Below, in pieces: positions 1 through 64,000 of a DNA stretch of 64,000 bases (position 1 is its first letter; the number at the start of each line of letters is the position of its first letter). A program made the translations under genes and the position numbers. Source of the stretch: Nucisporomicrobium flavum (GTDB lineage Bacteria > Actinomycetota > Actinomycetes > Mycobacteriales > Micromonosporaceae); contig NZ_JADMLH010000002.1 of assembly GCF_016464385.1 (NCBI RefSeq), forward strand, positions 248,001-312,000. Reading direction: 5' to 3'. Below the pieces are notes generated by a model, which did no database searches, was not told the origin of the DNA, and saw nothing but the letters and a program-made list of their open reading frames with translations.

Positions 1-539
1 CGCTCGGCACCTTCGTCCGGCTCGAGGCGCCGTACCCGTGGAACGACATCGCCGTCGACCGCGCCGGGAACGTGTTCGTCAACAACATCGGGTACGACTA
101 CTACGCGGGACCGCGCGGACCGGGAACGATCAGCGTGGTCACGCCCCGGGGCGAGGTCCGGGAGGCCGCCGGCGACCTGGACTTCCCGAACGGGATGGCG
201 TTCGACGGCGACACGCTGATCGTGGCCGAGTCGCACGGCAGCAGGCTCACCGCCTTCGACGTGGCACCCGACGGCGGGCTGCACAACCGGCGGGTCTGGG
301 CCGCCCTCGAGAACGCGGCGCCCGACGGCATCTGCGTGCCCGCCCCGGGCCAGGTCTGGTACGCCGACGTGCCGAACAAGGAATGCGTGCTCGTGCGCGA
401 GGGCGGTGAGGTCCTCCGCCGGGTCCCGCTCGACCGGGGCGGCTTCGACTGCGTGGTCGGCGACGGCGTGCTGTACGCGGTCACCGCGGTCTACCCCAGC
501 GCCACGGCCCAGGGACAACTCGTCGCCATCGACCTCTAG
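1..539 (+). CDS. SMP-30/gluconolactonase-like protein, C-terminal part (5' truncated by window)
   Basis: The reading frame is open from base 3, so the start lies outside the window and only the last 178 residues are visible. They show the six-bladed SMP-30/gluconolactonase/LRE propeller pattern, including FPNGMAFDGDTLIVAES and PDGICVPAPGQVWYADV, where the Asn of PNG and the Asp of PDG are the usual divalent-metal ligands. Such enzymes hydrolyse sugar lactones or related esters in the cytoplasm. The substrate cannot be read from this fragment. The stop codon overlaps the stop of the convergent ROK gene by 4 bases, leaving no room for a terminator. Confidence 0.8.
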   Translation, partial: LGTFVRLEAPYPWNDIAVDRAGNVFVNNIGYDYYAGPRGPGTISVVTPRGEVREAAGDLDFPNGMAFDGDTLIVAESHGSRLTAFDVAPDGGLHNRRVWAALENAAPDGICVPAPGQVWYADVPNKECVLVREGGEVLRRVPLDRGGFDCVVGDGVLYAVTAVYPSATAQGQLVAIDL

Positions 540-1648
540 ACGAGGCTCGCCAGCAGGGCGGTCCAGGCCTCCTCGGCGGCGCCCGCGAGCGGACCGTCGT
601 CGCCCAGCGCCGCGGCGAGCACCGGTGGCGGCGATGCCCGGCGGAAGGCCATCAGCCCCGCCCGGTACGCCTCCTCCAGCGCCTGCGGTGCCGCGGCGAG
701 CAGGTCGGCGCCCAGGCCGCCCAGCGTCACGAGGTCCGGGTCGAGGCCGTTGACCAGGCCCGCGATGCCCCGGCCCAGAGCGGCTGCCACGGTCGCCGTC
801 GCGGCCGCCGGCTCCGGGTCGGTGGCGGTGATGATGCGGCGGGCGTACGAGACGGGGTCGCGGGGCTGGTCGTGGCCCAGCAACCGGGCCAGCGCCGAGC
901 CGTCGACCGCGGTGCCCCAGCAGCCGTACGCCCCGCACGGGCACGCCACCGCCGGGTCCCCGAACGGCATGTGCCCGAACTCCCCGGCCGCGCCCAGCGC
1001 CCCCACCAGGACCTGGCCGCCGTTGACCACCGCGCCGCCGAGCCCCGCCTCGATCCGCAGGTGCAGGGCGACCGACGCGCCGACCGCCACCCCGCGGTGC
1101 GACTCGGCCGACGCCGCCAGCGTGGCGTCGTTGCCGGCCACGAAGATCTCCGCACCCGGCCAGGCCGCCGCCAGGTCCACGTCGTGCCAGCCCAGGTTGC
1201 TCGCGTCCAGCACGAGGTCGCGGGAGACCGTGCCGGGCGCCGAGATGCCGATGCCGCGGACGCGGTCGCCGTACTGCCGGCGCAGCCGAGTCACGGCCGT
1301 ACCGATCGCCGCGACGACCTCCGTGCCGCTGTGGCCGCCGACGTCCTTGCGGACGGTGGCCAGCGTGCCGCCGCCGAGCTCGACGACGTCGACGCGCCAG
1401 GCCTCGTGGGTGATCGAGGCGGCGGCGATGAGCGGCCCGCGCGGGTGCGGGATCAGCGAGGTGGTGGGCCGGCCGCGCGCCCCGCTGGGCGCGGCGGGCT
1501 GCTCGGCGAGGAGCCCGGCCTGCCCGAGCCGGCCGACGAGCTCCGTGGTCGCCCCGGTGCCGACGCCGATCAGCCGGGCCGCGTCCGCCCGGGTGACCCC
1601 GGGACGGGCGTGCACCACCCGCAGCAGCTCGGTCGCGCGCGTCGTCAC
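536..1648 (-). CDS. ROK-family transcriptional repressor
   Basis: A 370-residue protein starting at GTG. Residues 1-60 form a winged helix-turn-helix (TRADAARLIGVGTGATTELV), followed by a ROK domain with the Cys-rich zinc motif CPCGAYGCWG. This is the NagC/XylR architecture, in which a sugar or sugar phosphate bound to the kinase-like domain releases the repressor from DNA. It is divergent from the MFS transporter at 1692, and the 43 bases between them hold two inverted repeats, so autoregulation and control of the transporter are likely. The ligand is unknown. Confidence 0.85.
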   Translation of the reverse strand: MTTRATELLRVVHARPGVTRADAARLIGVGTGATTELVGRLGQAGLLAEQPAAPSGARGRPTTSLIPHPRGPLIAAASITHEAWRVDVVELGGGTLATVRKDVGGHSGTEVVAAIGTAVTRLRRQYGDRVRGIGISAPGTVSRDLVLDASNLGWHDVDLAAAWPGAEIFVAGNDATLAASAESHRGVAVGASVALHLRIEAGLGGAVVNGGQVLVGALGAAGEFGHMPFGDPAVACPCGAYGCWGTAVDGSALARLLGHDQPRDPVSYARRIITATDPEPAAATATVAAALGRGIAGLVNGLDPDLVTLGGLGADLLAAAPQALEEAYRAGLMAFRRASPPPVLAAALGDDGPLAGAAEEAWTALLASLV

Positions 1649-1663
1649 ACCGTTCCCCCTTCT

Positions 1664-1684
1664 TATGCTCTGTAGAAGAGCATA
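1664..1684. promoter_or_regulatory. 8-bp inverted repeat, candidate operator
   Basis: TATGCTCT at 1664-1671 and AGAGCATA at 1677-1684 are perfect inverted repeats with a 5-base spacer. The site lies midway between the divergent ROK regulator and MFS gene, where an operator or overlapping promoter is expected. Binding by the ROK protein is inference. Confidence 0.5.
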
Positions 1685-1690
1685 TTGTCG

Positions 1691-1710
1691 GATGGTGAAG
1701 CTTCACCATC
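1691..1710. promoter_or_regulatory. Perfect 20-bp palindrome over the MFS start codon
   Basis: GATGGTGAAG at 1691-1700 is followed directly by its reverse complement at 1701-1710. The ATG of the MFS gene (1692-1694) lies inside it. A binding protein here would block transcription or initiation, and in RNA the arms would occlude the start codon. No other match this long was noticed in the neighbourhood. Confidence 0.5.
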
Positions 1711-2945
1711 GCGGCGCTCTCGTCGTGCTCGGCGCGTCGTGCTTCGTCTACGTCACCGCGGAGACCATCCCGGTCGGGCTGCTCCCGCAGATCGCGTCCG
1801 GGCTGGCGGTGCACGAGGCGGACGTGGGGCTCCTGCTGACCAGCTACGCCGTCGTGGCGGCCGTGACCACCGTGCCTCTGACGGCGCTGACCATGCGGAT
1901 CCCCCGGCGCCTGCTGCTCGCCACGACCCTGGCGATCTTCGTGCTCTCCCAGGTGGCGGCCGCGTCCGCGGACACCTTCCTCATCCTCGCGCTCTCCCGG
2001 CTGATCTGCGCGGTGGCACACGGCGTGTTCTGGTCCACGATCGCACCCGTCGCCGCCCGGCTCGTCCCGGACGGCCAGGCCGGGCGCGCCACCGCCGCGG
2101 TGTTCCTCGGCAACTCGCTCGCCATCGTGGCTGGGGTGCCGCTGGGCACGGCGCTCGGCCAGTGGCTGGGCTGGCGGGTCGCGCTCGGGGCACTGGCGGT
2201 CGCCGGGGCCGGCTGTGTGGTGGCGCTGCTGACGGTGCTGCCCCGATTGCCCGCGCTGCCCCGGGACGCGGCCACACGGACGGGCGCGCAGCTGCGGGCG
2301 GCGGTACGGATCATCCGGTCCGGGCCGGTCGCCGTCGTCTGCCTGCTCACGGCCGTGGTGGTCGTCGGGCACTTCGCGGCGTACACGTACATCGCCCCGC
2401 TGGTGCGGCGTGACGGCGGGCTGGAAGGACCCGGCCTGAGCGTCCTGCTGCTCGGGTACGGCGCCGCGGGGCTGCTCGGCACCTGGGTGGTGAGCCGGCT
2501 CGTGGACCGGCGGCCCCGCGCGGTGCTGCTGGGGCTCATCGCCGTCATCGCCGGATCGCTGGCGCTGCTCGTACCCGTGTCCGGCGTGGCCGTCACCGTG
2601 CTCGCGACCCTGGCGTGGGGTGGCGCTTTCACCGCGCTGCCCGTGGTGCTGCAGGCGACGATCCTGCGGGTCGCGCCGCGGGCCCGGGACGCCGCCTCCG
2701 CCGTCTACGTGGTGGCCTTCCAGATCGGCATCGGCGGCGGCGCGCTCGTCGGCGAGCGCCTGGTCAGCGCCGGGCTGCTCGGCCGGTTGCCGGCGTTGAC
2801 CGCGCTGTCGGCCATCGCGGCGGGCGTGGTGGTGGTCCTCGCCCGCCGCACGTTCCCGGCCCGGGTGCCGGTGGCCGGTCCCGCTACAGAGCCGCTTCGG
2901 CCGCCGCCAGGAACGCGTCGTTCTCCTCGGGCGTACCGATGGTGA
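1692..2945 (+). CDS. MFS transporter (DHA1/AraJ-like drug or sugar exporter)
   Basis: A 417-residue polytopic membrane protein with about 12 hydrophobic segments starting at residue ~10 and the usual cytoplasmic loop after helix 2 ([13 protein letters not shown]). The N-terminal stretch with [14 protein letters not shown] resembles the sugar-efflux/chloramphenicol-exporter branch of the major facilitator superfamily. The ATG at 1692 was chosen because no stronger ribosome site follows; an earlier in-frame extension would run antisense through the ROK gene. It is probably under control of that ROK repressor. The last 62 bases overlap the convergent aminotransferase gene. Substrate unknown. Confidence 0.85.
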
Positions 2946-3960
2946 CCCGGACGCCGTCGCCCTGGAACGGCCGGACGATGATGCCCCGCTTCTCGCACGC
3001 CGCGCCGAACGCCGCGGCCTGATCGCCCAGCGGCAGCCACACGAAGTTGGACTGGCTCGAGGGCACGTCCGGCAGCAGCTTGCGCAGCGCCTCGGTGACC
3101 CGCTCGCGTTCGCTGATGACGATGGCGCAGCGGCGGCGGACCTCGTCCTCGGCGTCGAGCGCGGCCAGCGCCGCGGCCTGCGCCACCAGGCTGGTGGAGA
3201 ACGGGGTGAGCACCTTGCGGATCGCCGCGGCGACCTCCGGCTGGCCGACGAGGAAGCCGACCCGCAGCCCGGCGAGGCCCCACGCCTTGCTCAGCGTGCG
3301 CAGCACGACGACGTTGGGGCGGTCGCCGTACGTCTCGATGCCGTCGGGCACCTGGTCGTCCGTGACGAACTCCCGGTACGCCTCGTCGAGCACCACCAGG
3401 ACATCGTTCGGTACGGCGTCGAGGAAGCGGTCCAGCTCGGCGCGGCGCACGCTGGTGCCGGTCGGGTTGTTCGGGTTGCACACGATCGCGAGGCGCGTCC
3501 GGTCGGTGATCGCGTCGGCCATCGCGGCAAGGTCGTGGCCGTGGCCGGGCGTGTTGGGCACCCGGACGCTCGTCGCGCCCGCGCCGGCCGAGATGATCGG
3601 GTACGCCTCGAACGAGCGCCACGCGTACACGATCTCGTCGCCGGGCAGGCAGGTGGCCTTGACGAGGTGCTCGGCGAGCGCGACCGAACCGCAGCCGGTG
3701 ACGATGCGGTCGGGGCTGACGCCGTACCGGTCGGCCAGCTTGTCGCGCAGCTCCACCACGCCCATGTCCGGGTAGCGGTGCGACTGGGTGACCGCCGTCG
3801 CGACGGCCTCGGCCACGCCGGGCAGCGGGCCGAACGGCACCTCGTTGCTGGCCAGCTTGATCGCCTCGGCGAGGCCCAGCTCGCGGACCAGGTCGGCGAC
3901 GTTGCGCCCGGGCACGTACGCGGGCAGCGCGTCCAGGTCGGCGCGGGTCAGCCTGCTCAT
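2884..3960 (-). CDS. pat: HisC-type aminotransferase, probable aromatic amino acid aminotransferase (Pat)
   Basis: A 358-residue class I/II PLP aminotransferase. It shows the substrate/PLP region [28 protein letters not shown] and the Schiff-base lysine in [21 protein letters not shown] box sits 5 bases before ATG at 3960. The sequence is of the histidinol-phosphate aminotransferase family, but no other his gene is nearby and actinobacteria carry a HisC-like phenylalanine/tyrosine aminotransferase called Pat. Being in the same overlapping run as hppD supports the aromatic role, since transamination of tyrosine gives the HppD substrate. The start overlaps the RDD gene stop by 4 bases. HisC function remains possible. 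Confidence 0.8.
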
Positions 3961-5090
3961 CGTCTTCCTCCGGTGGGATCCGCGGCCTCCGGCGTCGCCG
4001 GCTCGGCCTGCTTCGGGTGGCCCGGCGGCACCGCCACGACGACGGTGCGCGCGGACTTGTCGTGCAGCGCCTGGTGCAGCCGCTGGTCGAACAGCACGGA
4101 GCCGGCGTCGATCAGCTGCGCCACGAAGCCCAGGCCGTAGCAGTTCCAGAGCGGCGTCCACATGCCGAGCCGCCCCCAGCGCCGGAACGCCCGCCCGAAC
4201 CCGAGCGGGGTGGTGTCCTCCAGCTTGACGACCTTCACCCGCAGCAGCCGCTTGCCGAGCGTCTGCCCGCTGTTGGCCAGCGCGGGGACCTCGTACGCGA
4301 GCCACAGCGCGGTTGTCACGAACAGCATCGTCAGCATCAGGTACATGGACCGCACCGAGGCCGGCTCCGGCGTGGCGAACGGCTCGTTCATGGCGGCCCG
4401 GAAGGTCGGTTCGACCTCGAGCCACCACTGGTACGCGAGCCAGCCGTTCACCAGCACGTTGAGCACGAGCACGGCGGCGATGTCGACGAGCCGCGCGACC
4501 AGCCGGCGGCCGAGCCCCGCGAGCGCCATGCCGTGCGGCCGGGCCTGCACCGGGTACGGGTACGGGAACGGCGGCGGCTGCCAACCGGCCGGCGGCACGG
4601 GGTAGCCGGGCGGCAGGTGGTATCCGGGCGGAACCGGGGGATAGCCGGGCGGGGCCTGCCAGCCGGCGGGTGGTGGCTGCTGGCCGGCGGGCGGCTGCCA
4701 TCCGGGAGGCGGCTGCCATCCGGGAGGCGGCTGCCATCCGGGAGGCGGAGGTTGCCAGCCCGGCGGGGGATGCCAGCCGGGCGGAGGTGCGGGCCAGCCG
4801 GGCGGCGGGACGGCGCCGGTGGGCGGGGCGCCCGGGGCCGCAGGGGCGCCCGGGGTCTCAGAGACGCCCGGGGTCGCCGCGGGGCCGGGAGCGGGTGCCG
4901 CCGTGCCGGGTGCCGCGGCCGGGGTGACCGGCTGGGCGGCCGCGGGCGGCTCCTCCTCGGCCGGCGGCGGCCCGTCGGGCGGGGTCTGGTCCGCCGGGAT
5001 GGCCTTGCCCAGCCAGCCCTCGCCGTCCCACCAGCGCTGGGTCGACGGGTCGGCCGGGTCCTTGTACCAACCGGCGGGCAGCGAACTCAT
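3957..5090 (-). CDS. DUF2510 / RDD-family membrane protein with proline-rich linker
   Basis: A 377-residue protein. Residues ~4-30 are a DUF2510 domain ([20 protein letters not shown]), followed by ~150 residues of Pro/Ala/Gly-rich low complexity with GWQPPP repeats, and then an RDD domain with three hydrophobic segments ([30 protein letters not shown] and the segment after [13 protein letters not shown]). RDD proteins are membrane proteins of uncertain function. The ATG at 5090 was chosen because DUF2510 starts right after it; a longer frame upstream overlaps the preceding RDD gene. Stop and start overlap neighbours by 4 bases on both sides, so translation is probably coupled. Confidence 0.85.
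4691..4744. repeat. 18-bp tandem repeat, three copies
   Basis: The unit GCGGCTGCCATCCGGGAG occurs at 4691, 4709 and 4727, with a decayed fourth copy after 4745. On the minus strand each unit encodes one Gly-Trp-Gln-Pro-Pro-Pro hexapeptide of the RDD protein linker, so copy number can vary without shifting the frame. Confidence 0.9.
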
Positions 5091-5821
5091 GGCGCAACCT
5101 TTATCACGACGGTCCCGGCGACCTTGTCGTGCAGGGTCTGCTGGTACGGCTTGTCCCACAACTGCCAGAGCCCGTCGACGTAGGTGAAGAACGGCACGAC
5201 CATGCCGCCGACGAACTCGATGAGGTAGCGCTTGGCGGCCATGCTGCGGGTCAGCGTGGCGCCGGGGGCGATCGGGATCACCCGTACCTTGATGAGCTTC
5301 TTGCCGAGGGTCTGCCCGGTGCGGAACATCATCTCGACGTAGTAGACGTAGTACGCCACCAGCAGGAACAGGACCAGGCCGAGCTCGGCCAGCAGGAACT
5401 TGACGAAGACGCCGCCGAAGTCGGGCGTCTCCGGCGCGAACGTCTCCTGCGGCGTCATCTCCGGCAGCACGCTGGTGAAGAGCCAGATGAAGACCGGCGC
5501 GAAGAGCACCATCGCGACGGCGGTGAGCAGGGCGCCGTCGATCAGGTACGCGAGCAGCCGGGTGCCGAAGTCGGCCAGGGGGCGGCCGTCGGGGCTCAGC
5601 GGCACCGGCTGCGGGCGCCAGCCGGGCGGGCCGTACGGGGGCGGGCCGTACTGCTGGGGCGGCCCGTCGTACGGCGGGTAGCCCGGTGGGGGTCCCGCGT
5701 ATCCGGGAGGGGGCCCGGCGGGTGGGGCACCGGGTCCGCCGGCCGGCTGCGGCGCCGGGGCGCGGGCCGGCCCGGGATCCGGGCGGCCCGCGGCCGGGGC
5801 GTCGTCGTTCGCTTCGGTCAC
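5087..5821 (-). CDS. RDD-family membrane protein
   Basis: A 244-residue protein with a GTG start. Residues 1-85 are Pro/Gly/Tyr-rich (GPPPGYAGPPPGYPPY) and the rest is an RDD domain with the founding Arg/Asp pattern (FGTRLLAYLIDGALLTAVAM), a long loop and further hydrophobic segments around LLAELGLVLFLLVAYYVYYV. The RTGQTLGKKLIKVRVI motif is shared with the adjacent RDD gene, so the pair look like an ancient duplication that lost DUF2510 in one copy. It starts 10 bases after the hppD stop and is probably co-transcribed. Function unknown. Confidence 0.85.
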   Translation of the reverse strand: MTEANDDAPAAGRPDPGPARAPAPQPAGGPGAPPAGPPPGYAGPPPGYPPYDGPPQQYGPPPYGPPGWRPQPVPLSPDGRPLADFGTRLLAYLIDGALLTAVAMVLFAPVFIWLFTSVLPEMTPQETFAPETPDFGGVFVKFLLAELGLVLFLLVAYYVYYVEMMFRTGQTLGKKLIKVRVIPIAPGATLTRSMAAKRYLIEFVGGMVVPFFTYVDGLWQLWDKPYQQTLHDKVAGTVVIKVAP

Positions 5822-5831
5822 GGGAACAGTG

Positions 5832-7013
<1,182 letters not shown>

Positions 7014-7074
7014 CTAGGCAATAGTGACAATCCCTGCTGGTCAGTCTGCGCATTCGGTAGGGTCTGGACGCATC

Positions 7075-7560
7075 ATGGCTGCACAAGATGTCCATCTCGA
7101 CGCCCTCGACGGCCGACTGCTCGCCGCCCTCGCCGAGGAGCCGCGCATCGGCGTTCTCGAGCTCTCCCGTCGCCTCGGCGTCGCCCGCGGCACGGTCCAG
7201 GCGCGCCTCGACAAGCTCATCGCCCGCGGCGCGGTCCGCGGCTTCGGCCCCGACGTCTCGCCGGCCGCCATCGGCTTCGGCGTGATGAGCTTCGTGACCC
7301 TGGAGATCTCCCAGCGGTACGGCCACACCGCCGTGACCGCGCATCTCACGGAGATCCCCGAGGTGCTGGAGGCGCACACGATCACCGGCTCCGGCGACCT
7401 GATGTGCCGCATCGTGGCCCGCTCCAACGCCGACCTGCAGCGGGTGATCGACCGCATCCTGGCGTACGAGGGGATCCTGCGCGCCTCGACGATCATCGCG
7501 CTGGCCGAGCAGATCCCGTACCGCACGATGCCGCTGGTCAGGGCCGCCAGTGGAGCATAA
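7075..7560 (+). CDS. Lrp/AsnC-family transcriptional regulator
   Basis: A 161-residue protein with an N-terminal helix-turn-helix (IGVLELSRRLGVARGTVQARLDKL) and a C-terminal ligand-binding/oligomerisation domain. The ATG at 7075 follows a TAGGGT box at 7058-7063, implying a very short leader; a GTG at 7024 in the same frame is less likely. It is divergent from hppD with 88 bases between, so a role as amino acid-responsive regulator of tyrosine catabolism is the natural inference. A TGAC-N11-GTCA dyad at 7025-7043 may be its operator. Confidence 0.85.
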   Translation: MAAQDVHLDALDGRLLAALAEEPRIGVLELSRRLGVARGTVQARLDKLIARGAVRGFGPDVSPAAIGFGVMSFVTLEISQRYGHTAVTAHLTEIPEVLEAHTITGSGDLMCRIVARSNADLQRVIDRILAYEGILRASTIIALAEQIPYRTMPLVRAASGA

Positions 7561-7610
7561 GGCATCGACACGGACTAATCGGGCTAACCGCCGGGCGGTG
7601 TCGATCTCGT

Positions 7611-7616
7611 TACCGT
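7611..7616 (+). promoter_or_regulatory. -10 box of a probable leaderless transcript
   Basis: TACCGT lies 6 bases before the GTG at 7623, so transcription would begin at or beside the start codon. Confidence 0.45.
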
Positions 7617-7622
7617 ACCCGC

Positions 7623-8924
7623 GTGGCTTCGGGTGGTCCCTCGGCGAAGAGCGTGGCGCTGGTCGGCGTCGTGGTCGTCATCGTGCTGGCCACCACCGGG
7701 GTGTGGAACCCGTTCCCGAAACTCTGGTCGTGGATCACCAAGAGCGACCCCATCGCGCCGGGCGTCGCGACCTGGCAGACGGCCATCGGTGGATCACCGC
7801 AGAGCGTCACCATCACCGGCGGCGCCGTCATCGTCGAATACCGCACCTCGGTGGAGGCGTACGGGCTGACCGCCGGCGTGCAGCTGTGGAAGTCCGACGC
7901 CGACTGGGCCGGGGTGGCCGGCGGTGACTCCGACGCCGTCGTGGTCGTCGGCCGGCTGCTCACCAAGGGGTACGAGGTCCTCGACCCGGCCACCGGAGCC
8001 GTCCGCCGCAAGGACACCGCGGCCACGGCGGTGTGGACGTACGCCGACGCGATCCTCGACCTGCGCTGCCCGTCGGCCGGCGAATGCGAGCTGACCGCCT
8101 GGGAGCCGCGCGGCAGCAAACCGATGTGGACGGTGCCCACGCCCGGCATCGGGTTCGTGCTCAACGCGTCGAACCCCGACCTGCCCGACACCCAGCCCAT
8201 CGGCAACAACCGGGTCGACGTGCGGGTGGCCGGCCCCAAGCCGCTGCCCAACCTCATCGGGCTGCCGGGCGACGGCAAGGTGCAGGTCATCGACACCGCG
8301 CAGGGGCGGGTGGCGCTGACCCGTACGCCGTCGCGCGACCAGCGCGTCGCGGTCGTCGGCAGCCGGGTGCTCACCGTCACCGGCGAGGCGCGCGACGGCA
8401 CCTGCTACTACGGCGTGGTCGCGCACGACCCGCCGTCCGGGCAACCCGTGTGGCAGCGCGACGGGCTCAACCTGCGGACCGCGTCCAGCGACTGCAAGCA
8501 GGAGAAGGACCCGGCCGGCGGCTCCGACGTGGTGCTCGGCGTCGACCCGGTGGGCCGGCCGGAGCTCATCGCCGCGCACGACGGGCGTGATCTGTGGCAC
8601 GGGCGGAAGGGGCAGGAGGTGCTCGCCGTCGACAACTCCTACGCGCTCATTCGCAGCACCGACGAGCGGACGGTCAGCGCCCGGTCCTTCTCGCGCGGGT
8701 CGGTGGCGTGGCGTCGTACGGTCAACCCGGGTGCCTCCGCGGCGCTGACGCCGTACGCGGCCATCATCGCCGATGTGAAGCCCAGCCGGATCGTCGCGCT
8801 GAGCCCGCGCAACGGGGGTGTCAGGGTCGAGGCGCGCACGGACGCGAAGGTCTTCGCGGCCGGCCCGGGCGGCCTGATCCTGGTGTCCGGGCGCGACATG
8901 GCCTACCTGCCTTACGCATCCTGA
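7623..8924 (+). CDS. Membrane-anchored PQQ-like beta-propeller protein
   Basis: A 433-residue protein. Residues ~9-25 are a single hydrophobic anchor ([18 protein letters not shown]) and the rest is a beta-propeller-like repeat region ([51 protein letters not shown]) expected outside the membrane. No PQQ or catalytic ligands could be identified, so a scaffold or sensor role is as likely as an enzyme. The start was set at GTG 7623 because the anchor begins just after it and a -10 box precedes it; the open frame continues upstream antisense to hppD but is not coding. It resembles the extracellular half of the Hsp70 fusion at 23364. Confidence 0.75.
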
Positions 8925-8957
8925 GCCGCCGGTTCGCACGTCCGGGCGGTGCTGGCC

Positions 8958-8963
8958 TAGGCT
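8958..8963 (+). promoter_or_regulatory. -10 box of a probable leaderless transcript
   Basis: TAGGCT ends 8 bases before the ATG at 8972. No Shine-Dalgarno sequence is visible in the gap. Confidence 0.45.
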
Positions 8964-8971
8964 TGCCCGTC

Positions 8972-10639
<1,668 letters not shown>

Positions 10640-10643
10640 TCCC

Positions 10644-10659
10644 GCGGCGGCCCCGCCGC
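10644..10659. terminator. Short GC hairpin between convergent genes
   Basis: GCGGCG/CGCCGC arms enclose a 4-base loop, inside the 31 bases separating the fumarase stop from the convergent lipoprotein stop. There is no U tract, as is common in actinomycetes. Confidence 0.4.
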
Positions 10660-10670
10660 GCCGGGACTGC

Positions 10671-11192
10671 TCAGGCGCAGTAGCCGGCGATCGGCGTGAG
10701 CCAGTTCGTCAGCTCGGTCTGCAGGACCTTGTCCAGGTCTTTCGTGGTCTTGATCCGGTCGAACAGCTTGCTGTCGTTCCCGCTCTTGGTGAACTTCGCC
10801 GCCGACGTGGCACCCGCCTGCCGCAGCTCCGGATCCTGCGCGGCGGCGGTCTCCTTCTTCAGCTTCGCGCCGACGTCGCGGAGCTCCTTGCCCGCCGCCT
10901 TCTCCGCTGCCTGGGCGTTGTCGGCCTGCTTCGCCTCCTTGTAGGCGATCATCTTGCCGATCTCCGTACCGAAGTCCTCGGTGCCGTCGCTGTAGATCTT
11001 GACGACCTTGGTGCAGACCTTCTTGGTGTTCGCCGTGTAGTCCGGCGCCGCCGACGTGGGCGCCGTCGTCGGCGCAGCCTCCGTGCCGGCGGTGGTCGTG
11101 CCGGCCGTCGGCTCCGCGTCACCGTCGCTGCTGCAGGCCGTCCCGGTCAGGAGCAGGCCGCCGAGGGTTGCGGCGAGAAGGGCGCGTCGCAT
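10671..11192 (-). CDS. Secreted lipoprotein of unknown function
   Basis: A 173-residue protein beginning MRRALLAATLGGLLLTGTAC, a type II signal peptide with Cys20 as lipidation site. A Thr/Ala-rich linker follows, then an alpha-helical charged domain with two further cysteines (NTKKVCTKVVKIY near the start and IAGYCA at the C-terminus) that may form a disulfide. No enzymatic motif was recognised. The ATG at 11192 was preferred over upstream in-frame codons because it places the signal peptide at the N-terminus. Confidence 0.75.
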   Translation of the reverse strand: MRRALLAATLGGLLLTGTACSSDGDAEPTAGTTTAGTEAAPTTAPTSAAPDYTANTKKVCTKVVKIYSDGTEDFGTEIGKMIAYKEAKQADNAQAAEKAAGKELRDVGAKLKKETAAAQDPELRQAGATSAAKFTKSGNDSKLFDRIKTTKDLDKVLQTELTNWLTPIAGYCA

Positions 11193-11315
11193 GACAAAGA
11201 TCCTGTTCGTCGGGGACGTCCAAACCCTCGGGACGATACTTCCGCGCCGCTGCCCAGTCCAACCCGCGTCGTAGCGATCGGGCCGCGCGCTCGTACGCTC
11301 GTAGCGCTGCCACGT

Positions 11316-11321
11316 TAGGGT
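11316..11321 (+). promoter_or_regulatory. -10 box for the first AfsR-like gene
   Basis: TAGGGT precedes an ATG at 11328 by 6 bases. That ATG opens an 8-codon frame ending at TGA 11352-11354, just before the regulator start at 11359. Confidence 0.45.
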
Positions 11322-11358
11322 CCGTCGATGTATGGACCGGGTGGATCGAGGTGACGGG

Positions 11359-14358
11359 ATGCGATTCGGCATTCTGGGGCCGCTGTCGGTGACCGATGCG
11401 GGCCGGGAGGTGGCCGTCACCGCCGGCCGGGACCGGACCGTCCTGGCCGTGCTGCTGCTGAACACCGGCCGGATCGTCGGCGTGGAGCAGTTGATCGACG
11501 CGGTGTGGGATCAGGCGCCGCCGGCGACCGCGCGGGGCCAGCTGCAGACCTGCGTCTCCCGCCTGCGCCGGGTGCTCCCGCCGGACGTGATCCTCACCGA
11601 CCCGGCCGGTTACGGTGTCGCCGCGGGTCCCGACCGGCTCGATGCGGCCGAGTTCACGGAGCTCGTTGCGCGGGCCCGTGCCAAGGCACAGGCAGATCCG
11701 GCGGGCGCCGGGGACCTCTACCGGGCGGCTCTGGCCCTGTGGCGGGGGCCGGCGCTGGCCGGCCTCGAGAGCCCGGCCGTGCGGTACGGCGCCGCGGTGC
11801 TGGACGAGCAGTACGGCTCGGTGCTGGAGGACTGGATCGATCTGGAGCTGGAGGCGGGCCGGGAGGGCGATCTCGTCCCCGAGCTGACCGGACTCGTCGA
11901 GCAGCACCCCCTACGCGAACGTCTCCGGGCCCAGTTGATGCTGGCGCTCTACCGGTCCGGTCGGCAGTCCGATGCCCTCGCCGAGTACCGCCGCGCCCGG
12001 GACCTGCTGCGCGAACAGGTGGGCGTCGACCCAGGAGCCGCACTTCGGGACGTGCATCGGCGCATCCTGACCGGCGACGTCGGTCCGGCCGCACGCGGTG
12101 GGCAGGCCGTCGAACCGATCCGGGCCCTGCCGCGCTCGGTGGGCGACTTCACCGGGCGGGAGGAGGCCGTCGAGCGGTTGCTCAAGGCCGCGACCGACAC
12201 CGGTGTCCTGGCGATCGACGGCATGGCCGGCAGCGGCAAGACGACCCTCGCGCTGCGCGTGGCGGAGATCCTCGCCGACAGGTATCCCGACGCTCAGCTG
12301 TTTCTCGACCTGCAGGGCCACAGCGAGGGCAAGCCGCTCACGCCCGATGAGGCGCTGCTGGCGCTGCTGCGTCAGCTCGGCGTCGACGCCGAGCGGATAC
12401 CGCCGGACGCGGAGGGCCGGGCCACGCTGTGGCGTACCCAACTCGCCGGGCGGCGGGCGCTGGTGATCTTCGACAACGCGGCGTCGAGTGCCCAGCTGAC
12501 CAGGTTGCTGCCCGCCTCGCCGACCACACTGACGCTGGTCACGAGCCGTCGGCGGCTCATCGGCCTCGACGGATCCCATCCCGAGTCGCTGTCCGTGCTG
12601 ACCGAGCGGGAAGCGGTGCGGCTCCTTGCCAAGATCGTTGGATCCCGGGTCGCCGCCGAACCCGAGGCGGCCACGGCGGTGGCGCGCCGCTGCGGCGGGC
12701 TGCCGCTGGCGGTCCGGCTGGCCGCGGCCCGGCTGGCGCACCGACCGGGCTGGCGTGTGGCCGACCTGCTCCGGCGGCTGGGTGACGCGGCACTGCCCGA
12801 GCTGGCCGCCGAGGACCGCGGGGTCGCGCGCGCCTTCGCCATGTCGTTCGAACAGCTCCCGGAGCGCTCGCAGCGGGTCTTCCGGCTGCTCGGCCGGCAC
12901 CCGGTGGAGCGGTTCGGCACGCTCGAGGTTGCTGCCCTCACGGGACTGCCCTGCGACGACACCCAGGATGTGCTGGACGACCTCGTCGACGTCAACCTCG
13001 TCGAGGAACCGCGACCGGGGCGGTACCGCCTGCACGACCTGGTCCGCCAGTACGCCTCCGGCCTCGCCGAGGCCCTGGACCCGAACGAGCTGCACGCCGC
13101 CCTGGCCGGGCTGGTCGACCTGCACCTGCAGGTCGGAAGCCGGCTCGCCCTCGACCGCGAGAGCGACTATGCCCACCAGGACCTCATCGTGGAGCCGCCG
13201 CTCCGGCCCGAGCTCGTCGGGCTCGCGGCAGACGATCCCCAGTGGCCGGACGAGCACCGCACGGACCTGGTCCCGCTGATCCGTACGGCCGCGGCGATCG
13301 GGCAGCCGGGCCGGGCCTGGCGGCTGGCTCGCGTCTCCTGGCGGCTGCTGTACCAGCGCGGCTACTTCGCCGATGTCGTCGCCACCTGCTCGGCGGGCCT
13401 GGCCGCGGCCACGGAGGCGGGCGACGAGTACGGCGTGGCCACCATGAACAACTACATGGCCTCCGGCTACTTCGTCCTCGGCGGGGCCGACGAAGCGTTG
13501 AGCCGGATCAACGTCATGCTCGAGTACCAGGTCCGGACGGGTAACCGCTCCGCCGAGGGACGGGCCCGGGCCAACCTGAGCGGCGTCCTCATGCAGCTCG
13601 GCCGCATCGACGAGGGCCGTGCGGAAGGGCGCCGGGCGTACCTGCTGCTGCAGAGCGCGGGCCACCGGAGCGCGACAGTCGTGCTCCGGGCGCACCTGAG
13701 CTACGGCGAAGTCATGGCCGGCCGTTATCGGGAAGCACTGCACAGCAGCCGGATCGCGCTGCAATGGTTCGCGGAGAACCGTACGTCCTTCTTCCTCTGC
13801 GTCGTCCTCATCGTCCTCGGCCAGGCTCGGCTGCACCTGGGTGAGCTCGATGCCGCCGAGCGGGCGCTGCGCTGCGGTCGTGCCGCCGCCCGCAGGCACC
13901 GCATCCATACCGACGAGGCGGAAGCGACCAACCTTCTGGGCCGGGTGGAGCTCGCCCGTGGGCGGCCCGACCGGGCCGTCGAGCGGCACCTCGCGGCGCT
14001 GGAGATCTGCCGGGACCGCGGTTGGCTGCCCCGGCTGGCCCGGTACTCCAACGACCTCGGACTCGCCATGCGAGCGGTGGACGACGTCATGGGAGCGGTG
14101 GAGCTGCACCGGCAGGCGCTGGCGACCGCGCGCCGGGTGAACCATCCGCTCGAGGAGGGACGGGCCCTGAGCGGCCTCGCCGCCTGCCTCGTCGACCAGG
14201 ACCGGGAGGCTGCGCGGCGGCACTGGCGACAGGCTCTCGAGATCTTCGAGCGAATCGGCGTACCCGAGCGCTTCGAGATCCGGCAGCGGCTCGGCGAGGT
14301 GGACCCGGAGCCAGGACCACGGCCGGAGTACGCGAACAGCCCGCTCACCGCGATGTGA
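11359..14358 (+). CDS. AfsR/SARP-family transcriptional regulator (BTAD-NB-ARC-TPR), copy 1
   Basis: A 999-residue regulator, close to the length of Streptomyces AfsR. Residues 1-90 are an OmpR-type winged helix ([18 protein letters not shown]), ~95-245 a bacterial transcriptional activation domain, then an NB-ARC ATPase with Walker [11 protein letters not shown] near residue 290 and VIFDNAAS, and a C-terminal TPR array from ~650. Such proteins sense a signal through NB-ARC/TPR and activate promoters with direct repeats. The ATG at 11359 has GAGGTG 6 bases before it. It lies directly upstream of a paralogue of the same design; no antibiotic cluster is adjacent, so the target is unknown. Confidence 0.9.
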   Translation: MRFGILGPLSVTDAGREVAVTAGRDRTVLAVLLLNTGRIVGVEQLIDAVWDQAPPATARGQLQTCVSRLRRVLPPDVILTDPAGYGVAAGPDRLDAAEFTELVARARAKAQADPAGAGDLYRAALALWRGPALAGLESPAVRYGAAVLDEQYGSVLEDWIDLELEAGREGDLVPELTGLVEQHPLRERLRAQLMLALYRSGRQSDALAEYRRARDLLREQVGVDPGAALRDVHRRILTGDVGPAARGGQAVEPIRALPRSVGDFTGREEAVERLLKAATDTGVLAIDGMAGSGKTTLALRVAEILADRYPDAQLFLDLQGHSEGKPLTPDEALLALLRQLGVDAERIPPDAEGRATLWRTQLAGRRALVIFDNAASSAQLTRLLPASPTTLTLVTSRRRLIGLDGSHPESLSVLTEREAVRLLAKIVGSRVAAEPEAATAVARRCGGLPLAVRLAAARLAHRPGWRVADLLRRLGDAALPELAAEDRGVARAFAMSFEQLPERSQRVFRLLGRHPVERFGTLEVAALTGLPCDDTQDVLDDLVDVNLVEEPRPGRYRLHDLVRQYASGLAEALDPNELHAALAGLVDLHLQVGSRLALDRESDYAHQDLIVEPPLRPELVGLAADDPQWPDEHRTDLVPLIRTAAAIGQPGRAWRLARVSWRLLYQRGYFADVVATCSAGLAAATEAGDEYGVATMNNYMASGYFVLGGADEALSRINVMLEYQVRTGNRSAEGRARANLSGVLMQLGRIDEGRAEGRRAYLLLQSAGHRSATVVLRAHLSYGEVMAGRYREALHSSRIALQWFAENRTSFFLCVVLIVLGQARLHLGELDAAERALRCGRAAARRHRIHTDEAEATNLLGRVELARGRPDRAVERHLAALEICRDRGWLPRLARYSNDLGLAMRAVDDVMGAVELHRQALATARRVNHPLEEGRALSGLAACLVDQDREAARRHWRQALEIFERIGVPERFEIRQRLGEVDPEPGPRPEYANSPLTAM

Positions 14359-14381
14359 ACGAGCTGGACGCCCCCGATGTA

Positions 14382-14430
14382 GCCGTTCCGCTCCCTTTGG
14401 GGGCGTGCGATGGCACGGGAGCGGAACGGC
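14382..14430 (+). terminator. 14-bp perfect inverted repeat between the two AfsR genes
   Basis: Arms at 14382-14395 and 14417-14430 (GCCGTTCCGCTCCC and its complement) enclose a 21-base loop, with no U tract. A competing pairing exists between CGCCCCC at 14369-14375 and GGGGGCG at 14399-14405. The element could terminate copy 1 or bind a regulator of copy 2. Confidence 0.55.
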
Positions 14431-14542
14431 CTGATGAAGCGTGCGCCCCGGCGCTCTCGTCGCGCTGTCGTATCGCTCTCACGAGCTATCGTCCGGGGGT
14501 TGCAGCGGGGCAGACGCGGTTCGGCACACGGGAGGAGGCCAG

Positions 14543-17494
14543 GTGCAGTTCGGCATCCTGGGTCCCCTGTCCGTGACCGATGCGGGCCGGGAGGTGGCGA
14601 TCACCGCCGGTCGGGACCGTACCGTGCTCGCCGTGCTGCTGTTGCACGCCGGCCGGATCGTCGCTGTGGACCAGCTCATCGACGCGGTGTGGGGCGAGGC
14701 GCCACCCGCGACTGCCCGGGGCCAGTTGCAGACCTGCGTCTCCCGGCTGCGCCGGCTCCTGCCGCCCGGCGCGATCCTGACGAATCCCGCAGGCTACGGG
14801 GTGACCGTCGCCGCCGACGAGCTGGACGCGATCGTCTTCGAGCAGCGGGTCGCACGGGCGCGGGCGATGGCGGGGCGTGATCCGGACGGTGCCGGCGAGC
14901 TCTACCGGGCGGCTCTGGCCCTGTGGCGGGGGCCGGCGCTGGCCGGCGTGGACAGCCCGGCCGTACGGCGTGGCGCCGCGGTGCTGGACGAGCAGTACGG
15001 CGCCGCGCTGGAGGACCGGATCGATCTGGAACTGGTGGCGGGCCGGGAGGGCGACCTCGTTCCCGAGCTGACCGGGCTCGTCGAGCGGCACCCGCTGCGG
15101 GAACGCCTCCGGGCCCAGTTGATGCTGGCTCTCCACCGGGTCGGCCGGCAGTCCGACGCCCTCGCGGAGTTCCGCCGCGCCCGCGACCTGCTGCACGACG
15201 AGCTGGGCATCGAGCCGGGAACCACCCTGCAGGACCTGCATCGGCGGATCCTGACCGGCGAGGTGTTGCCGGTCGCGCGTGCGCGGCCCGACGTCACCCC
15301 CGTGCGCTGCCTGCCGCGTACGGTCGGCGACTTCACCGGTCGCGACGAGGAGATGGAACGCCTTCTCAAGGCCGCGGCGCGGACGAACCTGCTCGCGCTG
15401 GACGGCATGGCCGGCAGCGGCAAGACGACCCTGGCGTTGCGCGTGGCGGAGATCCTCGCCGACGGGTATCCGGACGCCCAGCTGTTCCTCGACCTGCAGG
15501 GGCACAGCGAGGGAGAGCCGCTCACGCCCGACGCGGCGCTGCTGGCGCTGCTGCGTCAGCTCGGCGTCGACGCCGAGCGGGTCCCGTCCGATCTGGACGG
15601 ACGGGCCGCGGTGTGGCGTTCGGAGCTGGCCGGCCGCCGGGCCCTGGTGATCCTCGACAACGCGGCCTCCAGCGCCCAGCTGACCCGGCTGTTGCCCGCC
15701 TCGCCGACCTGCCTGACCGTGGTGACCAGCCGCCGGCGGCTCACCGGCCTCGACGGTGCGCACCCCGAATCGCTGCAGGTCCTCGCCGAGGCGGACGCGG
15801 TGGAGCTGCTCGGCAGGATCGTCGGGTCCCGGGTCGCGGACGAACGGGACGCGGCCGTGGCCGTGGTGCGCCGCTGCGGCGGGCTGCCGCTGGCGATCCG
15901 GCTGGCCGGGGCCCGGCTGGCGCACCGGCCCCGCTGGCGGGTCGCCGACCTGCTCCGGCGGCTGGGCGATGCCGCGCTGCCCGAACTGGCCGCCGAGGAC
16001 CGGGCGGTCGCCGCCGCCTTCGCCATGTCGTTCGAACAGCTTCCCGCACCCGCACAGCGCGTGTTCCGGATGCTGGGCCTGCATCCGGCCGAGCGGTTCG
16101 GCACGCTCGCTGTCGCGGCGCTCACGGGGCTGCCGTACGACGACGCGCAGGACGTCCTGGACGACCTCGTCGACGTCAACCTCGTCGAGGAGCCGCTGCC
16201 CCAGCGCTATCGCCTGCACGACCTGGTACGCCAGTACGCGGCCACCCTCGCCGAGGCCCTTACCGAGCGGGAGGTGCACGACGCCCTCGCCGGTCTGGTG
16301 GATCTGCACCTCCAGGTGGGCGCCCGGATCGCCCGCGACCGCGAGAGCGACTTCGCGCGGCAGGACCTGGTCGTGGAACCGCCGGCCCGGGCGGAGCTCG
16401 TCGAGCTGGCGGTGCTCGATCCCGGGTGGCCGGAGGAACATCGCACCAGCGTGGTGCCGCTGATCCGCGCGGCCGCCGCCATCGGACAGCGCGGCCGGGC
16501 CTGGCGACTCGCTCGCGTCGCGTGGCGGTTCCTGTTCCAGCACGGGTACCTCGCCGACGTCGTGGCCACCTGCGAGGCGGGCCTGGGCGCGGCGGAGGAG
16601 GAGGGCGATGAGCGCGGCGTGGCCCTCATGAACAACTACCTGGCGTCGGGGCTCTTCCGGCTGGGGCACGCGGAGGAGGCGCTGAGCCGGATCACCGCCA
16701 TGCTCGAGTACCAGATCCGGACGGGCGACCGGTCCGCCGAGGGGCGGGCCCGCGCCAACTTGAGCGGGATCCTGACCCACCTGGGCCGCCTGGCGGAGGG
16801 GCGGCAGCAGGCCCGGCAGGCATACCGCCTGCTGCACAGCAGCGGTCACCGGAGCGGGCTGGCCGTCCTCCGCCGGGATCTGGGCTACATGGAGGTGGTG
16901 GCGGGCCGCTACCGGGAAGCGCTGCGCAACGCACGCATCGCCCTGCAATCGATGACGGAGAACGGATCCGCGTACTTCCAGTCCGCGGCCCTGGTGATCG
17001 TCGGCATGGCCCGGCTGGAGCTCGGCGAGCTGGACGCCGCCGAGCGGATTCTGACGGCCGGTCTCGCCGCCGGCCGCCGGCACCGGATCCGCACCGACGA
17101 GGGTGAGGCGTTGAACCTCCTGGGCCGTGTCGAGCTCGCCCGCGGCCGCGGCGTTCAGGCCGTCGAGCGGCACCTCAGCGCGCTGAAGCTCGCCCGCGAA
17201 CACGGCAGGCTGCCGCGGGTCGCCCACTACTCCAACGACCTGGCACGGGCCCTCCGGACCGTGGACGACGTCGTCGGCGCGATGGAACTGCACCGGCAGG
17301 CCCTGGCCGTGGCCCGCCGGGCCAGCTACCCGCTCGAGGAGGGCCGGGCGCTGAGCGGGCTGGCCGAATGCCTCGCGGCGCAGGATCCGGAGGGCGCACG
17401 CCGGCACTGGCGGCAGGCGCTCGACATCTTCGAGCGGATGGGCGTGCCGGAACACTCCGAGGTGCGCAAGCGGCTGGCGGAGCTCGACGGCTGA
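14543..17494 (+). CDS. AfsR/SARP-family transcriptional regulator (BTAD-NB-ARC-TPR), copy 2
   Basis: A 983-residue paralogue of the preceding gene, with the same domain order and long identical stretches, for example in the winged helix ([16 protein letters not shown]), Walker A ([18 protein letters not shown]) and FAMSFEQLP. Divergence is greatest in the region before the NB-ARC and in the TPR array, where signal recognition probably lies. GTG at 14543 is preceded by a strong GGAGGAGG box; an upstream extension in frame lacks one. The gene has its own ribosome site and follows a hairpin, so the pair may be transcribed separately. Target genes unknown. Confidence 0.9.
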
Positions 17495-17546
17495 ACAGTG
17501 GCCTGGATCAACTGCGACCCGGCCGCGACGGGGGCAGGATGGAACG

Positions 17547-18947
17547 GTGACGACGACTGACGAAAGCGGATACCGGATCGAGCGCGACACGATGGGTGAG
17601 GTCCGGGTGCCGGCCGATGCCCTGTGGCGGGCGCAGACGCAGCGTGCCGTCGAGAATTTCCCGATCTCCGGGCGAGGGCTGGAGTCCTCGCACATCCGGG
17701 CGCTGGCCCGGATCAAGGGTGCCGCCGCGCAGGTCAACGCGGCGCTGGGGGTGCTCGACGAGGACCTGGCCAAGGCGATCGTCACGGCCGCGGCGCACGT
17801 CGCCGACGGCGGGTACGACGACCAGTTCCCGATCGACGTCTTCCAGACCGGCTCCGGCACGTCGTCGAACATGAACGCCAACGAGGTGATCGCCACCCTC
17901 GCGTCGCGGGAGCTGGGCCGGCCGGTGCACCCCAACGACCACGTGAACGCCTCGCAGTCCAGCAACGACGTGTTCCCGTCCTCGATCCACCTGGCCGCGA
18001 CCGAGGCGGTCACCGCTGACCTCGTACCGGCCCTGGAGCACCTCGGGGCCGCGCTGAGCGCCAAGGCGGAGCAGTGGGCCGAGGTCGTGAAGTCCGGGCG
18101 TACGCATCTCATGGACGCCACGCCGGTCACCCTGGGCCAGGAGTTCTCCGGGTACACCGCTCAGGTGCGCAACGGCATCGACCGGCTCACCGCCACCCTG
18201 CCGCGCCTCGCCGAGCTCCCCCTGGGCGGCACGGCCGTGGGCACCGGCGTGAACACCCCGCCCGGGTTCGCCCCGGCGGTGATCGATCGGCTGCGCGAGT
18301 CGACCGGCCTGCCGCTGACCGAGGCGCGCAACCACTTCGAGGCGCAGGGCGCGCGCGACGGCCTGGTCGAGGCGTCCGGGCAGCTGCGGGTCGTCGCGGT
18401 CAGCCTCTACAAGATCGTGAACGACATCCGGTGGATGGGCTCCGGCCCTCGCGCGGGCCTGCGTGAGCTGCGCCTGCCCGACCTGCAGCCCGGCTCCTCG
18501 ATCATGCCGGGCAAGGTCAATCCGGTGGTGCCCGAGTCGGTGCGCCAGGTCGCCGCCCAGGTGATCGGCAACGACGCCGCGGTGGCGTTCGCCGGCACCC
18601 AGGGCGACTTCGAGCTCAACGTCATGCTTCCGGTGATGGCTCGCAACCTGCTCGAGTCGATCAGGCTGCTGGCCGCCGCGGCCCGGATGCTCGCGGACCG
18701 CTGCGTCGACGGCCTGGAGGTCAACGAGGAGGTCGTCCGGGGGTACGCCGAGGGTTCGCCGTCGATCGTCACGCCGCTCAACCGCTACCTCGGGTACGAC
18801 GAGGCGGCCGCGATCGCGAAGCAGGCCCTGAAGGAAGACAAGACCATCCGGGCGGTTGTCATCGAACGCGGACATGTCGCCAACGGCACGCTGACCGAGG
18901 AACAGCTGGACACGGCCCTCGACGTCCTCCGGATGACCCGGCCCTGA
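17547..18947 (+). CDS. fumC: Class II fumarate hydratase
   Basis: A 466-residue Fe-independent fumarase of the aspartase/fumarase superfamily, converting fumarate to malate. The superfamily signature [15 protein letters not shown] carries the catalytic serine loop, and [14 protein letters not shown] and [13 protein letters not shown] are the other two conserved regions. The GTG start at 17547 sits 6 bases after a CAGGAT box, consistent with a leaderless transcript. It follows the AfsR pair by 52 bases and is the second fumarase in the window, of an unrelated fold to the first. Confidence 0.95.
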
Positions 18948-18990
18948 CCGACCGTCGGCAGAAGGCGGCGATCGGGCCTTGTGAATGATC

Positions 18991-19013
18991 GTCGTCTTCG
19001 ATGGAATGCGGGC

Positions 19014-19026
<13 letters not shown>
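18991..19026 (+). promoter_or_regulatory. Inverted repeat enclosing the subtilase start codon
   Basis: GTCGTCTTC at 18991-18999 and GAAGACGAC at 19018-19026 are perfect complements, with the ATG at 19014 near the end of the loop. In mRNA the hairpin would enclose the initiation site; as DNA it could be an operator. Confidence 0.4.
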
Positions 19027-20663
<1,637 letters not shown>

Positions 20664-20670
20664 CCCGGCC

Positions 20671-20691
20671 TGTGGACAAAGCTGTGGATAA
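20671..20691. promoter_or_regulatory. Pair of DnaA boxes
   Basis: On the minus strand, 20671-20679 reads TTGTCCACA, the preferred actinobacterial DnaA box, and 20683-20691 reads TTATCCACA, the E. coli consensus. They are in the same orientation, 12 bases apart start to start, in the gap between the subtilase and cysS and partly overlapping the terminator stem. Two boxes are too few for an origin. Confidence 0.6.
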
Positions 20692-20724
20692 CCGCCCCGC
20701 CCGGTCCCCCGGGCGGGGCGGTTT
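20690..20724 (+). terminator. Rho-independent terminator after the subtilase
   Basis: A 15-bp perfect GC-rich stem (20690-20704 with 20709-20723), TCCC loop, followed by T residues. It insulates cysS from upstream transcription. Confidence 0.85.
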
Positions 20725-20742
20725 CCCGCTTCCCAGGGCCGG

Positions 20743-20748
20743 TACCCT
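20743..20748 (+). promoter_or_regulatory. -10 box of cysS, probable leaderless transcript
   Basis: TACCCT ends 6 bases before the GTG at 20755, just after the upstream terminator. Confidence 0.45.
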
Positions 20749-20754
20749 TGTACG

Positions 20755-22170
20755 GTGACGATGAGGCTGCATGACACCGCGACTCGATCCGTCCGCGACT
20801 TCGTCCCGAAGACGCCCGGTCACGTCGGTGTCTACCTGTGTGGCCTCACCGTGCAGTCGGTGCCGCACATCGGCCACCTGCGCAGCGGCGTCAACTACGA
20901 CATCCTGCGGCGCTGGCTGGCGCAGTCCGGCTACGAGGTCACGTTCATCCGCAACGTCACCGACGTCGACGACAAGATCCTGGTCAAGTCGCTGGAGACC
21001 GGACGGCCGTTCTGGTCGATCGCGTACGCGAACAAGCTCGTGCTCGACGCCGACTACCGGGCCCTCAACGTGCTGCCGCCCACCTACGAGCCGCTCGCGA
21101 CCGGGCACATGCCGGAGATGCACGAACTGATCGCCGAGCTGATGTCGCGCGGGCACGCGTACGAGTCGTCCGAGGGCAACGGCGACGTGTATTTCGACGT
21201 CCCGACATATGCGGACTACGGCGCGCTGTCCGGGCAGAAGCCGGAGGACATGCTGTCGGCCGGCGAGGCGCCCGAGCGCGGCAAGCGCCACCCCGAGGAC
21301 TTCGCGCTGTGGAAGGGCGTCAAGGCCGACGAGCCCGCCGAGGCCTCGTGGCCCTCGCCGTGGGGCGCCGGCCGGCCCGGCTGGCACATCGAGTGCTCCG
21401 CGATGGCCCGGCGCTACCTCGGCGACGAGTTCGACATCCACGGTGGCGGGCTCGACCTGACGTTCCCGCACCACGAGAACGAGATCGCCCAGTCCCGCTC
21501 GGCCGGGCTGCCGTTCGCCCGCTACTGGGTGCACAACGCGCTGCTCAACCTCGGCGAGGCCAAGATGAGCAAGTCGCTGGGCAACGTCATCGACCTCCAG
21601 GCCGTACGCGACATGGGCATCCGCCCCGTGGAGCTGCGCTACTACATGGGCGTGCCGCACTACCGCTCGCGGATCGACTACTCCGACGACGCGCTGCGCG
21701 AGGCCGCCACGGCGTACCGGCGCATCGAGGGCTTCGTGCAGCGGGCCGTCGAGGTGGTGGGCACCGGCCGTCCCAAGGACGTGCCGCCGGCGTTCGCGGC
21801 GGCGATGAACGACGACCTCAACACCTCGGCCGCGCTCGCGGTCGTGCACGACACCATCCGTGAGGGCAACACCGCGCTGGCCGCCGGCGACGAGACCGGG
21901 GTGCGGGCCGCCCTCACCGAGGTGCGGGCCATGCTCGGGGTGCTCGGGCTCGACCCGCTCGACCCCGCGTGGGCCGGCGGCGAGACCGGCGGCGACCTCA
22001 AGCCGGTCGTCGACTCGCTCGTGGCGCTCGCGCTCGAGCAGCGGGCGCAGGCCCGCACACGGAAGGACTGGGCGGCCGCCGACTCGGTGCGCGACCAGCT
22101 CAAGAACGCGGGAATTCAGGTGGAGGACACTCCGGCCGGGCCGCGCTGGACGGTAGGAGAGCAGCACTGA
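20755..22170 (+). CDS. cysS: Cysteinyl-tRNA synthetase
   Basis: A 471-residue class I aminoacyl-tRNA synthetase that charges tRNA-Cys. The HIGH motif is in [10 protein letters not shown] and the KMSKS motif in [11 protein letters not shown]. The zinc site is built from CGLT near residue 28, the ECSAM cysteine and the HHENE histidines. Start is GTG 20755, with ATG 20761 as alternative. Its stop overlaps the rlmB start by one base (TGATG), so the two are co-translated. A mycothiol ligase (MshC) paralogue was considered, but length and the full C-terminal domain fit CysS. Confidence 0.93.
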
Positions 22171-23285
22171 TGCCAGGAAACTCCCGCAACGTGAGCAAGC
22201 GCGTCACCTCGAAGAAGGGCGCCGCGGCCGGCTCGGGCGGCAAGAACCGCGCCGGGCTCAAGGGCCGCGGCAAGACCCTGCCCGCCGACGAACGGCCGTG
22301 GCACAAGGGCTACTCGGGCACCGAGAAGCTGCCCGACAAGACCGCCCGTAAGCAGGAGAAGGAACGCCGTGCCGCGGCGGCCGAGGGGCGTGCCCCCAAG
22401 GTCGGCGTGCCGGGCACCAAGGACACCACCTGGGGGCGCGGCGGCGGTCGCGCCACCGGCCGCCCGGCCCCGCAGCGGGGTGCCCGCATGCAGAGCCGTG
22501 GTCCGCGGGTCGCACCGGGCCGCCGTTCCAACCCCACCAAGGAAGGCCCCGAGCTGCTGCTCGGCCGCAACCCGGTGGTGGAGGCGCTGCGCGCGCTGGT
22601 CCCGGCCACCGCGCTGTACGTCGCGCAGGGCATCGACATCGACGACCGGATCACCGAGATCGTCCGTACCGCCGGCGACCGGGGCATCCCGATCCTGGAG
22701 ATCAGCCGCAACGAGCTCGACCGGATGACCGGCGGGGTGCTGCACCAGGGCGTCGGGCTGCAGGTGCCCCCGTTCGCGTACGAGAACTTCGACGACCTGG
22801 TCGCCGCGGCGCTGGAGCAGCCCGCGCCGCTGCTCGTGGCCCTCGACGGGGTCACCGACCCGCGCAACCTCGGTGCCGTGATCCGTTCCGTGGCCGCGTT
22901 CGGCGGGCACGGGGTGTTCGTGCCGGAGCGCCGCGCGGCCGGCATCACCGCCACGGCCTGGCGGACCAGCGCCGGTGCGGCCGCCCGCGTCCCGGTCTCC
23001 CAGGTGGTCAACCTGACCCGGGCCGTCAAGGCTGCCCAGCAGGCCGGGTTCACGGCCATCGGGCTGGACGCGGACGGCGAGACGGACCTCTACCAGCTCG
23101 AGGCGGCCGTGGGCCCGCTGCTCGTGGTGGTGGGCTCCGAGGGCCGCGGCCTGTCCCGCCTGGTCGGGGAGACCTGCGACCTGCGGGTCAGCATCCCGAT
23201 GGCGTCCACCGTGGAGTCGCTCAACGCGAGCGTCGCCGCGGCGGTCACCCTCGCGGAGGTTTCCCGCCGCCGAACGTACGGCTGA
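22170..23285 (+). CDS. rlmB: 23S rRNA (guanosine-2'-O-)-methyltransferase RlmB
   Basis: A 371-residue SpoU/TrmH-family methyltransferase. Residues 1-125 are a Lys/Arg/Gly-rich extension typical of actinobacterial members, then the RNA-binding substrate domain ([15 protein letters not shown]) and the SPOUT knot with motifs [35 protein letters not shown] and [19 protein letters not shown]. It uses S-adenosylmethionine to methylate a conserved 23S rRNA guanosine. AGGAGA precedes the ATG by 9 bases. The cysS-rlmB pairing is widely conserved in actinobacteria. Confidence 0.92.
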
Positions 23286-23363
23286 GCCGCCGCGCCGGGG
23301 AGTCGTCGTACCGGGCATGTAACGTGACGGGCCGAGTGTCGTCCGGCGCGGAGGGGCAGCTGC

Positions 23364-26204
23364 ATGCTCGGTGTTGACCTGGGCACGTCGCACACGGTCG
23401 CCATGCTCCGCTGGCCGGACGGCCGGGTGCGCCCGCTGCTCTTCGACGGCCTCCCGCTGCTGCCCTCCGCCGTCCACCTGGACCGCGCCGGCCGCCTGCA
23501 CGTGGGCCGCGACGCGCTGCGCCTCGGGCACGCCGAACCCGCCCGCCTCGAGCCCCATCCGAAGCGGCACGTCGACGCGCCGGCGGTGCTCCTCGGTGAG
23601 TCCGAGGTTCCGGTGCCCGACCTGCTCGCGGCGCTGCTCGAGGCGGTCGCGCGGGAGGCGGTCGCGGCGGCCGGTCAGCTGCCGCCCGCCGTGGTCACGT
23701 ACCCGGCGGCCTGGGGTGCTCAGCGCCGCCAGGTGCTGACCGAGGCGCTGGCCCTCGCCGGCTGGCCGCCGTCCACACCGCTGGTGCCCGAGCCCGTCGC
23801 CGCGGCCCGGTATTTCGCCGAGGTGCTGCGCCGGCCGGTGCCGGTCGGGGCGGCGCTCGCCGTCTTCGACTTCGGCGGCGGCACCCTGGACGTCGCCGTG
23901 GTCCGCAACGAGGGCGCCGGCCCCGACGGCCGCGCCCGCTTCGAGGTGGCGGCCTCCGGCGGCCTGGACGACCTCGGCGGCCTCGACATCGACGCCGCCC
24001 TGGTGGCGCACCTCGGCACGGAGCTGGAGCGGTCGCACCCCGAGGCGTGGGCCGCGCTGCGGGAGCCGGTGACCCTCGCGCAGTGGCGCGCCCGGCGTCA
24101 GCTCTGGGACGACGTCCGCGGGGCGAAGGAGATGCTGTCGCGCGCCGGGGAGGCACCCGTGCCGGTGCCCGGCCTGGAGCACGCGCTGCGGTTGACGCGT
24201 GCCGAGCTGGAGATGGTGGCGGGCCCGCTGGTCCGGCGCGGGGTGGCCGAGGCGGAGGCGGTGGTCAAGGCGGCCGGGCTGGTGCCCGCCGATCTGGCCG
24301 GACTGTTCCTCGTCGGCGGCTCGTCGCGGGTTCCGCTCGTGGCGCGGCTGCTGCACAGCGAGCTGGGGGTCGCGCCGACCGTGATCGAGCAACCGGAGCT
24401 CCCGGTGGCCGAGGGTGCGATCCTCGCGGTGCCGGAGCAGCGGGACACCCCGGTCAGCCCGATGCAGGCGGCCGTCGTGCCGCCGCAGACCGACACGATG
24501 GCCCACCCCGGGCCCCCGCCGGCGGCCGGACCGGCCACCGAGCCCGCCGGCCCGCCGGTGACCGCGACCGAGGCAGCGCCGGCTCCGACGGCCGGGGCGG
24601 TTGCGACCGGCGCCGACGTGGCGGGCGAGGAGCCGCACTACGCCGAGCCCGTCGACCCGTGGGCCACCGGGGAAGCGGCCGCCCTCGCCGCTGCCGGCGG
24701 CGCACCCCTGATCCCGCCGGTCTCCGCCACGCCCGTCTCGCCGATGTCGACGCCCGCGCCGGGACCGGCGCCGGAGCAGCCGTGGCTCGCCTCGGCGCAC
24801 GGCCACCCGGTGCAATCCGATCCGGCGGGGGAGCGCCGGCTGCCGGCGTACCGGAGGAAAGGTCTGTGGATCCTCGCGGCGGCGACCGTTGTCGTTCTCG
24901 GGGTGGCCGCGACCGCCGTGGTGCTGCTGTGGCCGGGTACGCGGGCGCTGGACTACCGGCCGCTGAGCGAGCCGCGGCGCGTCCCGCCGCTCGTGCCGGT
25001 GACCTCGTATTTCTCCGCCGCGGGGCTGCGTGACGGGCGGGCCTACTTCGCCTCGGCCGACGACAAGGGGCAGCTGGGGGTGGTCGCCGCCGAGGCCGGC
25101 ACCGGCAAGAAGCTGTGGACCAGCGCGGATGCCGGCACGGCGAGCCGGTGGGAGTTCTTCTTCACGATGCCGCACGCGGTCGTCGCGATCACCGGCACCG
25201 ATTCCTCGACCGGCGACCGGCGCATGGTGATGCTCGACCCGGGCAGCGGCCGGAAGATGTGGGAGCGCTCGATCTCGTCGGACGACAACGTGCTCTTCGC
25301 CGGGGACATCGCCGTCCTGGTCGACCGGACCGAGAAGCGCGTGCTCGGGCTCAAGGTCCGCGACCGCGGGCGGACCGAGTGGGAGAAGCGGAACCCCACC
25401 ACGGAGTACGGCCTGGGCACCACCCGGGTCGTCACCGCCACCACGGCCGACGACTTCGCCGGGGCGGCGACCACCGGTGGGGTCCCGTTCGCCGGGCCGA
25501 CGGACGACGACGAGCGGCTCGTGCAGATCGGCGCGGACCGGTCCGCGCGGGTGCTGGACGCGCGCACCGGCGACGAGGTGGCCGGGCCGCGGCGCAGCGT
25601 GGCCGACCCGGACGACCCGATCGTGGCGCACAACGGGCGGCTGATCGTCGCCGAGTCCGGCACCGCGCGGCGCATCGTCGTGTACGACCTGGCGAAGCTC
25701 GGCGAGCCGAAGGTGCCGTACACGCTGCCGGACAACAGCCAGCTCGAGCATCTGACGGCGTGCGGCGACGACCGGGTCTGCTTCGTCCAGAAGACCGGGT
25801 ACGACGCCAAGACCGCCCAGGTCGTCGCGGTGGACGTCGCCGAGGGCGGAGTGACGTGGTCGCGGACGGTGCCGGACGCCGACGGCCTGGTGCCCGTGGG
25901 CGACGCGGTGCTCGCGTCGCAGAACACGTCACCCGGGCAGGTGACGCTGCTCGACGAGGACGGCAAGGTGGCGTGGACCCGGGCCGGTACGGCGGGCCGG
26001 CTGGACGGCGGCAACGTGCTGCTCTTCTCCAAGGCGCTGTCGACCTCCGCCGACGACCCTGCCCTCTCCGGGGTGCACGTGGGCGACGCCGCGGTGCCGC
26101 TGGGGTCGCTGGAGAACGTCCGGACCGCGTCCTGCGCCTGGGATCAGAAGAACCTGGCCTGCGCCGCCGAGGAGGACTTCGTCCTGCAGACCTTCGCATC
26201 CTGA
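23364..26204 (+). CDS. Hsp70-like ATPase fused through a TM segment to a beta-propeller
   Basis: A 946-residue protein. Residues 1-~365 are an Hsp70/actin-fold nucleotide-binding domain with phosphate-1 MLGVDLGTSHTVAML, phosphate-2 VFDFGGGTLDVAVV (~168) and adenosine motif LFLVGGSSRVPLVARLL (~313). No Hsp70 substrate-binding domain follows. Residues ~365-495 are a Pro/Ala-rich linker, ~500-527 one transmembrane helix (LWILAAATVVVLGVAATAVV), and the remainder a PQQ-like propeller predicted outside. A cytoplasmic ATPase would thus be joined to an external propeller. GAGGGG lies 7 bases before the ATG. Related to the propeller at 7623. Function unknown. Confidence 0.8.
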   Translation: MLGVDLGTSHTVAMLRWPDGRVRPLLFDGLPLLPSAVHLDRAGRLHVGRDALRLGHAEPARLEPHPKRHVDAPAVLLGESEVPVPDLLAALLEAVAREAVAAAGQLPPAVVTYPAAWGAQRRQVLTEALALAGWPPSTPLVPEPVAAARYFAEVLRRPVPVGAALAVFDFGGGTLDVAVVRNEGAGPDGRARFEVAASGGLDDLGGLDIDAALVAHLGTELERSHPEAWAALREPVTLAQWRARRQLWDDVRGAKEMLSRAGEAPVPVPGLEHALRLTRAELEMVAGPLVRRGVAEAEAVVKAAGLVPADLAGLFLVGGSSRVPLVARLLHSELGVAPTVIEQPELPVAEGAILAVPEQRDTPVSPMQAAVVPPQTDTMAHPGPPPAAGPATEPAGPPVTATEAAPAPTAGAVATGADVAGEEPHYAEPVDPWATGEAAALAAAGGAPLIPPVSATPVSPMSTPAPGPAPEQPWLASAHGHPVQSDPAGERRLPAYRRKGLWILAAATVVVLGVAATAVVLLWPGTRALDYRPLSEPRRVPPLVPVTSYFSAAGLRDGRAYFASADDKGQLGVVAAEAGTGKKLWTSADAGTASRWEFFFTMPHAVVAITGTDSSTGDRRMVMLDPGSGRKMWERSISSDDNVLFAGDIAVLVDRTEKRVLGLKVRDRGRTEWEKRNPTTEYGLGTTRVVTATTADDFAGAATTGGVPFAGPTDDDERLVQIGADRSARVLDARTGDEVAGPRRSVADPDDPIVAHNGRLIVAESGTARRIVVYDLAKLGEPKVPYTLPDNSQLEHLTACGDDRVCFVQKTGYDAKTAQVVAVDVAEGGVTWSRTVPDADGLVPVGDAVLASQNTSPGQVTLLDEDGKVAWTRAGTAGRLDGGNVLLFSKALSTSADDPALSGVHVGDAAVPLGSLENVRTASCAWDQKNLACAAEEDFVLQTFAS

Positions 26205-26213
26205 GCGACGAAA

Positions 26214-26244
26214 GACGGGCGGCCCCCGAGGGGAACCGCCCGTC
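26214..26244. terminator. Bidirectional hairpin between convergent genes
   Basis: GACGGGCGG (26214-26222) pairs with CCGCCCGTC (26236-26244), and the loop itself is C-rich then G-rich. It lies between the Hsp70-fusion stop and the msiK stop and can serve both. Confidence 0.65.
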
Positions 26245-26259
26245 CGCTGAAGCTGAACG

Positions 26260-27345
<1,086 letters not shown>

Positions 27346-27523
27346 GGTGAATCGACTTCCTTTCCACCGGCAGGAACGTGCCGGACGATCCGAGTGGGAG
27401 GAACAGCCATGTGGCGGACCACACGCCCCGCCACCGTAAATGTTTTTTCATGTTCTGCCAAGGTCGCGGCGCGGCAACGGGCGTTTCGGCCCGGATGGCG
27501 GGAGCCGGTATGCTCAGGCGCAC

Positions 27524-27600
27524 GCCCCTGTAGCTCAGTTGGCCAGAGCACCTGTCTTGTAAACAGGATGTCGTCGGTTCGATTCCGACCGGGGGCTCCA
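27524..27600 (+). tRNA. tRNA-Thr (anticodon UGU)
   Basis: A full cloverleaf can be folded: acceptor GCCCCTG/CGGGGGC, D arm GCTC/GAGC, anticodon stem CCTGT/ACAGG with loop CTTGTAA (anticodon TGT), T arm GTCGG/CCGAC with TTCGATT loop, discriminator T and encoded CCA at 27598-27600. TATGCT at 27509-27514 is a plausible -10 box. Confidence 0.97.
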
Positions 27601-27655
27601 CCTTCCCGGCGCCCCGGCGCGCTGAAAAGAATTCCCAACCCCTGAGGGTGTCGCC

Positions 27656-28093
27656 ATGCGTATCGAGCGCATCACCGACGCCGCGGCCGTCCAGCCGGCC
27701 GCGCACCTGTTCGACGGGCCGCCGCTCGCCGACGCGACGGCGAAGTTCCTCGCCGAGCCCGGTCACCATCTGCTGCTGGCGTACGAGGACGGGCGCCCGG
27801 TCGGGATGGTCACCGGCGTGGAGATGACCCACCCCGACAAGGGCACCGAGATGTTCCTGTACGAGCTGGGCGTCGCACCGTACGCACGGCTCAAGGGCGT
27901 GGGTACGGCCCTCGTCGAGGCGCTGGCCGCCATCGCCCGCGAGCGGGGGTGCTACGGCATGTGGGTGGCGACCGAGCGGGACAACGAGGCCGCGCAGCGC
28001 ACGTACCGCAAGGCCGGCGCGAACGAGGAGGAACCGTTCCTGCTGCTCTCCTGGGACGTGACTCAGGACCGGTCGGAGCCGGGCCAGACGTAG
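27656..28093 (+). CDS. GNAT acetyltransferase, AAC(3)-I-like
   Basis: A 145-residue single GNAT domain that transfers acetyl from acetyl-CoA. The acetyl-CoA pyrophosphate loop is ARLKGVGTALVEAL. The layout FLYELGVAPYARLKGVG and ATERDNEAAQRTYRKAG resembles the AAC(3)-I aminoglycoside acetyltransferase branch, but such chromosomal homologues often have other substrates and resistance is not claimed. The last 31 bases overlap the convergent MSMEG_6728-like gene. Confidence 0.8.
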   Translation: MRIERITDAAAVQPAAHLFDGPPLADATAKFLAEPGHHLLLAYEDGRPVGMVTGVEMTHPDKGTEMFLYELGVAPYARLKGVGTALVEALAAIARERGCYGMWVATERDNEAAQRTYRKAGANEEEPFLLLSWDVTQDRSEPGQT

Positions 28094-28527
28094 GGCAGGT
28101 CCGCCGGGATGTCGCCGAACAGCGGGCGGTAGAAGTCCGGGTCCTTGCGGACCAGGGCCGAGCGGTGGCTGAGGTGCAGGGCGTCGTCGCCCAGCCACGG
28201 GGGCAGCTCACCCGCGGCGGCGAGGTCGTCCTGTGCGCGGATCACGGTGAGACCGCGGGCCGCGGCGACGTCGGCGCGCATCGTCTCCGCCGTCGTGTCC
28301 GCCCGGCCGGTGGCGACCCAGACGCCGCACATGTCGAGGCCGTAGCGGACGAGCGCCTCCTCGTAGCCGGTCCACATCTTCACCGCGGGGTGGTGGCGCC
28401 AGCCGTACCCGGGCTGGATCAGGCCGCGCAGCACCTGGACGGTCTCGACGCGCTGCTTGCCCAGCCGCTTCTGGTCGAGCGCCCGCGCGCTGGCGACGAA
28501 GTCCGGGAAGGGCAGGAAGGTCTGCAT
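28063..28527 (-). CDS. MSMEG_6728-family protein
   Basis: A 154-residue protein beginning MQTFLPFPDFVASARALDQK, with RLGKQRVETVQVLRGL, GWRHHPAVKMW and LHLSHRSALVRKDPDFYRP. These are the conserved blocks of a small actinobacterial family that I recall being grouped with pyrimidine-dimer DNA glycosylase-like proteins. The function is not established; a nucleic-acid role is only suggested by that grouping. The 3' end overlaps the GNAT gene. Confidence 0.7.
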   Translation of the reverse strand: MQTFLPFPDFVASARALDQKRLGKQRVETVQVLRGLIQPGYGWRHHPAVKMWTGYEEALVRYGLDMCGVWVATGRADTTAETMRADVAAARGLTVIRAQDDLAAAGELPPWLGDDALHLSHRSALVRKDPDFYRPLFGDIPADLPYVWPGSDRS

Positions 28528-28592
28528 CAGGCAATGATCCGCCCGGCGGGGCGGTGGTCCGTGACCGGCCCATGGCGCGGGTACCGGCTGGC

Positions 28593-28598
28593 TACGAT
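28593..28598 (+). promoter_or_regulatory. -10 box of a probable leaderless transcript
   Basis: The hexamer at 28593-28598 (TACGAT) ends 6 bases before the ATG at 28605, and no ribosome-binding sequence lies between. Confidence 0.5.
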
Positions 28599-28604
28599 GC
28601 GGCC

Positions 28605-30407
28605 ATGGCCGTCGATCCCGCGCGCGACCCGTCCCGACGATCGTTCGTGTCCCGGCTGCGCGAGGGGCTTCCCCGCAACGGCGACAACCGGCCGCACTTC
28701 GTGATCTGCGGCGCCGACGCGCTCGTCTACACGCTCGCCGAGGAGCTGGCCAACGCCGGCCACCGGATCCGCCTGACCGTGGTGGTGCCGCCGCGGCTGC
28801 GCTCCGACGTGCCGGATCTCGCGGGGCTGCGCGGCGTACGCGTGGTCCGCGCCGACCGGCTCGACGAGAGCACCTTCCGCTCCGCAGGCCTGGCGGGTGC
28901 CGCGGCGCTCGCCCTGGTGATGCCCGACGACGTCGTCAACCTGCACGCGGCGCTGTGCGCGCAGGCGGTCGAGCCGGACCTGCGGCTGGTCATCCGGATG
29001 TTCAACTCCGGTCTCGGGTACGGCGTCCGCCGCCTGTTCGCCGACTGCGCCGTCCTCTCCGACGCTGCGATGGCCGCCCCCGCGTTCGTGGCCGCCTCGC
29101 TCGGTGAGGTCGCACCGACCCACGTACGCCTCCCCGGCCGCACGGTCTACGTCGCGCGCAGGGCCGACGTACACCCGGAGCATGTGGTCTGTGCCCTGAC
29201 CGCGGCGAACGGTGCCGGCCGGCTCGACGTCCTGCCCGCCGACCCCGCGCCGGACGCCGAGCGGCCGGCCGATCTGGTGCTCGCCGAGGCGACGGGCCGC
29301 CCGGCCGGTCAGGCGGTGGCCGCCCAGCGCCTGGTCCGGGCGCGCAAGCGGCGCCGGCACCCGTTCGTGACGTTCGGCCGCGCGCTGCGGGCGGCGCTGA
29401 GCCGGAAGCTCGGCATCGCCGTGATGATCACGCTGGTGGTGACCGCGATCGCCGGTACGGTCCTCGCCCACGCCGACAACGTCGACGGCTTCTGGAGGTC
29501 CATGTACGTCACGCTGCTCACCGCGGTCGGGTCCTCGGACGTGGAGGAGAACCGCAACGCGGTGGCGCAGGCCGCCCAGCTCATCCTCACGATCGCCGGG
29601 CTGGCCCTGCTGCCCCTGATCACCGCGGCGGTGGTCGAGGGGATGGTCAACGCCCGGCTGGCGCTGGCGCGGGGTGTCGTCACCAACCCGCACCAGGACC
29701 ACATCGTGCTGGTCGGGCTGGGCAGCGTGGGCACCCGCGTGTTGCGCCAGCTCACCGATCTGGGGCTGGAGGTCGTGGCCATCGACCGGCGGGCCGATGC
29801 GCGCGGCGCGAAGGTCGCCGAACAGCTGGGCGTACCGCTGATCGTGGGGGACGCCTCGCTGGAGGAGACGCTGCGGTCGGCGTCGATCGCGACCAGCAAG
29901 GCGCTGGTGGTGGTCTCCACCGACGACGTGACCAACCTGCAGGCCGCGCTGAACGCCCGGTCGGTCCGCCCCGACCTGCGCGTGGTGCTGCGCCTCTTCG
30001 ACGACGACTTCGCCCGCCGCGTGCAGGACGCCTTCAGCATCGACATCTCCCGCAGCGTGTCCCGGCTGGCCGCGCCCGCGTTCGCCGCCGCGATGCTGGA
30101 CCGTGACGTGCTCGCCACCATCCCCGTCGACCGGCACGCGCTGCTGGTCGCCGACGTCAGGATTCTGCCCGGTTCGCCGCTGGACGGCGCCCCGCTGGAG
30201 CGCGCCGACCGGCCGTTGAGCGTACGGGTCATCGGCCTGATCGCGGCCGGCTCGGAGTGGGTGGACTGGGCACCCGACCCGCGGCGCGTGCTCATCGCCG
30301 GTGACCGGGTCATGGCGGTCGCCCGGCGGGCCGGGCTGCGGGCGCTGACCGAGCAGGCCACCCCGCCGCCCGAGCCGATGCTGCTCGAGCCGGAGCAGAC
30401 GCCCTAG
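28605..30407 (+). CDS. Two-TM channel-like protein with N- and C-terminal TrkA-N (RCK) domains
   Basis: A 600-residue protein. An N-terminal Rossmann-like NAD-binding domain starts at HFVICGADALVYTLAEELANAG. Two membrane helices lie at ~266-290 (KLGIAVMITLVVTAIAGTVL) and ~320-345, with a pore-loop region FWRSMYVTLLTAVGSSDVEE between them that lacks a classic GYG filter. A second TrkA-N domain (DHIVLVGLGSVGTRVLRQL) begins near 365 with the GxGxxG nucleotide motif and a trailing TrkA-C-like part. This is the layout of ligand-gated ion-conducting proteins related to bacterial K+ channels and the CASTOR/POLLUX type. Ion selectivity cannot be read from the filter. Confidence 0.78.
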   Translation: MAVDPARDPSRRSFVSRLREGLPRNGDNRPHFVICGADALVYTLAEELANAGHRIRLTVVVPPRLRSDVPDLAGLRGVRVVRADRLDESTFRSAGLAGAAALALVMPDDVVNLHAALCAQAVEPDLRLVIRMFNSGLGYGVRRLFADCAVLSDAAMAAPAFVAASLGEVAPTHVRLPGRTVYVARRADVHPEHVVCALTAANGAGRLDVLPADPAPDAERPADLVLAEATGRPAGQAVAAQRLVRARKRRRHPFVTFGRALRAALSRKLGIAVMITLVVTAIAGTVLAHADNVDGFWRSMYVTLLTAVGSSDVEENRNAVAQAAQLILTIAGLALLPLITAAVVEGMVNARLALARGVVTNPHQDHIVLVGLGSVGTRVLRQLTDLGLEVVAIDRRADARGAKVAEQLGVPLIVGDASLEETLRSASIATSKALVVVSTDDVTNLQAALNARSVRPDLRVVLRLFDDDFARRVQDAFSIDISRSVSRLAAPAFAAAMLDRDVLATIPVDRHALLVADVRILPGSPLDGAPLERADRPLSVRVIGLIAAGSEWVDWAPDPRRVLIAGDRVMAVARRAGLRALTEQATPPPEPMLLEPEQTP

Positions 30408-31609
30408 ACCGCGCCCACCTCGACGCCCAGCACGGCCTGCTCGTCGGGCTTGTGGGCCAGCACGTCGGTCAAATAGGACTGCACGGCCGGGGCCATGCCG
30501 ACGTCGCGGCCGGCGCGCTCGGAGAGCAGCCACTTGTGCTGGATGATCTGCGAGAAGATCTCCTGCGGCTCGAGCTTGTGGCGCAGGTTGGCGGGGACCG
30601 CGCGGACGACCGGCTCGAAGACCTCGGTCAGCCAGCGGTGGGCGGCCTGCTGCTCGTCGACGAGGTCGCTCTCCGCCCGGTACGCGTCCAGGTCGTTGAG
30701 CAGCTGCCGGGCCTGGTTCTCCTCGGCGTCGAGCCCGGTCAGGCGCAGCAGCCGGCGCGTGTGGTAGCCCGCGTCCACGACCTTGGGGCGCACCCGGTAG
30801 CCGTCGTCCACCGTGGACATGGCCACCTCGGCGACGTCGAAGCCGAGATCGTTGAGGCGCCGGATGCGGCCCTCGATGTCGTGCCGGGCGTCGCGCGGGA
30901 CCTCCTGCTCGTACGTGACCTCGTGCCACAGCCGCTCGTAGCGCGCCACGATGTCGTCGACCACTGACTCCGGGTCGATGGCCTCGTGCAGCAGCTCGGC
31001 GGCCTGCAGGTCCAGGCATTCGCCGAAGATGTTGAGCCGCAGGATCTCGATGTCCTCGCTGCGCTGACCTTCGGAGAGCTTGGGGTGCAGGTTCCCGGTC
31101 TCGGCGTCCACGAGATACGCCGCGAAGGCGCCCGCGTCGCGGCGGAACAGCGTGTTGGACAGCGAGCAGTCGCCCCACGAGAAGCCGGTGAGGTGCATCC
31201 GCACGATCAGCGCGGCCAGCGCGTCGAGGAGCCGGTTCATCGTCTCGGGGCGCAGCACGTGCGAGAACAGCGCCCGGTACGGCAGCGAGAACTGCAGGTG
31301 CCGGGTGATCAGCACGGACTCCAGGGGCTCGCCGTCGGCGTCCGTACGGTCCGTGACGATCGCGACCGCCTTCACGGCCGGGAAGTCGATCCGCTCGAGC
31401 GCCCGGAGCAGGTCGTACTCCTTCTCGGCGATCCGTTCCCGGGTCTCCTTCAGGGCGTACACGGTGTCGTTGAGCTTGACGAACCGGACGATGTGCCGCG
31501 AGATGCCCTGCGGGAGCGCGACCAGGTGATCCGCGGGCCATTCCTCGAGCGGAACGTGCCACGGAAGGTCCAGCAGCGCGGGGTCGACAAGGGCGGAGGT
31601 GATGCGCAC
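30404..31609 (-). CDS. DUF4032 protein, kinase-like fold
   Basis: A 401-residue protein. The N-terminal half resembles lipopolysaccharide/protein kinase-like folds: a Lys after a hydrophobic strand (VRFVKLNDTVYALKE), a catalytic-loop-like SWGDCSLSNTLF, and VDAETG in the metal-binding position. The C-terminal half is the DUF4032 region. GTG 31609 (VRITSALVDPALLDLPW) was preferred because the conserved part begins there; an upstream start at 31651 would add 14 residues. Phosphotransfer activity is inference. The stop overlaps the convergent channel gene by 4 bases. Confidence 0.75.
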   Translation of the reverse strand: MRITSALVDPALLDLPWHVPLEEWPADHLVALPQGISRHIVRFVKLNDTVYALKETRERIAEKEYDLLRALERIDFPAVKAVAIVTDRTDADGEPLESVLITRHLQFSLPYRALFSHVLRPETMNRLLDALAALIVRMHLTGFSWGDCSLSNTLFRRDAGAFAAYLVDAETGNLHPKLSEGQRSEDIEILRLNIFGECLDLQAAELLHEAIDPESVVDDIVARYERLWHEVTYEQEVPRDARHDIEGRIRRLNDLGFDVAEVAMSTVDDGYRVRPKVVDAGYHTRRLLRLTGLDAEENQARQLLNDLDAYRAESDLVDEQQAAHRWLTEVFEPVVRAVPANLRHKLEPQEIFSQIIQHKWLLSERAGRDVGMAPAVQSYLTDVLAHKPDEQAVLGVEVGAV

Positions 31610-31725
31610 GAAGCCAGTGTGCACGCTCCGGGCGGCGCGTCGCTGCCGCACGTGGCTCGTTACACAGAAGCGAGATCGCCCGATTGTTGCTTATGTCGGC
31701 GATGTGACGCGAGGGGCGGGAGTGG

Positions 31726-33090
31726 ATGTTGCGACGTACGGTGAGCATCGTGGCCGGGGCCTGCGCCGCCCTGGCACTGGCCGGGTCGGCCGGTGCGGTG
31801 GCGTGGCGGTCGAGCGGCGACGAGGGCCGCACGGTCGGCACCTGGCACGACGCCGCGAGCCCGGAGCGCACCCCCGTCGCCGTCCAGCGGTCCACCGCGG
31901 AAAAGGCGGAAAGGGCTGAGAAGAAGCCGGCCGCGCCGCTTGCGGAGCAGACCCGGGCCACGGTCAAGGGCGCGGCGACCACCGAGTCGGCCACCCGGCC
32001 CGCCGAGGACGGCCGCCAGAAGGTCGGCGAGCTGCTCGGCATCGACAAGCTGCTCGGGTACGGGTCCCCCGAACGCCAGGTGTTCCGCTACCCCGGCGCG
32101 TCGTACGTGAAGCTGCACTTCGGCCGCATGACGATGCTGCCCGGCGACTACCTGACCGTCTCGGACGCCACGGGCCAGGAGTCCTACCGGTACGACGCCC
32201 CGAAGCTGCTCGACCCGGCCGCCCGTTCCGACCGGTGGGCCATGTCGATCACCGGTGACACGGCCGTGCTGGAGCTGCACCGCGGCGGCGGTGTGGTCGG
32301 GTCGCTGCTCGGCCGGTTGGGCGTCCGCGTGGACAAGGTCGCCAAGGGCTTCACGAAGGACGAGCAGGGGCGGGCGCCCGAGGACCAGCTGCGCAACCCG
32401 CACCGTACGGGCCGCGAGGAGTCGGTCTGCGGCAGCGACGAGAGCCGCGACGCCGTCTGCTACCGGTCGTCGGACCCGGTCGCGTACACCCGCTCCAAGG
32501 CGGTCGCCCGGCTGCTGATCAACGGCACCGAGCTCTGCACCGGCTGGCGCCTCGGCACGAAGAACCGCATGCTCACCAACAACCACTGCTTCAGCACCTC
32601 GGCCGACGCGTACGAGACCGAGGTGTGGTTCAACTATCAGTGCGTGCGGTGCGGCGGCTACGACGTGTTCAAGCCGACCAAGGTGTGGGGTTACAAGGTC
32701 CTCTCCACCAGCCACGTGTACGACTACACGCTCTTCACCGTCGAGAACTTCGCGGCGGTGCAGAAGTTCGGCAACCTGGCGCTGGACACCGCCCGCCCGG
32801 CCCGCGGCCAGGAGCTGTACGTCCCGCAGCACCCGGCCGGCGAGCCCACGCGGATCGCCGGGCGCCTCGGCGAGAAGGCCGGTACCTGCTCGGTGACCGA
32901 CAACGCCTACGACGGGTACGGGCAGAACTCCGACGTCGCGTATTACTGCGACACCGAGGGCGGCTCGAGCGGCAGCCCGGTGCTGTCCCGCAAGACCGAC
33001 AAGGTGGTGGCGCTGCACCACTTCGGCGGCTGCCCCAACTCCGGTGTCCGCGCCGACCTGCTGTACGCGCGGCTCAGGACGTACCTGTAG
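31726..33090 (+). CDS. Secreted trypsin-like serine protease
   Basis: A 454-residue protein with a Sec signal peptide (residues 1-25, cleavage near AGSAGAVA). After a charged low-complexity stretch and a beta-rich N-terminal domain, a trypsin-fold peptidase domain starts near residue 250. Catalytic triad: His287 (LTNNHC), Asp333 (VYDYTLFTV) and Ser417 (GGSSGSPV). Several Cys pairs (VCGSDES/AVC, ELC/NHC, CVRC) point to disulfides. The architecture resembles glutamyl-endopeptidase/V8-like secreted proteases of actinomycetes. GGGAG precedes the ATG. Confidence 0.85.
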   Translation: MLRRTVSIVAGACAALALAGSAGAVAWRSSGDEGRTVGTWHDAASPERTPVAVQRSTAEKAERAEKKPAAPLAEQTRATVKGAATTESATRPAEDGRQKVGELLGIDKLLGYGSPERQVFRYPGASYVKLHFGRMTMLPGDYLTVSDATGQESYRYDAPKLLDPAARSDRWAMSITGDTAVLELHRGGGVVGSLLGRLGVRVDKVAKGFTKDEQGRAPEDQLRNPHRTGREESVCGSDESRDAVCYRSSDPVAYTRSKAVARLLINGTELCTGWRLGTKNRMLTNNHCFSTSADAYETEVWFNYQCVRCGGYDVFKPTKVWGYKVLSTSHVYDYTLFTVENFAAVQKFGNLALDTARPARGQELYVPQHPAGEPTRIAGRLGEKAGTCSVTDNAYDGYGQNSDVAYYCDTEGGSSGSPVLSRKTDKVVALHHFGGCPNSGVRADLLYARLRTYL

Positions 33091-33107
33091 GGCTTTCCCG
33101 GCGACGG

Positions 33108-33113
33108 TAGCGT
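33108..33113 (+). promoter_or_regulatory. -10 box of a probable leaderless transcript
   Basis: TAGCGT ends 7 bases before the ATG at 33121, supporting that start over a GTG at 33112. Confidence 0.45.
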
Positions 33114-33120
33114 GGGGCGC

Positions 33121-33831
33121 ATGCAGGAGAGCGCCGTCGACACCCGCCCGGACCAGCGCGTACGCGGATGGTGGCCGGACGTCGTCCTGCTGGCGGCCTT
33201 CGTCGCGCTGACGGTCGCGCTGGCCCGGGGGCACCTGCTCACGCTGGACGTACGGGTCGCCGACTGGGTGTCCGGCCACCGGCCGGCCCCGCTGTACTGG
33301 GTGCTGCGGGTGCTGAACTACCTCGGCCAGGGCGGCCAGGTGCTGATGCCGGTCGCGATCCTGCTCGCCGGGTTCGCGGCCTGGCGGCTGCGCTCGTGGC
33401 GGCCGGTGGCGCTGTTCGCGGGCGGGTTCGTGCTGACGTACGTCACGATCGGCCCGCTCAAGATCTGGCTGGACCGGGCGGCGCCCGCGTTCCCGGGGCC
33501 GGACCGGGAGATCCTGTTCAACCCGGCCGCCTCGGGTGCGGCCGCGATGAGCTACCCGTCCGGGCACGTCGCCAACGCGCTGGCCTGGTATTACGTGATC
33601 GCCGTGCTGCTCGGGGTGGTGCTGAGCCGGCCGCTGTCCGCGCGCGCCACCCTCGCCCTGCGGGTGCTGCCGCCGGCCATCGTCTTCGTCACGACGACGT
33701 ACCTGGCGTTCCACTGGATCACCGACTCGGTGGCGGGGCTGCTGCTCGGCCTGATCCTGGCGCGCCTGCTGGCCCGCGTACCGTGGGGACTTAGCCCTGG
33801 ATCCACTCCCCGGCCCGCATCACCCGCTTGA
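33121..33831 (+). CDS. PAP2-family membrane phosphatase
   Basis: A 236-residue polytopic membrane protein with the three phosphatidic-acid phosphatase motifs: KIWLDRAAP (motif 1), SYPSGHVANA (motif 2, catalytic His) and TYLAFHWITDSVAG (motif 3). Such enzymes dephosphorylate lipid phosphates such as phosphatidate or undecaprenyl pyrophosphate at the outer membrane face. The substrate is not determined. The last 41 bases overlap convergent nagA. Confidence 0.87.
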   Translation: MQESAVDTRPDQRVRGWWPDVVLLAAFVALTVALARGHLLTLDVRVADWVSGHRPAPLYWVLRVLNYLGQGGQVLMPVAILLAGFAAWRLRSWRPVALFAGGFVLTYVTIGPLKIWLDRAAPAFPGPDREILFNPAASGAAAMSYPSGHVANALAWYYVIAVLLGVVLSRPLSARATLALRVLPPAIVFVTTTYLAFHWITDSVAGLLLGLILARLLARVPWGLSPGSTPRPASPA

Positions 33832-34894
33832 CCCGCAGGTCCGCGGAGAGCACCACCAGGTCGGCGCGCAGGCCGGCCTCCAGCGCGCCGACCTCGTCGC
33901 CGAGGCCGAGCGCCCGCGCGGGGGTGGTCGAGGCCATCGCCGAGGCGGTGGGCAGGCCGAGCCCGGCGCCGACCGCCTGCCGCAGCGCCGCGTCCATGGT
34001 CAGCGTGCTGCCGGCGATCGAGTCGTTGCGGGTCAGGCGGGCCACTCCGCCGGCCACCGTCACGTCCTGGCCACCCAGCTCGTACTGCCCGTCCGGCATC
34101 CCGGCGGCGTCCATGGCGTCGGTGATCAGCGCGGCCCGGTCCGGCCCGGTGGCGTGCGCCGCGAACCGCAGCGTGCCGTCGTGCAGGTGGGTGCCGTCGG
34201 CGACGAACTCGCAGACCACCGACGGGGAGTCGAGCAGGGCCAGGATCGGGCCCGGTTCCCGGTGGTGGGCCGGCGGCATGCCGTTGAAGACGTGGGTGCC
34301 GACGGTCGCGCCGGCCGCGACACCGGCCAGGGTCTGCTCGTACGTCGCGTCGGTGTGCCCGAGCGCGGCGATGACGCCCCGCCCGGCGAGGTAGCGGACG
34401 GCGTCGAGCGCGCCCGGCAGCTCCGGGGCGATGGTGACCATGCGGATCGCGCCCGCGCCCAGCTCGACGAGCGCGGTGAGCTCCTCGATCGACGGGTCGC
34501 GCAGGAACGCCGGGTTCTGTGCCCCGCAGCGCGCCCCGCTCAGGTACGGCCCCTCGAAGTGGATACCCGCGATCGCGCCGGCCCGCACGAGCGGCAGGTA
34601 CGCCTCCGTCGCGTCCCGCATCAGCTCGTACGGCGAACTGACCAGGCTCGCGAGCATCGTGGTGGTGCCGTGGCCGAGGTGGAACGCGGCGGCCCGGGCG
34701 GCGTCCCCGGCGTCGCCGCGGGTGAACGTGTGCCCGCCGCCGCCGTGGCAGTGCAGGTCCACGAAGCCCGGCACGATCACGTCGTCACCCGCGGGATCGC
34801 CCGCCTCGACCGACAGGATCGTCGGGCCGTCGACCTCGACGAACCCGGGCACCACCGCGCCCGGCCGGACGACGTGGCCGTGGATCTTCGTCAC
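33791..34894 (-). CDS. nagA: N-acetylglucosamine-6-phosphate deacetylase
   Basis: A 367-residue amidohydrolase-fold enzyme that removes acetate from GlcNAc-6-phosphate. Visible are the metal motif DLHCHGGGGHTF, HFEGPYLSGARCGAQNP, the catalytic-site GHTDATYEQ, HVFNGMPPAHHREPG and LITDAMDAAGMPDG with the catalytic Asp. It starts at GTG, overlapping the stop of the ROK kinase gene by 4 bases, and is last in the SIS-ROK-NagA operon. Confidence 0.93.
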   Translation of the reverse strand: MTKIHGHVVRPGAVVPGFVEVDGPTILSVEAGDPAGDDVIVPGFVDLHCHGGGGHTFTRGDAGDAARAAAFHLGHGTTTMLASLVSSPYELMRDATEAYLPLVRAGAIAGIHFEGPYLSGARCGAQNPAFLRDPSIEELTALVELGAGAIRMVTIAPELPGALDAVRYLAGRGVIAALGHTDATYEQTLAGVAAGATVGTHVFNGMPPAHHREPGPILALLDSPSVVCEFVADGTHLHDGTLRFAAHATGPDRAALITDAMDAAGMPDGQYELGGQDVTVAGGVARLTRNDSIAGSTLTMDAALRQAVGAGLGLPTASAMASTTPARALGLGDEVGALEAGLRADLVVLSADLRVKRVMRAGEWIQG

Positions 34895-35820
34895 TGCGTG
34901 TTCTCCAGGGAGTCGAGGGCCAGCAGGGCGGCGCCGAGGCAGCCGGCGGTGTCGCCGAGCGCCGCGTGCACGATCCGCGGCACCCGGTGGAACGTGATGC
35001 GGGCCTCCAGCGCCACCCGCAGCGGTGCGAGCAGCGCCTCCCCGGCCTCGGCCAGGCCGCCGCCGAGCACGACGATGCCGGCGTCGTACAGCGCCTGCGC
35101 GGTGAGCAGGCCGTCGGCGAACGCCTCCACCGCCTCGGTCCAGACCCGGTTGGCCAGGTCCTCGCCGGCGGCCGCGCGGACGGCCACGTCATGGGCCGTC
35201 ACCCCGGCCTCGCCGGAGAGCTCGACGTAGCGGCGGCCGACCGCGGAGGCCGACGCGATGGCCTCGAGGCAGCCGCGACCGCCGCAGTTGCAGGGTGGCC
35301 CGCCCGGCCGCACGATGATGTGCCCCACCTCGCCGGCCGCGCCGTGCGCGCCGGAGAACGCCTTGCCGTCGACCACGTGCGCCGCCGCGATGCCGGTGCC
35401 GATGGCGATGAACAGCACGTGCCGCTGCTCGCGGCCCGCGCCGAGGCGCGCCTCGGCCATCCCGCCCACGCGCACGTCGTGGCCGAGCACCGCGGGCAGC
35501 CCGAGCCGCCGGGACACCAGATCCTTCAGCGGTACGTCCCGGAAGCCGACGTTGCTGGACCACACGGCCGTGCCGGTCTCCTCGTCGACCACGCCCGGTA
35601 CGGCCACGCCGGCGGCCACCGGCTCGAGCCCGTCCGCCCGTGCCCGCGCTGCCAGGCCCTCGGCGATGTCGAGGATGTCGGCGGTGACGGCGTCCGGCCC
35701 GCGCTGCGGGAGCGTGGGATGCCGTTCGGAGTGGTGCACGGTGCCGTCGCGGCGGACGAGGCCGCACTTCATGCCGGTGCCGCCGACGTCCAGCGCCACC
35801 ACCACATCCCGGGGTGTCAT
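34891..35820 (-). CDS. ROK-family sugar kinase, probable N-acetylglucosamine kinase
   Basis: A 309-residue kinase with ATP-binding ALDVGGTGMKCGLV, substrate region GVAVPGVVDEETG, and the zinc-site signature CNCGGRGCLEAIAS. There is no DNA-binding domain, unlike the ROK gene at 536. Placement between NagA and a SIS-domain gene, with 4-base overlaps on both sides, points to GlcNAc or glucosamine as substrate, making the 6-phosphate that NagA uses. Glucokinase activity cannot be excluded. Confidence 0.85.
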   Translation of the reverse strand: MTPRDVVVALDVGGTGMKCGLVRRDGTVHHSERHPTLPQRGPDAVTADILDIAEGLAARARADGLEPVAAGVAVPGVVDEETGTAVWSSNVGFRDVPLKDLVSRRLGLPAVLGHDVRVGGMAEARLGAGREQRHVLFIAIGTGIAAAHVVDGKAFSGAHGAAGEVGHIIVRPGGPPCNCGGRGCLEAIASASAVGRRYVELSGEAGVTAHDVAVRAAAGEDLANRVWTEAVEAFADGLLTAQALYDAGIVVLGGGLAEAGEALLAPLRVALEARITFHRVPRIVHAALGDTAGCLGAALLALDSLENTQ

Positions 35821-36743
35821 GGCAGGACGACGGAACGCGTCAGGTTGCGTGGGTGGTCCGGGTCGAGGCCCTGGCTGGTGGCGAGCAGCACCGCGACCCG
35901 CTGGGCCATCACGAGGTCGGCCATCGGGTCGAGGCCGGCCCGCCCACCGCCGCGCCAGCTGCCGAGGGCGGCGTACCCGCCGTTGTAGCGGCTGTGCACG
36001 AAGGCCGCGCCGGTCGCCTCGACCTCCTCGCACAGGCCCGCGGGGATCTCGCCGAATGCCCAGACCACGCGGCCGGGCCGGGCGATGGAGATCGGGCCGT
36101 GCCGGTAGTCCATGGCCGGGTATGCCTCGGCCCACCAGCCGGCGGCCTCGCGGCACTTGAGCGCCGCCTCCTCGGCCAGGCCGACGGTCCAGCCGCGGCC
36201 CAGGAAGGTGATCTGCTCGGCCAGCGCGGGGTGCACCGGCAGCGGCAGCCGTACGGCCACCTCGGCGTCGGCCGCGACCGGCTCGATGTCGAAGTTCAGG
36301 TGGGCGCGGACCAGGGCGAGCGCGCTGGTGGCGAAGCGGGTCTGCACCACCGCCAGCTCGTCGGCGAAGTCCAGCACGATCGCGTCGTCGGCGCTCCCGG
36401 CGGCCGGCTCCCGGCCGTCCGCGGTGATCACGGTGGTCCGGGTACGCCCGCGCAGCGCCTCGAGCAGCTCCAGCACCTCGGTGGTCGTGCCGGAGCGGGT
36501 GATCGCGATGACCCGGTCGTACGCGCGGTGGAGCGGGAACTCGGAGGCCTGGAACGCATCGGTGTCGCCGTGACCCTCGCGCTCGCGCAGGGCCGCGTAC
36601 GCCTTCGCCATGAACCACGACGTGCCGCAGCCGACGACGGCGACCCGCTCGCCCGGCAGCGGCAGCCCGTCGGAGTCCGCCATCTTCGCCGCCTGCCGCC
36701 AGCAGTCCGGCTGACTGGCGATCTCCACCTTGACGTGACTCAT
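35817..36743 (-). CDS. SIS-domain sugar isomerase, glucosamine-6-phosphate deaminase-like (NagB-II/AgaS type)
   Basis: A 308-residue protein with two SIS domains and no glutaminase domain. VAVVGCGTSWFMAKAYA and AITRSGTTTEVLELLEAL are the sugar-phosphate binding loops of the GlmS isomerase half, and EEAALKCREAAGWWAEAYPAM matches the second SIS domain. Stand-alone proteins of this kind deaminate glucosamine-6-phosphate to fructose-6-phosphate, completing the pathway with NagA. GAGGA lies 6 bases before ATG 36743; a longer frame exists but lacks a site. First gene of the operon. Confidence 0.85.
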   Translation of the reverse strand: MSHVKVEIASQPDCWRQAAKMADSDGLPLPGERVAVVGCGTSWFMAKAYAALREREGHGDTDAFQASEFPLHRAYDRVIAITRSGTTTEVLELLEALRGRTRTTVITADGREPAAGSADDAIVLDFADELAVVQTRFATSALALVRAHLNFDIEPVAADAEVAVRLPLPVHPALAEQITFLGRGWTVGLAEEAALKCREAAGWWAEAYPAMDYRHGPISIARPGRVVWAFGEIPAGLCEEVEATGAAFVHSRYNGGYAALGSWRGGGRAGLDPMADLVMAQRVAVLLATSQGLDPDHPRNLTRSVVLP

Positions 36744-36848
36744 GGGTTCCTCATCAGGCCGTTGTGCTGCGCATAAGCGCTCGGTTCTCCGCTCTTTCGA
36801 GCGCCATTCTGCGTGGAAGGTCGGCCGCGCCGCAACCATCGCCCCGAG

Positions 36849-36916
36849 TTCGCGCAGTCACCATCTTTGCTTCGCGACGTTTCGCGCACTAATGTGCACA
36901 CTCTTATCACGAAACG
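36849..36916. promoter_or_regulatory. Candidate DeoR operator region
   Basis: TTCGCG occurs at 36849, 36871 and 36881, and CGTTTCG (36878-36884) is mirrored by CGAAACG (36910-36916). The cluster sits in the 190-base gap between the divergent SIS operon and DeoR gene. Confidence 0.4.
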
Positions 36917-36933
36917 AGCAGCGGGGAGGTCGG

Positions 36934-37719
36934 GTGGACCGGTACGCGCGGTGGAATGCCCTGCTGGAGTTACTGGCGGAGAGCGGCCGCGTCACGGTGG
37001 AGGACGCGGCGGACCGCCTCGACGTCTCCCAGGCCACGATCCGCCGTGACTTCGACCAGCTCGCCCAACAGCAGATGATCACCCGTACCCGGGGCGGGGC
37101 CGTCGCCAACGGGGTCTCGTACGACCTGCCGCTGCGCTACAAGAGCGCCAAGCACTCCGCCGAGAAGCAGCGCATCGGCGAGGCGGCCGCCAACCTGGTC
37201 GTACCCGGAACCGTCGTCGGCCTCAACGGCGGCACCACCATGACCGAGGTCGCCCGCGCGCTCGCCGTCCGCCCCGACCTCAACACCAGCGGCGACGGCG
37301 CCCAGCTGACGGTCGTGACGAACGCGCTCAACATCGCCAACGAACTCCTCGTCCGCTCCCGCATGAAGATCGTGGTGGCCGGCGGCGTGGTCCGCCCCCA
37401 GTCCTTCGAGCTGGTCGGCCCGCTCGGCGGGGCGCTGCTCAAGGAGGTCACCCTCGACATCGTGCTGCTCGGCGTGGACGCCCTCGACGTCGAACTCGGC
37501 GCGGCAGCCCACCACGAGGGCGAGGCGGCGATGAACAGCCTCATGGTGGCCCGCGCCAAGCGCGTCGTGGTGATCGCCGACTCGTCGAAGCTGGGCGGCC
37601 ACGCGTTCGCCCGGATCTGCCCGATCAACAAGATCGAGACCCTGGTCACCGACTCGGGCGCGCCGGCCCCGGTGGTCCAGGCCTTCCGCGAAGCCGGCGT
37701 GCAGGTCGTCGTCGCCTAG
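36934..37719 (+). CDS. DeoR/GlpR-family transcriptional repressor
   Basis: A 261-residue protein with an N-terminal DeoR helix-turn-helix (GRVTVEDAADRLDVSQATIRRDFDQL) and a C-terminal sugar-phosphate sensor domain (GLNGGTTMTEVARAL, VTNALNIANELLV, DSSKLGGHAFARI). The GTG at 36934 follows GGGGAGG by 5 bases. It is divergent from the amino-sugar operon and most likely represses it until a phosphosugar such as GlcN-6-P accumulates. Confidence 0.88.
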   Translation: MDRYARWNALLELLAESGRVTVEDAADRLDVSQATIRRDFDQLAQQQMITRTRGGAVANGVSYDLPLRYKSAKHSAEKQRIGEAAANLVVPGTVVGLNGGTTMTEVARALAVRPDLNTSGDGAQLTVVTNALNIANELLVRSRMKIVVAGGVVRPQSFELVGPLGGALLKEVTLDIVLLGVDALDVELGAAAHHEGEAAMNSLMVARAKRVVVIADSSKLGGHAFARICPINKIETLVTDSGAPAPVVQAFREAGVQVVVA

Positions 37720-38151
37720 CTAGAGGTTGTCGCACTCCGGGCCGTTGCGCCACAGCTCGTCGGCCGTGCCCTCGGCGAGGCGCTTTTCGTAGAGGGCGAC
37801 CTTGTCGTCGATCACCTCGAGCGCCTCGTGGAGCTCGGCGACCTGCGCCCGGACCCGCTCCCGGTGCTCCTGGAGGATCGCGAGCCGCTCGTGCTCGGTG
37901 CCGGGACCCTGGCGGACCAGGTCGGCGTAGCGGCGGATGTCCGGCAACGGCATCCCGGACGCGCGCAGCCGCGCGCAGACCAGCAGCCAGCCAACCTCCT
38001 GCTCGGTGAAGACGCGGCGACCGGCGGAATCCCGGCTCACCGGCTCGACGAACAGGCCCTCCTGCTCGTAGAACCGCAACGTGTGCCGCGTCAGCCCGGT
38101 GCGCTCGCTGACGTCCCCGATGCTCAGCCGCGGACGCTCGGCAGTCGTCAT
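37720..38151 (-). CDS. MerR-family transcriptional regulator
   Basis: A 143-residue regulator. Residues 10-80 are the MerR winged helix (LSIGDVSERTGLTRHTLRFYEQEGLF) with the RRVFTEQEVGWL wing region, followed by a coiled-coil dimerisation helix and a short tail with one Cys. No metal-binding Cys cluster is evident, so an organic or stress ligand is more likely. It is divergent from an SDR gene across a 58-base gap with a typical MerR promoter. ATG 38151 was chosen over a TTG 9 bases upstream. Confidence 0.88.
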   Translation of the reverse strand: MTTAERPRLSIGDVSERTGLTRHTLRFYEQEGLFVEPVSRDSAGRRVFTEQEVGWLLVCARLRASGMPLPDIRRYADLVRQGPGTEHERLAILQEHRERVRAQVAELHEALEVIDDKVALYEKRLAEGTADELWRNGPECDNL

Positions 38152-38171
38152 GCCCGCCAATCTACGCGCGG

Positions 38172-38202
38172 TTGACTTCGAGCCGACTCGAGCTCATACG
38201 GT
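38172..38202 (+). promoter_or_regulatory. MerR-type promoter with 19-bp spacer and dyad
   Basis: TTGACT at 38172-38177 and TACGGT at 38197-38202 are separated by 19 bases instead of 17, the hallmark of MerR-activated promoters. Within the spacer, GACTTCGAG and CTCGAGCTC form an imperfect dyad centred on a CCGA spacer. The -10 ends 7 bases before the SDR ATG. Confidence 0.65.
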
Positions 38203-38209
38203 CGGTGCC

Positions 38210-39049
38210 ATGGCGAAGACATGGTTCATCACCGGCACCTCCTCCGGCTTCGGCCGCATCCTCACCGAACGTCTCCTGGCCCGCGGTGACCGGGTCGCCG
38301 CGACGCTGCGCCGCCCCGAGGCCCTCGACGACCTGCGGGAGGCGTACGGCGATCTGCTCTGGACCGCCCGCCTCGACGTCACCGACCCGGCGGCGGTGCG
38401 GCAGGTCGTGGCCGCGGCGTTCGACGCGCTCGGCGGCATCGACGTCGTGGTGAACAACGCGGGCTACGGGCTGTTCGCCGCGGTCGAGGAGGCCTCCGAC
38501 GAGCAGATTCGCCAGGTCCTCGACACCAACCTCGTCGGCTCGATCGCCGTGATCCGGGCTGCGCTGCCGCACCTGCGCGCCCAGGGCCACGGCCGCATCC
38601 TGCAGGTGTCGTCGGCGGGCGGGCAGACCACGTACCCGAACTTCGGCTTCTACCACGCCTCGAAGTGGGGCATCGAGGGCTTCTGCGAGACGATCGCGCG
38701 GGAGATCGCCCCGTTCGGCATCGGGCTGACGATCGTGGAGCCGGGAGCGACCCCGACCGGTTTCGGCGCGGGCCTGGCGACCGCCCCGGCCATGCCGGAG
38801 TACGACGCGACCCCGGCGGGCGACACCCGCCGCGCGATCGCCGGCGGATCGTTCCGGCTGGACAACGACCCGGCCCGGATCGTCGAGGAGATGATCGCCT
38901 CCGCGGACTCCGCCGAGGCGCCGCTGCGGCTGCCGCTGGGGCGCGACACGTACGAGGACGTCCGGGCGTCGTTGGTCGCCCGCCTCGAGTCCCACGACGC
39001 CCAGCGCGAGGTCGCCCTCTCCGTGGTCCGCGCCGCGGACCCGGCGTGA
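38210..39049 (+). CDS. SDR-family oxidoreductase
   Basis: A 279-residue classical short-chain dehydrogenase. Cofactor loop TGTSSGFG, NNAGYG, catalytic Ser in VSSAGGQ and the YHASK tetrad pair are all present. The cofactor is probably NADP(H) because Arg residues follow the second strand. Substrate unknown. Regulation by the adjacent MerR protein through a 19-bp-spacer promoter is likely. Confidence 0.88.
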   Translation: MAKTWFITGTSSGFGRILTERLLARGDRVAATLRRPEALDDLREAYGDLLWTARLDVTDPAAVRQVVAAAFDALGGIDVVVNNAGYGLFAAVEEASDEQIRQVLDTNLVGSIAVIRAALPHLRAQGHGRILQVSSAGGQTTYPNFGFYHASKWGIEGFCETIAREIAPFGIGLTIVEPGATPTGFGAGLATAPAMPEYDATPAGDTRRAIAGGSFRLDNDPARIVEEMIASADSAEAPLRLPLGRDTYEDVRASLVARLESHDAQREVALSVVRAADPA

Positions 39050-39053
39050 GCCG

Positions 39054-39674
39054 TCAGGACAGGAGCGGGAACAGGGCCTCGGTGGACCGCCCGGTCGCCG
39101 CCTCGATGAAGTCGACCGCCGGCGCCATCTCGACGAGGACCGCCGTCGTGTGCGCCAGCCCTCCGGCGGGGACGTCCGGCTCGCGGCCCAGGGCGCGCTG
39201 CAGGTCGAGCAGGTGGACGGTCGCCTCCACGATGCCGATGCTGACGGCCTCGGCCAGCGGAAGCAGCGCCCCGAAGTAGTCGACGACCACCGGGCCCAGC
39301 TGCCGTGCGGCGGCGATCGCACGGGAGCCGGTGCCGGCGAATGCGTCGATCAGCTGCGCGGTGCTCTGCCGGGCGCCGTCCGCCCGGGCGTTCTCCGCCA
39401 CCCGGTTCCGCTCGCTGTGGGCCAGGCCGCCGGGTGCGTTGATGTACCGCAGCAGGGCGGCCGCGGTGGGCGCGACCGGTTCGGCGTCACGCACCCGGCC
39501 GGTCACCCCGGCCAGGATCTCCGGCCAGGAGGCAACGTGCGCGTAGAGGCTCCGGATGTCCCAGTCGCCCAGCCTGGTCGGCTGTCGCCACTGGTCCTCG
39601 GTCATGGCACGGCCGTGCTGCGCCCAGGCGGACCAGAGCGCTTCCAGGGTTGATAGGCGATCGTCGATCGTCAC
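39054..39674 (-). CDS. Maleylpyruvate isomerase N-terminal domain protein (mycothiol-dependent, DinB-like)
   Basis: A 206-residue four-helix protein of the DinB/MDMPI superfamily: DQWRQPTRLGDWDIRSLYAH near the N-terminus carries the first metal-site His, and a His-containing helix follows (IVEATVHLLDL). Members use mycothiol as cofactor or are uncharacterised. The GTG at 39674 lies 6 bases after a TAGGGT box on the minus strand, so a leaderless start is likely. Specific reaction unknown. Confidence 0.75.
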   Translation of the reverse strand: MTIDDRLSTLEALWSAWAQHGRAMTEDQWRQPTRLGDWDIRSLYAHVASWPEILAGVTGRVRDAEPVAPTAAALLRYINAPGGLAHSERNRVAENARADGARQSTAQLIDAFAGTGSRAIAAARQLGPVVVDYFGALLPLAEAVSIGIVEATVHLLDLQRALGREPDVPAGGLAHTTAVLVEMAPAVDFIEAATGRSTEALFPLLS

Positions 39675-39680
39675 GAACCG

Positions 39681-39686
39681 ACCCTA
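39681..39686 (-). promoter_or_regulatory. -10 box of a probable leaderless transcript
   Basis: On the minus strand TAGGGT ends 6 bases before the GTG at 39674. Confidence 0.45.
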
Positions 39687-39693
39687 CCGGGCT

Positions 39694-40572
39694 CTACGGC
39701 CGAAGCAGGCGGCTGATCTCCTCGGTGACCGACGGCCAGAGGGGGCGGGGGAGGTCGTGGCCCATGCCCGGGTACGTGACCAGCCGCGCCCCCGGGATGG
39801 CCGCCGCCGTCGCCCGGCCCGCCTTCGGGCGCATCATCACGTCCGCGTCGCCGTGGATCACGAGGGCGGGGATGCGCAGGCCGGCCAGCCCTTTCCGGCG
39901 GTCTCCCGACGCCGCGACGGCCGCGCGCTGGCGAAGGCCCGCCTCGGGTTCCGGTGGGTGGCGGTCGTACGCCTCCCGTCCGATCGAGCGCACCAGCTCC
40001 TCGTCCAGCGGGTAGCCGGGCGAGCCCATCAGCCGGTAGATCGCCACCTCGCGGTCGGCCGCCTCCTCGGCGGAGCGGACCGGCCGGGCCAGCAGCGCGG
40101 TCATCGCCCGCAGCACTGTGAGCGGGGGTCGCGTGCCGATGCGGACCGACGGGGTGGAGGACAGGGACGTGAGGCTGCGGACCCGTCCGGGGCGGTCGAT
40201 GGCGACCGTCTGCGCGATCATGCCGCCCATCGACGTGCCGGCGACGTGCGCCGACTCCCAGCCCATCGCGTCGAGGACCGCCACCACATCGCCGGCCATG
40301 TCCGTCAGCCGGTACGGCGCTCTCGCCGGTCGGAGGGCGGCCACCAGCGGTCCCGGTGCCCGTACGCCGGTGAGGTGGGTGGACAGGCCGGCGTCGCGGT
40401 TGTCGAACCGCACCACCTGGAAGCCGGCCGCGACCAGGCCCGCACAGAACTCCTCCGGGTACATGACCATCTGCGCGTCCGTGGCGCTGATCAGCAGCAG
40501 CGGCTCACCGCCGGCCGGCCCGAACACCTCATAGGCAATCCGGAGGTCCCCGTGTGCAGCCGTCTTGGTCAT
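39694..40572 (-). CDS. Alpha/beta hydrolase
   Basis: A 292-residue alpha/beta-hydrolase with nucleophile elbow GTSMGG, acid HGDADVM and catalytic His in GMGHDLP. The oxyanion region and the RFDNRDAGLSTHL segment match the epoxide-hydrolase/esterase-like branch, often found with anthracycline-type export genes (inference). It begins 2 bases after the ABC permease stop and is the third gene of the 44161-39694 operon. Confidence 0.85.
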   Translation of the reverse strand: MTKTAAHGDLRIAYEVFGPAGGEPLLLISATDAQMVMYPEEFCAGLVAAGFQVVRFDNRDAGLSTHLTGVRAPGPLVAALRPARAPYRLTDMAGDVVAVLDAMGWESAHVAGTSMGGMIAQTVAIDRPGRVRSLTSLSSTPSVRIGTRPPLTVLRAMTALLARPVRSAEEAADREVAIYRLMGSPGYPLDEELVRSIGREAYDRHPPEPEAGLRQRAAVAASGDRRKGLAGLRIPALVIHGDADVMMRPKAGRATAAAIPGARLVTYPGMGHDLPRPLWPSVTEEISRLLRP

Positions 40573-40574
40573 GG

Positions 40575-41429
40575 CTACGACGTCACGTCCTTGCGGGTGA
40601 AGCGGTAGAACGCCAGCGACCAGAACAGCGTCGCGTAGCAGACCGCCGAGATCGCGCCCTTGACCACGTCGTCGGTCTGCATCGGCGTGGAGAGCAGCCC
40701 GAGCCACGCGTCGCTGTAGTGGGTGGGCAGGAAGTTGCGGACCGAGCCCAGCGCGGTGATCTGGTCGAGGATGCTGGACAGGATCCACAGCAGGACCGCG
40801 CCGCCGACCGCGCCGAGCGCCGCGTCGGTCAGCACCGACAGCAGGAAGGCCAGGCCGGCGACGCCGAGCAGGGTCACCGCGAGGTAGCCGAGGATCGCGA
40901 GCAGGCGCAGCACGCCCTGACCCGCCGGGATCTCCGCGGCCACCGTGCTGCCGAGCGGGTGCCAGCCGTACCGGAGGGTGCCGACCAGCAGGGCCGTGCC
41001 GGCGAGGGTGAGCAGCGCGGTCAGCGAGTAGGCCAGCGCGACCACCAGCTTCACGGCGAGCAGGCGGGCGCGGGGCACCGGGATCGCCAGCAGGTAGCGC
41101 AGGCTGCCCCAGCTCGCCTCCGACGCCACCGTGTCGCCGCAGAACAGGGCCACGACCACCACGAGCAGGAAGCCGGCCGACACGAAGATCGCGAAGAGCG
41201 CGAAGTTGAGGCCGCCCGACGTGGCCAGGTCGACCAGCGACGAGAACGCCCCGCCGCCGTTGTCGTCGTCGTTGCCGCCGCCGAACTCGAACGCCAGCAG
41301 CACGATCAACGGCAGCAGAACCATGAAACCCAGGGCCAGTTGGGTACGCCGCCGCGAGGCCTGCCGCCGGATCTCGGCCCGGATCGGGAGCGTGGCGGAC
41401 GGCCGGTAGCCGGTGGCTGCGCTGCTCAT
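40575..41429 (-). CDS. ABC-2 type transporter permease
   Basis: A 284-residue membrane protein with six hydrophobic segments. After the first helix comes an extracytoplasmic Asp/Gly-rich stretch (FGGGNDDDNGGG), and the ASEASWGSLRYLLAIPVPRARLLAVKL loop is typical of ABC-2 exporters. It overlaps the upstream hydrolase-ATPase fusion by 4 bases and is surely its membrane partner. Substrate unknown. Confidence 0.88.
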   Translation of the reverse strand: MSSAATGYRPSATLPIRAEIRRQASRRRTQLALGFMVLLPLIVLLAFEFGGGNDDDNGGGAFSSLVDLATSGGLNFALFAIFVSAGFLLVVVVALFCGDTVASEASWGSLRYLLAIPVPRARLLAVKLVVALAYSLTALLTLAGTALLVGTLRYGWHPLGSTVAAEIPAGQGVLRLLAILGYLAVTLLGVAGLAFLLSVLTDAALGAVGGAVLLWILSSILDQITALGSVRNFLPTHYSDAWLGLLSTPMQTDDVVKGAISAVCYATLFWSLAFYRFTRKDVTS

Positions 41430-44161
41430 CGGTCCCCACTTCCCCGGGAGTTGTCGCCCACCAGGGCGAGGAACGCGTCCTCGAGGCGGCGGCGGGGCAC
41501 CACCCGGTCGACGCCGACGCCGGCGCGGACCAGGGACGCCACCACCTCCTCGCGGGGCGTGCCGTTCATGTCGACGATCAGGTCGGAGGCGCCGTCCTGC
41601 TTCACCCCGCGGACGTTGAGCGTCTCCAGCACGGAGGTCGCCGCGGAGACGTCGGAGACGGAGAGCTGCACCGACGGCGACTCACCCACGATGTCCGACA
41701 CCGGCCCGGCCGCCACGATCCGGCCCTTGTTGACCACCACCGCGTGCGTACAGGTCTGCTCCACCTCGGCGAGCAGGTGGCTGGAGACCAGCACCGCCCG
41801 TCCGTCGGTGGCGTACCGCCGCAGCACCCGGCGCATCTCGGCGATCTGCGGCGGGTCGAGCCCGTCCGTCGGCTCGTCGAGGACCAGCAGCTCCGGCAGG
41901 CCGAGCATCGCCTGGGCGATCGCGAGCCGCTGGCGCATGCCGTGGCTGTAGTTCTTCGTCCGGCGGTGCACCGAGTCGCCCAGACCGGCGATCTCGAGCG
42001 CCTCCTCGAAGCGCGCGTCCGCCTCGGGCCGGCCCGTCGCCTGCCAGTACGCCCGCAAATTCTCGTACCCGCTGAGGTGCGGCAGAAAGCCCGGCCCCTC
42101 GACCAGCGCACCGACGCGCGACAGGATCGGCGCGCCCGGGGTGAGCCTGCGGCCGAACACCAGCGCGTCGCCGGAGGTCGGCATCGTCAGGCCCATGAGC
42201 ACCCGCAGCGTCGTGGTCTTGCCCGCTCCGTTGGAGCCCAGCAGGCCGACGACCTGGCCCCGTTCGACGCGGAAGTCCACCTGCTCGACGGCCACGAAGC
42301 CGTCCCCGTACGCCTTCCGCAGCCCCCGCACGACCAGCGGCGTGTCGGCGAACTCGGCGACCGGCGGCGCTTCCCGGCGGCGGCGTACGAGCAGCACCGC
42401 CACGACGCCGAGGATGATCGCCGCGAGCACACCGAGCAGCACCCACCGCCACACGACCTGCGGGTTGGCGATGGGGGTGCCCACCACGGTCGGCAGCGTC
42501 ACCGCCGGTTCCACCGCGACGGTGTAGACGGCGGGGTCGGCGGGGGTGAGGAACGCCTGGTCGGACGTGGCGACGACGACGCGTACGGTGTGCCCCGCGT
42601 CGATGCGCCGCACGATCGCCGGCAGCGTGACCGTCACCGGCTGCGCGGCCGCGATGTCCTTCGGCAGGCCGGTGAGCCGCACCGGAGCGATCAGGCCGCC
42701 GCTGAGCGTGGCCGTACCGTTCGGATCCGCGTCGTAGAGCTTGACGAACACCGTCGCCGAGCCGGTCGGCGAGGCCACCCGCAGCCGCACCGTGGGCGCG
42801 CCGACGACCTCGGCCGCGGTGGTCAGCGGCGCCGACTCGAACGTCGCGTGCTGGCCGCCGAGGTCGCCCGCGACGCCGCCGATCAGCGAGCTGAGCTGGC
42901 TGCCGACGCCGGGCAACGACGACAGCGCGCCGGGGTTGCCGTTGGGCGGGTTGGCGATCGGCTGCGCCGGCCCGCTGACCGTGACCTCGGTACGCCCGCT
43001 CCCCGCCAGCCCCGGGTATGCGGGATCCGAGTAGCCGTTGGTGACGAGCCCGCGGTCCAGGGCGCTGAACCCGGCCACCCGCGAGTACGTGAAGCTGTTC
43101 TCCGGCGCGGCGCCCTCACCCTTGACGTAGTGGTCGAGCCACTGGGCGGTGAGGAACTTCGTCCGGTCCTGGTCGGTCTGCGGGCCCTGGCCGCCGTCGT
43201 GCCCGCCGGTGAACCAGGCCACGCGTACGGGGGTCCCGGCCGCCGCGATGCCCCGCGCGTTCGCGTCCGCCTCGGAGAGCGGGAAGAGCGTGTCGACCGC
43301 GCCCTGGATCAGCAGCGTGGGCGCCTTGATCCGAGCGAGCGCAGTGTCCGGGCTCGACCGGCGCAGCAGCGCGGTGGTGGCGGCATCCGGCGCGCCGGTG
43401 GTCGCCATCTTCAGGTAGGCGGCGCACACGTCGGCGGCGAACCGGCCGCACGCCGGATCGCCCTGTGCGCGGGGCGGGCCGCCGACCGGCGACGACGAGC
43501 CGTTTCCGAAGAACAGCCCGGCCCAGCTCTTCTTGAACACACCGGGCGCCGTGACACCGTCCGCCGACTGCGGGAAGAACGACTTCCCGAGGTCGTTCCA
43601 GGTGATCAGGGGCACGATCGCGTCGACACGCGGGTCCTGGCCGGCCAGCAGCAGGGCGAGCGCGCCGCCGTACGAGCCGCCGACCACGCCCACCCGAGGG
43701 TCGCCCGCGGCGTCGGTGCGCACCTCGGGCCGGGCGGCCAGCCAGTCGAGCAGGCGTTGCGCGTCCTTGACCTCGTAGTCCGGGCTGTCCAGGTGGATCT
43801 CGCCGCCGCTGGCCCCGAAGCCGCGGGCGGTCCAGGTGAGGACGGCGTACCCGCGGTCGGCCAGCGACTCCGCGTCGTCGTCGACCGAGTCCTTCGTACC
43901 CCCGAAGCCGTGTGCCAGGAGCACCGCCGGCACCTTCCCGTCCCGGTCCTTCGGCAGGTAGAAGCGCGTGTCCAGGTCGACCGGCTCGGTGCCCGACGGC
44001 CCGGACCGTACGGTGATCCGCTGGTCGGTCGCGGTCCAGGAGTGCCGCTCGGGCAGCGCGGCCCAGGTCACCAGCGCGGCCACGATCACGAGGACCGCCG
44101 CGCTCGCCACGACCCGGCGCCGGGTCATCCGGGGGAGGGCGCGGCCTTTGAAGGGGTTCAT
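41426..44161 (-). CDS. Alpha/beta hydrolase (S15/CocE-like) fused to ABC transporter ATPase
   Basis: A 911-residue two-enzyme protein. An N-terminal TM helix (VVASAAVLVIVAALVTWAAL) is followed by an X-Pro dipeptidyl-peptidase/CocE-type hydrolase (HGFGGTKD, nucleophile GGSYGG) and its beta-sandwich domain, predicted outside. A second TM helix (~605-625, WVLLGVLAAIILGVVAVLLV) leads to a cytoplasmic ABC domain with Walker A GSNGAGKTTT, signature YSHGMRQRLAI and Walker B LLVLDEPTDGLD. ATG 44161 was chosen because the first helix follows directly. Operon partner of the ABC-2 permease. Role unknown: it may cleave what the transporter exports. Confidence 0.85.
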   Translation of the reverse strand: MNPFKGRALPRMTRRRVVASAAVLVIVAALVTWAALPERHSWTATDQRITVRSGPSGTEPVDLDTRFYLPKDRDGKVPAVLLAHGFGGTKDSVDDDAESLADRGYAVLTWTARGFGASGGEIHLDSPDYEVKDAQRLLDWLAARPEVRTDAAGDPRVGVVGGSYGGALALLLAGQDPRVDAIVPLITWNDLGKSFFPQSADGVTAPGVFKKSWAGLFFGNGSSSPVGGPPRAQGDPACGRFAADVCAAYLKMATTGAPDAATTALLRRSSPDTALARIKAPTLLIQGAVDTLFPLSEADANARGIAAAGTPVRVAWFTGGHDGGQGPQTDQDRTKFLTAQWLDHYVKGEGAAPENSFTYSRVAGFSALDRGLVTNGYSDPAYPGLAGSGRTEVTVSGPAQPIANPPNGNPGALSSLPGVGSQLSSLIGGVAGDLGGQHATFESAPLTTAAEVVGAPTVRLRVASPTGSATVFVKLYDADPNGTATLSGGLIAPVRLTGLPKDIAAAQPVTVTLPAIVRRIDAGHTVRVVVATSDQAFLTPADPAVYTVAVEPAVTLPTVVGTPIANPQVVWRWVLLGVLAAIILGVVAVLLVRRRREAPPVAEFADTPLVVRGLRKAYGDGFVAVEQVDFRVERGQVVGLLGSNGAGKTTTLRVLMGLTMPTSGDALVFGRRLTPGAPILSRVGALVEGPGFLPHLSGYENLRAYWQATGRPEADARFEEALEIAGLGDSVHRRTKNYSHGMRQRLAIAQAMLGLPELLVLDEPTDGLDPPQIAEMRRVLRRYATDGRAVLVSSHLLAEVEQTCTHAVVVNKGRIVAAGPVSDIVGESPSVQLSVSDVSAATSVLETLNVRGVKQDGASDLIVDMNGTPREEVVASLVRAGVGVDRVVPRRRLEDAFLALVGDNSRGSGDR

Positions 44162-44254
44162 ATTCAGTTTTCCGCTGCGGGCAGGCACAGCCGCGAGGGC
44201 AGAGACATGCGGCAACGCTATCCGCGTGCCGCTGAGCGGGAGCTGTGAACCTGA

Positions 44255-44530
44255 TCAGCCGCCCTGCCGGCCCACCGGTCCCTGGTTCGCCTTGCCGCCC
44301 TTCTTCGGCGGCTTCTGCGACGACGTGCCCTCGGTGGGCGTCCCGGTCGGCGCGGCGGAGGCGTCGGGTGCCGCGGACGTGGCGCCGGCGGCCGGGGCGC
44401 TCGCGGAGCCGCTGGGCGGCACGAAGGCCGGCTTGCCCTTGTCGTCGGAGTCGTCTCCGCAGGCGGCGGTGCCGAGCAGAGCGAAAGCGGCGACGGCTGC
44501 GACGAGCGCGGCGCTGCGGCGGTGCCTCAT
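44255..44530 (-). CDS. Small secreted lipoprotein, disordered
   Basis: A 91-residue protein beginning with a signal sequence that ends LLGTAACGDD, a near-lipobox with Cys24 as likely acylation site. The mature part is Ala/Pro/Ser/Gly-rich, with a Lys cluster (KPPKKGGK) near the end and no fold I recognise. GGGGAGG sits 7 bases before the ATG, which supports it as a real gene despite its size. Confidence 0.65.
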   Translation of the reverse strand: MRHRRSAALVAAVAAFALLGTAACGDDSDDKGKPAFVPPSGSASAPAAGATSAAPDASAAPTGTPTEGTSSQKPPKKGGKANQGPVGRQGG

Positions 44531-44607
44531 GGTGTGTGCCTCCCCGGGGCGACTGACGGCGATAGCGTGTCAACCTAGTCCCCTTGTCCAAACGGAAGGG
44601 CCCCGCG

Positions 44608-46818
44608 GTGCCAGACGACCTCACGCTGACCGTCACTCAACGGCCGGCGGCCCTCGACGCGCGCCGCGGCATCGTGCGCCTGCACCCGGAGGTGATGGCC
44701 GCGCTCGCCATCAACCCGGGCGATCCGCTGCGGCTGACCGGGCGCCGCAGCACCGCCGGCATCGCCGCGAAGGCCGAGCCGGGGGCGAGCCGTGCGCTGC
44801 TCTACGCCGACGACCTGACCATCGGCAATCTGGGCCTTCGCGACGGCGGCCAGGTGACGGTCACCCCGGTGCCGGTCGTCGCGGCGCGCCGGGTCGCGCT
44901 CACCGGCCCGGCCGAGATCGTCGCGATCGTCTCGCCCGAGATGCTGCGCCTCGCCCTGCTCGGCAAGGTCGTCACCGCCGGCGACGACGTGTCGCTGCTG
45001 CCGCAGGACGTGATGCCGGAGGCCGCGCACCGGTCGCTGGTCGAGGCGGCCCGGCGCAGCCTCGCCAACCGCGTCGGCTACGCCTGGACGAGCACGCTGC
45101 TGCAGGTGCTCGCGGTCGAGGGCGCGGACGCCGCGCTGGTCACCATGGACACGGTGGTGGGGTGGCAGGACGGGCAGTTCTCCACCGTACGGCCGGAAGC
45201 CGAGCCAGTACTGGCCACCGCGCACCCCGCGTCCACCGACCCGGACATGCCGCCGCCCAGCGTGGACGACCTGCCCGGCCTCAGGACCCAGGCGCAGGAA
45301 TTGACCGAGCTGCTGGACCTGGGCTTCCACCACCGCGAGGTGCTCGGGCGCCTCGGCACCACCGTGTCGCTGGGCGTGCTGGTCTCCGGTCCGGCCGGGT
45401 CGGGCAAGTCCGCCCTGGTCCGCGCGGTGGCGGCGAGCCTGGGGGCCGGCGTGCTGCCGGTGTGGGGGCCGGAGCTGGCCGCGCTCACCAACGACGCCGC
45501 GGCGACCCGGCTGCGCGGCCTGGCCCGCGACGTCCGGGCCGGCGGCCCCGCGGTGCTGCTGATCGCGGACGTGGAGGCGCTCGCCCCCCGGGACGAGCCG
45601 GGGCCGCTGTCCACGGTGTTCCGCCAGATCGTGGCCGAGCTCATCGCGTCCGGGGCGGCCGTGGTGTGCACGACGAGCCGGCCCGAGGCGGTCGACCCGT
45701 CGCTGCGGTCGCCGGATCTGCTCGCCGTGCAGCTGGCCGTACCACTGCCGGACGCGGCGATGCGCCGGGAGCAACTGCGGGTGCTCACCCGCGGGATGCC
45801 GCTGGCCGAGGACGTGCGGCTGGACGACGTCGCGGGCCGTACGCCCGGCTTCGTCGCCGCCGACCTGGGCGCGCTGGCCCGCGAGGCCGGGGTCCGCGCG
45901 GCCCTGCGGCAGAAGGAAGCGGAGTCGCCGACGGTGGCGATGGACGACTTCGAGGCGGCGCTCGACGTGGTGCGCCCGACCTCCATGGCGGAGTCCACGC
46001 TGGAGGTCGCCCAGGTCACGCTGGACGAGGTCGGCGACATGGTCGAGGTCAAGCAAACCCTCACCGAGTCGGTGCTGTGGCCGCTGACGTACCCGGACAC
46101 GTTCGCCCGGCTCGGCGTGCAGCCGCCGCGCGGGGTGCTGCTCTACGGCCCGCCCGGCTGCGGCAAGACCTTCCTGGTCAAGGCCATCGCGGGTACGGGC
46201 AAGGCCAACGTGCTGTCGGTCAAGGGCGCCGAGCTGCTGAGCAAGTGGGTCGGCGACAGTGAACGGGCGGTACGCGAGCTGTTCCGCCGTGCCCGCGAGG
46301 CCGCGCCGACCCTGGTGTTCCTGGACGAGGTCGACGCGCTGGCCCCCACCCGCGGCCAGGCCACCGACGGCGGTACGACCGACCGCGTGGTGGCGGCGCT
46401 GCTGACCGAGCTGGACGGGGTGGAGTCGCTGCGCAACGTCGTGGTGATCGGGGCGACGAACCGGCCCGACCTGATCGACCCGGCGCTGCTGCGGCCGGGC
46501 CGCCTCGAACGGCTCGTCTTCGTCCCGCCCCCGGACGGTGAGGCCCGCGCGGCCATCCTGCGGGCGTCGTCGAAGTCGGTGCCGCTGGACGAGGCCGTGG
46601 ATTTCGACGCGCTCGGCGCCGACCTGGACGGCTTCTCCGCGGCCGACTGCGCGGCGCTCATCCGGGAGGCGGCGCTGACGGCGATGCGGGAGTCCTTGGA
46701 GGCGACCACGGTCACGGCCGAGCACGTGGCGGCCGCCCGGAAGCGGGTACGGCCGTCCCTGGACCCGGTGCAGGTGGCGTGGCTGGAGGCGTACGCGTCG
46801 ACGCACGCGGCGGGCTAA
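44608..46818 (+). CDS. CDC48/VCP-type double AAA ATPase with degenerate first domain
   Basis: A 736-residue protein with a CDC48 N-domain (RGIVRLHPEVMAALAINPGDPLRL) and two AAA modules. D1 has Walker A GPAGSGKSALV (~261), but the Walker B register VLLIADVEALAP replaces the DE pair with AD, and the GRF arginine region is missing. D2 is complete: YGPPGCGKTFLVKAIA (~513), VFLDEVDALAP and LLRPGRLERLVF. D2 should be the only active motor. GTG 44608 has GGAAGGG 7 bases before it. The C-terminus overlaps the convergent DUF3263 gene by 4 bases. Substrate unknown; family members unfold proteins. Confidence 0.88.
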   Translation: MPDDLTLTVTQRPAALDARRGIVRLHPEVMAALAINPGDPLRLTGRRSTAGIAAKAEPGASRALLYADDLTIGNLGLRDGGQVTVTPVPVVAARRVALTGPAEIVAIVSPEMLRLALLGKVVTAGDDVSLLPQDVMPEAAHRSLVEAARRSLANRVGYAWTSTLLQVLAVEGADAALVTMDTVVGWQDGQFSTVRPEAEPVLATAHPASTDPDMPPPSVDDLPGLRTQAQELTELLDLGFHHREVLGRLGTTVSLGVLVSGPAGSGKSALVRAVAASLGAGVLPVWGPELAALTNDAAATRLRGLARDVRAGGPAVLLIADVEALAPRDEPGPLSTVFRQIVAELIASGAAVVCTTSRPEAVDPSLRSPDLLAVQLAVPLPDAAMRREQLRVLTRGMPLAEDVRLDDVAGRTPGFVAADLGALAREAGVRAALRQKEAESPTVAMDDFEAALDVVRPTSMAESTLEVAQVTLDEVGDMVEVKQTLTESVLWPLTYPDTFARLGVQPPRGVLLYGPPGCGKTFLVKAIAGTGKANVLSVKGAELLSKWVGDSERAVRELFRRAREAAPTLVFLDEVDALAPTRGQATDGGTTDRVVAALLTELDGVESLRNVVVIGATNRPDLIDPALLRPGRLERLVFVPPPDGEARAAILRASSKSVPLDEAVDFDALGADLDGFSAADCAALIREAALTAMRESLEATTVTAEHVAAARKRVRPSLDPVQVAWLEAYASTHAAG

Positions 46819-47108
46819 CGGCGGCGGGTGCGTGCCCTCGTGGAGCGGAGCCGGCGCAGGCGTCCGACCAGGACGGGGTCGTGCTCCAGCGCCGCGGGGT
46901 TGTCCAGCAGGCCGTTGAGCAGCTGGTAGTAGCGGGTCGAGGAGAGGCCGAACGAGTCGCGGATGGCCTGCTCCTTGCTGCCGGCGTGCTTCCACCACTT
47001 CTGCTCGAAGGCGAGGATCTGCCGGTCGCGCTCGCTGAGCGCCGGCGCCTCGTCGGCCTCGCGGGGTGCCGGGACGTGCTGCTCGTTCGTGGCGGCGTCG
47101 GGTTGCAT
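46815..47108 (-). CDS. DUF3263 protein
   Basis: A 97-residue protein with the DUF3263 block (ALSERDRQILAFEQKWWKHA, SKEQAIRDSFGLSSTRYYQL) and an Arg-rich C-terminus. It looks like a small helix-turn-helix-type DNA-binding protein of actinobacteria; the function is unproven. GAGGA lies 7 bases before ATG 47108. A longer start at 47159 is possible. Confidence 0.75.
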   Translation of the reverse strand: MQPDAATNEQHVPAPREADEAPALSERDRQILAFEQKWWKHAGSKEQAIRDSFGLSSTRYYQLLNGLLDNPAALEHDPVLVGRLRRLRSTRARTRRR

Positions 47109-47206
47109 GGCAGTCCTCGCAGGTGGTGGGAGGTCCCGCGCGGCAGGGACCGCCACCATAGTGACAGCTGACGATCCCCGCCGCGCGCCTTCCTCCGCAC
47201 GTTACC

Positions 47207-48199
47207 TCAGGTGATGTCTCGCTTACGGAGAGTCCACATTGCCGTACCCACGACGAGGGCGAGCACGGCCACCAGCCCGACGCCGGCCATGCCCCAGGTG
47301 AGCGTCAGGGTCGGCTGCTCGCAGGTGCCCCCGGCGCCGACGCACGGCGCGTTGTAGTCCACCAGCTCCACGGACTTGTTCATCCAGGCCGCGATCCAGG
47401 TCGGGGCCAGGTACATCTCCAGGTACTTCACCTGCGCCATGGCGAGCACCGTGCCGAGCCCGGCCTGGAGCACCACCACGACCCCGATCGCCACGCCCAT
47501 CGCCACGGCGGTGTGCCGGCCGATCGACGCCAGCCCGAAGCCCAGCGCCCCGGCGGCCAGCACGATCACCAGGCCGCGCAGCTCCATCAGCAGGATCGAC
47601 TGCCACGCCCCGGACGTCATCCCGCCGAACGTGCCGCGCAGGTTCGCCACCAGCGCGAACACGCCCGTCCACACGGCCGAGAGCAGCACCGTGACGGCGG
47701 TCAGCACCGCGAGCAGCGCGGCCAGCTTCGTGTTCAGCACCGTGAGCCGCTGGGGCCGCCACAGCAGCAGGTTCATCATGCCGCCGCTGCTCCACTCGGC
47801 GCCCACGAACGACGCCCCGATCACGAACGCCGCCATCGCCAGGATCGCCGCGAGCGTCGTCACCATGTCGCCGAAGTTCTTCCGGAAGTTGAAGGTCGGC
47901 GGCATGTACCACTGAGCCTGGAATTCCTCGCGGGTCGGCGTCCACATCTGCGAGCAGTCGTTGCCCGGCTGGGCCTGGGCCTCGCAGGCCTTGCGCTCGG
48001 CCTCGGCCTGCACGACCGCCTGCTGGAACTCCCGGTCGGCCTTCGCCTGCGCGGCGGCCACCACCTCCGGGGTGTTCTTGTGGTTCGTCAGGAACATGCC
48101 GGCCGCGATCGCACCGAGCAGCAGCACGACGCCGATCAGGAAGAACCGGGTGAAGCGGCGCTTGGTCAGCCGCCGGGTCTCCGCCGTGTACAGGCTCAC
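47207..48199 (-). CDS. ABC-2 type transporter permease
   Basis: A 330-residue membrane protein with six hydrophobic segments: one after the N-terminal RRFTRFFLIGVVLLL, then an extracytoplasmic domain with two Cys (KACEAQAQPGNDC), and five more helices. The GAEWSSGGMMNLLLWRPQRL loop is the ABC-2 export signature region. GTG 48199 overlaps the stop of the ATPase gene by 4 bases; GTG 48208 is an alternative. Pairs with the ATPase upstream. Cargo unknown. Confidence 0.88.
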   Translation of the reverse strand: MSLYTAETRRLTKRRFTRFFLIGVVLLLGAIAAGMFLTNHKNTPEVVAAAQAKADREFQQAVVQAEAERKACEAQAQPGNDCSQMWTPTREEFQAQWYMPPTFNFRKNFGDMVTTLAAILAMAAFVIGASFVGAEWSSGGMMNLLLWRPQRLTVLNTKLAALLAVLTAVTVLLSAVWTGVFALVANLRGTFGGMTSGAWQSILLMELRGLVIVLAAGALGFGLASIGRHTAVAMGVAIGVVVVLQAGLGTVLAMAQVKYLEMYLAPTWIAAWMNKSVELVDYNAPCVGAGGTCEQPTLTLTWGMAGVGLVAVLALVVGTAMWTLRKRDIT

Positions 48200-49191
48200 T
48201 GTCCCCACCCACCCTGCGCCGGACCCGCCTGGGCCATGACCGTCTGGTCCACCTGCCGGTGCTCGCCGGCCACCGGAGCGGTGCCGGTGAGCTCCAGGAA
48301 CACGCTCTCGAGGTCCACCGACACCGGGGACAGCTCGGCGACGTAGACCTCGCGGGCGGCGAGCGCCCGGGTGATGGCGCTGGGCTGCGCCAGGCCGCTG
48401 ACCATGAGGTGGTCGTGCTCCACGACCACCTGCGCGCCGAGCTCGCGCAGTGCACCGGCCGAGGCCGTGAGGTCGCTCGCCGACTCCAGGCGTACGCGTA
48501 CCGAAGAAGTGGCGTGCTGGGCCAGCACGTCCGTGACCGCACCCGCCGCGACCCGCCGACCGGCCGCGATGATCGTGACGGAGTCACAGATCAGCTGGAT
48601 CTCGCCCAGGATGTGGCTGGACAGCACCACCGTCATCCCCGACTCGGCGAGGGTGCGCATGAGCGTGCGCATCTCCCGGATGCCGCCCGGGTCGAGGCCG
48701 TTCGCCGGCTCGTCCAGGATCAGCAGCCGCGGGTTCTTCAGCAGCGCGGAGGCGACGGCCAGGCGCTGCTTCATGCCCAGCGAGTACGTCTTCACCCGGT
48801 CCCCGGCCCGGTCCCGCAGCCCGACCAGCTCCAGCACCTCGTCCACCCGGACCCGCTCGACGCCGCCCGCGTCGGCCAGCAGCGACAGCGTGTCGCGCGC
48901 GGAGAAGTTGCCGAAGAACTGGGGGCTCTCCACGATCGCGCCCACCGACCCGGCCACCTCGGGCAGCGACTGGGGAACCTCCCGGCCGAGGATCGCCATC
49001 CGGCCGCCGTTCGGCCGAATCAGGCCGAGCAGCGTACGCAGCGTGGTGGTCTTGCCCGAGCCGTTGGGGCCGAGGAAGCCGTGCACCTGCCCCGCCTCGA
49101 CGACCATGTCGAAGCCGTCGAGCGCCCGGCGTACCCCCTTCCGGCTGCGATAGGTCTTCTGCAGACCCTGGATCTCAAGGACGGCGCTCAC
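48196..49191 (-). CDS. ABC transporter ATPase (BcrA/DrrA type)
   Basis: A 331-residue ATPase with Walker A GPNGSGKTTT, Q-loop AIVESPQFF, signature YSLGMKQRLAV, Walker B LLILDEPANGLD and switch SSHILGE, plus a C-terminal extension as in DrrA-like exporters. GGAGG precedes GTG 49191 by 8 bases; an ORF extension upstream is not coding. Together with the following permease it makes a two-component exporter. Drug, peptide or lipid cargo cannot be told apart. Confidence 0.9.
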   Translation of the reverse strand: MSAVLEIQGLQKTYRSRKGVRRALDGFDMVVEAGQVHGFLGPNGSGKTTTLRTLLGLIRPNGGRMAILGREVPQSLPEVAGSVGAIVESPQFFGNFSARDTLSLLADAGGVERVRVDEVLELVGLRDRAGDRVKTYSLGMKQRLAVASALLKNPRLLILDEPANGLDPGGIREMRTLMRTLAESGMTVVLSSHILGEIQLICDSVTIIAAGRRVAAGAVTDVLAQHATSSVRVRLESASDLTASAGALRELGAQVVVEHDHLMVSGLAQPSAITRALAAREVYVAELSPVSVDLESVFLELTGTAPVAGEHRQVDQTVMAQAGPAQGGWGQ

Positions 49192-49303
49192 GCCGGACCT
49201 CCGGAGCGTAGTGGGAATGACGTGCGTCACCCTATGCACTCGGTGCCACCTCGGCGCGCACTTCCCGCGCCGGTCGCCTCGCTCACACCTCGGGACAACC
49301 GAC

Positions 49304-49331
49304 TTGTCGTTCCGGCGCGGCCACGTAAGGT
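49304..49331 (+). promoter_or_regulatory. Promoter of the SAM-riboswitch/thrC unit
   Basis: TTGTCG at 49304-49309 and TAAGGT at 49326-49331 are spaced 16 bases apart. Transcription would start near 49338-49340, some 14 bases before the riboswitch. Confidence 0.55.
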
Positions 49332-49352
49332 GTTGGAAACACAACTGAATAC

Positions 49353-49489
49353 CTCATCCAGAGGGGCTGAGGGATACGGCCCGACGACGCCCCGGCAACC
49401 ACCGCGCATGACTCGATGACGAGGCAAGCGCGCGGCAGGTGCTAATTCCGTCCCGGAACCGCGGTGATCCCGCGCCCGGGGAAGATGAG
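49353..49489 (+). ncRNA. SAM-I riboswitch (S-box)
   Basis: The full SAM-I consensus is present: P1 arms CTCATC (49353-49358) and GATGAG (49484-49489) pair perfectly. Between them lie AGAGGGGCTGAGGGA, GGCCC, CCCCGGCAACC, a P3 stem (CCGCGC/GCGCGG) and GGTGCTAATTCC, then GAA before P1 3'. SAM binding stabilises P1. The ribosome site AAGGAG begins the base after P1 (49490), so ligand would most plausibly shut translation of the next gene. No intrinsic terminator is evident in the 13 bases left. Confidence 0.95.
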
Positions 49490-49502
49490 AAGGAGCCTCG
49501 TT

Positions 49503-50783
49503 ATGACGTCGACGGTCGACGCCCCCGCCAACACCACCAGCCCGGCCCGCGCGCTCGTCTGTCGCGGCTGCGGCACCGAGTTCCCCCTCGCCGCGCAGCA
49601 CGCGTGTTACGAGTGTTTCGGCCCCCTGGAAGTCGCGTACGACCCCGCCGCCCTCGCCGCCGTCACCCGCGAGCAGATCGAGGCCGGCCCGCAGAACATC
49701 TGGCGCTACGCCGCGCTCCTGCCCGCCGGCCAGGACCCCGCCACCCGCGTCACCCTCGACCCCGGCCTCACCCCGCTGATCAGCGCCCCGGCCCTCGCCG
49801 CGGAGATCGGCCTGCGCGCGCCGCTGTGGGTCAAGGACGACTCCGCCAACCCGACCCACTCCTTCAAGGACCGGGTCGTCTCCGTCGCCCTCACGGCCGC
49901 CCGCGAGCTGGGCTTCTCCCGCTTCGCCTGCGCCTCCACCGGCAACCTGGCCAACTCGGTCGCCGCGCACGCCGCCCGCGCCGGCGTCCCCAGCATCGTC
50001 TTCATCCCCAGCGACCTCGAGCCCGGCAAGGTCATCACCTCCGCGGTGTACGGCGGCGACCTGGTCGCCATCGAGGGCTCGTACGACGACGTCAACCGGC
50101 TCTGCGGCGAGCTCGTGGAGACCGACGAGTTCGAGGACACCGCGTTCGTCAACGTCAACGTGCGCCCGTTCTACGCCGAGGGCTCCAAGACCCTCGGGTA
50201 CGAGGTCGCCGAGCAGCTCGGCTGGCGCATCCCCGCCCAGGTCGTCATCCCGATGGCCTCCGGCGAGCTGCTCACCAAGGTCGACAAGGCGTTCAGCGAG
50301 CTGGTCGAGATCGGCCTGTGCGAGGCGCCCGAGGGCGGCTGGACCGTCTTCGGCGCCCAGTCCGCCGGCTGCAACCCCATCGCCACGGCGCTGCACAACG
50401 GCACCGACCAGATCATCCCCGTGAAGCCCACCGGCATCGCGAAGAGCCTCAACATCGGCGACCCGGCCGCGGGCGCGTACGCCATCGAGGCGGTGGAGCG
50501 CACCGGCGGCTGGATGGACTACGCCGACGACGACGAGATCCGGGAGGGCATCCGCCTGCTGGCCCGCACGACCGGCGTCTTCGCCGAGACCGCGGGAGGC
50601 GTCACCGTGGCGGTCCTGAAGAAGCTGGTGGCCTCCGGCAAGCTCGACCCGGAGAAGGAGACGGTCGTCTACAACACCGGCGAGGGCCTCAAGACGATCG
50701 ACGCGGTCGAGGGCCAGGTCGGCCCCACCCACCGGATCAAGCCCTCCCTGCGCGGCGCGCGCGAGGCCGGCCTGCTCGGATAA
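49503..50783 (+). CDS. thrC: Threonine synthase-like PLP enzyme with N-terminal zinc ribbon
   Basis: A 426-residue fold-type II PLP enzyme. Residues 20-45 form a zinc ribbon (CRGCGTEF and CYECFGPL). The PLP lysine is in NPTHSFKDRVV, the phosphate loop is STGNLANSVAAHAARAG, and GCNPIATALHNG is near the C-terminal half. Threonine synthase makes threonine from O-phosphohomoserine. Streptomyces has two such genes, and I recall the longer one lying near groEL2 as here. Control by a SAM-I riboswitch points to a link with methionine or sulfur metabolism. AAGGAG lies 7 bases before ATG 49503. Confidence 0.85.
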   Translation: MTSTVDAPANTTSPARALVCRGCGTEFPLAAQHACYECFGPLEVAYDPAALAAVTREQIEAGPQNIWRYAALLPAGQDPATRVTLDPGLTPLISAPALAAEIGLRAPLWVKDDSANPTHSFKDRVVSVALTAARELGFSRFACASTGNLANSVAAHAARAGVPSIVFIPSDLEPGKVITSAVYGGDLVAIEGSYDDVNRLCGELVETDEFEDTAFVNVNVRPFYAEGSKTLGYEVAEQLGWRIPAQVVIPMASGELLTKVDKAFSELVEIGLCEAPEGGWTVFGAQSAGCNPIATALHNGTDQIIPVKPTGIAKSLNIGDPAAGAYAIEAVERTGGWMDYADDDEIREGIRLLARTTGVFAETAGGVTVAVLKKLVASGKLDPEKETVVYNTGEGLKTIDAVEGQVGPTHRIKPSLRGAREAGLLG

Positions 50784-50796
50784 CTCGCTGTAGCGG

Positions 50797-50866
50797 GCAT
50801 CCTGCCGTACGTCGAGAATTCCTTCCCGCGAGGGCTTGCGCGAGAGTTCCGGGATCGGCAGGATGC
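50797..50866 (+). other. Long-range inverted repeat in the thrC 3' region
   Basis: GCATCCTGCCG (50797-50807) and CGGCAGGATGC (50856-50866) pair perfectly around a 48-base loop that itself contains a direct repeat, CGAGAATTCC at 50813 and CGAGAGTTCC at 50840. The region between 50784 and 51042 has no gene. It may be a processed 3' end, a small RNA or a weak terminator. Confidence 0.45.
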
Positions 50867-51015
50867 TCTACGCGGGAGGACGCGACGCCGTACGCGGCCC
50901 CACCTACGAGCTTGGCGACAATCTCCTAGGGGCCCAACGACCCAGTGCCGGAGGCGCTGTGCGCGTGTCCTCCCGACCAAACTTTCCCGGCCCTTTCCGG
51001 GTCGGCCTTGTCAAC

Positions 51016-51121
51016 CGCTGAGCCTCTCAATCGCTGAGCCTCTCAGCCGCCTGCTTCCGGGCGTTGCGGCTCCGGGCGTTGCGGCTCCGGGCGTTGCGGC
51101 TCCGGGCCTTGCGGCTCCGGG
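51016..51121. repeat. 14-bp direct repeat and four 15-bp tandem repeats
   Basis: CGCTGAGCCTCTCA occurs at 51016 and 51032. From 51059 the 15-base unit GGGCGTTGCGGCTCC is present four times to 51118, the last with one change. On the minus strand the 15-mers encode Pro-Glu-Pro-Gln-Arg repeats at the C-terminus of the gene ending at 51043. Confidence 0.9.
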
Positions 51122-51621
51122 CCTGTTGCGCGGCTGCGGCGCAGTTTGTGGACCCAGGGGCGCAGCGGCGCGTCGGCGTAGCCGCCCCGCTCCAGGCCCG
51201 CGTGCCGCTCGAAGGCGTTGCGGGCGCCGTACGTGCCGGTCGTCAGCCACGAGTAACCGCACGCCGCCCAGTAAGCAGGCCAGAACAGCGGGCCGAGGAC
51301 GGCGTACTGGCCCGCGTGCCGGCTCTCGTGGGCGAGCAGCTCCGCGCGGCTGTCGTGCAGCAACCAGTCGGCCGTCCGGCGGGTGATGATCACCGAGCCG
51401 ACGGTGAAGCAGGTGGCCGGCGGCATGCGGCGCCGGTACCCCTCGGCCACCAGGATGCCGTGCCGGCCGCGGCGGACCTTCGCGCCGGCGAGCACCGCGA
51501 CCGCCAGCCCGACCAGGGTGGTGCCGTTCGCGGCGGTGAGCACCGAGCGGGCCAGCGGCCACCGTCGCAGCGGCGGCCGGTCCATCGGCGGCGGCGGTTC
51601 CCGGGGCGGGATGCCGGTCAT
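51043..51621 (-). CDS. Membrane protein with HEXXH motif and C-terminal PEPQR repeats
   Basis: A 192-residue protein. One hydrophobic segment lies near residue 30-50 ([18 protein letters not shown]), then a globular part with HESRH in [18 protein letters not shown], a zinc-metallopeptidase-like pattern resembling DUF4157-type proteins, then aromatic residues and a tail of PEPQR repeats. Protease activity is not shown, since only two ligands are seen. The start overlaps the GNAT stop by 4 bases, so the pair are one operon. Confidence 0.65.
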
Positions 51622-52136
51622 GCGCGTCGCCGCATCTGGAGTTCGCGGAGGCCGGGGACGACCGGGTGCGGGACGCGGACGCCGGTGTCCTCGAAGCCGA
51701 GGCGCTCGTACGCCCGGACCGCCCGGTCGTTGCCCACCACGACCTCGAGCATCAGTTCCCGCCGGCCCACCGTCAGCGACCATTCCGCGACCGCGTCGAC
51801 CAGCGCGGCCAGCACGCCCTGGCCGCGGTGGGAGGGGGTGATGTAGACGGCGAAGACCACCGTGGCGGCCGGCTCCTCGGGCAGCACCGTGCCGCCGGCG
51901 TGGCCGATCAGCCGGCCTCCCGGGTCCGCGACGAACTGCGCCAGCTGGGTGCCCGACGAGGCCTGCATGATCCGCCGGCGGTAGTCGGCGTGCGGCCGGG
52001 CCGCGGCCTGGGCGAGCGTCTCCAGGAACGCGAGCGGGCTGTCGGCCAGCATCTCGAGCCGCAGCGCGCGCATCCGCGCCGCGTCCTGCGGGGTCACCCG
52101 GTGCACGGTGACGGCGGGGGCCAAAGTGCTGGTCAT
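51618..52136 (-). CDS. GNAT N-acetyltransferase
   Basis: A 172-residue GNAT domain with acetyl-CoA loop [14 protein letters not shown] and the late motif [16 protein letters not shown] 52136 directly precedes the conserved beta-1 strand. Co-translated with the HEXXH gene. Substrate unknown; sequence style is that of general amine acetyltransferases. Confidence 0.8.
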
Positions 52137-52257
52137 GCTGCCTGCCTACCCGCTGAGGGCGCGGCAGGCAACCCGGATGGCGAGATGCCGACCGACGGCC
52201 CCGGAAGCCCGCGGGCGCCGAGCCGGAAAACGCCGCCGGGAGGTGGCCCGGACAGCA

Positions 52258-52293
52258 CCGCCGCCCCGGCCCGGGTGGGCGGCGGGGCGGCGG
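52258..52293 (-). terminator. GC-rich hairpin after the glycosyltransferase gene
   Basis: CCGCCGCCCC (52258-52267) pairs with GGGGCGGCGG (52284-52293), 10 bases beyond the stop of the large minus-strand gene. No U tract. Confidence 0.6.
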
Positions 52294-52302
52294 CGACGGT
52301 TC

Positions 52303-55300
52303 TCAGCGTTCCGAGCGCAGGTCGTTTCCGAGCTGCAGCATCCGGTCGACCACCCGCTCGGTCGCGTGGCCGTCGTCCAGGTCGCAGAAGCGCTCCTTGA
52401 AGGCGGCGCGCTGGTCGGCGTACGCGTTCGGGTCCACCGCGATCTCCACCAGCGACTTGATCACGTCCTCGGACGTCATCAGCAGCGGGCCGGGGGCTTC
52501 GTGTTCGAAGTCGAAGTAGAAGCCGCGCAGCTTGTCGCGGTAGTGCTCGAGGTCGTACGTGAAGAGCAGGATCGGCCGGCCGGTGTTGGCGAAGTCGAAC
52601 ATCACCGAGGAGTAGTCGGTGACCAGGACGTCGGTGATGCACAGCAGGTCGGCCATGTCCGGGTACGTGGACACGTCGATGACGAAGCCCGAGCCGTCGT
52701 CCGGCATGGGGTCGACCACGTTGGGGTGGCGGCGTACCAGCAGGACGTGGTCGTCACCCAGCATCCGGCGGGCGGCGGCCAGGTCGAGGTGCATCGACAG
52801 CTTGTACCGGCCCGACCCGTAGAACTCGTCGTCGCGCCACGTGGGGGCGTAGAGGACGACGCGTTTGCCCTCGGGCGCGCCGACGCGCCGGCGGATGGCG
52901 TCGATCGTGGCCGGGTCGTTGCGGAAGAGGATGTCGTTGCGCGGGTAGCCCGACTCGAGCATCTCCCCTTCGTAGCGGAACGCGCGCTTGAAGATCGGCG
53001 TGCTGAACCTGTTCGGCGAGACCATGAACGACCAGTTGGGCGTCTCCTTGGCCACGTGGTCCAGGTAGTTGCGGTCGGCATGCCGGATGTCGGCGGCGTC
53101 GTACGCGAGCCGCTTGAGTGGCGTGCCGTGCCAGATCTGCGCCACCACCTGGCCGGGGCGGCGGACGAACCAGTCCGGCAGGTGCGAACTGGTGACGATG
53201 TAGCGCGCGGTGGCCAGCGCGTCGTACCACTCGATGCCGCCGAACCGGGCCGGGGTGAGCGTGTCCGGCACGGGTGCCTGCCCGTCGCGGACGGTCAGGT
53301 ACTGCGCGTCGAACTGCAGCCCACGGCGGAGGATCTCCTCATGGACGCGCTTCGGGCTGTCCGAATACTGCCGGCCGCCGAAGCACTCGTACAGCACGAC
53401 GTCGCGCAGCGGGCTCCGGCGCATGGCCGGCGACCGCTTCTCCCGCAGCTGGGTACGGGCGAAGGCGCCGCGCTCGTCGACGTTGAGCACCGGCCCCGCG
53501 CGCAGCGCCACGAAGTCGCCGTCGGACAGCTCCAGGAAGAACTCACGGTGGTCGTCGGGGGAGTACGCCGGGCACATCGTCCGGACGGCGTTCGCCACCA
53601 TGAGGTTGGTCAGCCTGTTGGGCCGGTCGGCGGTGTGCGAGACCAGGAGGTCCCAGAGTCCGGGCCGCAGCTCGATGAGGTCGCCCCAGGACGGGACCTT
53701 GCTCGGGTTGAACCTCGCCACCCACCGGTCACCGTCCACGGTGACGTCGAGCGGGCGCTCCTCGGCGCCGCCGCTGCGGGCCCGGAGTTTGATCTGGGGC
53801 GGGCCGTCGACCGGTCGGAAGTCGCCGGTCAGCACCAGCGTGCCGTCCGGTTCCCATTCCGCGGTGTTCGCCACCGGGCCCTGGGGCCGGGCGCACAGCC
53901 ACAGGAAGCCGGCGGCGGTGCGCCGGACGAACACGTGACGGTCGAACACGGCCGCCCGGGCGTCGGGGATGCTGTCGCTGAGCAGGTGCTCGGACTGCTG
54001 GCCGCCGCTGAAGAACCCGATCTGGATACGCCAGCGGTCCATCGGGCCGCCGGGCGGCGGCATGGCGGGCGTACCGGCGTCGGCGAACAGCTGCTTGAGC
54101 TCCAGGACCGACCGGAACGGCGTGCTGCCGTTGCGGGTCTCGCCGAACTCCACCGACGCGTGGGCGTCGGCGACGTCGGGAATCCGGCACAGCCGGATCC
54201 GTCCGGCGCTCGGCTGACCGCCGAGGATGGTGCCCGCGATGACCAGCTTGTCGTCGTCGAACGTGATGGAGGTCGCCCGGGCGGTGACCTTGTCGACGCG
54301 GAGGTTGAGGTAGGTGCCGTCGGTCACCGGGGTCAGCTGGGTGGAGGCGTCCAGGGCCAGCGGGGTGAGGCGCAGCTTGGTCGGGAGCGGGGCGGCCTTG
54401 AGCCGGCCCTTGCGCAGCTTCGTGCCGGAGAGGATGCCGACCGCGATCTGCCAGCGGCCCTCGCTCCAGCGGCCGCCGGACTGCAGGGCCACCGGGTCGA
54501 TGGTGACCTCGAAGCCGGACCAGTCGTACGACTGGTTGGGGCGGGTGGAGCTGGCGGTCGCCTCGGGCTCGCGGCGCGGGGTCGCGGGCAGGGTGACCGT
54601 ACGGCCGGTCGCGCGGTCCCGCAGGCGCACGACGCGCACGGAGGTCCACCGGGAGTTGGCGGCCGTGCCGTCCACGTACGCGTAACCGCGGATGACCAGC
54701 TTGCCGTTCCGCCAGGAGACATCCGTGACCCGGCTGCGGAACGGCGCCTTGCCGAGATCGTAGAACTCGCGCGGGACCCCGGCGGTCGGGTCGTCGAGGA
54801 AGGGCAGCTCGGCGTAGCGCTTGCTGCCCTCGTGCTTGGTGCCGACGGCCATGCCGGGGCGGCTGGCCTGCAGCACCTCGATGACCTCGGCGAGCTTGTC
54901 CTGGCGGACGAGGTGCCAGAGCACCTTGAACTTCGCGGGCAGGCTGTCGAAGGTGGCGGGGGAGACGCGGGCGAGGAACAGCTTGGCCTCGCGCATGAAC
55001 GCCGCCTGGAACTCCGCGTCGGCGTCGGGCAGCTGGCGGGCCACGATGGCGAAGTCGTCGACCAGGACGTTGTAGTCGTACGCCTGCTTGACGTCGTTCT
55101 GGCCGTGGTCCTCCAGGAACGTGGTGACCGTGTGGATGGCCCGGAACCGGTCGCCGGTGGTGCTCCAGTCGTTGCGGCGCTGCGTGATCGAGTGCTCGCC
55201 GGCCTCGCGGCGGCGCCAGTAGTAGACCGGCACGTTCAGCACGTCGACCGTGGTGGCCATGGCGTGCGCGATCAGCGACGGCGGGATGTCCTCGTGCAGG

Positions 55301-55965
55301 CCGGGCGGGAAGGTGATCCCGTTCTCGTCCCAGAACCGGCGACGGTAGACCTTGTTCCACATCGTGCGGTCCTTGAGCAGGGTGTGCCGCTCGCGGACGT
55401 GGGTGCGCAGCACGGTCCTGCTGAAGATCGCCGTGTGCAGGCCCGACGGGGTGGCGCCCTTGGAGGTCAGCAGCCGGACCGCGCCGCAGGCGAAGTCGGA
55501 GCCGGTGTGGTCCAGGGTGTTGATGAGCATCTCGTAGGCGTACGACGGCACGACGTCGTCACCGTCGCAGAACGCCAGGAAGGTGCCCTGGGCGGCCGCG
55601 ATGCCGGTGTTGCGCGCGATGCCGGGCCCGCTCTCGACCTGGTGGATCGCCTTGAAACGCGGGTCCTGGGCGGCCCACCGGTCGGCGATCGCGCCGGTGC
55701 CGTCGACCGAGCCGTCGTCCACGACGATGACTTCGAGGTTGTGGTACGTCTGCCGGGCGAGCGACGTCAGGCACTCGTCGAGGTAGATCTCGATGTCGTG
55801 CGCGGGCACCACGACGCTGAGCAGGGGCCGGGTGGCGGTGGCCGGACGCACCGGCCGGTGGTCCGCCGATTCGGTGCTGCCGGGTGATCGTTGCGCAGGG
55901 ATCTGCTGGTCCCCCGCCTCCCGTAGGTGGGCGCGCCCGTCCACACCGACAGTACGGTTGTCCAC
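52303..55965 (-). CDS. GT2 glycosyltransferase / CDP-glycerol glycerophosphotransferase, wall-polymer synthesis
   Basis: About 1220 residues. Near residue 50 a family-2 glycosyltransferase begins (LSVVVPAHDI, VIVVDDGSVDGT, FCDGDD as the nucleotide-sugar DxD). A long middle of beta-rich segments follows, then from ~850 a TagF/TagB-like glycerophosphotransferase (IWHGTPLKRL, YAPTWRDDEF, DVLVTDYSSVMFDFA). Such fusions build teichoic-acid-like polymers at the inner membrane face. GTG 55965 was chosen because GAGGAG lies 8 bases before it; GTG 55974 is the alternative. The promoter region contains three palindromes. Confidence 0.87.
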   Translation of the reverse strand: MDNRTVGVDGRAHLREAGDQQIPAQRSPGSTESADHRPVRPATATRPLLSVVVPAHDIEIYLDECLTSLARQTYHNLEVIVVDDGSVDGTGAIADRWAAQDPRFKAIHQVESGPGIARNTGIAAAQGTFLAFCDGDDVVPSYAYEMLINTLDHTGSDFACGAVRLLTSKGATPSGLHTAIFSRTVLRTHVRERHTLLKDRTMWNKVYRRRFWDENGITFPPGLHEDIPPSLIAHAMATTVDVLNVPVYYWRRREAGEHSITQRRNDWSTTGDRFRAIHTVTTFLEDHGQNDVKQAYDYNVLVDDFAIVARQLPDADAEFQAAFMREAKLFLARVSPATFDSLPAKFKVLWHLVRQDKLAEVIEVLQASRPGMAVGTKHEGSKRYAELPFLDDPTAGVPREFYDLGKAPFRSRVTDVSWRNGKLVIRGYAYVDGTAANSRWTSVRVVRLRDRATGRTVTLPATPRREPEATASSTRPNQSYDWSGFEVTIDPVALQSGGRWSEGRWQIAVGILSGTKLRKGRLKAAPLPTKLRLTPLALDASTQLTPVTDGTYLNLRVDKVTARATSITFDDDKLVIAGTILGGQPSAGRIRLCRIPDVADAHASVEFGETRNGSTPFRSVLELKQLFADAGTPAMPPPGGPMDRWRIQIGFFSGGQQSEHLLSDSIPDARAAVFDRHVFVRRTAAGFLWLCARPQGPVANTAEWEPDGTLVLTGDFRPVDGPPQIKLRARSGGAEERPLDVTVDGDRWVARFNPSKVPSWGDLIELRPGLWDLLVSHTADRPNRLTNLMVANAVRTMCPAYSPDDHREFFLELSDGDFVALRAGPVLNVDERGAFARTQLREKRSPAMRRSPLRDVVLYECFGGRQYSDSPKRVHEEILRRGLQFDAQYLTVRDGQAPVPDTLTPARFGGIEWYDALATARYIVTSSHLPDWFVRRPGQVVAQIWHGTPLKRLAYDAADIRHADRNYLDHVAKETPNWSFMVSPNRFSTPIFKRAFRYEGEMLESGYPRNDILFRNDPATIDAIRRRVGAPEGKRVVLYAPTWRDDEFYGSGRYKLSMHLDLAAARRMLGDDHVLLVRRHPNVVDPMPDDGSGFVIDVSTYPDMADLLCITDVLVTDYSSVMFDFANTGRPILLFTYDLEHYRDKLRGFYFDFEHEAPGPLLMTSEDVIKSLVEIAVDPNAYADQRAAFKERFCDLDDGHATERVVDRMLQLGNDLRSER

Positions 55966-56047
55966 TCCGCTCACTCCTCAATCCGGTCAGAACGACCACC
56001 CGCAGTGCCGCGCCACGCGATCTGTTCCCGCGCGCTTCAGGCAATGT

Positions 56048-56138
56048 CAACAGCCTGTTGTTGTCCGCTTCAGCCTGCGGCAGTGCTGAAATTTAGCATT
56101 GATCCGCGCGGATCGAAAACGGTCATATGTGCACATAT
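56048..56138. promoter_or_regulatory. Three palindromes and minus-strand promoter
   Basis: CAACAG-C-CTGTTG (56048-56060), GATCCGCGCGGATC (56101-56114) and ATATGTGCACATAT (56125-56138) are perfect dyads in a patch of lower GC. On the minus strand TTTTCG (56114-56119) and TAAATT (56090-56095) are spaced 18 bases, and the second palindrome occupies the spacer, which suggests a repressor operator for the glycosyltransferase gene. Confidence 0.5.
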
Positions 56139-56301
56139 ATCGGTAACTGACGTAGCGATCCGGTGCCATGGTGAGGCGCCGGATGCTGGCTTGATGCAAG
56201 CGCGGAGCACCGTGCGGAGGCCATCCCCCGCCCGGGTGGATTGTTCACGCATCGTGATCAGGGCGACCGGCGCGAGAGCCGCCCCGGGCATGGCCGTTGT
56301 C
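56139..56301. other. Intergenic stretch without recognised feature
   Basis: Part of the 589-base gap between the glycosyltransferase gene and groEL. Beyond the palindromes before it and the CIRCE sites after it I see no open frame with a ribosome site and no structured RNA. Confidence 0.5.
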
Positions 56302-56328
56302 CTTGCACTCGCCCCACCAGAGTGCTAA
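56302..56328. promoter_or_regulatory. CIRCE element 1 (HrcA operator)
   Basis: An inverted repeat with GCACTC and GAGTGC cores, 9-base spacer: left arm ends at 56310, right arm GAGTGCTAA is 56320-56328. The left arm is degenerate at its outer end. Confidence 0.85.
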
Positions 56329-56336
56329 ACAAGTCA

Positions 56337-58177
<1,841 letters not shown>

Positions 58178-58201
58178 GTCCACCCCTCCCAGCACCACGA
58201 G

Positions 58202-58234
58202 AACGGGCCGTCCCGCGAGGGACGGCCCGTTTTT
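58202..58234. terminator. Bidirectional terminator after groEL
   Basis: A 13-bp stem (AACGGGCCGTCCC at 58202-58214 with its complement at 58219-58231), loop GCGA, followed by T residues. It lies between the groEL stop and the convergent MFS stop. Confidence 0.9.
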
Positions 58235-58243
58235 CCGTACGCA

Positions 58244-59467
58244 CTACCGGACCGCTGCGGGCAGGGCGACATCGGTCAGGTCGCGCAGGCCGCGTACCGG
58301 CGACAGGAGCCAGGCGGCGGGGGCGCACAGGGTCACCGCGGCCAGGGCGAGCAGCGTCCACCGGGCGCCGATCGGGCCGGCGAGCGCGCCCGCAGCCAGA
58401 CCACCGACGGGGATGACACCCCAGGTGACGAACCGTACGGTGGCCATCACGCGGCTGAGCAGCTCGGGCGGGCTGGCGATCTGCCGGTACGTGCGGGTGG
58501 TGACGCTGAGCACCACCACGCCGGCCGAGAAGACGAGGTTGCCGACGACGAAAGCCGCGTACGCGCCCAGCCCGTTGCCCCACGGCACCAGCAGCGCGCC
58601 GGCCGAGGAGGCGAATCCGGCGAGGATCAGGCCCCGAGCCGTGCCGACGGCGTCGGTGAACCGGGTGGTCAGGGCGGCGCCGGCCAGCGAACCCACCCCG
58701 TCCGCGGCCAGCAGTACCCCGACGAGGCCGGGTGCGGTGTGCAGCTCGCGGACGAGGTAGAGCGGGTACAGGGCGAGCTGGGCGCCGCAGACGAAATTGA
58801 CCGCCGCGGCGGCCCACATGCCCGGCCCCATCGCGGGATGCCGGACGACGAACCCGAACCCCTCGCGGATCATCTCGCCCACCGGCGGCCACCGGTCGGG
58901 GCGGTCCACGCGCCGGGCGGGCAGGGTGCGGAGCAGGGCCGCCGAGACGAGATAGCTGACGGCGTCGACCAGCATCGTCGGTACGGCGCCGAGCGCCTGC
59001 ACGGCGAGGCCGCCCAGGGACGGGCCACCCAGCTGCGTCGCTGCGTGCGTACCCGAGGTCAGGCTGTTGCGGGACTGCAGCTGGTCGCGGTCGACGATCT
59101 CCGGCAGGAACGTCATGTTCGCGACGTCGAAGATCACGTTGGCGAAGCTGACCACCAGCGCGGTCACCACGAGGTGCGTGACGGTCAGGTGGCCCCACCA
59201 CCACGCGAGCGGCACCGATCCCACCGCCGCGGCGCGGGCCAGATCGGCACCGACCTGGGCGCCGCGCAACGGGAGCCGCTGCACGATCACGCCCGCCGGG
59301 AGCCCGATGACGATCCAGGCGGCGAAGCCCGCGGCGGCGATCAGGCCCATCTCGAACGGCGTCGCGTCGAGGACCGCGAGCGCGGTCAGCGGCAGTGCCA
59401 CGCCCCCGATGGCCGAGCCCAGGCTGCTGGTCGTACCGGCCGTCCACCACCGCCAGAACACGCTCAC
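58244..59467 (-). CDS. MFS transporter (MDR-type exporter)
   Basis: A 407-residue membrane protein with about 12 hydrophobic segments beginning FWRWWTAGTTSSLGSAIGG, and EIVDRDQLQSRNSLT after helix 4, of the enterobactin/macrolide efflux-like branch. GTG 59467 opens it; a longer frame upstream is antisense to the next gene. It is divergent from an HxlR-peroxiredoxin regulator with a dyad between, so induction by an electrophile, oxidant or drug is the natural idea. Substrate unknown. Confidence 0.87.
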   Translation of the reverse strand: MSVFWRWWTAGTTSSLGSAIGGVALPLTALAVLDATPFEMGLIAAAGFAAWIVIGLPAGVIVQRLPLRGAQVGADLARAAAVGSVPLAWWWGHLTVTHLVVTALVVSFANVIFDVANMTFLPEIVDRDQLQSRNSLTSGTHAATQLGGPSLGGLAVQALGAVPTMLVDAVSYLVSAALLRTLPARRVDRPDRWPPVGEMIREGFGFVVRHPAMGPGMWAAAAVNFVCGAQLALYPLYLVRELHTAPGLVGVLLAADGVGSLAGAALTTRFTDAVGTARGLILAGFASSAGALLVPWGNGLGAYAAFVVGNLVFSAGVVVLSVTTRTYRQIASPPELLSRVMATVRFVTWGVIPVGGLAAGALAGPIGARWTLLALAAVTLCAPAAWLLSPVRGLRDLTDVALPAAVR

Positions 59468-59479
59468 GGTCCCCGCCCC

Positions 59480-59504
59480 GTTCCAGTGAGTTTCACTTTG
59501 GAAC
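59480..59504. promoter_or_regulatory. Candidate operator between MFS and HxlR genes
   Basis: GTTCC (59480-59484) and GGAAC (59500-59504) are inverted, and AGTGA/TCACT (59485-59489, 59493-59497) form an inner dyad. The element fills the 54-base gap between the divergent genes. Confidence 0.5.
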
Positions 59505-59508
59505 GGAC

Positions 59509-59514
59509 TATAGT
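59509..59514 (+). promoter_or_regulatory. -10 box of the HxlR-peroxiredoxin gene
   Basis: TATAGT ends 7 bases before GTG 59522, fitting a leaderless transcript directly downstream of the dyad. Confidence 0.55.
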
Positions 59515-59521
59515 GAGCGGC

Positions 59522-60358
59522 GTGCGCCAGGTCGATCCCATAGATGCCGATTGCGGCATCTCGCAGGCCCTTGGCGTGCTCACCGACTGGTGGACGTTCC
59601 TCATCGTGCGCGACGTCGCCGGCGGCGTGACCCGCTTCGACGCCCTGCAGCGCGAGCTCGGCATGAGCCGCCGCGCGCTCAGCGAACGGCTCGGGAGCCT
59701 CGTCGCGCACGGCGTGCTCCGCCGCGCCGCGTACTCGGACCGCCCGCCGCGCTACGACTACCTGCTGACGGACAAGGGCGAGGGCCTGCTGCCGGTGCTC
59801 ATCGCGCTGCAGGACTGGGGTACGCGGCACGTGATGGGTGACGGCTCGCTGACCGCCACGGCCGCGCCGACCTCCGCCGAGGCGCGCCGCGTCCACGGGC
59901 TCAACGGCCACCGCATCCCCGCGTTCACCGTCGAGGCGCCCACTGTTCTGTACTTCTTCCCCGGCGCGTACGCCCCCGGCGCGCAGGGCTATCCCCCCGG
60001 CTGGACGGACATTCCGGGCGCGGCCGGCTGTACGCTGGAGTCGGCGACGTACGCGGCCCGGGCGGACGAGTTCGCGGCCCACGGCGTACGCATAACCGGT
60101 GTGAGCACCCAGCGCCCGGACCAGCTGGAAGCCTTCGCCGAGCACGCCCGGCTGCCGTTTCCCCTGCTCTCGGACCAGGACGGCAGGATCGCGGCGAGCC
60201 TGCGCCTGCCCACCTTCCGCGCCGGGGGTACGGACCGGTTCAAGCGCCTGACGCTGCTCGTGGACGAGCGGGCGACGATCCGGGCCGTCCAGTTCCCGGT
60301 CACCGACCCGGCCGGCTCGGTGGCCGAGATGCTGGACGCGGTGAAGGCGTCGTTCTGA
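59522..60358 (+). CDS. HxlR-type regulator fused to a peroxiredoxin-like domain
   Basis: A 278-residue protein. Residues 1-105 are an HxlR winged helix (Cys11 in DADCGISQAL, GMSRRALSERLGSLVAHGVL, RYDYLLTDKGEGLLPV). Residues ~130-275 are an AhpC/TSA redoxin domain with LYFFPGAYAPGA, Cys170 in IPGAAGCTLE, and FPLLSDQDGRI. Cys11 aligns with the redox-sensing cysteine of HypR/QorR-like regulators, so the fusion may sense peroxide or disulfide stress directly and control the divergent exporter. Thiol chemistry is inferred. Confidence 0.82.
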   Translation: MRQVDPIDADCGISQALGVLTDWWTFLIVRDVAGGVTRFDALQRELGMSRRALSERLGSLVAHGVLRRAAYSDRPPRYDYLLTDKGEGLLPVLIALQDWGTRHVMGDGSLTATAAPTSAEARRVHGLNGHRIPAFTVEAPTVLYFFPGAYAPGAQGYPPGWTDIPGAAGCTLESATYAARADEFAAHGVRITGVSTQRPDQLEAFAEHARLPFPLLSDQDGRIAASLRLPTFRAGGTDRFKRLTLLVDERATIRAVQFPVTDPAGSVAEMLDAVKASF

Positions 60359-60370
60359 AAGGCGCGGCGC

Positions 60371-60376
60371 TACGGT
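60371..60376 (+). promoter_or_regulatory. -10 box of glpD
   Basis: TACGGT ends 6 bases before GTG 60383 and 3 bases before the competing GTG 60380, favouring 60383. Confidence 0.45.
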
Positions 60377-60382
60377 GGGGTG

Positions 60383-62179
60383 GTGCGCTCTCCCTCGGTT
60401 TCCCGGTATTCGGCCGGACGGCTCTCGCCCATCCGCCGCGCCGCCGACCTCGAGCGGCTGCGTGACGAGCAATTCGACGTGCTCGTCATCGGCGGTGGCG
60501 TCACCGGCGCCGGCGCGGCCCTGGATGCGGCGTCGCGCGGGCTGAACGTTGCGCTGGTCGAGGCGCGCGACCTGGCCGCCGGCACGTCCAGCCGGTCCAG
60601 CAAGCTCATCCACGGCGGCCTGCGCTATCTGGAGCAGCTCGAGCTGCACCTCGTGCACGAGGCGCTGACCGAGCGTGGCCTGCTCACCAGCCGGCTCGCG
60701 CCGCACCTGGTGCGCCCGGTGCCGATCCTCGTCCCGCTCGAGACCGCCACGCCGCCCGCCCGGGTGTGGCACCGCCTCTACTACGGCCTCGGCGTCGCCG
60801 CGTACGACGTGTTCGCCGGAGTGTTCGGCCAGGGCCGGGGGATGCCGCTGCACCGGCACCTCACCCGCGACGGCGCCCGGCACCTCTTCCCGAGCCTGCG
60901 CGCCGACAAGATCACCGGCGCGATCCGCTACTACGACGGCCAGGTCGACGACGCCCGCCTCGTGGTCAACCTCGCCCGCACCGCGGCCAGCCTCGGCGCG
61001 GCCGTGGTCACCAGCGCCCGCGTCACCGGCTTCGTCCGCGACGCCCGCCAGGTCGTCGGGGTCCGGGTGCGTGACCTGGAGGCGCCGGACTCACCCGACT
61101 TCGAGGTACGCGCCCGCACGGTCGTCGCGGCCACCGGCGTGTGGAGCGACGACATGTCCCGGATGCTCAGCGACGTGGGCGTACGCCCGGGGTTCCGGGT
61201 ACGCGCGTCGAAGGGCGTCCACCTCGTGGTGCCCCGCTCGGCGATCACGGGCGACGCCGGCCTGATCCTGCGTACGCCCACCTCGGTGCTGTTCGTGATC
61301 CCGTGGGGCGGCCACTGGATCATCGGCACCACCGACACCGACTGGCAGCTCGACCGCTCGCACCCGGCCGCTTCCGCGCGCGACATCAGCTACCTGCTCG
61401 ACCAGGTCAACACCGTGCTCGAGCGGCCGCTCACCGTCGACGACATCGAGGGTGTGTACGCCGGCCTGCGCCCCCTGCTCTCCGGCGAGGCCGACTCCAC
61501 CTCCAAGCTCTCCCGCGAGCACGCCGTGATCGAGCCGATGCTGGGCCTGATGCTCGTGGCCGGCGGCAAGTACACGACCTACCGGGTGATGGCCGCCGAC
61601 GTGGTGGACCGCGCGATGCGCCGGCTGGGCCTGGACACGCCCTCCCGCACCGACCAGCTTCCCCTGCTCGGCGCCGACGGGTACGCGGCCGCGTGGCGCG
61701 ACCGGCACGACCTCGCCCGCCGCCACGGGGTGACCGCGGGCGTGGTGGAGCACCTGCTGGAGCGCTACGGCACCATGACCATCCACCTGCTCGCGATGAT
61801 CACCGCGGAGCCGGAATTGGCCACGCCGCTCGCCGGGGCCCCGGAATACCTCGCGGCCGAGATCGCGTACGCGGCCACCGCCGAAGGCGCCCTGCACCTG
61901 GAGGACGTGCTCACCCGGCGTACCCGGATCTCGATCGAGACGCCGCACCGCGGGGCGGAGACGGCCCGGCACGCGGCCGCGGTCATGGGTGACGCGCTGG
62001 GCTGGGACGAGGCGGTCCGCGACCGCGAGGTCGAGCACTACCTGGCCCGGGTCGAGGCCGAGCGGCAGTCGCAGAAGATGCCCGACGACCTGACCGCCGA
62101 CGCCGCCCGCCTCGGCGTGGCCGACGTGCGCGGCTACGCGGCGGACCGCGGGACGGACCTGCTCGACGTGGACCGGTGA
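60383..62179 (+). CDS. glpD: Aerobic glycerol-3-phosphate dehydrogenase
   Basis: A 598-residue FAD enzyme that oxidises glycerol-3-phosphate to dihydroxyacetone phosphate and feeds electrons to the quinone pool at the membrane. FAD motif VLVIGGGVTGAGAALDAASR, then TSSRSSKLIHGGLRYLEQ and WIIGTTDTDWQ. The C-terminal DAO-C domain is present. Its stop overlaps the DUF4031 start by 4 bases. Length is typical. Confidence 0.93.
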   Translation: MRSPSVSRYSAGRLSPIRRAADLERLRDEQFDVLVIGGGVTGAGAALDAASRGLNVALVEARDLAAGTSSRSSKLIHGGLRYLEQLELHLVHEALTERGLLTSRLAPHLVRPVPILVPLETATPPARVWHRLYYGLGVAAYDVFAGVFGQGRGMPLHRHLTRDGARHLFPSLRADKITGAIRYYDGQVDDARLVVNLARTAASLGAAVVTSARVTGFVRDARQVVGVRVRDLEAPDSPDFEVRARTVVAATGVWSDDMSRMLSDVGVRPGFRVRASKGVHLVVPRSAITGDAGLILRTPTSVLFVIPWGGHWIIGTTDTDWQLDRSHPAASARDISYLLDQVNTVLERPLTVDDIEGVYAGLRPLLSGEADSTSKLSREHAVIEPMLGLMLVAGGKYTTYRVMAADVVDRAMRRLGLDTPSRTDQLPLLGADGYAAAWRDRHDLARRHGVTAGVVEHLLERYGTMTIHLLAMITAEPELATPLAGAPEYLAAEIAYAATAEGALHLEDVLTRRTRISIETPHRGAETARHAAAVMGDALGWDEAVRDREVEHYLARVEAERQSQKMPDDLTADAARLGVADVRGYAADRGTDLLDVDR

Positions 62180-62451
62180 TCCTTGTCGACGAGCCGCGCT
62201 GGCCGGCGCGCGGGCGGCTCTGGTCCCACCTGGTCAGCGACGTCTCGTATGCCGAACTGCACGCCTTCGCCGAGATGCTGGGCGCGCCCCGGCGCGGGTT
62301 CGACCGCGACCACTACGACATCCCGGAGAACCGTTTCCGGATGGCGCTGTGGCTCGGCGCGACCCTCGTCGCCCCGCGGGAGGTGGCCGCGCGGCTGCGG
62401 GCGTCGGGGCTGCGCCGTCCGAAGCACCTCAACCAGCCGCCAGCACCCTGA
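62176..62451 (+). CDS. DUF4031 protein
   Basis: A 91-residue protein beginning MILVDEPRWPARGRLWSHLVSD, with HAFAEMLGAPRRGFDRDHYDIPE: the DUF4031 family block. GTG 62176 overlaps the glpD stop. Charged and aromatic residues (DRDHYD) may form a metal or nucleotide site, but the function is unproven. Its end overlaps the convergent HD-domain gene by 23 bases. Confidence 0.8.
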   Translation: MILVDEPRWPARGRLWSHLVSDVSYAELHAFAEMLGAPRRGFDRDHYDIPENRFRMALWLGATLVAPREVAARLRASGLRRPKHLNQPPAP

Positions 62452-63082
62452 GCTCCCGCTCCAGGTTGGCGCGCGCCCGGGCCTCCCACTCCTCGTGCAG
62501 CGGGGCGTGCCGGTAGATCGCCGACAGCTCCAGCAGCGACACGAGGACCTGCGCCCGGGCCGCGCGGAACGTGTCCTCCGGGACGTGGGCGTACTCGCGC
62601 CGGATCGCCTCGGTGTAGGCGGTGTACCGGTCCGGGTCGGCGGCGAGGATGGCCAGGTCGGCGTCGCAGAGCAGCTCGCCGTCCGGGTCGGTCTCCTCGG
62701 TCGCGTGCCCGGCCGTGAGCCCCACCAGGCGCGCCACCTCGGCGGCCACGTCGTCCGGCGCGCCGAGCGTGGTCAGCAGCCCGCGCGCGAACTCCGCGCT
62801 GTCGCGCTCGTTGGCGTCGCCGAGGGCCCGCGGGTCGTAGACGGCGTCGTGCATCCAGGCGGCGAGGCGTACCCGGTCCGGGGCCGCCGCCAGCCCCGCG
62901 TGCTCGTCGATCACGTCCAGCACGGCGGTCAGGTGGCTCACGTCGTGATACTGCCGCTGCGGCTCCGACCAGCGCCCCAGCAGATAGCCGCCGGCGGCCT
63001 CGAGGTCGGGCTCCGCGGCGGTCGCGCCGGCACCCCGGGCCGCGGCGACCCAGCGATCGAGAAGTGATGTCACGGCCGCCAT
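62429..63082 (-). CDS. HD-domain protein (predicted phosphohydrolase)
   Basis: A 217-residue protein with metal-ligand histidines in QYHDVSHL and the HD pair in AAWMHDAVYDP, plus LCDADLAILAADPDRY, as in the HD hydrolase superfamily found in predicted metal-dependent phosphohydrolases. The ATG at 63082 is likely; GTG 63073 is possible. Substrate unknown. Confidence 0.78.
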   Translation of the reverse strand: MAAVTSLLDRWVAAARGAGATAAEPDLEAAGGYLLGRWSEPQRQYHDVSHLTAVLDVIDEHAGLAAAPDRVRLAAWMHDAVYDPRALGDANERDSAEFARGLLTTLGAPDDVAAEVARLVGLTAGHATEETDPDGELLCDADLAILAADPDRYTAYTEAIRREYAHVPEDTFRAARAQVLVSLLELSAIYRHAPLHEEWEARARANLERELRVLAAG

Positions 63083-63099
63083 CCTGGCATGCCCGCCGT

Positions 63100-63105
63100 T
63101 AGGGT
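63100..63105 (+). promoter_or_regulatory. -10 box upstream of the FUSC gene
   Basis: TAGGGT ends 6 bases before GTG 63112. On the opposite strand TAACGG at 63096-63101 could serve the HD-domain gene. Confidence 0.4.
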
Positions 63106-63111
63106 CAGTGC

Positions 63112-63201
63112 GTGACCGACTGCACCGAACCTCACCCGCGCGAGTGGCCCACGGCCGCGACCGTGAGGGCCAGGAGGGCACGCGGGGCAGGCACAGCATG
63201 A
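63112..63201 (+). CDS. Possible 29-residue leader peptide
   Basis: GTG 63112 lies 6 bases after a TAGGGT box, and the frame (VTDCTEPHPREWPTAATVRA...) ends at TGA 63199-63201, overlapping the ATG of the FUSC gene by ATGA. It is Arg-rich at the end and has no homologue I recognise. It may only be the 5' leader, but the coupled stop-start is suggestive. Confidence 0.3.
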   Translation: MTDCTEPHPREWPTAATVRARRARGAGTA

Positions 63202-64000
63202 CGGACGCCGGGGCGCAGCGCAGGCTCGCCGCTGTCCTCGCCGAGGTGCACGGTCGTTCCCGGTCCGGGGCGGGCGCCGGCTGGTCCCGGATCCGCGCCG
63301 CCTTCGGCCTCGCGATGCAGGCGGGCGTCGCGGCGGGCATCGCCTGGTTCGTCGCCCACGACCTCATCGGGCGGCCGGCGCCGTTCTTCGCGCCGATCGC
63401 GGCGGTGATCACGCTCGCGTCGTCGGTCGGGCAGCGGGCGCGGCGTACGGTCGAGCTCGTCGTCGGCGTGGCCATCGGCATCGGCATCGGCGACGCCCTC
63501 ATCCTGCTGATCGGTTCCGGCGCGTGGCAGATCGGCCTCGTGGTGGTGCTGGCCATTCTCGTCGCCGCCGCGGTCGGGGGCGGTACGCCGCTCGTGGTGC
63601 AGTCGGCGTCGTCCGCGGTGCTGGTGGCCACGCTGACCAGTACGACCGGGCTGCCGTGGACGCGCTTCTTCGACGCCCTGGTCGGCGGTGGAGTGGGCCT
63701 GACCGTGATGACGCTCCTGCTGCCGCTCAACCCGCTGACCGTCGTACGCCGTGCCGCCGACCCCGCGCTCGAAGCCATGGCCGACGGGCTGCACGCGGTC
63801 GCGCGGGGGCTGCAGGCGGCCGATGCCGACGCGGTGCGCGAGGCGCTGGCCCAGCTCCGCTCCGCCGAGGCGACCTTCGCCGCGTTCGCCCAGGCCGCCA
63901 CGGCAGCCCGGGAGAACGTCGCCTTCGCGCCCGCACGCTGGCGGGTCCGCGGGGCGTTGAGCCAGTACGTCGAGGGCGCCGCGGAGCTCACGTACGCGCT
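63198..64000 (+). CDS. FUSC-family aromatic acid exporter-like protein, N-terminal part (3' truncated by window)
   Basis: At least 267 residues, continuing beyond the window. After a ~40-residue basic segment come alternating hydrophobic helices (LAMQAGVAAGIAWFVAHDLI, APIAAVITLASSVGQ, VELVVGVAIGIGIGDALILL, VVLAILVAAAVGGG) and a later charged helical region typical of the FUSC/ArAE (aromatic acid exporter) and YccS-like proteins. ATG 63198 was chosen because it precedes the basic start of the domain. Cargo unknown. Confidence 0.75.
   Translation, partial: MTDAGAQRRLAAVLAEVHGRSRSGAGAGWSRIRAAFGLAMQAGVAAGIAWFVAHDLIGRPAPFFAPIAAVITLASSVGQRARRTVELVVGVAIGIGIGDALILLIGSGAWQIGLVVVLAILVAAAVGGGTPLVVQSASSAVLVATLTSTTGLPWTRFFDALVGGGVGLTVMTLLLPLNPLTVVRRAADPALEAMADGLHAVARGLQAADADAVREALAQLRSAEATFAAFAQAATAARENVAFAPARWRVRGALSQYVEGAAELTYA

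Follow-up and report, generated by a model that had tools for sequence, protein, structure and literature searches.

A SAM-I riboswitch ahead of a threonine synthase-like gene in Nucisporomicrobium flavum: a probable MetM-type homocysteine synthase for which no MetO-type sulfur carrier was found

SAM-I riboswitches as a rule turn genes off, and in Nucisporomicrobium flavum (Micromonosporaceae) such a riboswitch stands ahead of a gene that would be labelled a threonine synthase. Why should a methionine switch govern a threonine gene? We have addressed this question for a stretch of 64,000 nucleotides (contig NZ_JADMLH010000002.1, positions 248,001 to 312,000), hereafter called the window. With a probability of roughly 85%, we take the gene to be a homologue of the homocysteine synthase MetM that makes homocysteine, is shut off by SAM and works beside a separate threonine synthase ThrC, its sulfur coming from the carrier protein CysO or from free sulfide. 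At its core, the system has been described before and is here extended to another host family, with one real difference: its dedicated carrier was not found. The features on which the argument draws are collected in Table 1.

Table 1 Features of the riboswitch locus (positions in the window) and ThiS-family matches in the N. flavum genome
Feature	Position	Strand	Basis or context
SAM-I (S-box) riboswitch aptamer	49351..49491	+	RF00162, 68.2 bits, E 9e-14
P1 helix, 5' strand CUCAUC	49353..49358	+	read from sequence
P1 helix, 3' strand GAUGAG	49484..49489	+	read from sequence
Shine-Dalgarno-like AAGGAG, abutting P1	49490..49495	+	read from sequence
metM homologue (threonine synthase family, PLP enzyme with zinc ribbon), probably a homocysteine synthase acting on O-phosphohomoserine	49503..50783	+	profiles, tree, motifs
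ThiS-family match 1			CysO beside cysM
ThiS-family match 2			ThiS beside thiG-like gene
ThiS-family match 3			MoaD beside moaA-like gene
ThiS-family match 4	G000:C34:314319-314585 (L009 1501-1767)		BNR-linked MoaD-like protein
ThiS-family match 5			part of 596-aa frame

The observation itself, a SAM-I RNA before a threonine synthase-like gene, is confirmed. A sequence-only reading of the window had claimed a full S-box aptamer at this place, and the Rfam covariance model is indeed matched over its entire length (model positions 1-108), with a score that exceeds the gathering score of 44.4. It is the sole RF00162 match found across the 9,020,180 bases of the genome. The aptamer is separated from the gene by 11 bases, and the ribosome-binding site follows P1 directly, as the same reading had it. 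P1 ends 13 bases ahead of the start codon ATG at 49503, too close for a terminator to fit in, and control is therefore most likely translational. Both P1 strands are identical in all 79 named Micromonosporaceae loci with an upstream region. Folding of the leader with P1 forced did not close the Shine-Dalgarno sequence (mean openness 0.58 free and 0.55 forced, with a rise in 36 of 80), and the unforced minimum-energy fold of the leader was without P1 and not more stable than shuffled sequences (z -0.72). As a separate observation, a conserved CUC lies between the Shine-Dalgarno sequence and the start codon (window 49490-49502) and could pair with the 3' strand of P1. Of 40 distinct Micromonosporaceae spacers, 39 allow a stem of at least 4, and none of 300 shuffles reached the observed mean, both figures being weak because the compared rows are related.

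The combination of RNA and gene was followed through the class. A homologue of the window gene was found at E<=1e-60 in 165 of the 246 class genomes sampled, and a SAM-I RNA occurred in 162 of these 165 genomes as opposed to 6 of the 81 without the homologue (presence tallies, here and for MetX below, were taken from per-genome rows). Rfam was run on 60 loci from 59 genomes in 27 families, and at all 60 the aptamer lies upstream of the gene on the same strand; its distance from the first aligned residue is 9-302 bases, in 58 cases at most 115. Moreover, among 80 named Micromonosporaceae loci, all assigned to the family by genus names, 79 have the core motif of the aptamer ahead of the gene, which argues against a chance pairing; at the 80th locus (L125) the contig end coincides with the start of the match, hence there is no upstream sequence. 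The groEL gene is located downstream of the metM homologue (window 56555-58174, plus strand), and it was also seen near metM in 35 of the 80 named loci, within the available DNA, and in 19 of 40 class loci. Two further kinds of RNA may be recorded here. Three genomes of family f14 carry c-di-AMP riboswitches near the metM locus (L151 1785-1961, L046 3723-3879, L047 3616-3766). Elsewhere in the window, an msiK RNA (RF01747, 48.8 bits; 27351-27408, minus strand) stands directly ahead of a gene for an MsiK-like sugar ABC ATPase with ABC_tran, OB_MalK and TOBE_2 domains (26260-27345, minus strand).

The window gene codes for 426 amino acids and its product belongs to PF00291. An N-terminal CxxC...CxxC pattern like that of a zinc ribbon is shared by the protein and all 150 homologous loci inspected, a set that includes the gene itself and counts genome G095 twice. 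The TIGR00260 thrC model is matched with 238.5 bits (cut-off 167.1). Thus, the description of the gene as zinc-ribbon threonine synthase-like, made from the letters alone, is borne out. The nearest PDB relatives are threonine synthases (6cgq with 163.5 and 1uim with 159.6 bits, over residues 63-401 of 426), and the canonical ThrC proteins (6cgq, 1uim, 2d1f) and the window protein form one family. Within this family, the stretch FVNxx[VIL]RxxYxEGSKT sets the window gene apart: every one of the 150 homologous loci has it, and the three further ThrC-like paralogues of N. flavum do not. We take this stretch to be a contact with the phosphate of the substrate in threonine synthase. The canonical ThrC of the same genome has NSVNIFRLHGQKT in its place and is without the zinc-ribbon pattern. 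A tree built from 79 proteins separates 76 homologues of the window gene from the three paralogues with a branch support of 96/92. Of these 76, 40 have an adjacent metO-like gene, and it was by way of these metM-metO pairs that membership of the MetM clade was judged, the MetM sequence of Streptomyces albulus itself being absent from the tree. By sequence, the window gene is a MetM homologue in a clade apart from canonical ThrC.

Such genes have a published precedent. According to excerpts of PMC12172450, which cites Hasebe 2024, Streptomyces possesses the homocysteine synthase MetM, which has homologues in cyanobacteria, and a SAM riboswitch is located upstream of metM in S. albulus. The excerpts also relate S. 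albulus metO to a sulfur-carrier gene beside thrC in Microcystis, whose ThrC shares 51.6% identity with MetM, is described without a riboswitch and behaves as a threonine synthase and deaminase, an unidentified product near methionine being mentioned as well (PMC12172450). PMC8079986 assigns a transcribed SAM riboswitch of S. lividans, located ahead of SLIV_16930-SLIV_16925, to threonine biosynthesis, and according to PMC4365011 metE, metH and metK of streptomycetes are without a SAM riboswitch. Among the open-licence papers listed, none dealt with metM of Micromonosporaceae or with metM lacking metO. The window gene resembles the S. albulus system, as far as the excerpts describe it, in the threonine synthase-like enzyme, in O-phosphohomoserine as the presumed substrate and in the upstream SAM riboswitch. 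In other families of the class, a MetO-like carrier gene follows metM, often near groEL, which also lies downstream here. In contrast to S. albulus, metO is not downstream in N. flavum, and a MetO-type carrier was not found in its genome.

The complement of other methionine genes varies. Of the 165 genomes that carry the gene, 69 have a strong MetX, as have 72 of the 81 without it, at a chosen threshold of E<=1e-90, by which a few genomes with matches at 1e-39 to 1e-48 were scored as having none. As strong MetX co-occurs with the gene in those 69 genomes, MetM need not be the sole route there. Nine genomes have neither a metM homologue nor a strong MetX; some are incomplete, but G081 is 100% and G010 99% complete. 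In N. flavum, the search for a strong MetX gave a best match of E 6.4e-5 only, and neither of the two same-family genomes has one. MetB (NF005871, 649 against 513) and a cystathionine gamma-lyase (NF005758, 556 against 440) are present. A divergent homologue of homoserine acyltransferases (PF04204, 190 bits; NCBIfam MetA, 151 against a cut-off of 460.5) is encoded on contig C34 (L139, G000:C34:66000-78000). It is flanked by diaminobutyrate aminotransferase-like and amino-acid-kinase (aspartokinase-like) genes, and its vicinity also includes an NRPS gene and a gene resembling lysine/ornithine monooxygenases. These NRPS-type neighbours suggest that it belongs to a specialised-metabolite cluster, which from its gene content seems to have its own homoserine or diaminobutyrate chemistry. 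We thus found no true MetX in this genome and only a divergent MetA homologue, and a classical methionine route through the latter is possible.

If the window gene encodes MetM, where does the sulfur come from? Hasebe and co-workers are said to have identified thiocarboxylated MetO in 2024 as the sulfur donor for MetM. The metO gene directly follows metM in 19 of the 27 families examined and is lacking from this place in 8. Among class loci L145-L183, a MetO-like carrier gene directly follows metM in 35 of 39, the exceptions being L147, L150, L173 and L176. Among L023-L051 it was found in 5 of 29 (L045-L047, L049 and L051), where some loci have little downstream sequence (30 bases in L036, 362 in L040). 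The other 24 belong to the two same-family genomes, to f18 (19 loci) and to f9, f22 and f23 with a single locus apiece; our guess for the unnamed families is that f18 is Frankia-like and that f19 is Streptomyces. None of the 80 named Micromonosporaceae loci has a MetO-like gene beside metM at E<=1e-5, with at least 4.5 kb of downstream sequence in 75 of them. No metO remnant was found downstream in the window, where the best MetO match anywhere (E 3.1) is not beside the gene, and a CysO query had no match in the window up to E 10. On the tree, metO presence changes 6 to 7 times, at least 4 of these changes being forced by well-supported branches, and metO has therefore probably been lost repeatedly or else gained more than once.

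The five ThiS-family matches in the N. flavum genome (Table 1) include no MetO-type carrier. The BNR-linked MoaD-like protein ends in GG and its gene adjoins a BNR-repeat gene. A number of genomes from other families have weak MoaD-like matches of this type, but the same-family genomes G095 and G196 have none; hence we consider this protein a less likely carrier for MetM than CysO. With the N. flavum CysO as query, 65 genomes were surveyed. Two carriers are present in each of the 17 genomes in which metO adjoins metM: a CysO-like protein (60-74% to the query) and, encoded beside metM, a MetO (46-55%). In families without adjacent metO, a CysO-like match (63-100%) was found in 38 of 40 genomes and a MetO-type match in none of the 40; for f9, f13 and f32, most genomes were assigned to this group by family, and the metM locus was read in G008, G108, G012 and G040. 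A further weak carrier match of 33-39% is present in nine of the 40, G152 has two strong CysO-like matches, and G074 and G119, with a completeness of 84% and 82%, gave no carrier match at all. In family f2, four of 8 genomes surveyed have a CysO-like match and four have none, and those of the 8 that are among the genomes listed in the homologue survey had no metM match. The cysM gene lies beside the carrier in all 30 loci returned, 27 of which are from families without metO.

Since the Micromonosporaceae are without the usual dedicated carrier MetO, CysO or free sulfide comes into question as the sulfur source, and CysO, being the closest carrier left and located beside cysM, may serve both the cysteine and the methionine pathway. 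The mycobacterial Mec+/CysO/CysM route converts phosphoserine to cysteine and resembles this arrangement in that a carrier passes the sulfur on to a PLP enzyme belonging to the same fold family. Its counterpart is found on contig C8, where a JAB-domain gene (C8:74429, mec+-like), cysO and cysM are neighbours in one row; C7 encodes a ThiF-type activating enzyme. The difference is that the only SAM-I match of the genome is on the window gene and not on cysM. The homocysteine synthase of Micromonosporaceae could also use free sulfide and work without a carrier. This variant of the preferred explanation accords with the failure to find a MetO-type carrier in the genome or beside the gene in the 80 named loci, but the set of carrier genes on C8, the ThiF-type enzyme and the retention of a CysO-like carrier in those 38 of 40 genomes speak against it, and we regard it as rather unlikely.

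A different answer to the opening question would be that the gene is a second, plain threonine synthase, its SAM switch being retained to balance the threonine and methionine branches. The TIGR00260 score and the PDB relatives favour such a role, as does the threonine synthase activity ascribed to the Microcystis relative in the excerpts of PMC12172450. However, the genome contains three more full-length ThrC-like genes, on contigs C34, C5 and C21. The thrC on C34 (L003; TIGR00260, 317.9 bits) is placed after the homoserine dehydrogenase gene hom (PF00742, 221 bits), and thrB is on C34 too (215.4 bits against 168.25). The C5 protein (406 aa) exceeds the cut-off of NF006050 with 622.8 bits, and the C21 protein is under the cut-offs of all threonine synthase models listed for it. 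The window gene is thus neither the sole nor the hom-linked thrC, the latter being at G000:C34. The sequence-only reading had asked whether a separate canonical thrC exists and had held that a sole thrC would speak against a sulfur product; given the thrC behind hom and thrB, this objection does not apply. Furthermore, a SAM switch that cuts the threonine supply when methionine is ample has no evident use, and both the occurrence of switch and gene together in 162 of 165 genomes and the clade stretch that is replaced in the canonical ThrC argue against a plain threonine synthase, which we consider improbable. A synthase for cysteate or another sulfonate from sulfite, a role that had also been suggested, is very improbable and was rejected: the methanogen cysteate synthase is likewise a threonine synthase paralogue, but the window protein scores only 42.2 bits with TIGR03844 against a cut-off of 324.9.

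The preferred reading, a MetM-type homocysteine synthase, predicts the following course of events. ThrB would make O-phosphohomoserine, which would be used either by ThrC for threonine or by MetM, the latter exchanging the phosphate for sulfur to yield homocysteine. The precedent of SAM-I switches and the contact between P1 and the Shine-Dalgarno sequence suggest an off-switch: at high SAM, P1 would form against the Shine-Dalgarno sequence, metM would remain untranslated and phosphohomoserine would be left for threonine synthesis, presumably by the separate canonical ThrC behind hom. The sulfur would most likely be donated by thiocarboxylated CysO, shared with CysM, with free sulfide as the second choice. 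The idea that O-phosphohomoserine is diverted into a sulfur product, homocysteine being named first, had already been put forward in the sequence-only reading; this predicted role is supported in that it agrees with the MetM precedent, the separate thrC and thrB, and the clade. We propose more tentatively, at odds somewhat short of even, that MetO is absent from Micromonosporaceae and several other actinomycete lineages, probably after several losses, that one thiocarboxylated CysO feeds both CysM and MetM, and that the syntheses of cysteine and methionine compete for it, with the SAM switch of metM deciding the split.

The MetM reading would explain the apparent paradox of a methionine switch on a gene with a threonine label. 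With homologues in 165 of the 246 class genomes sampled, many members of the threonine synthase family in actinomycetes probably serve methionine synthesis. Moreover, the absence of MetO offers a clean way of testing whether cysteine and methionine synthesis can share a single sulfur carrier.
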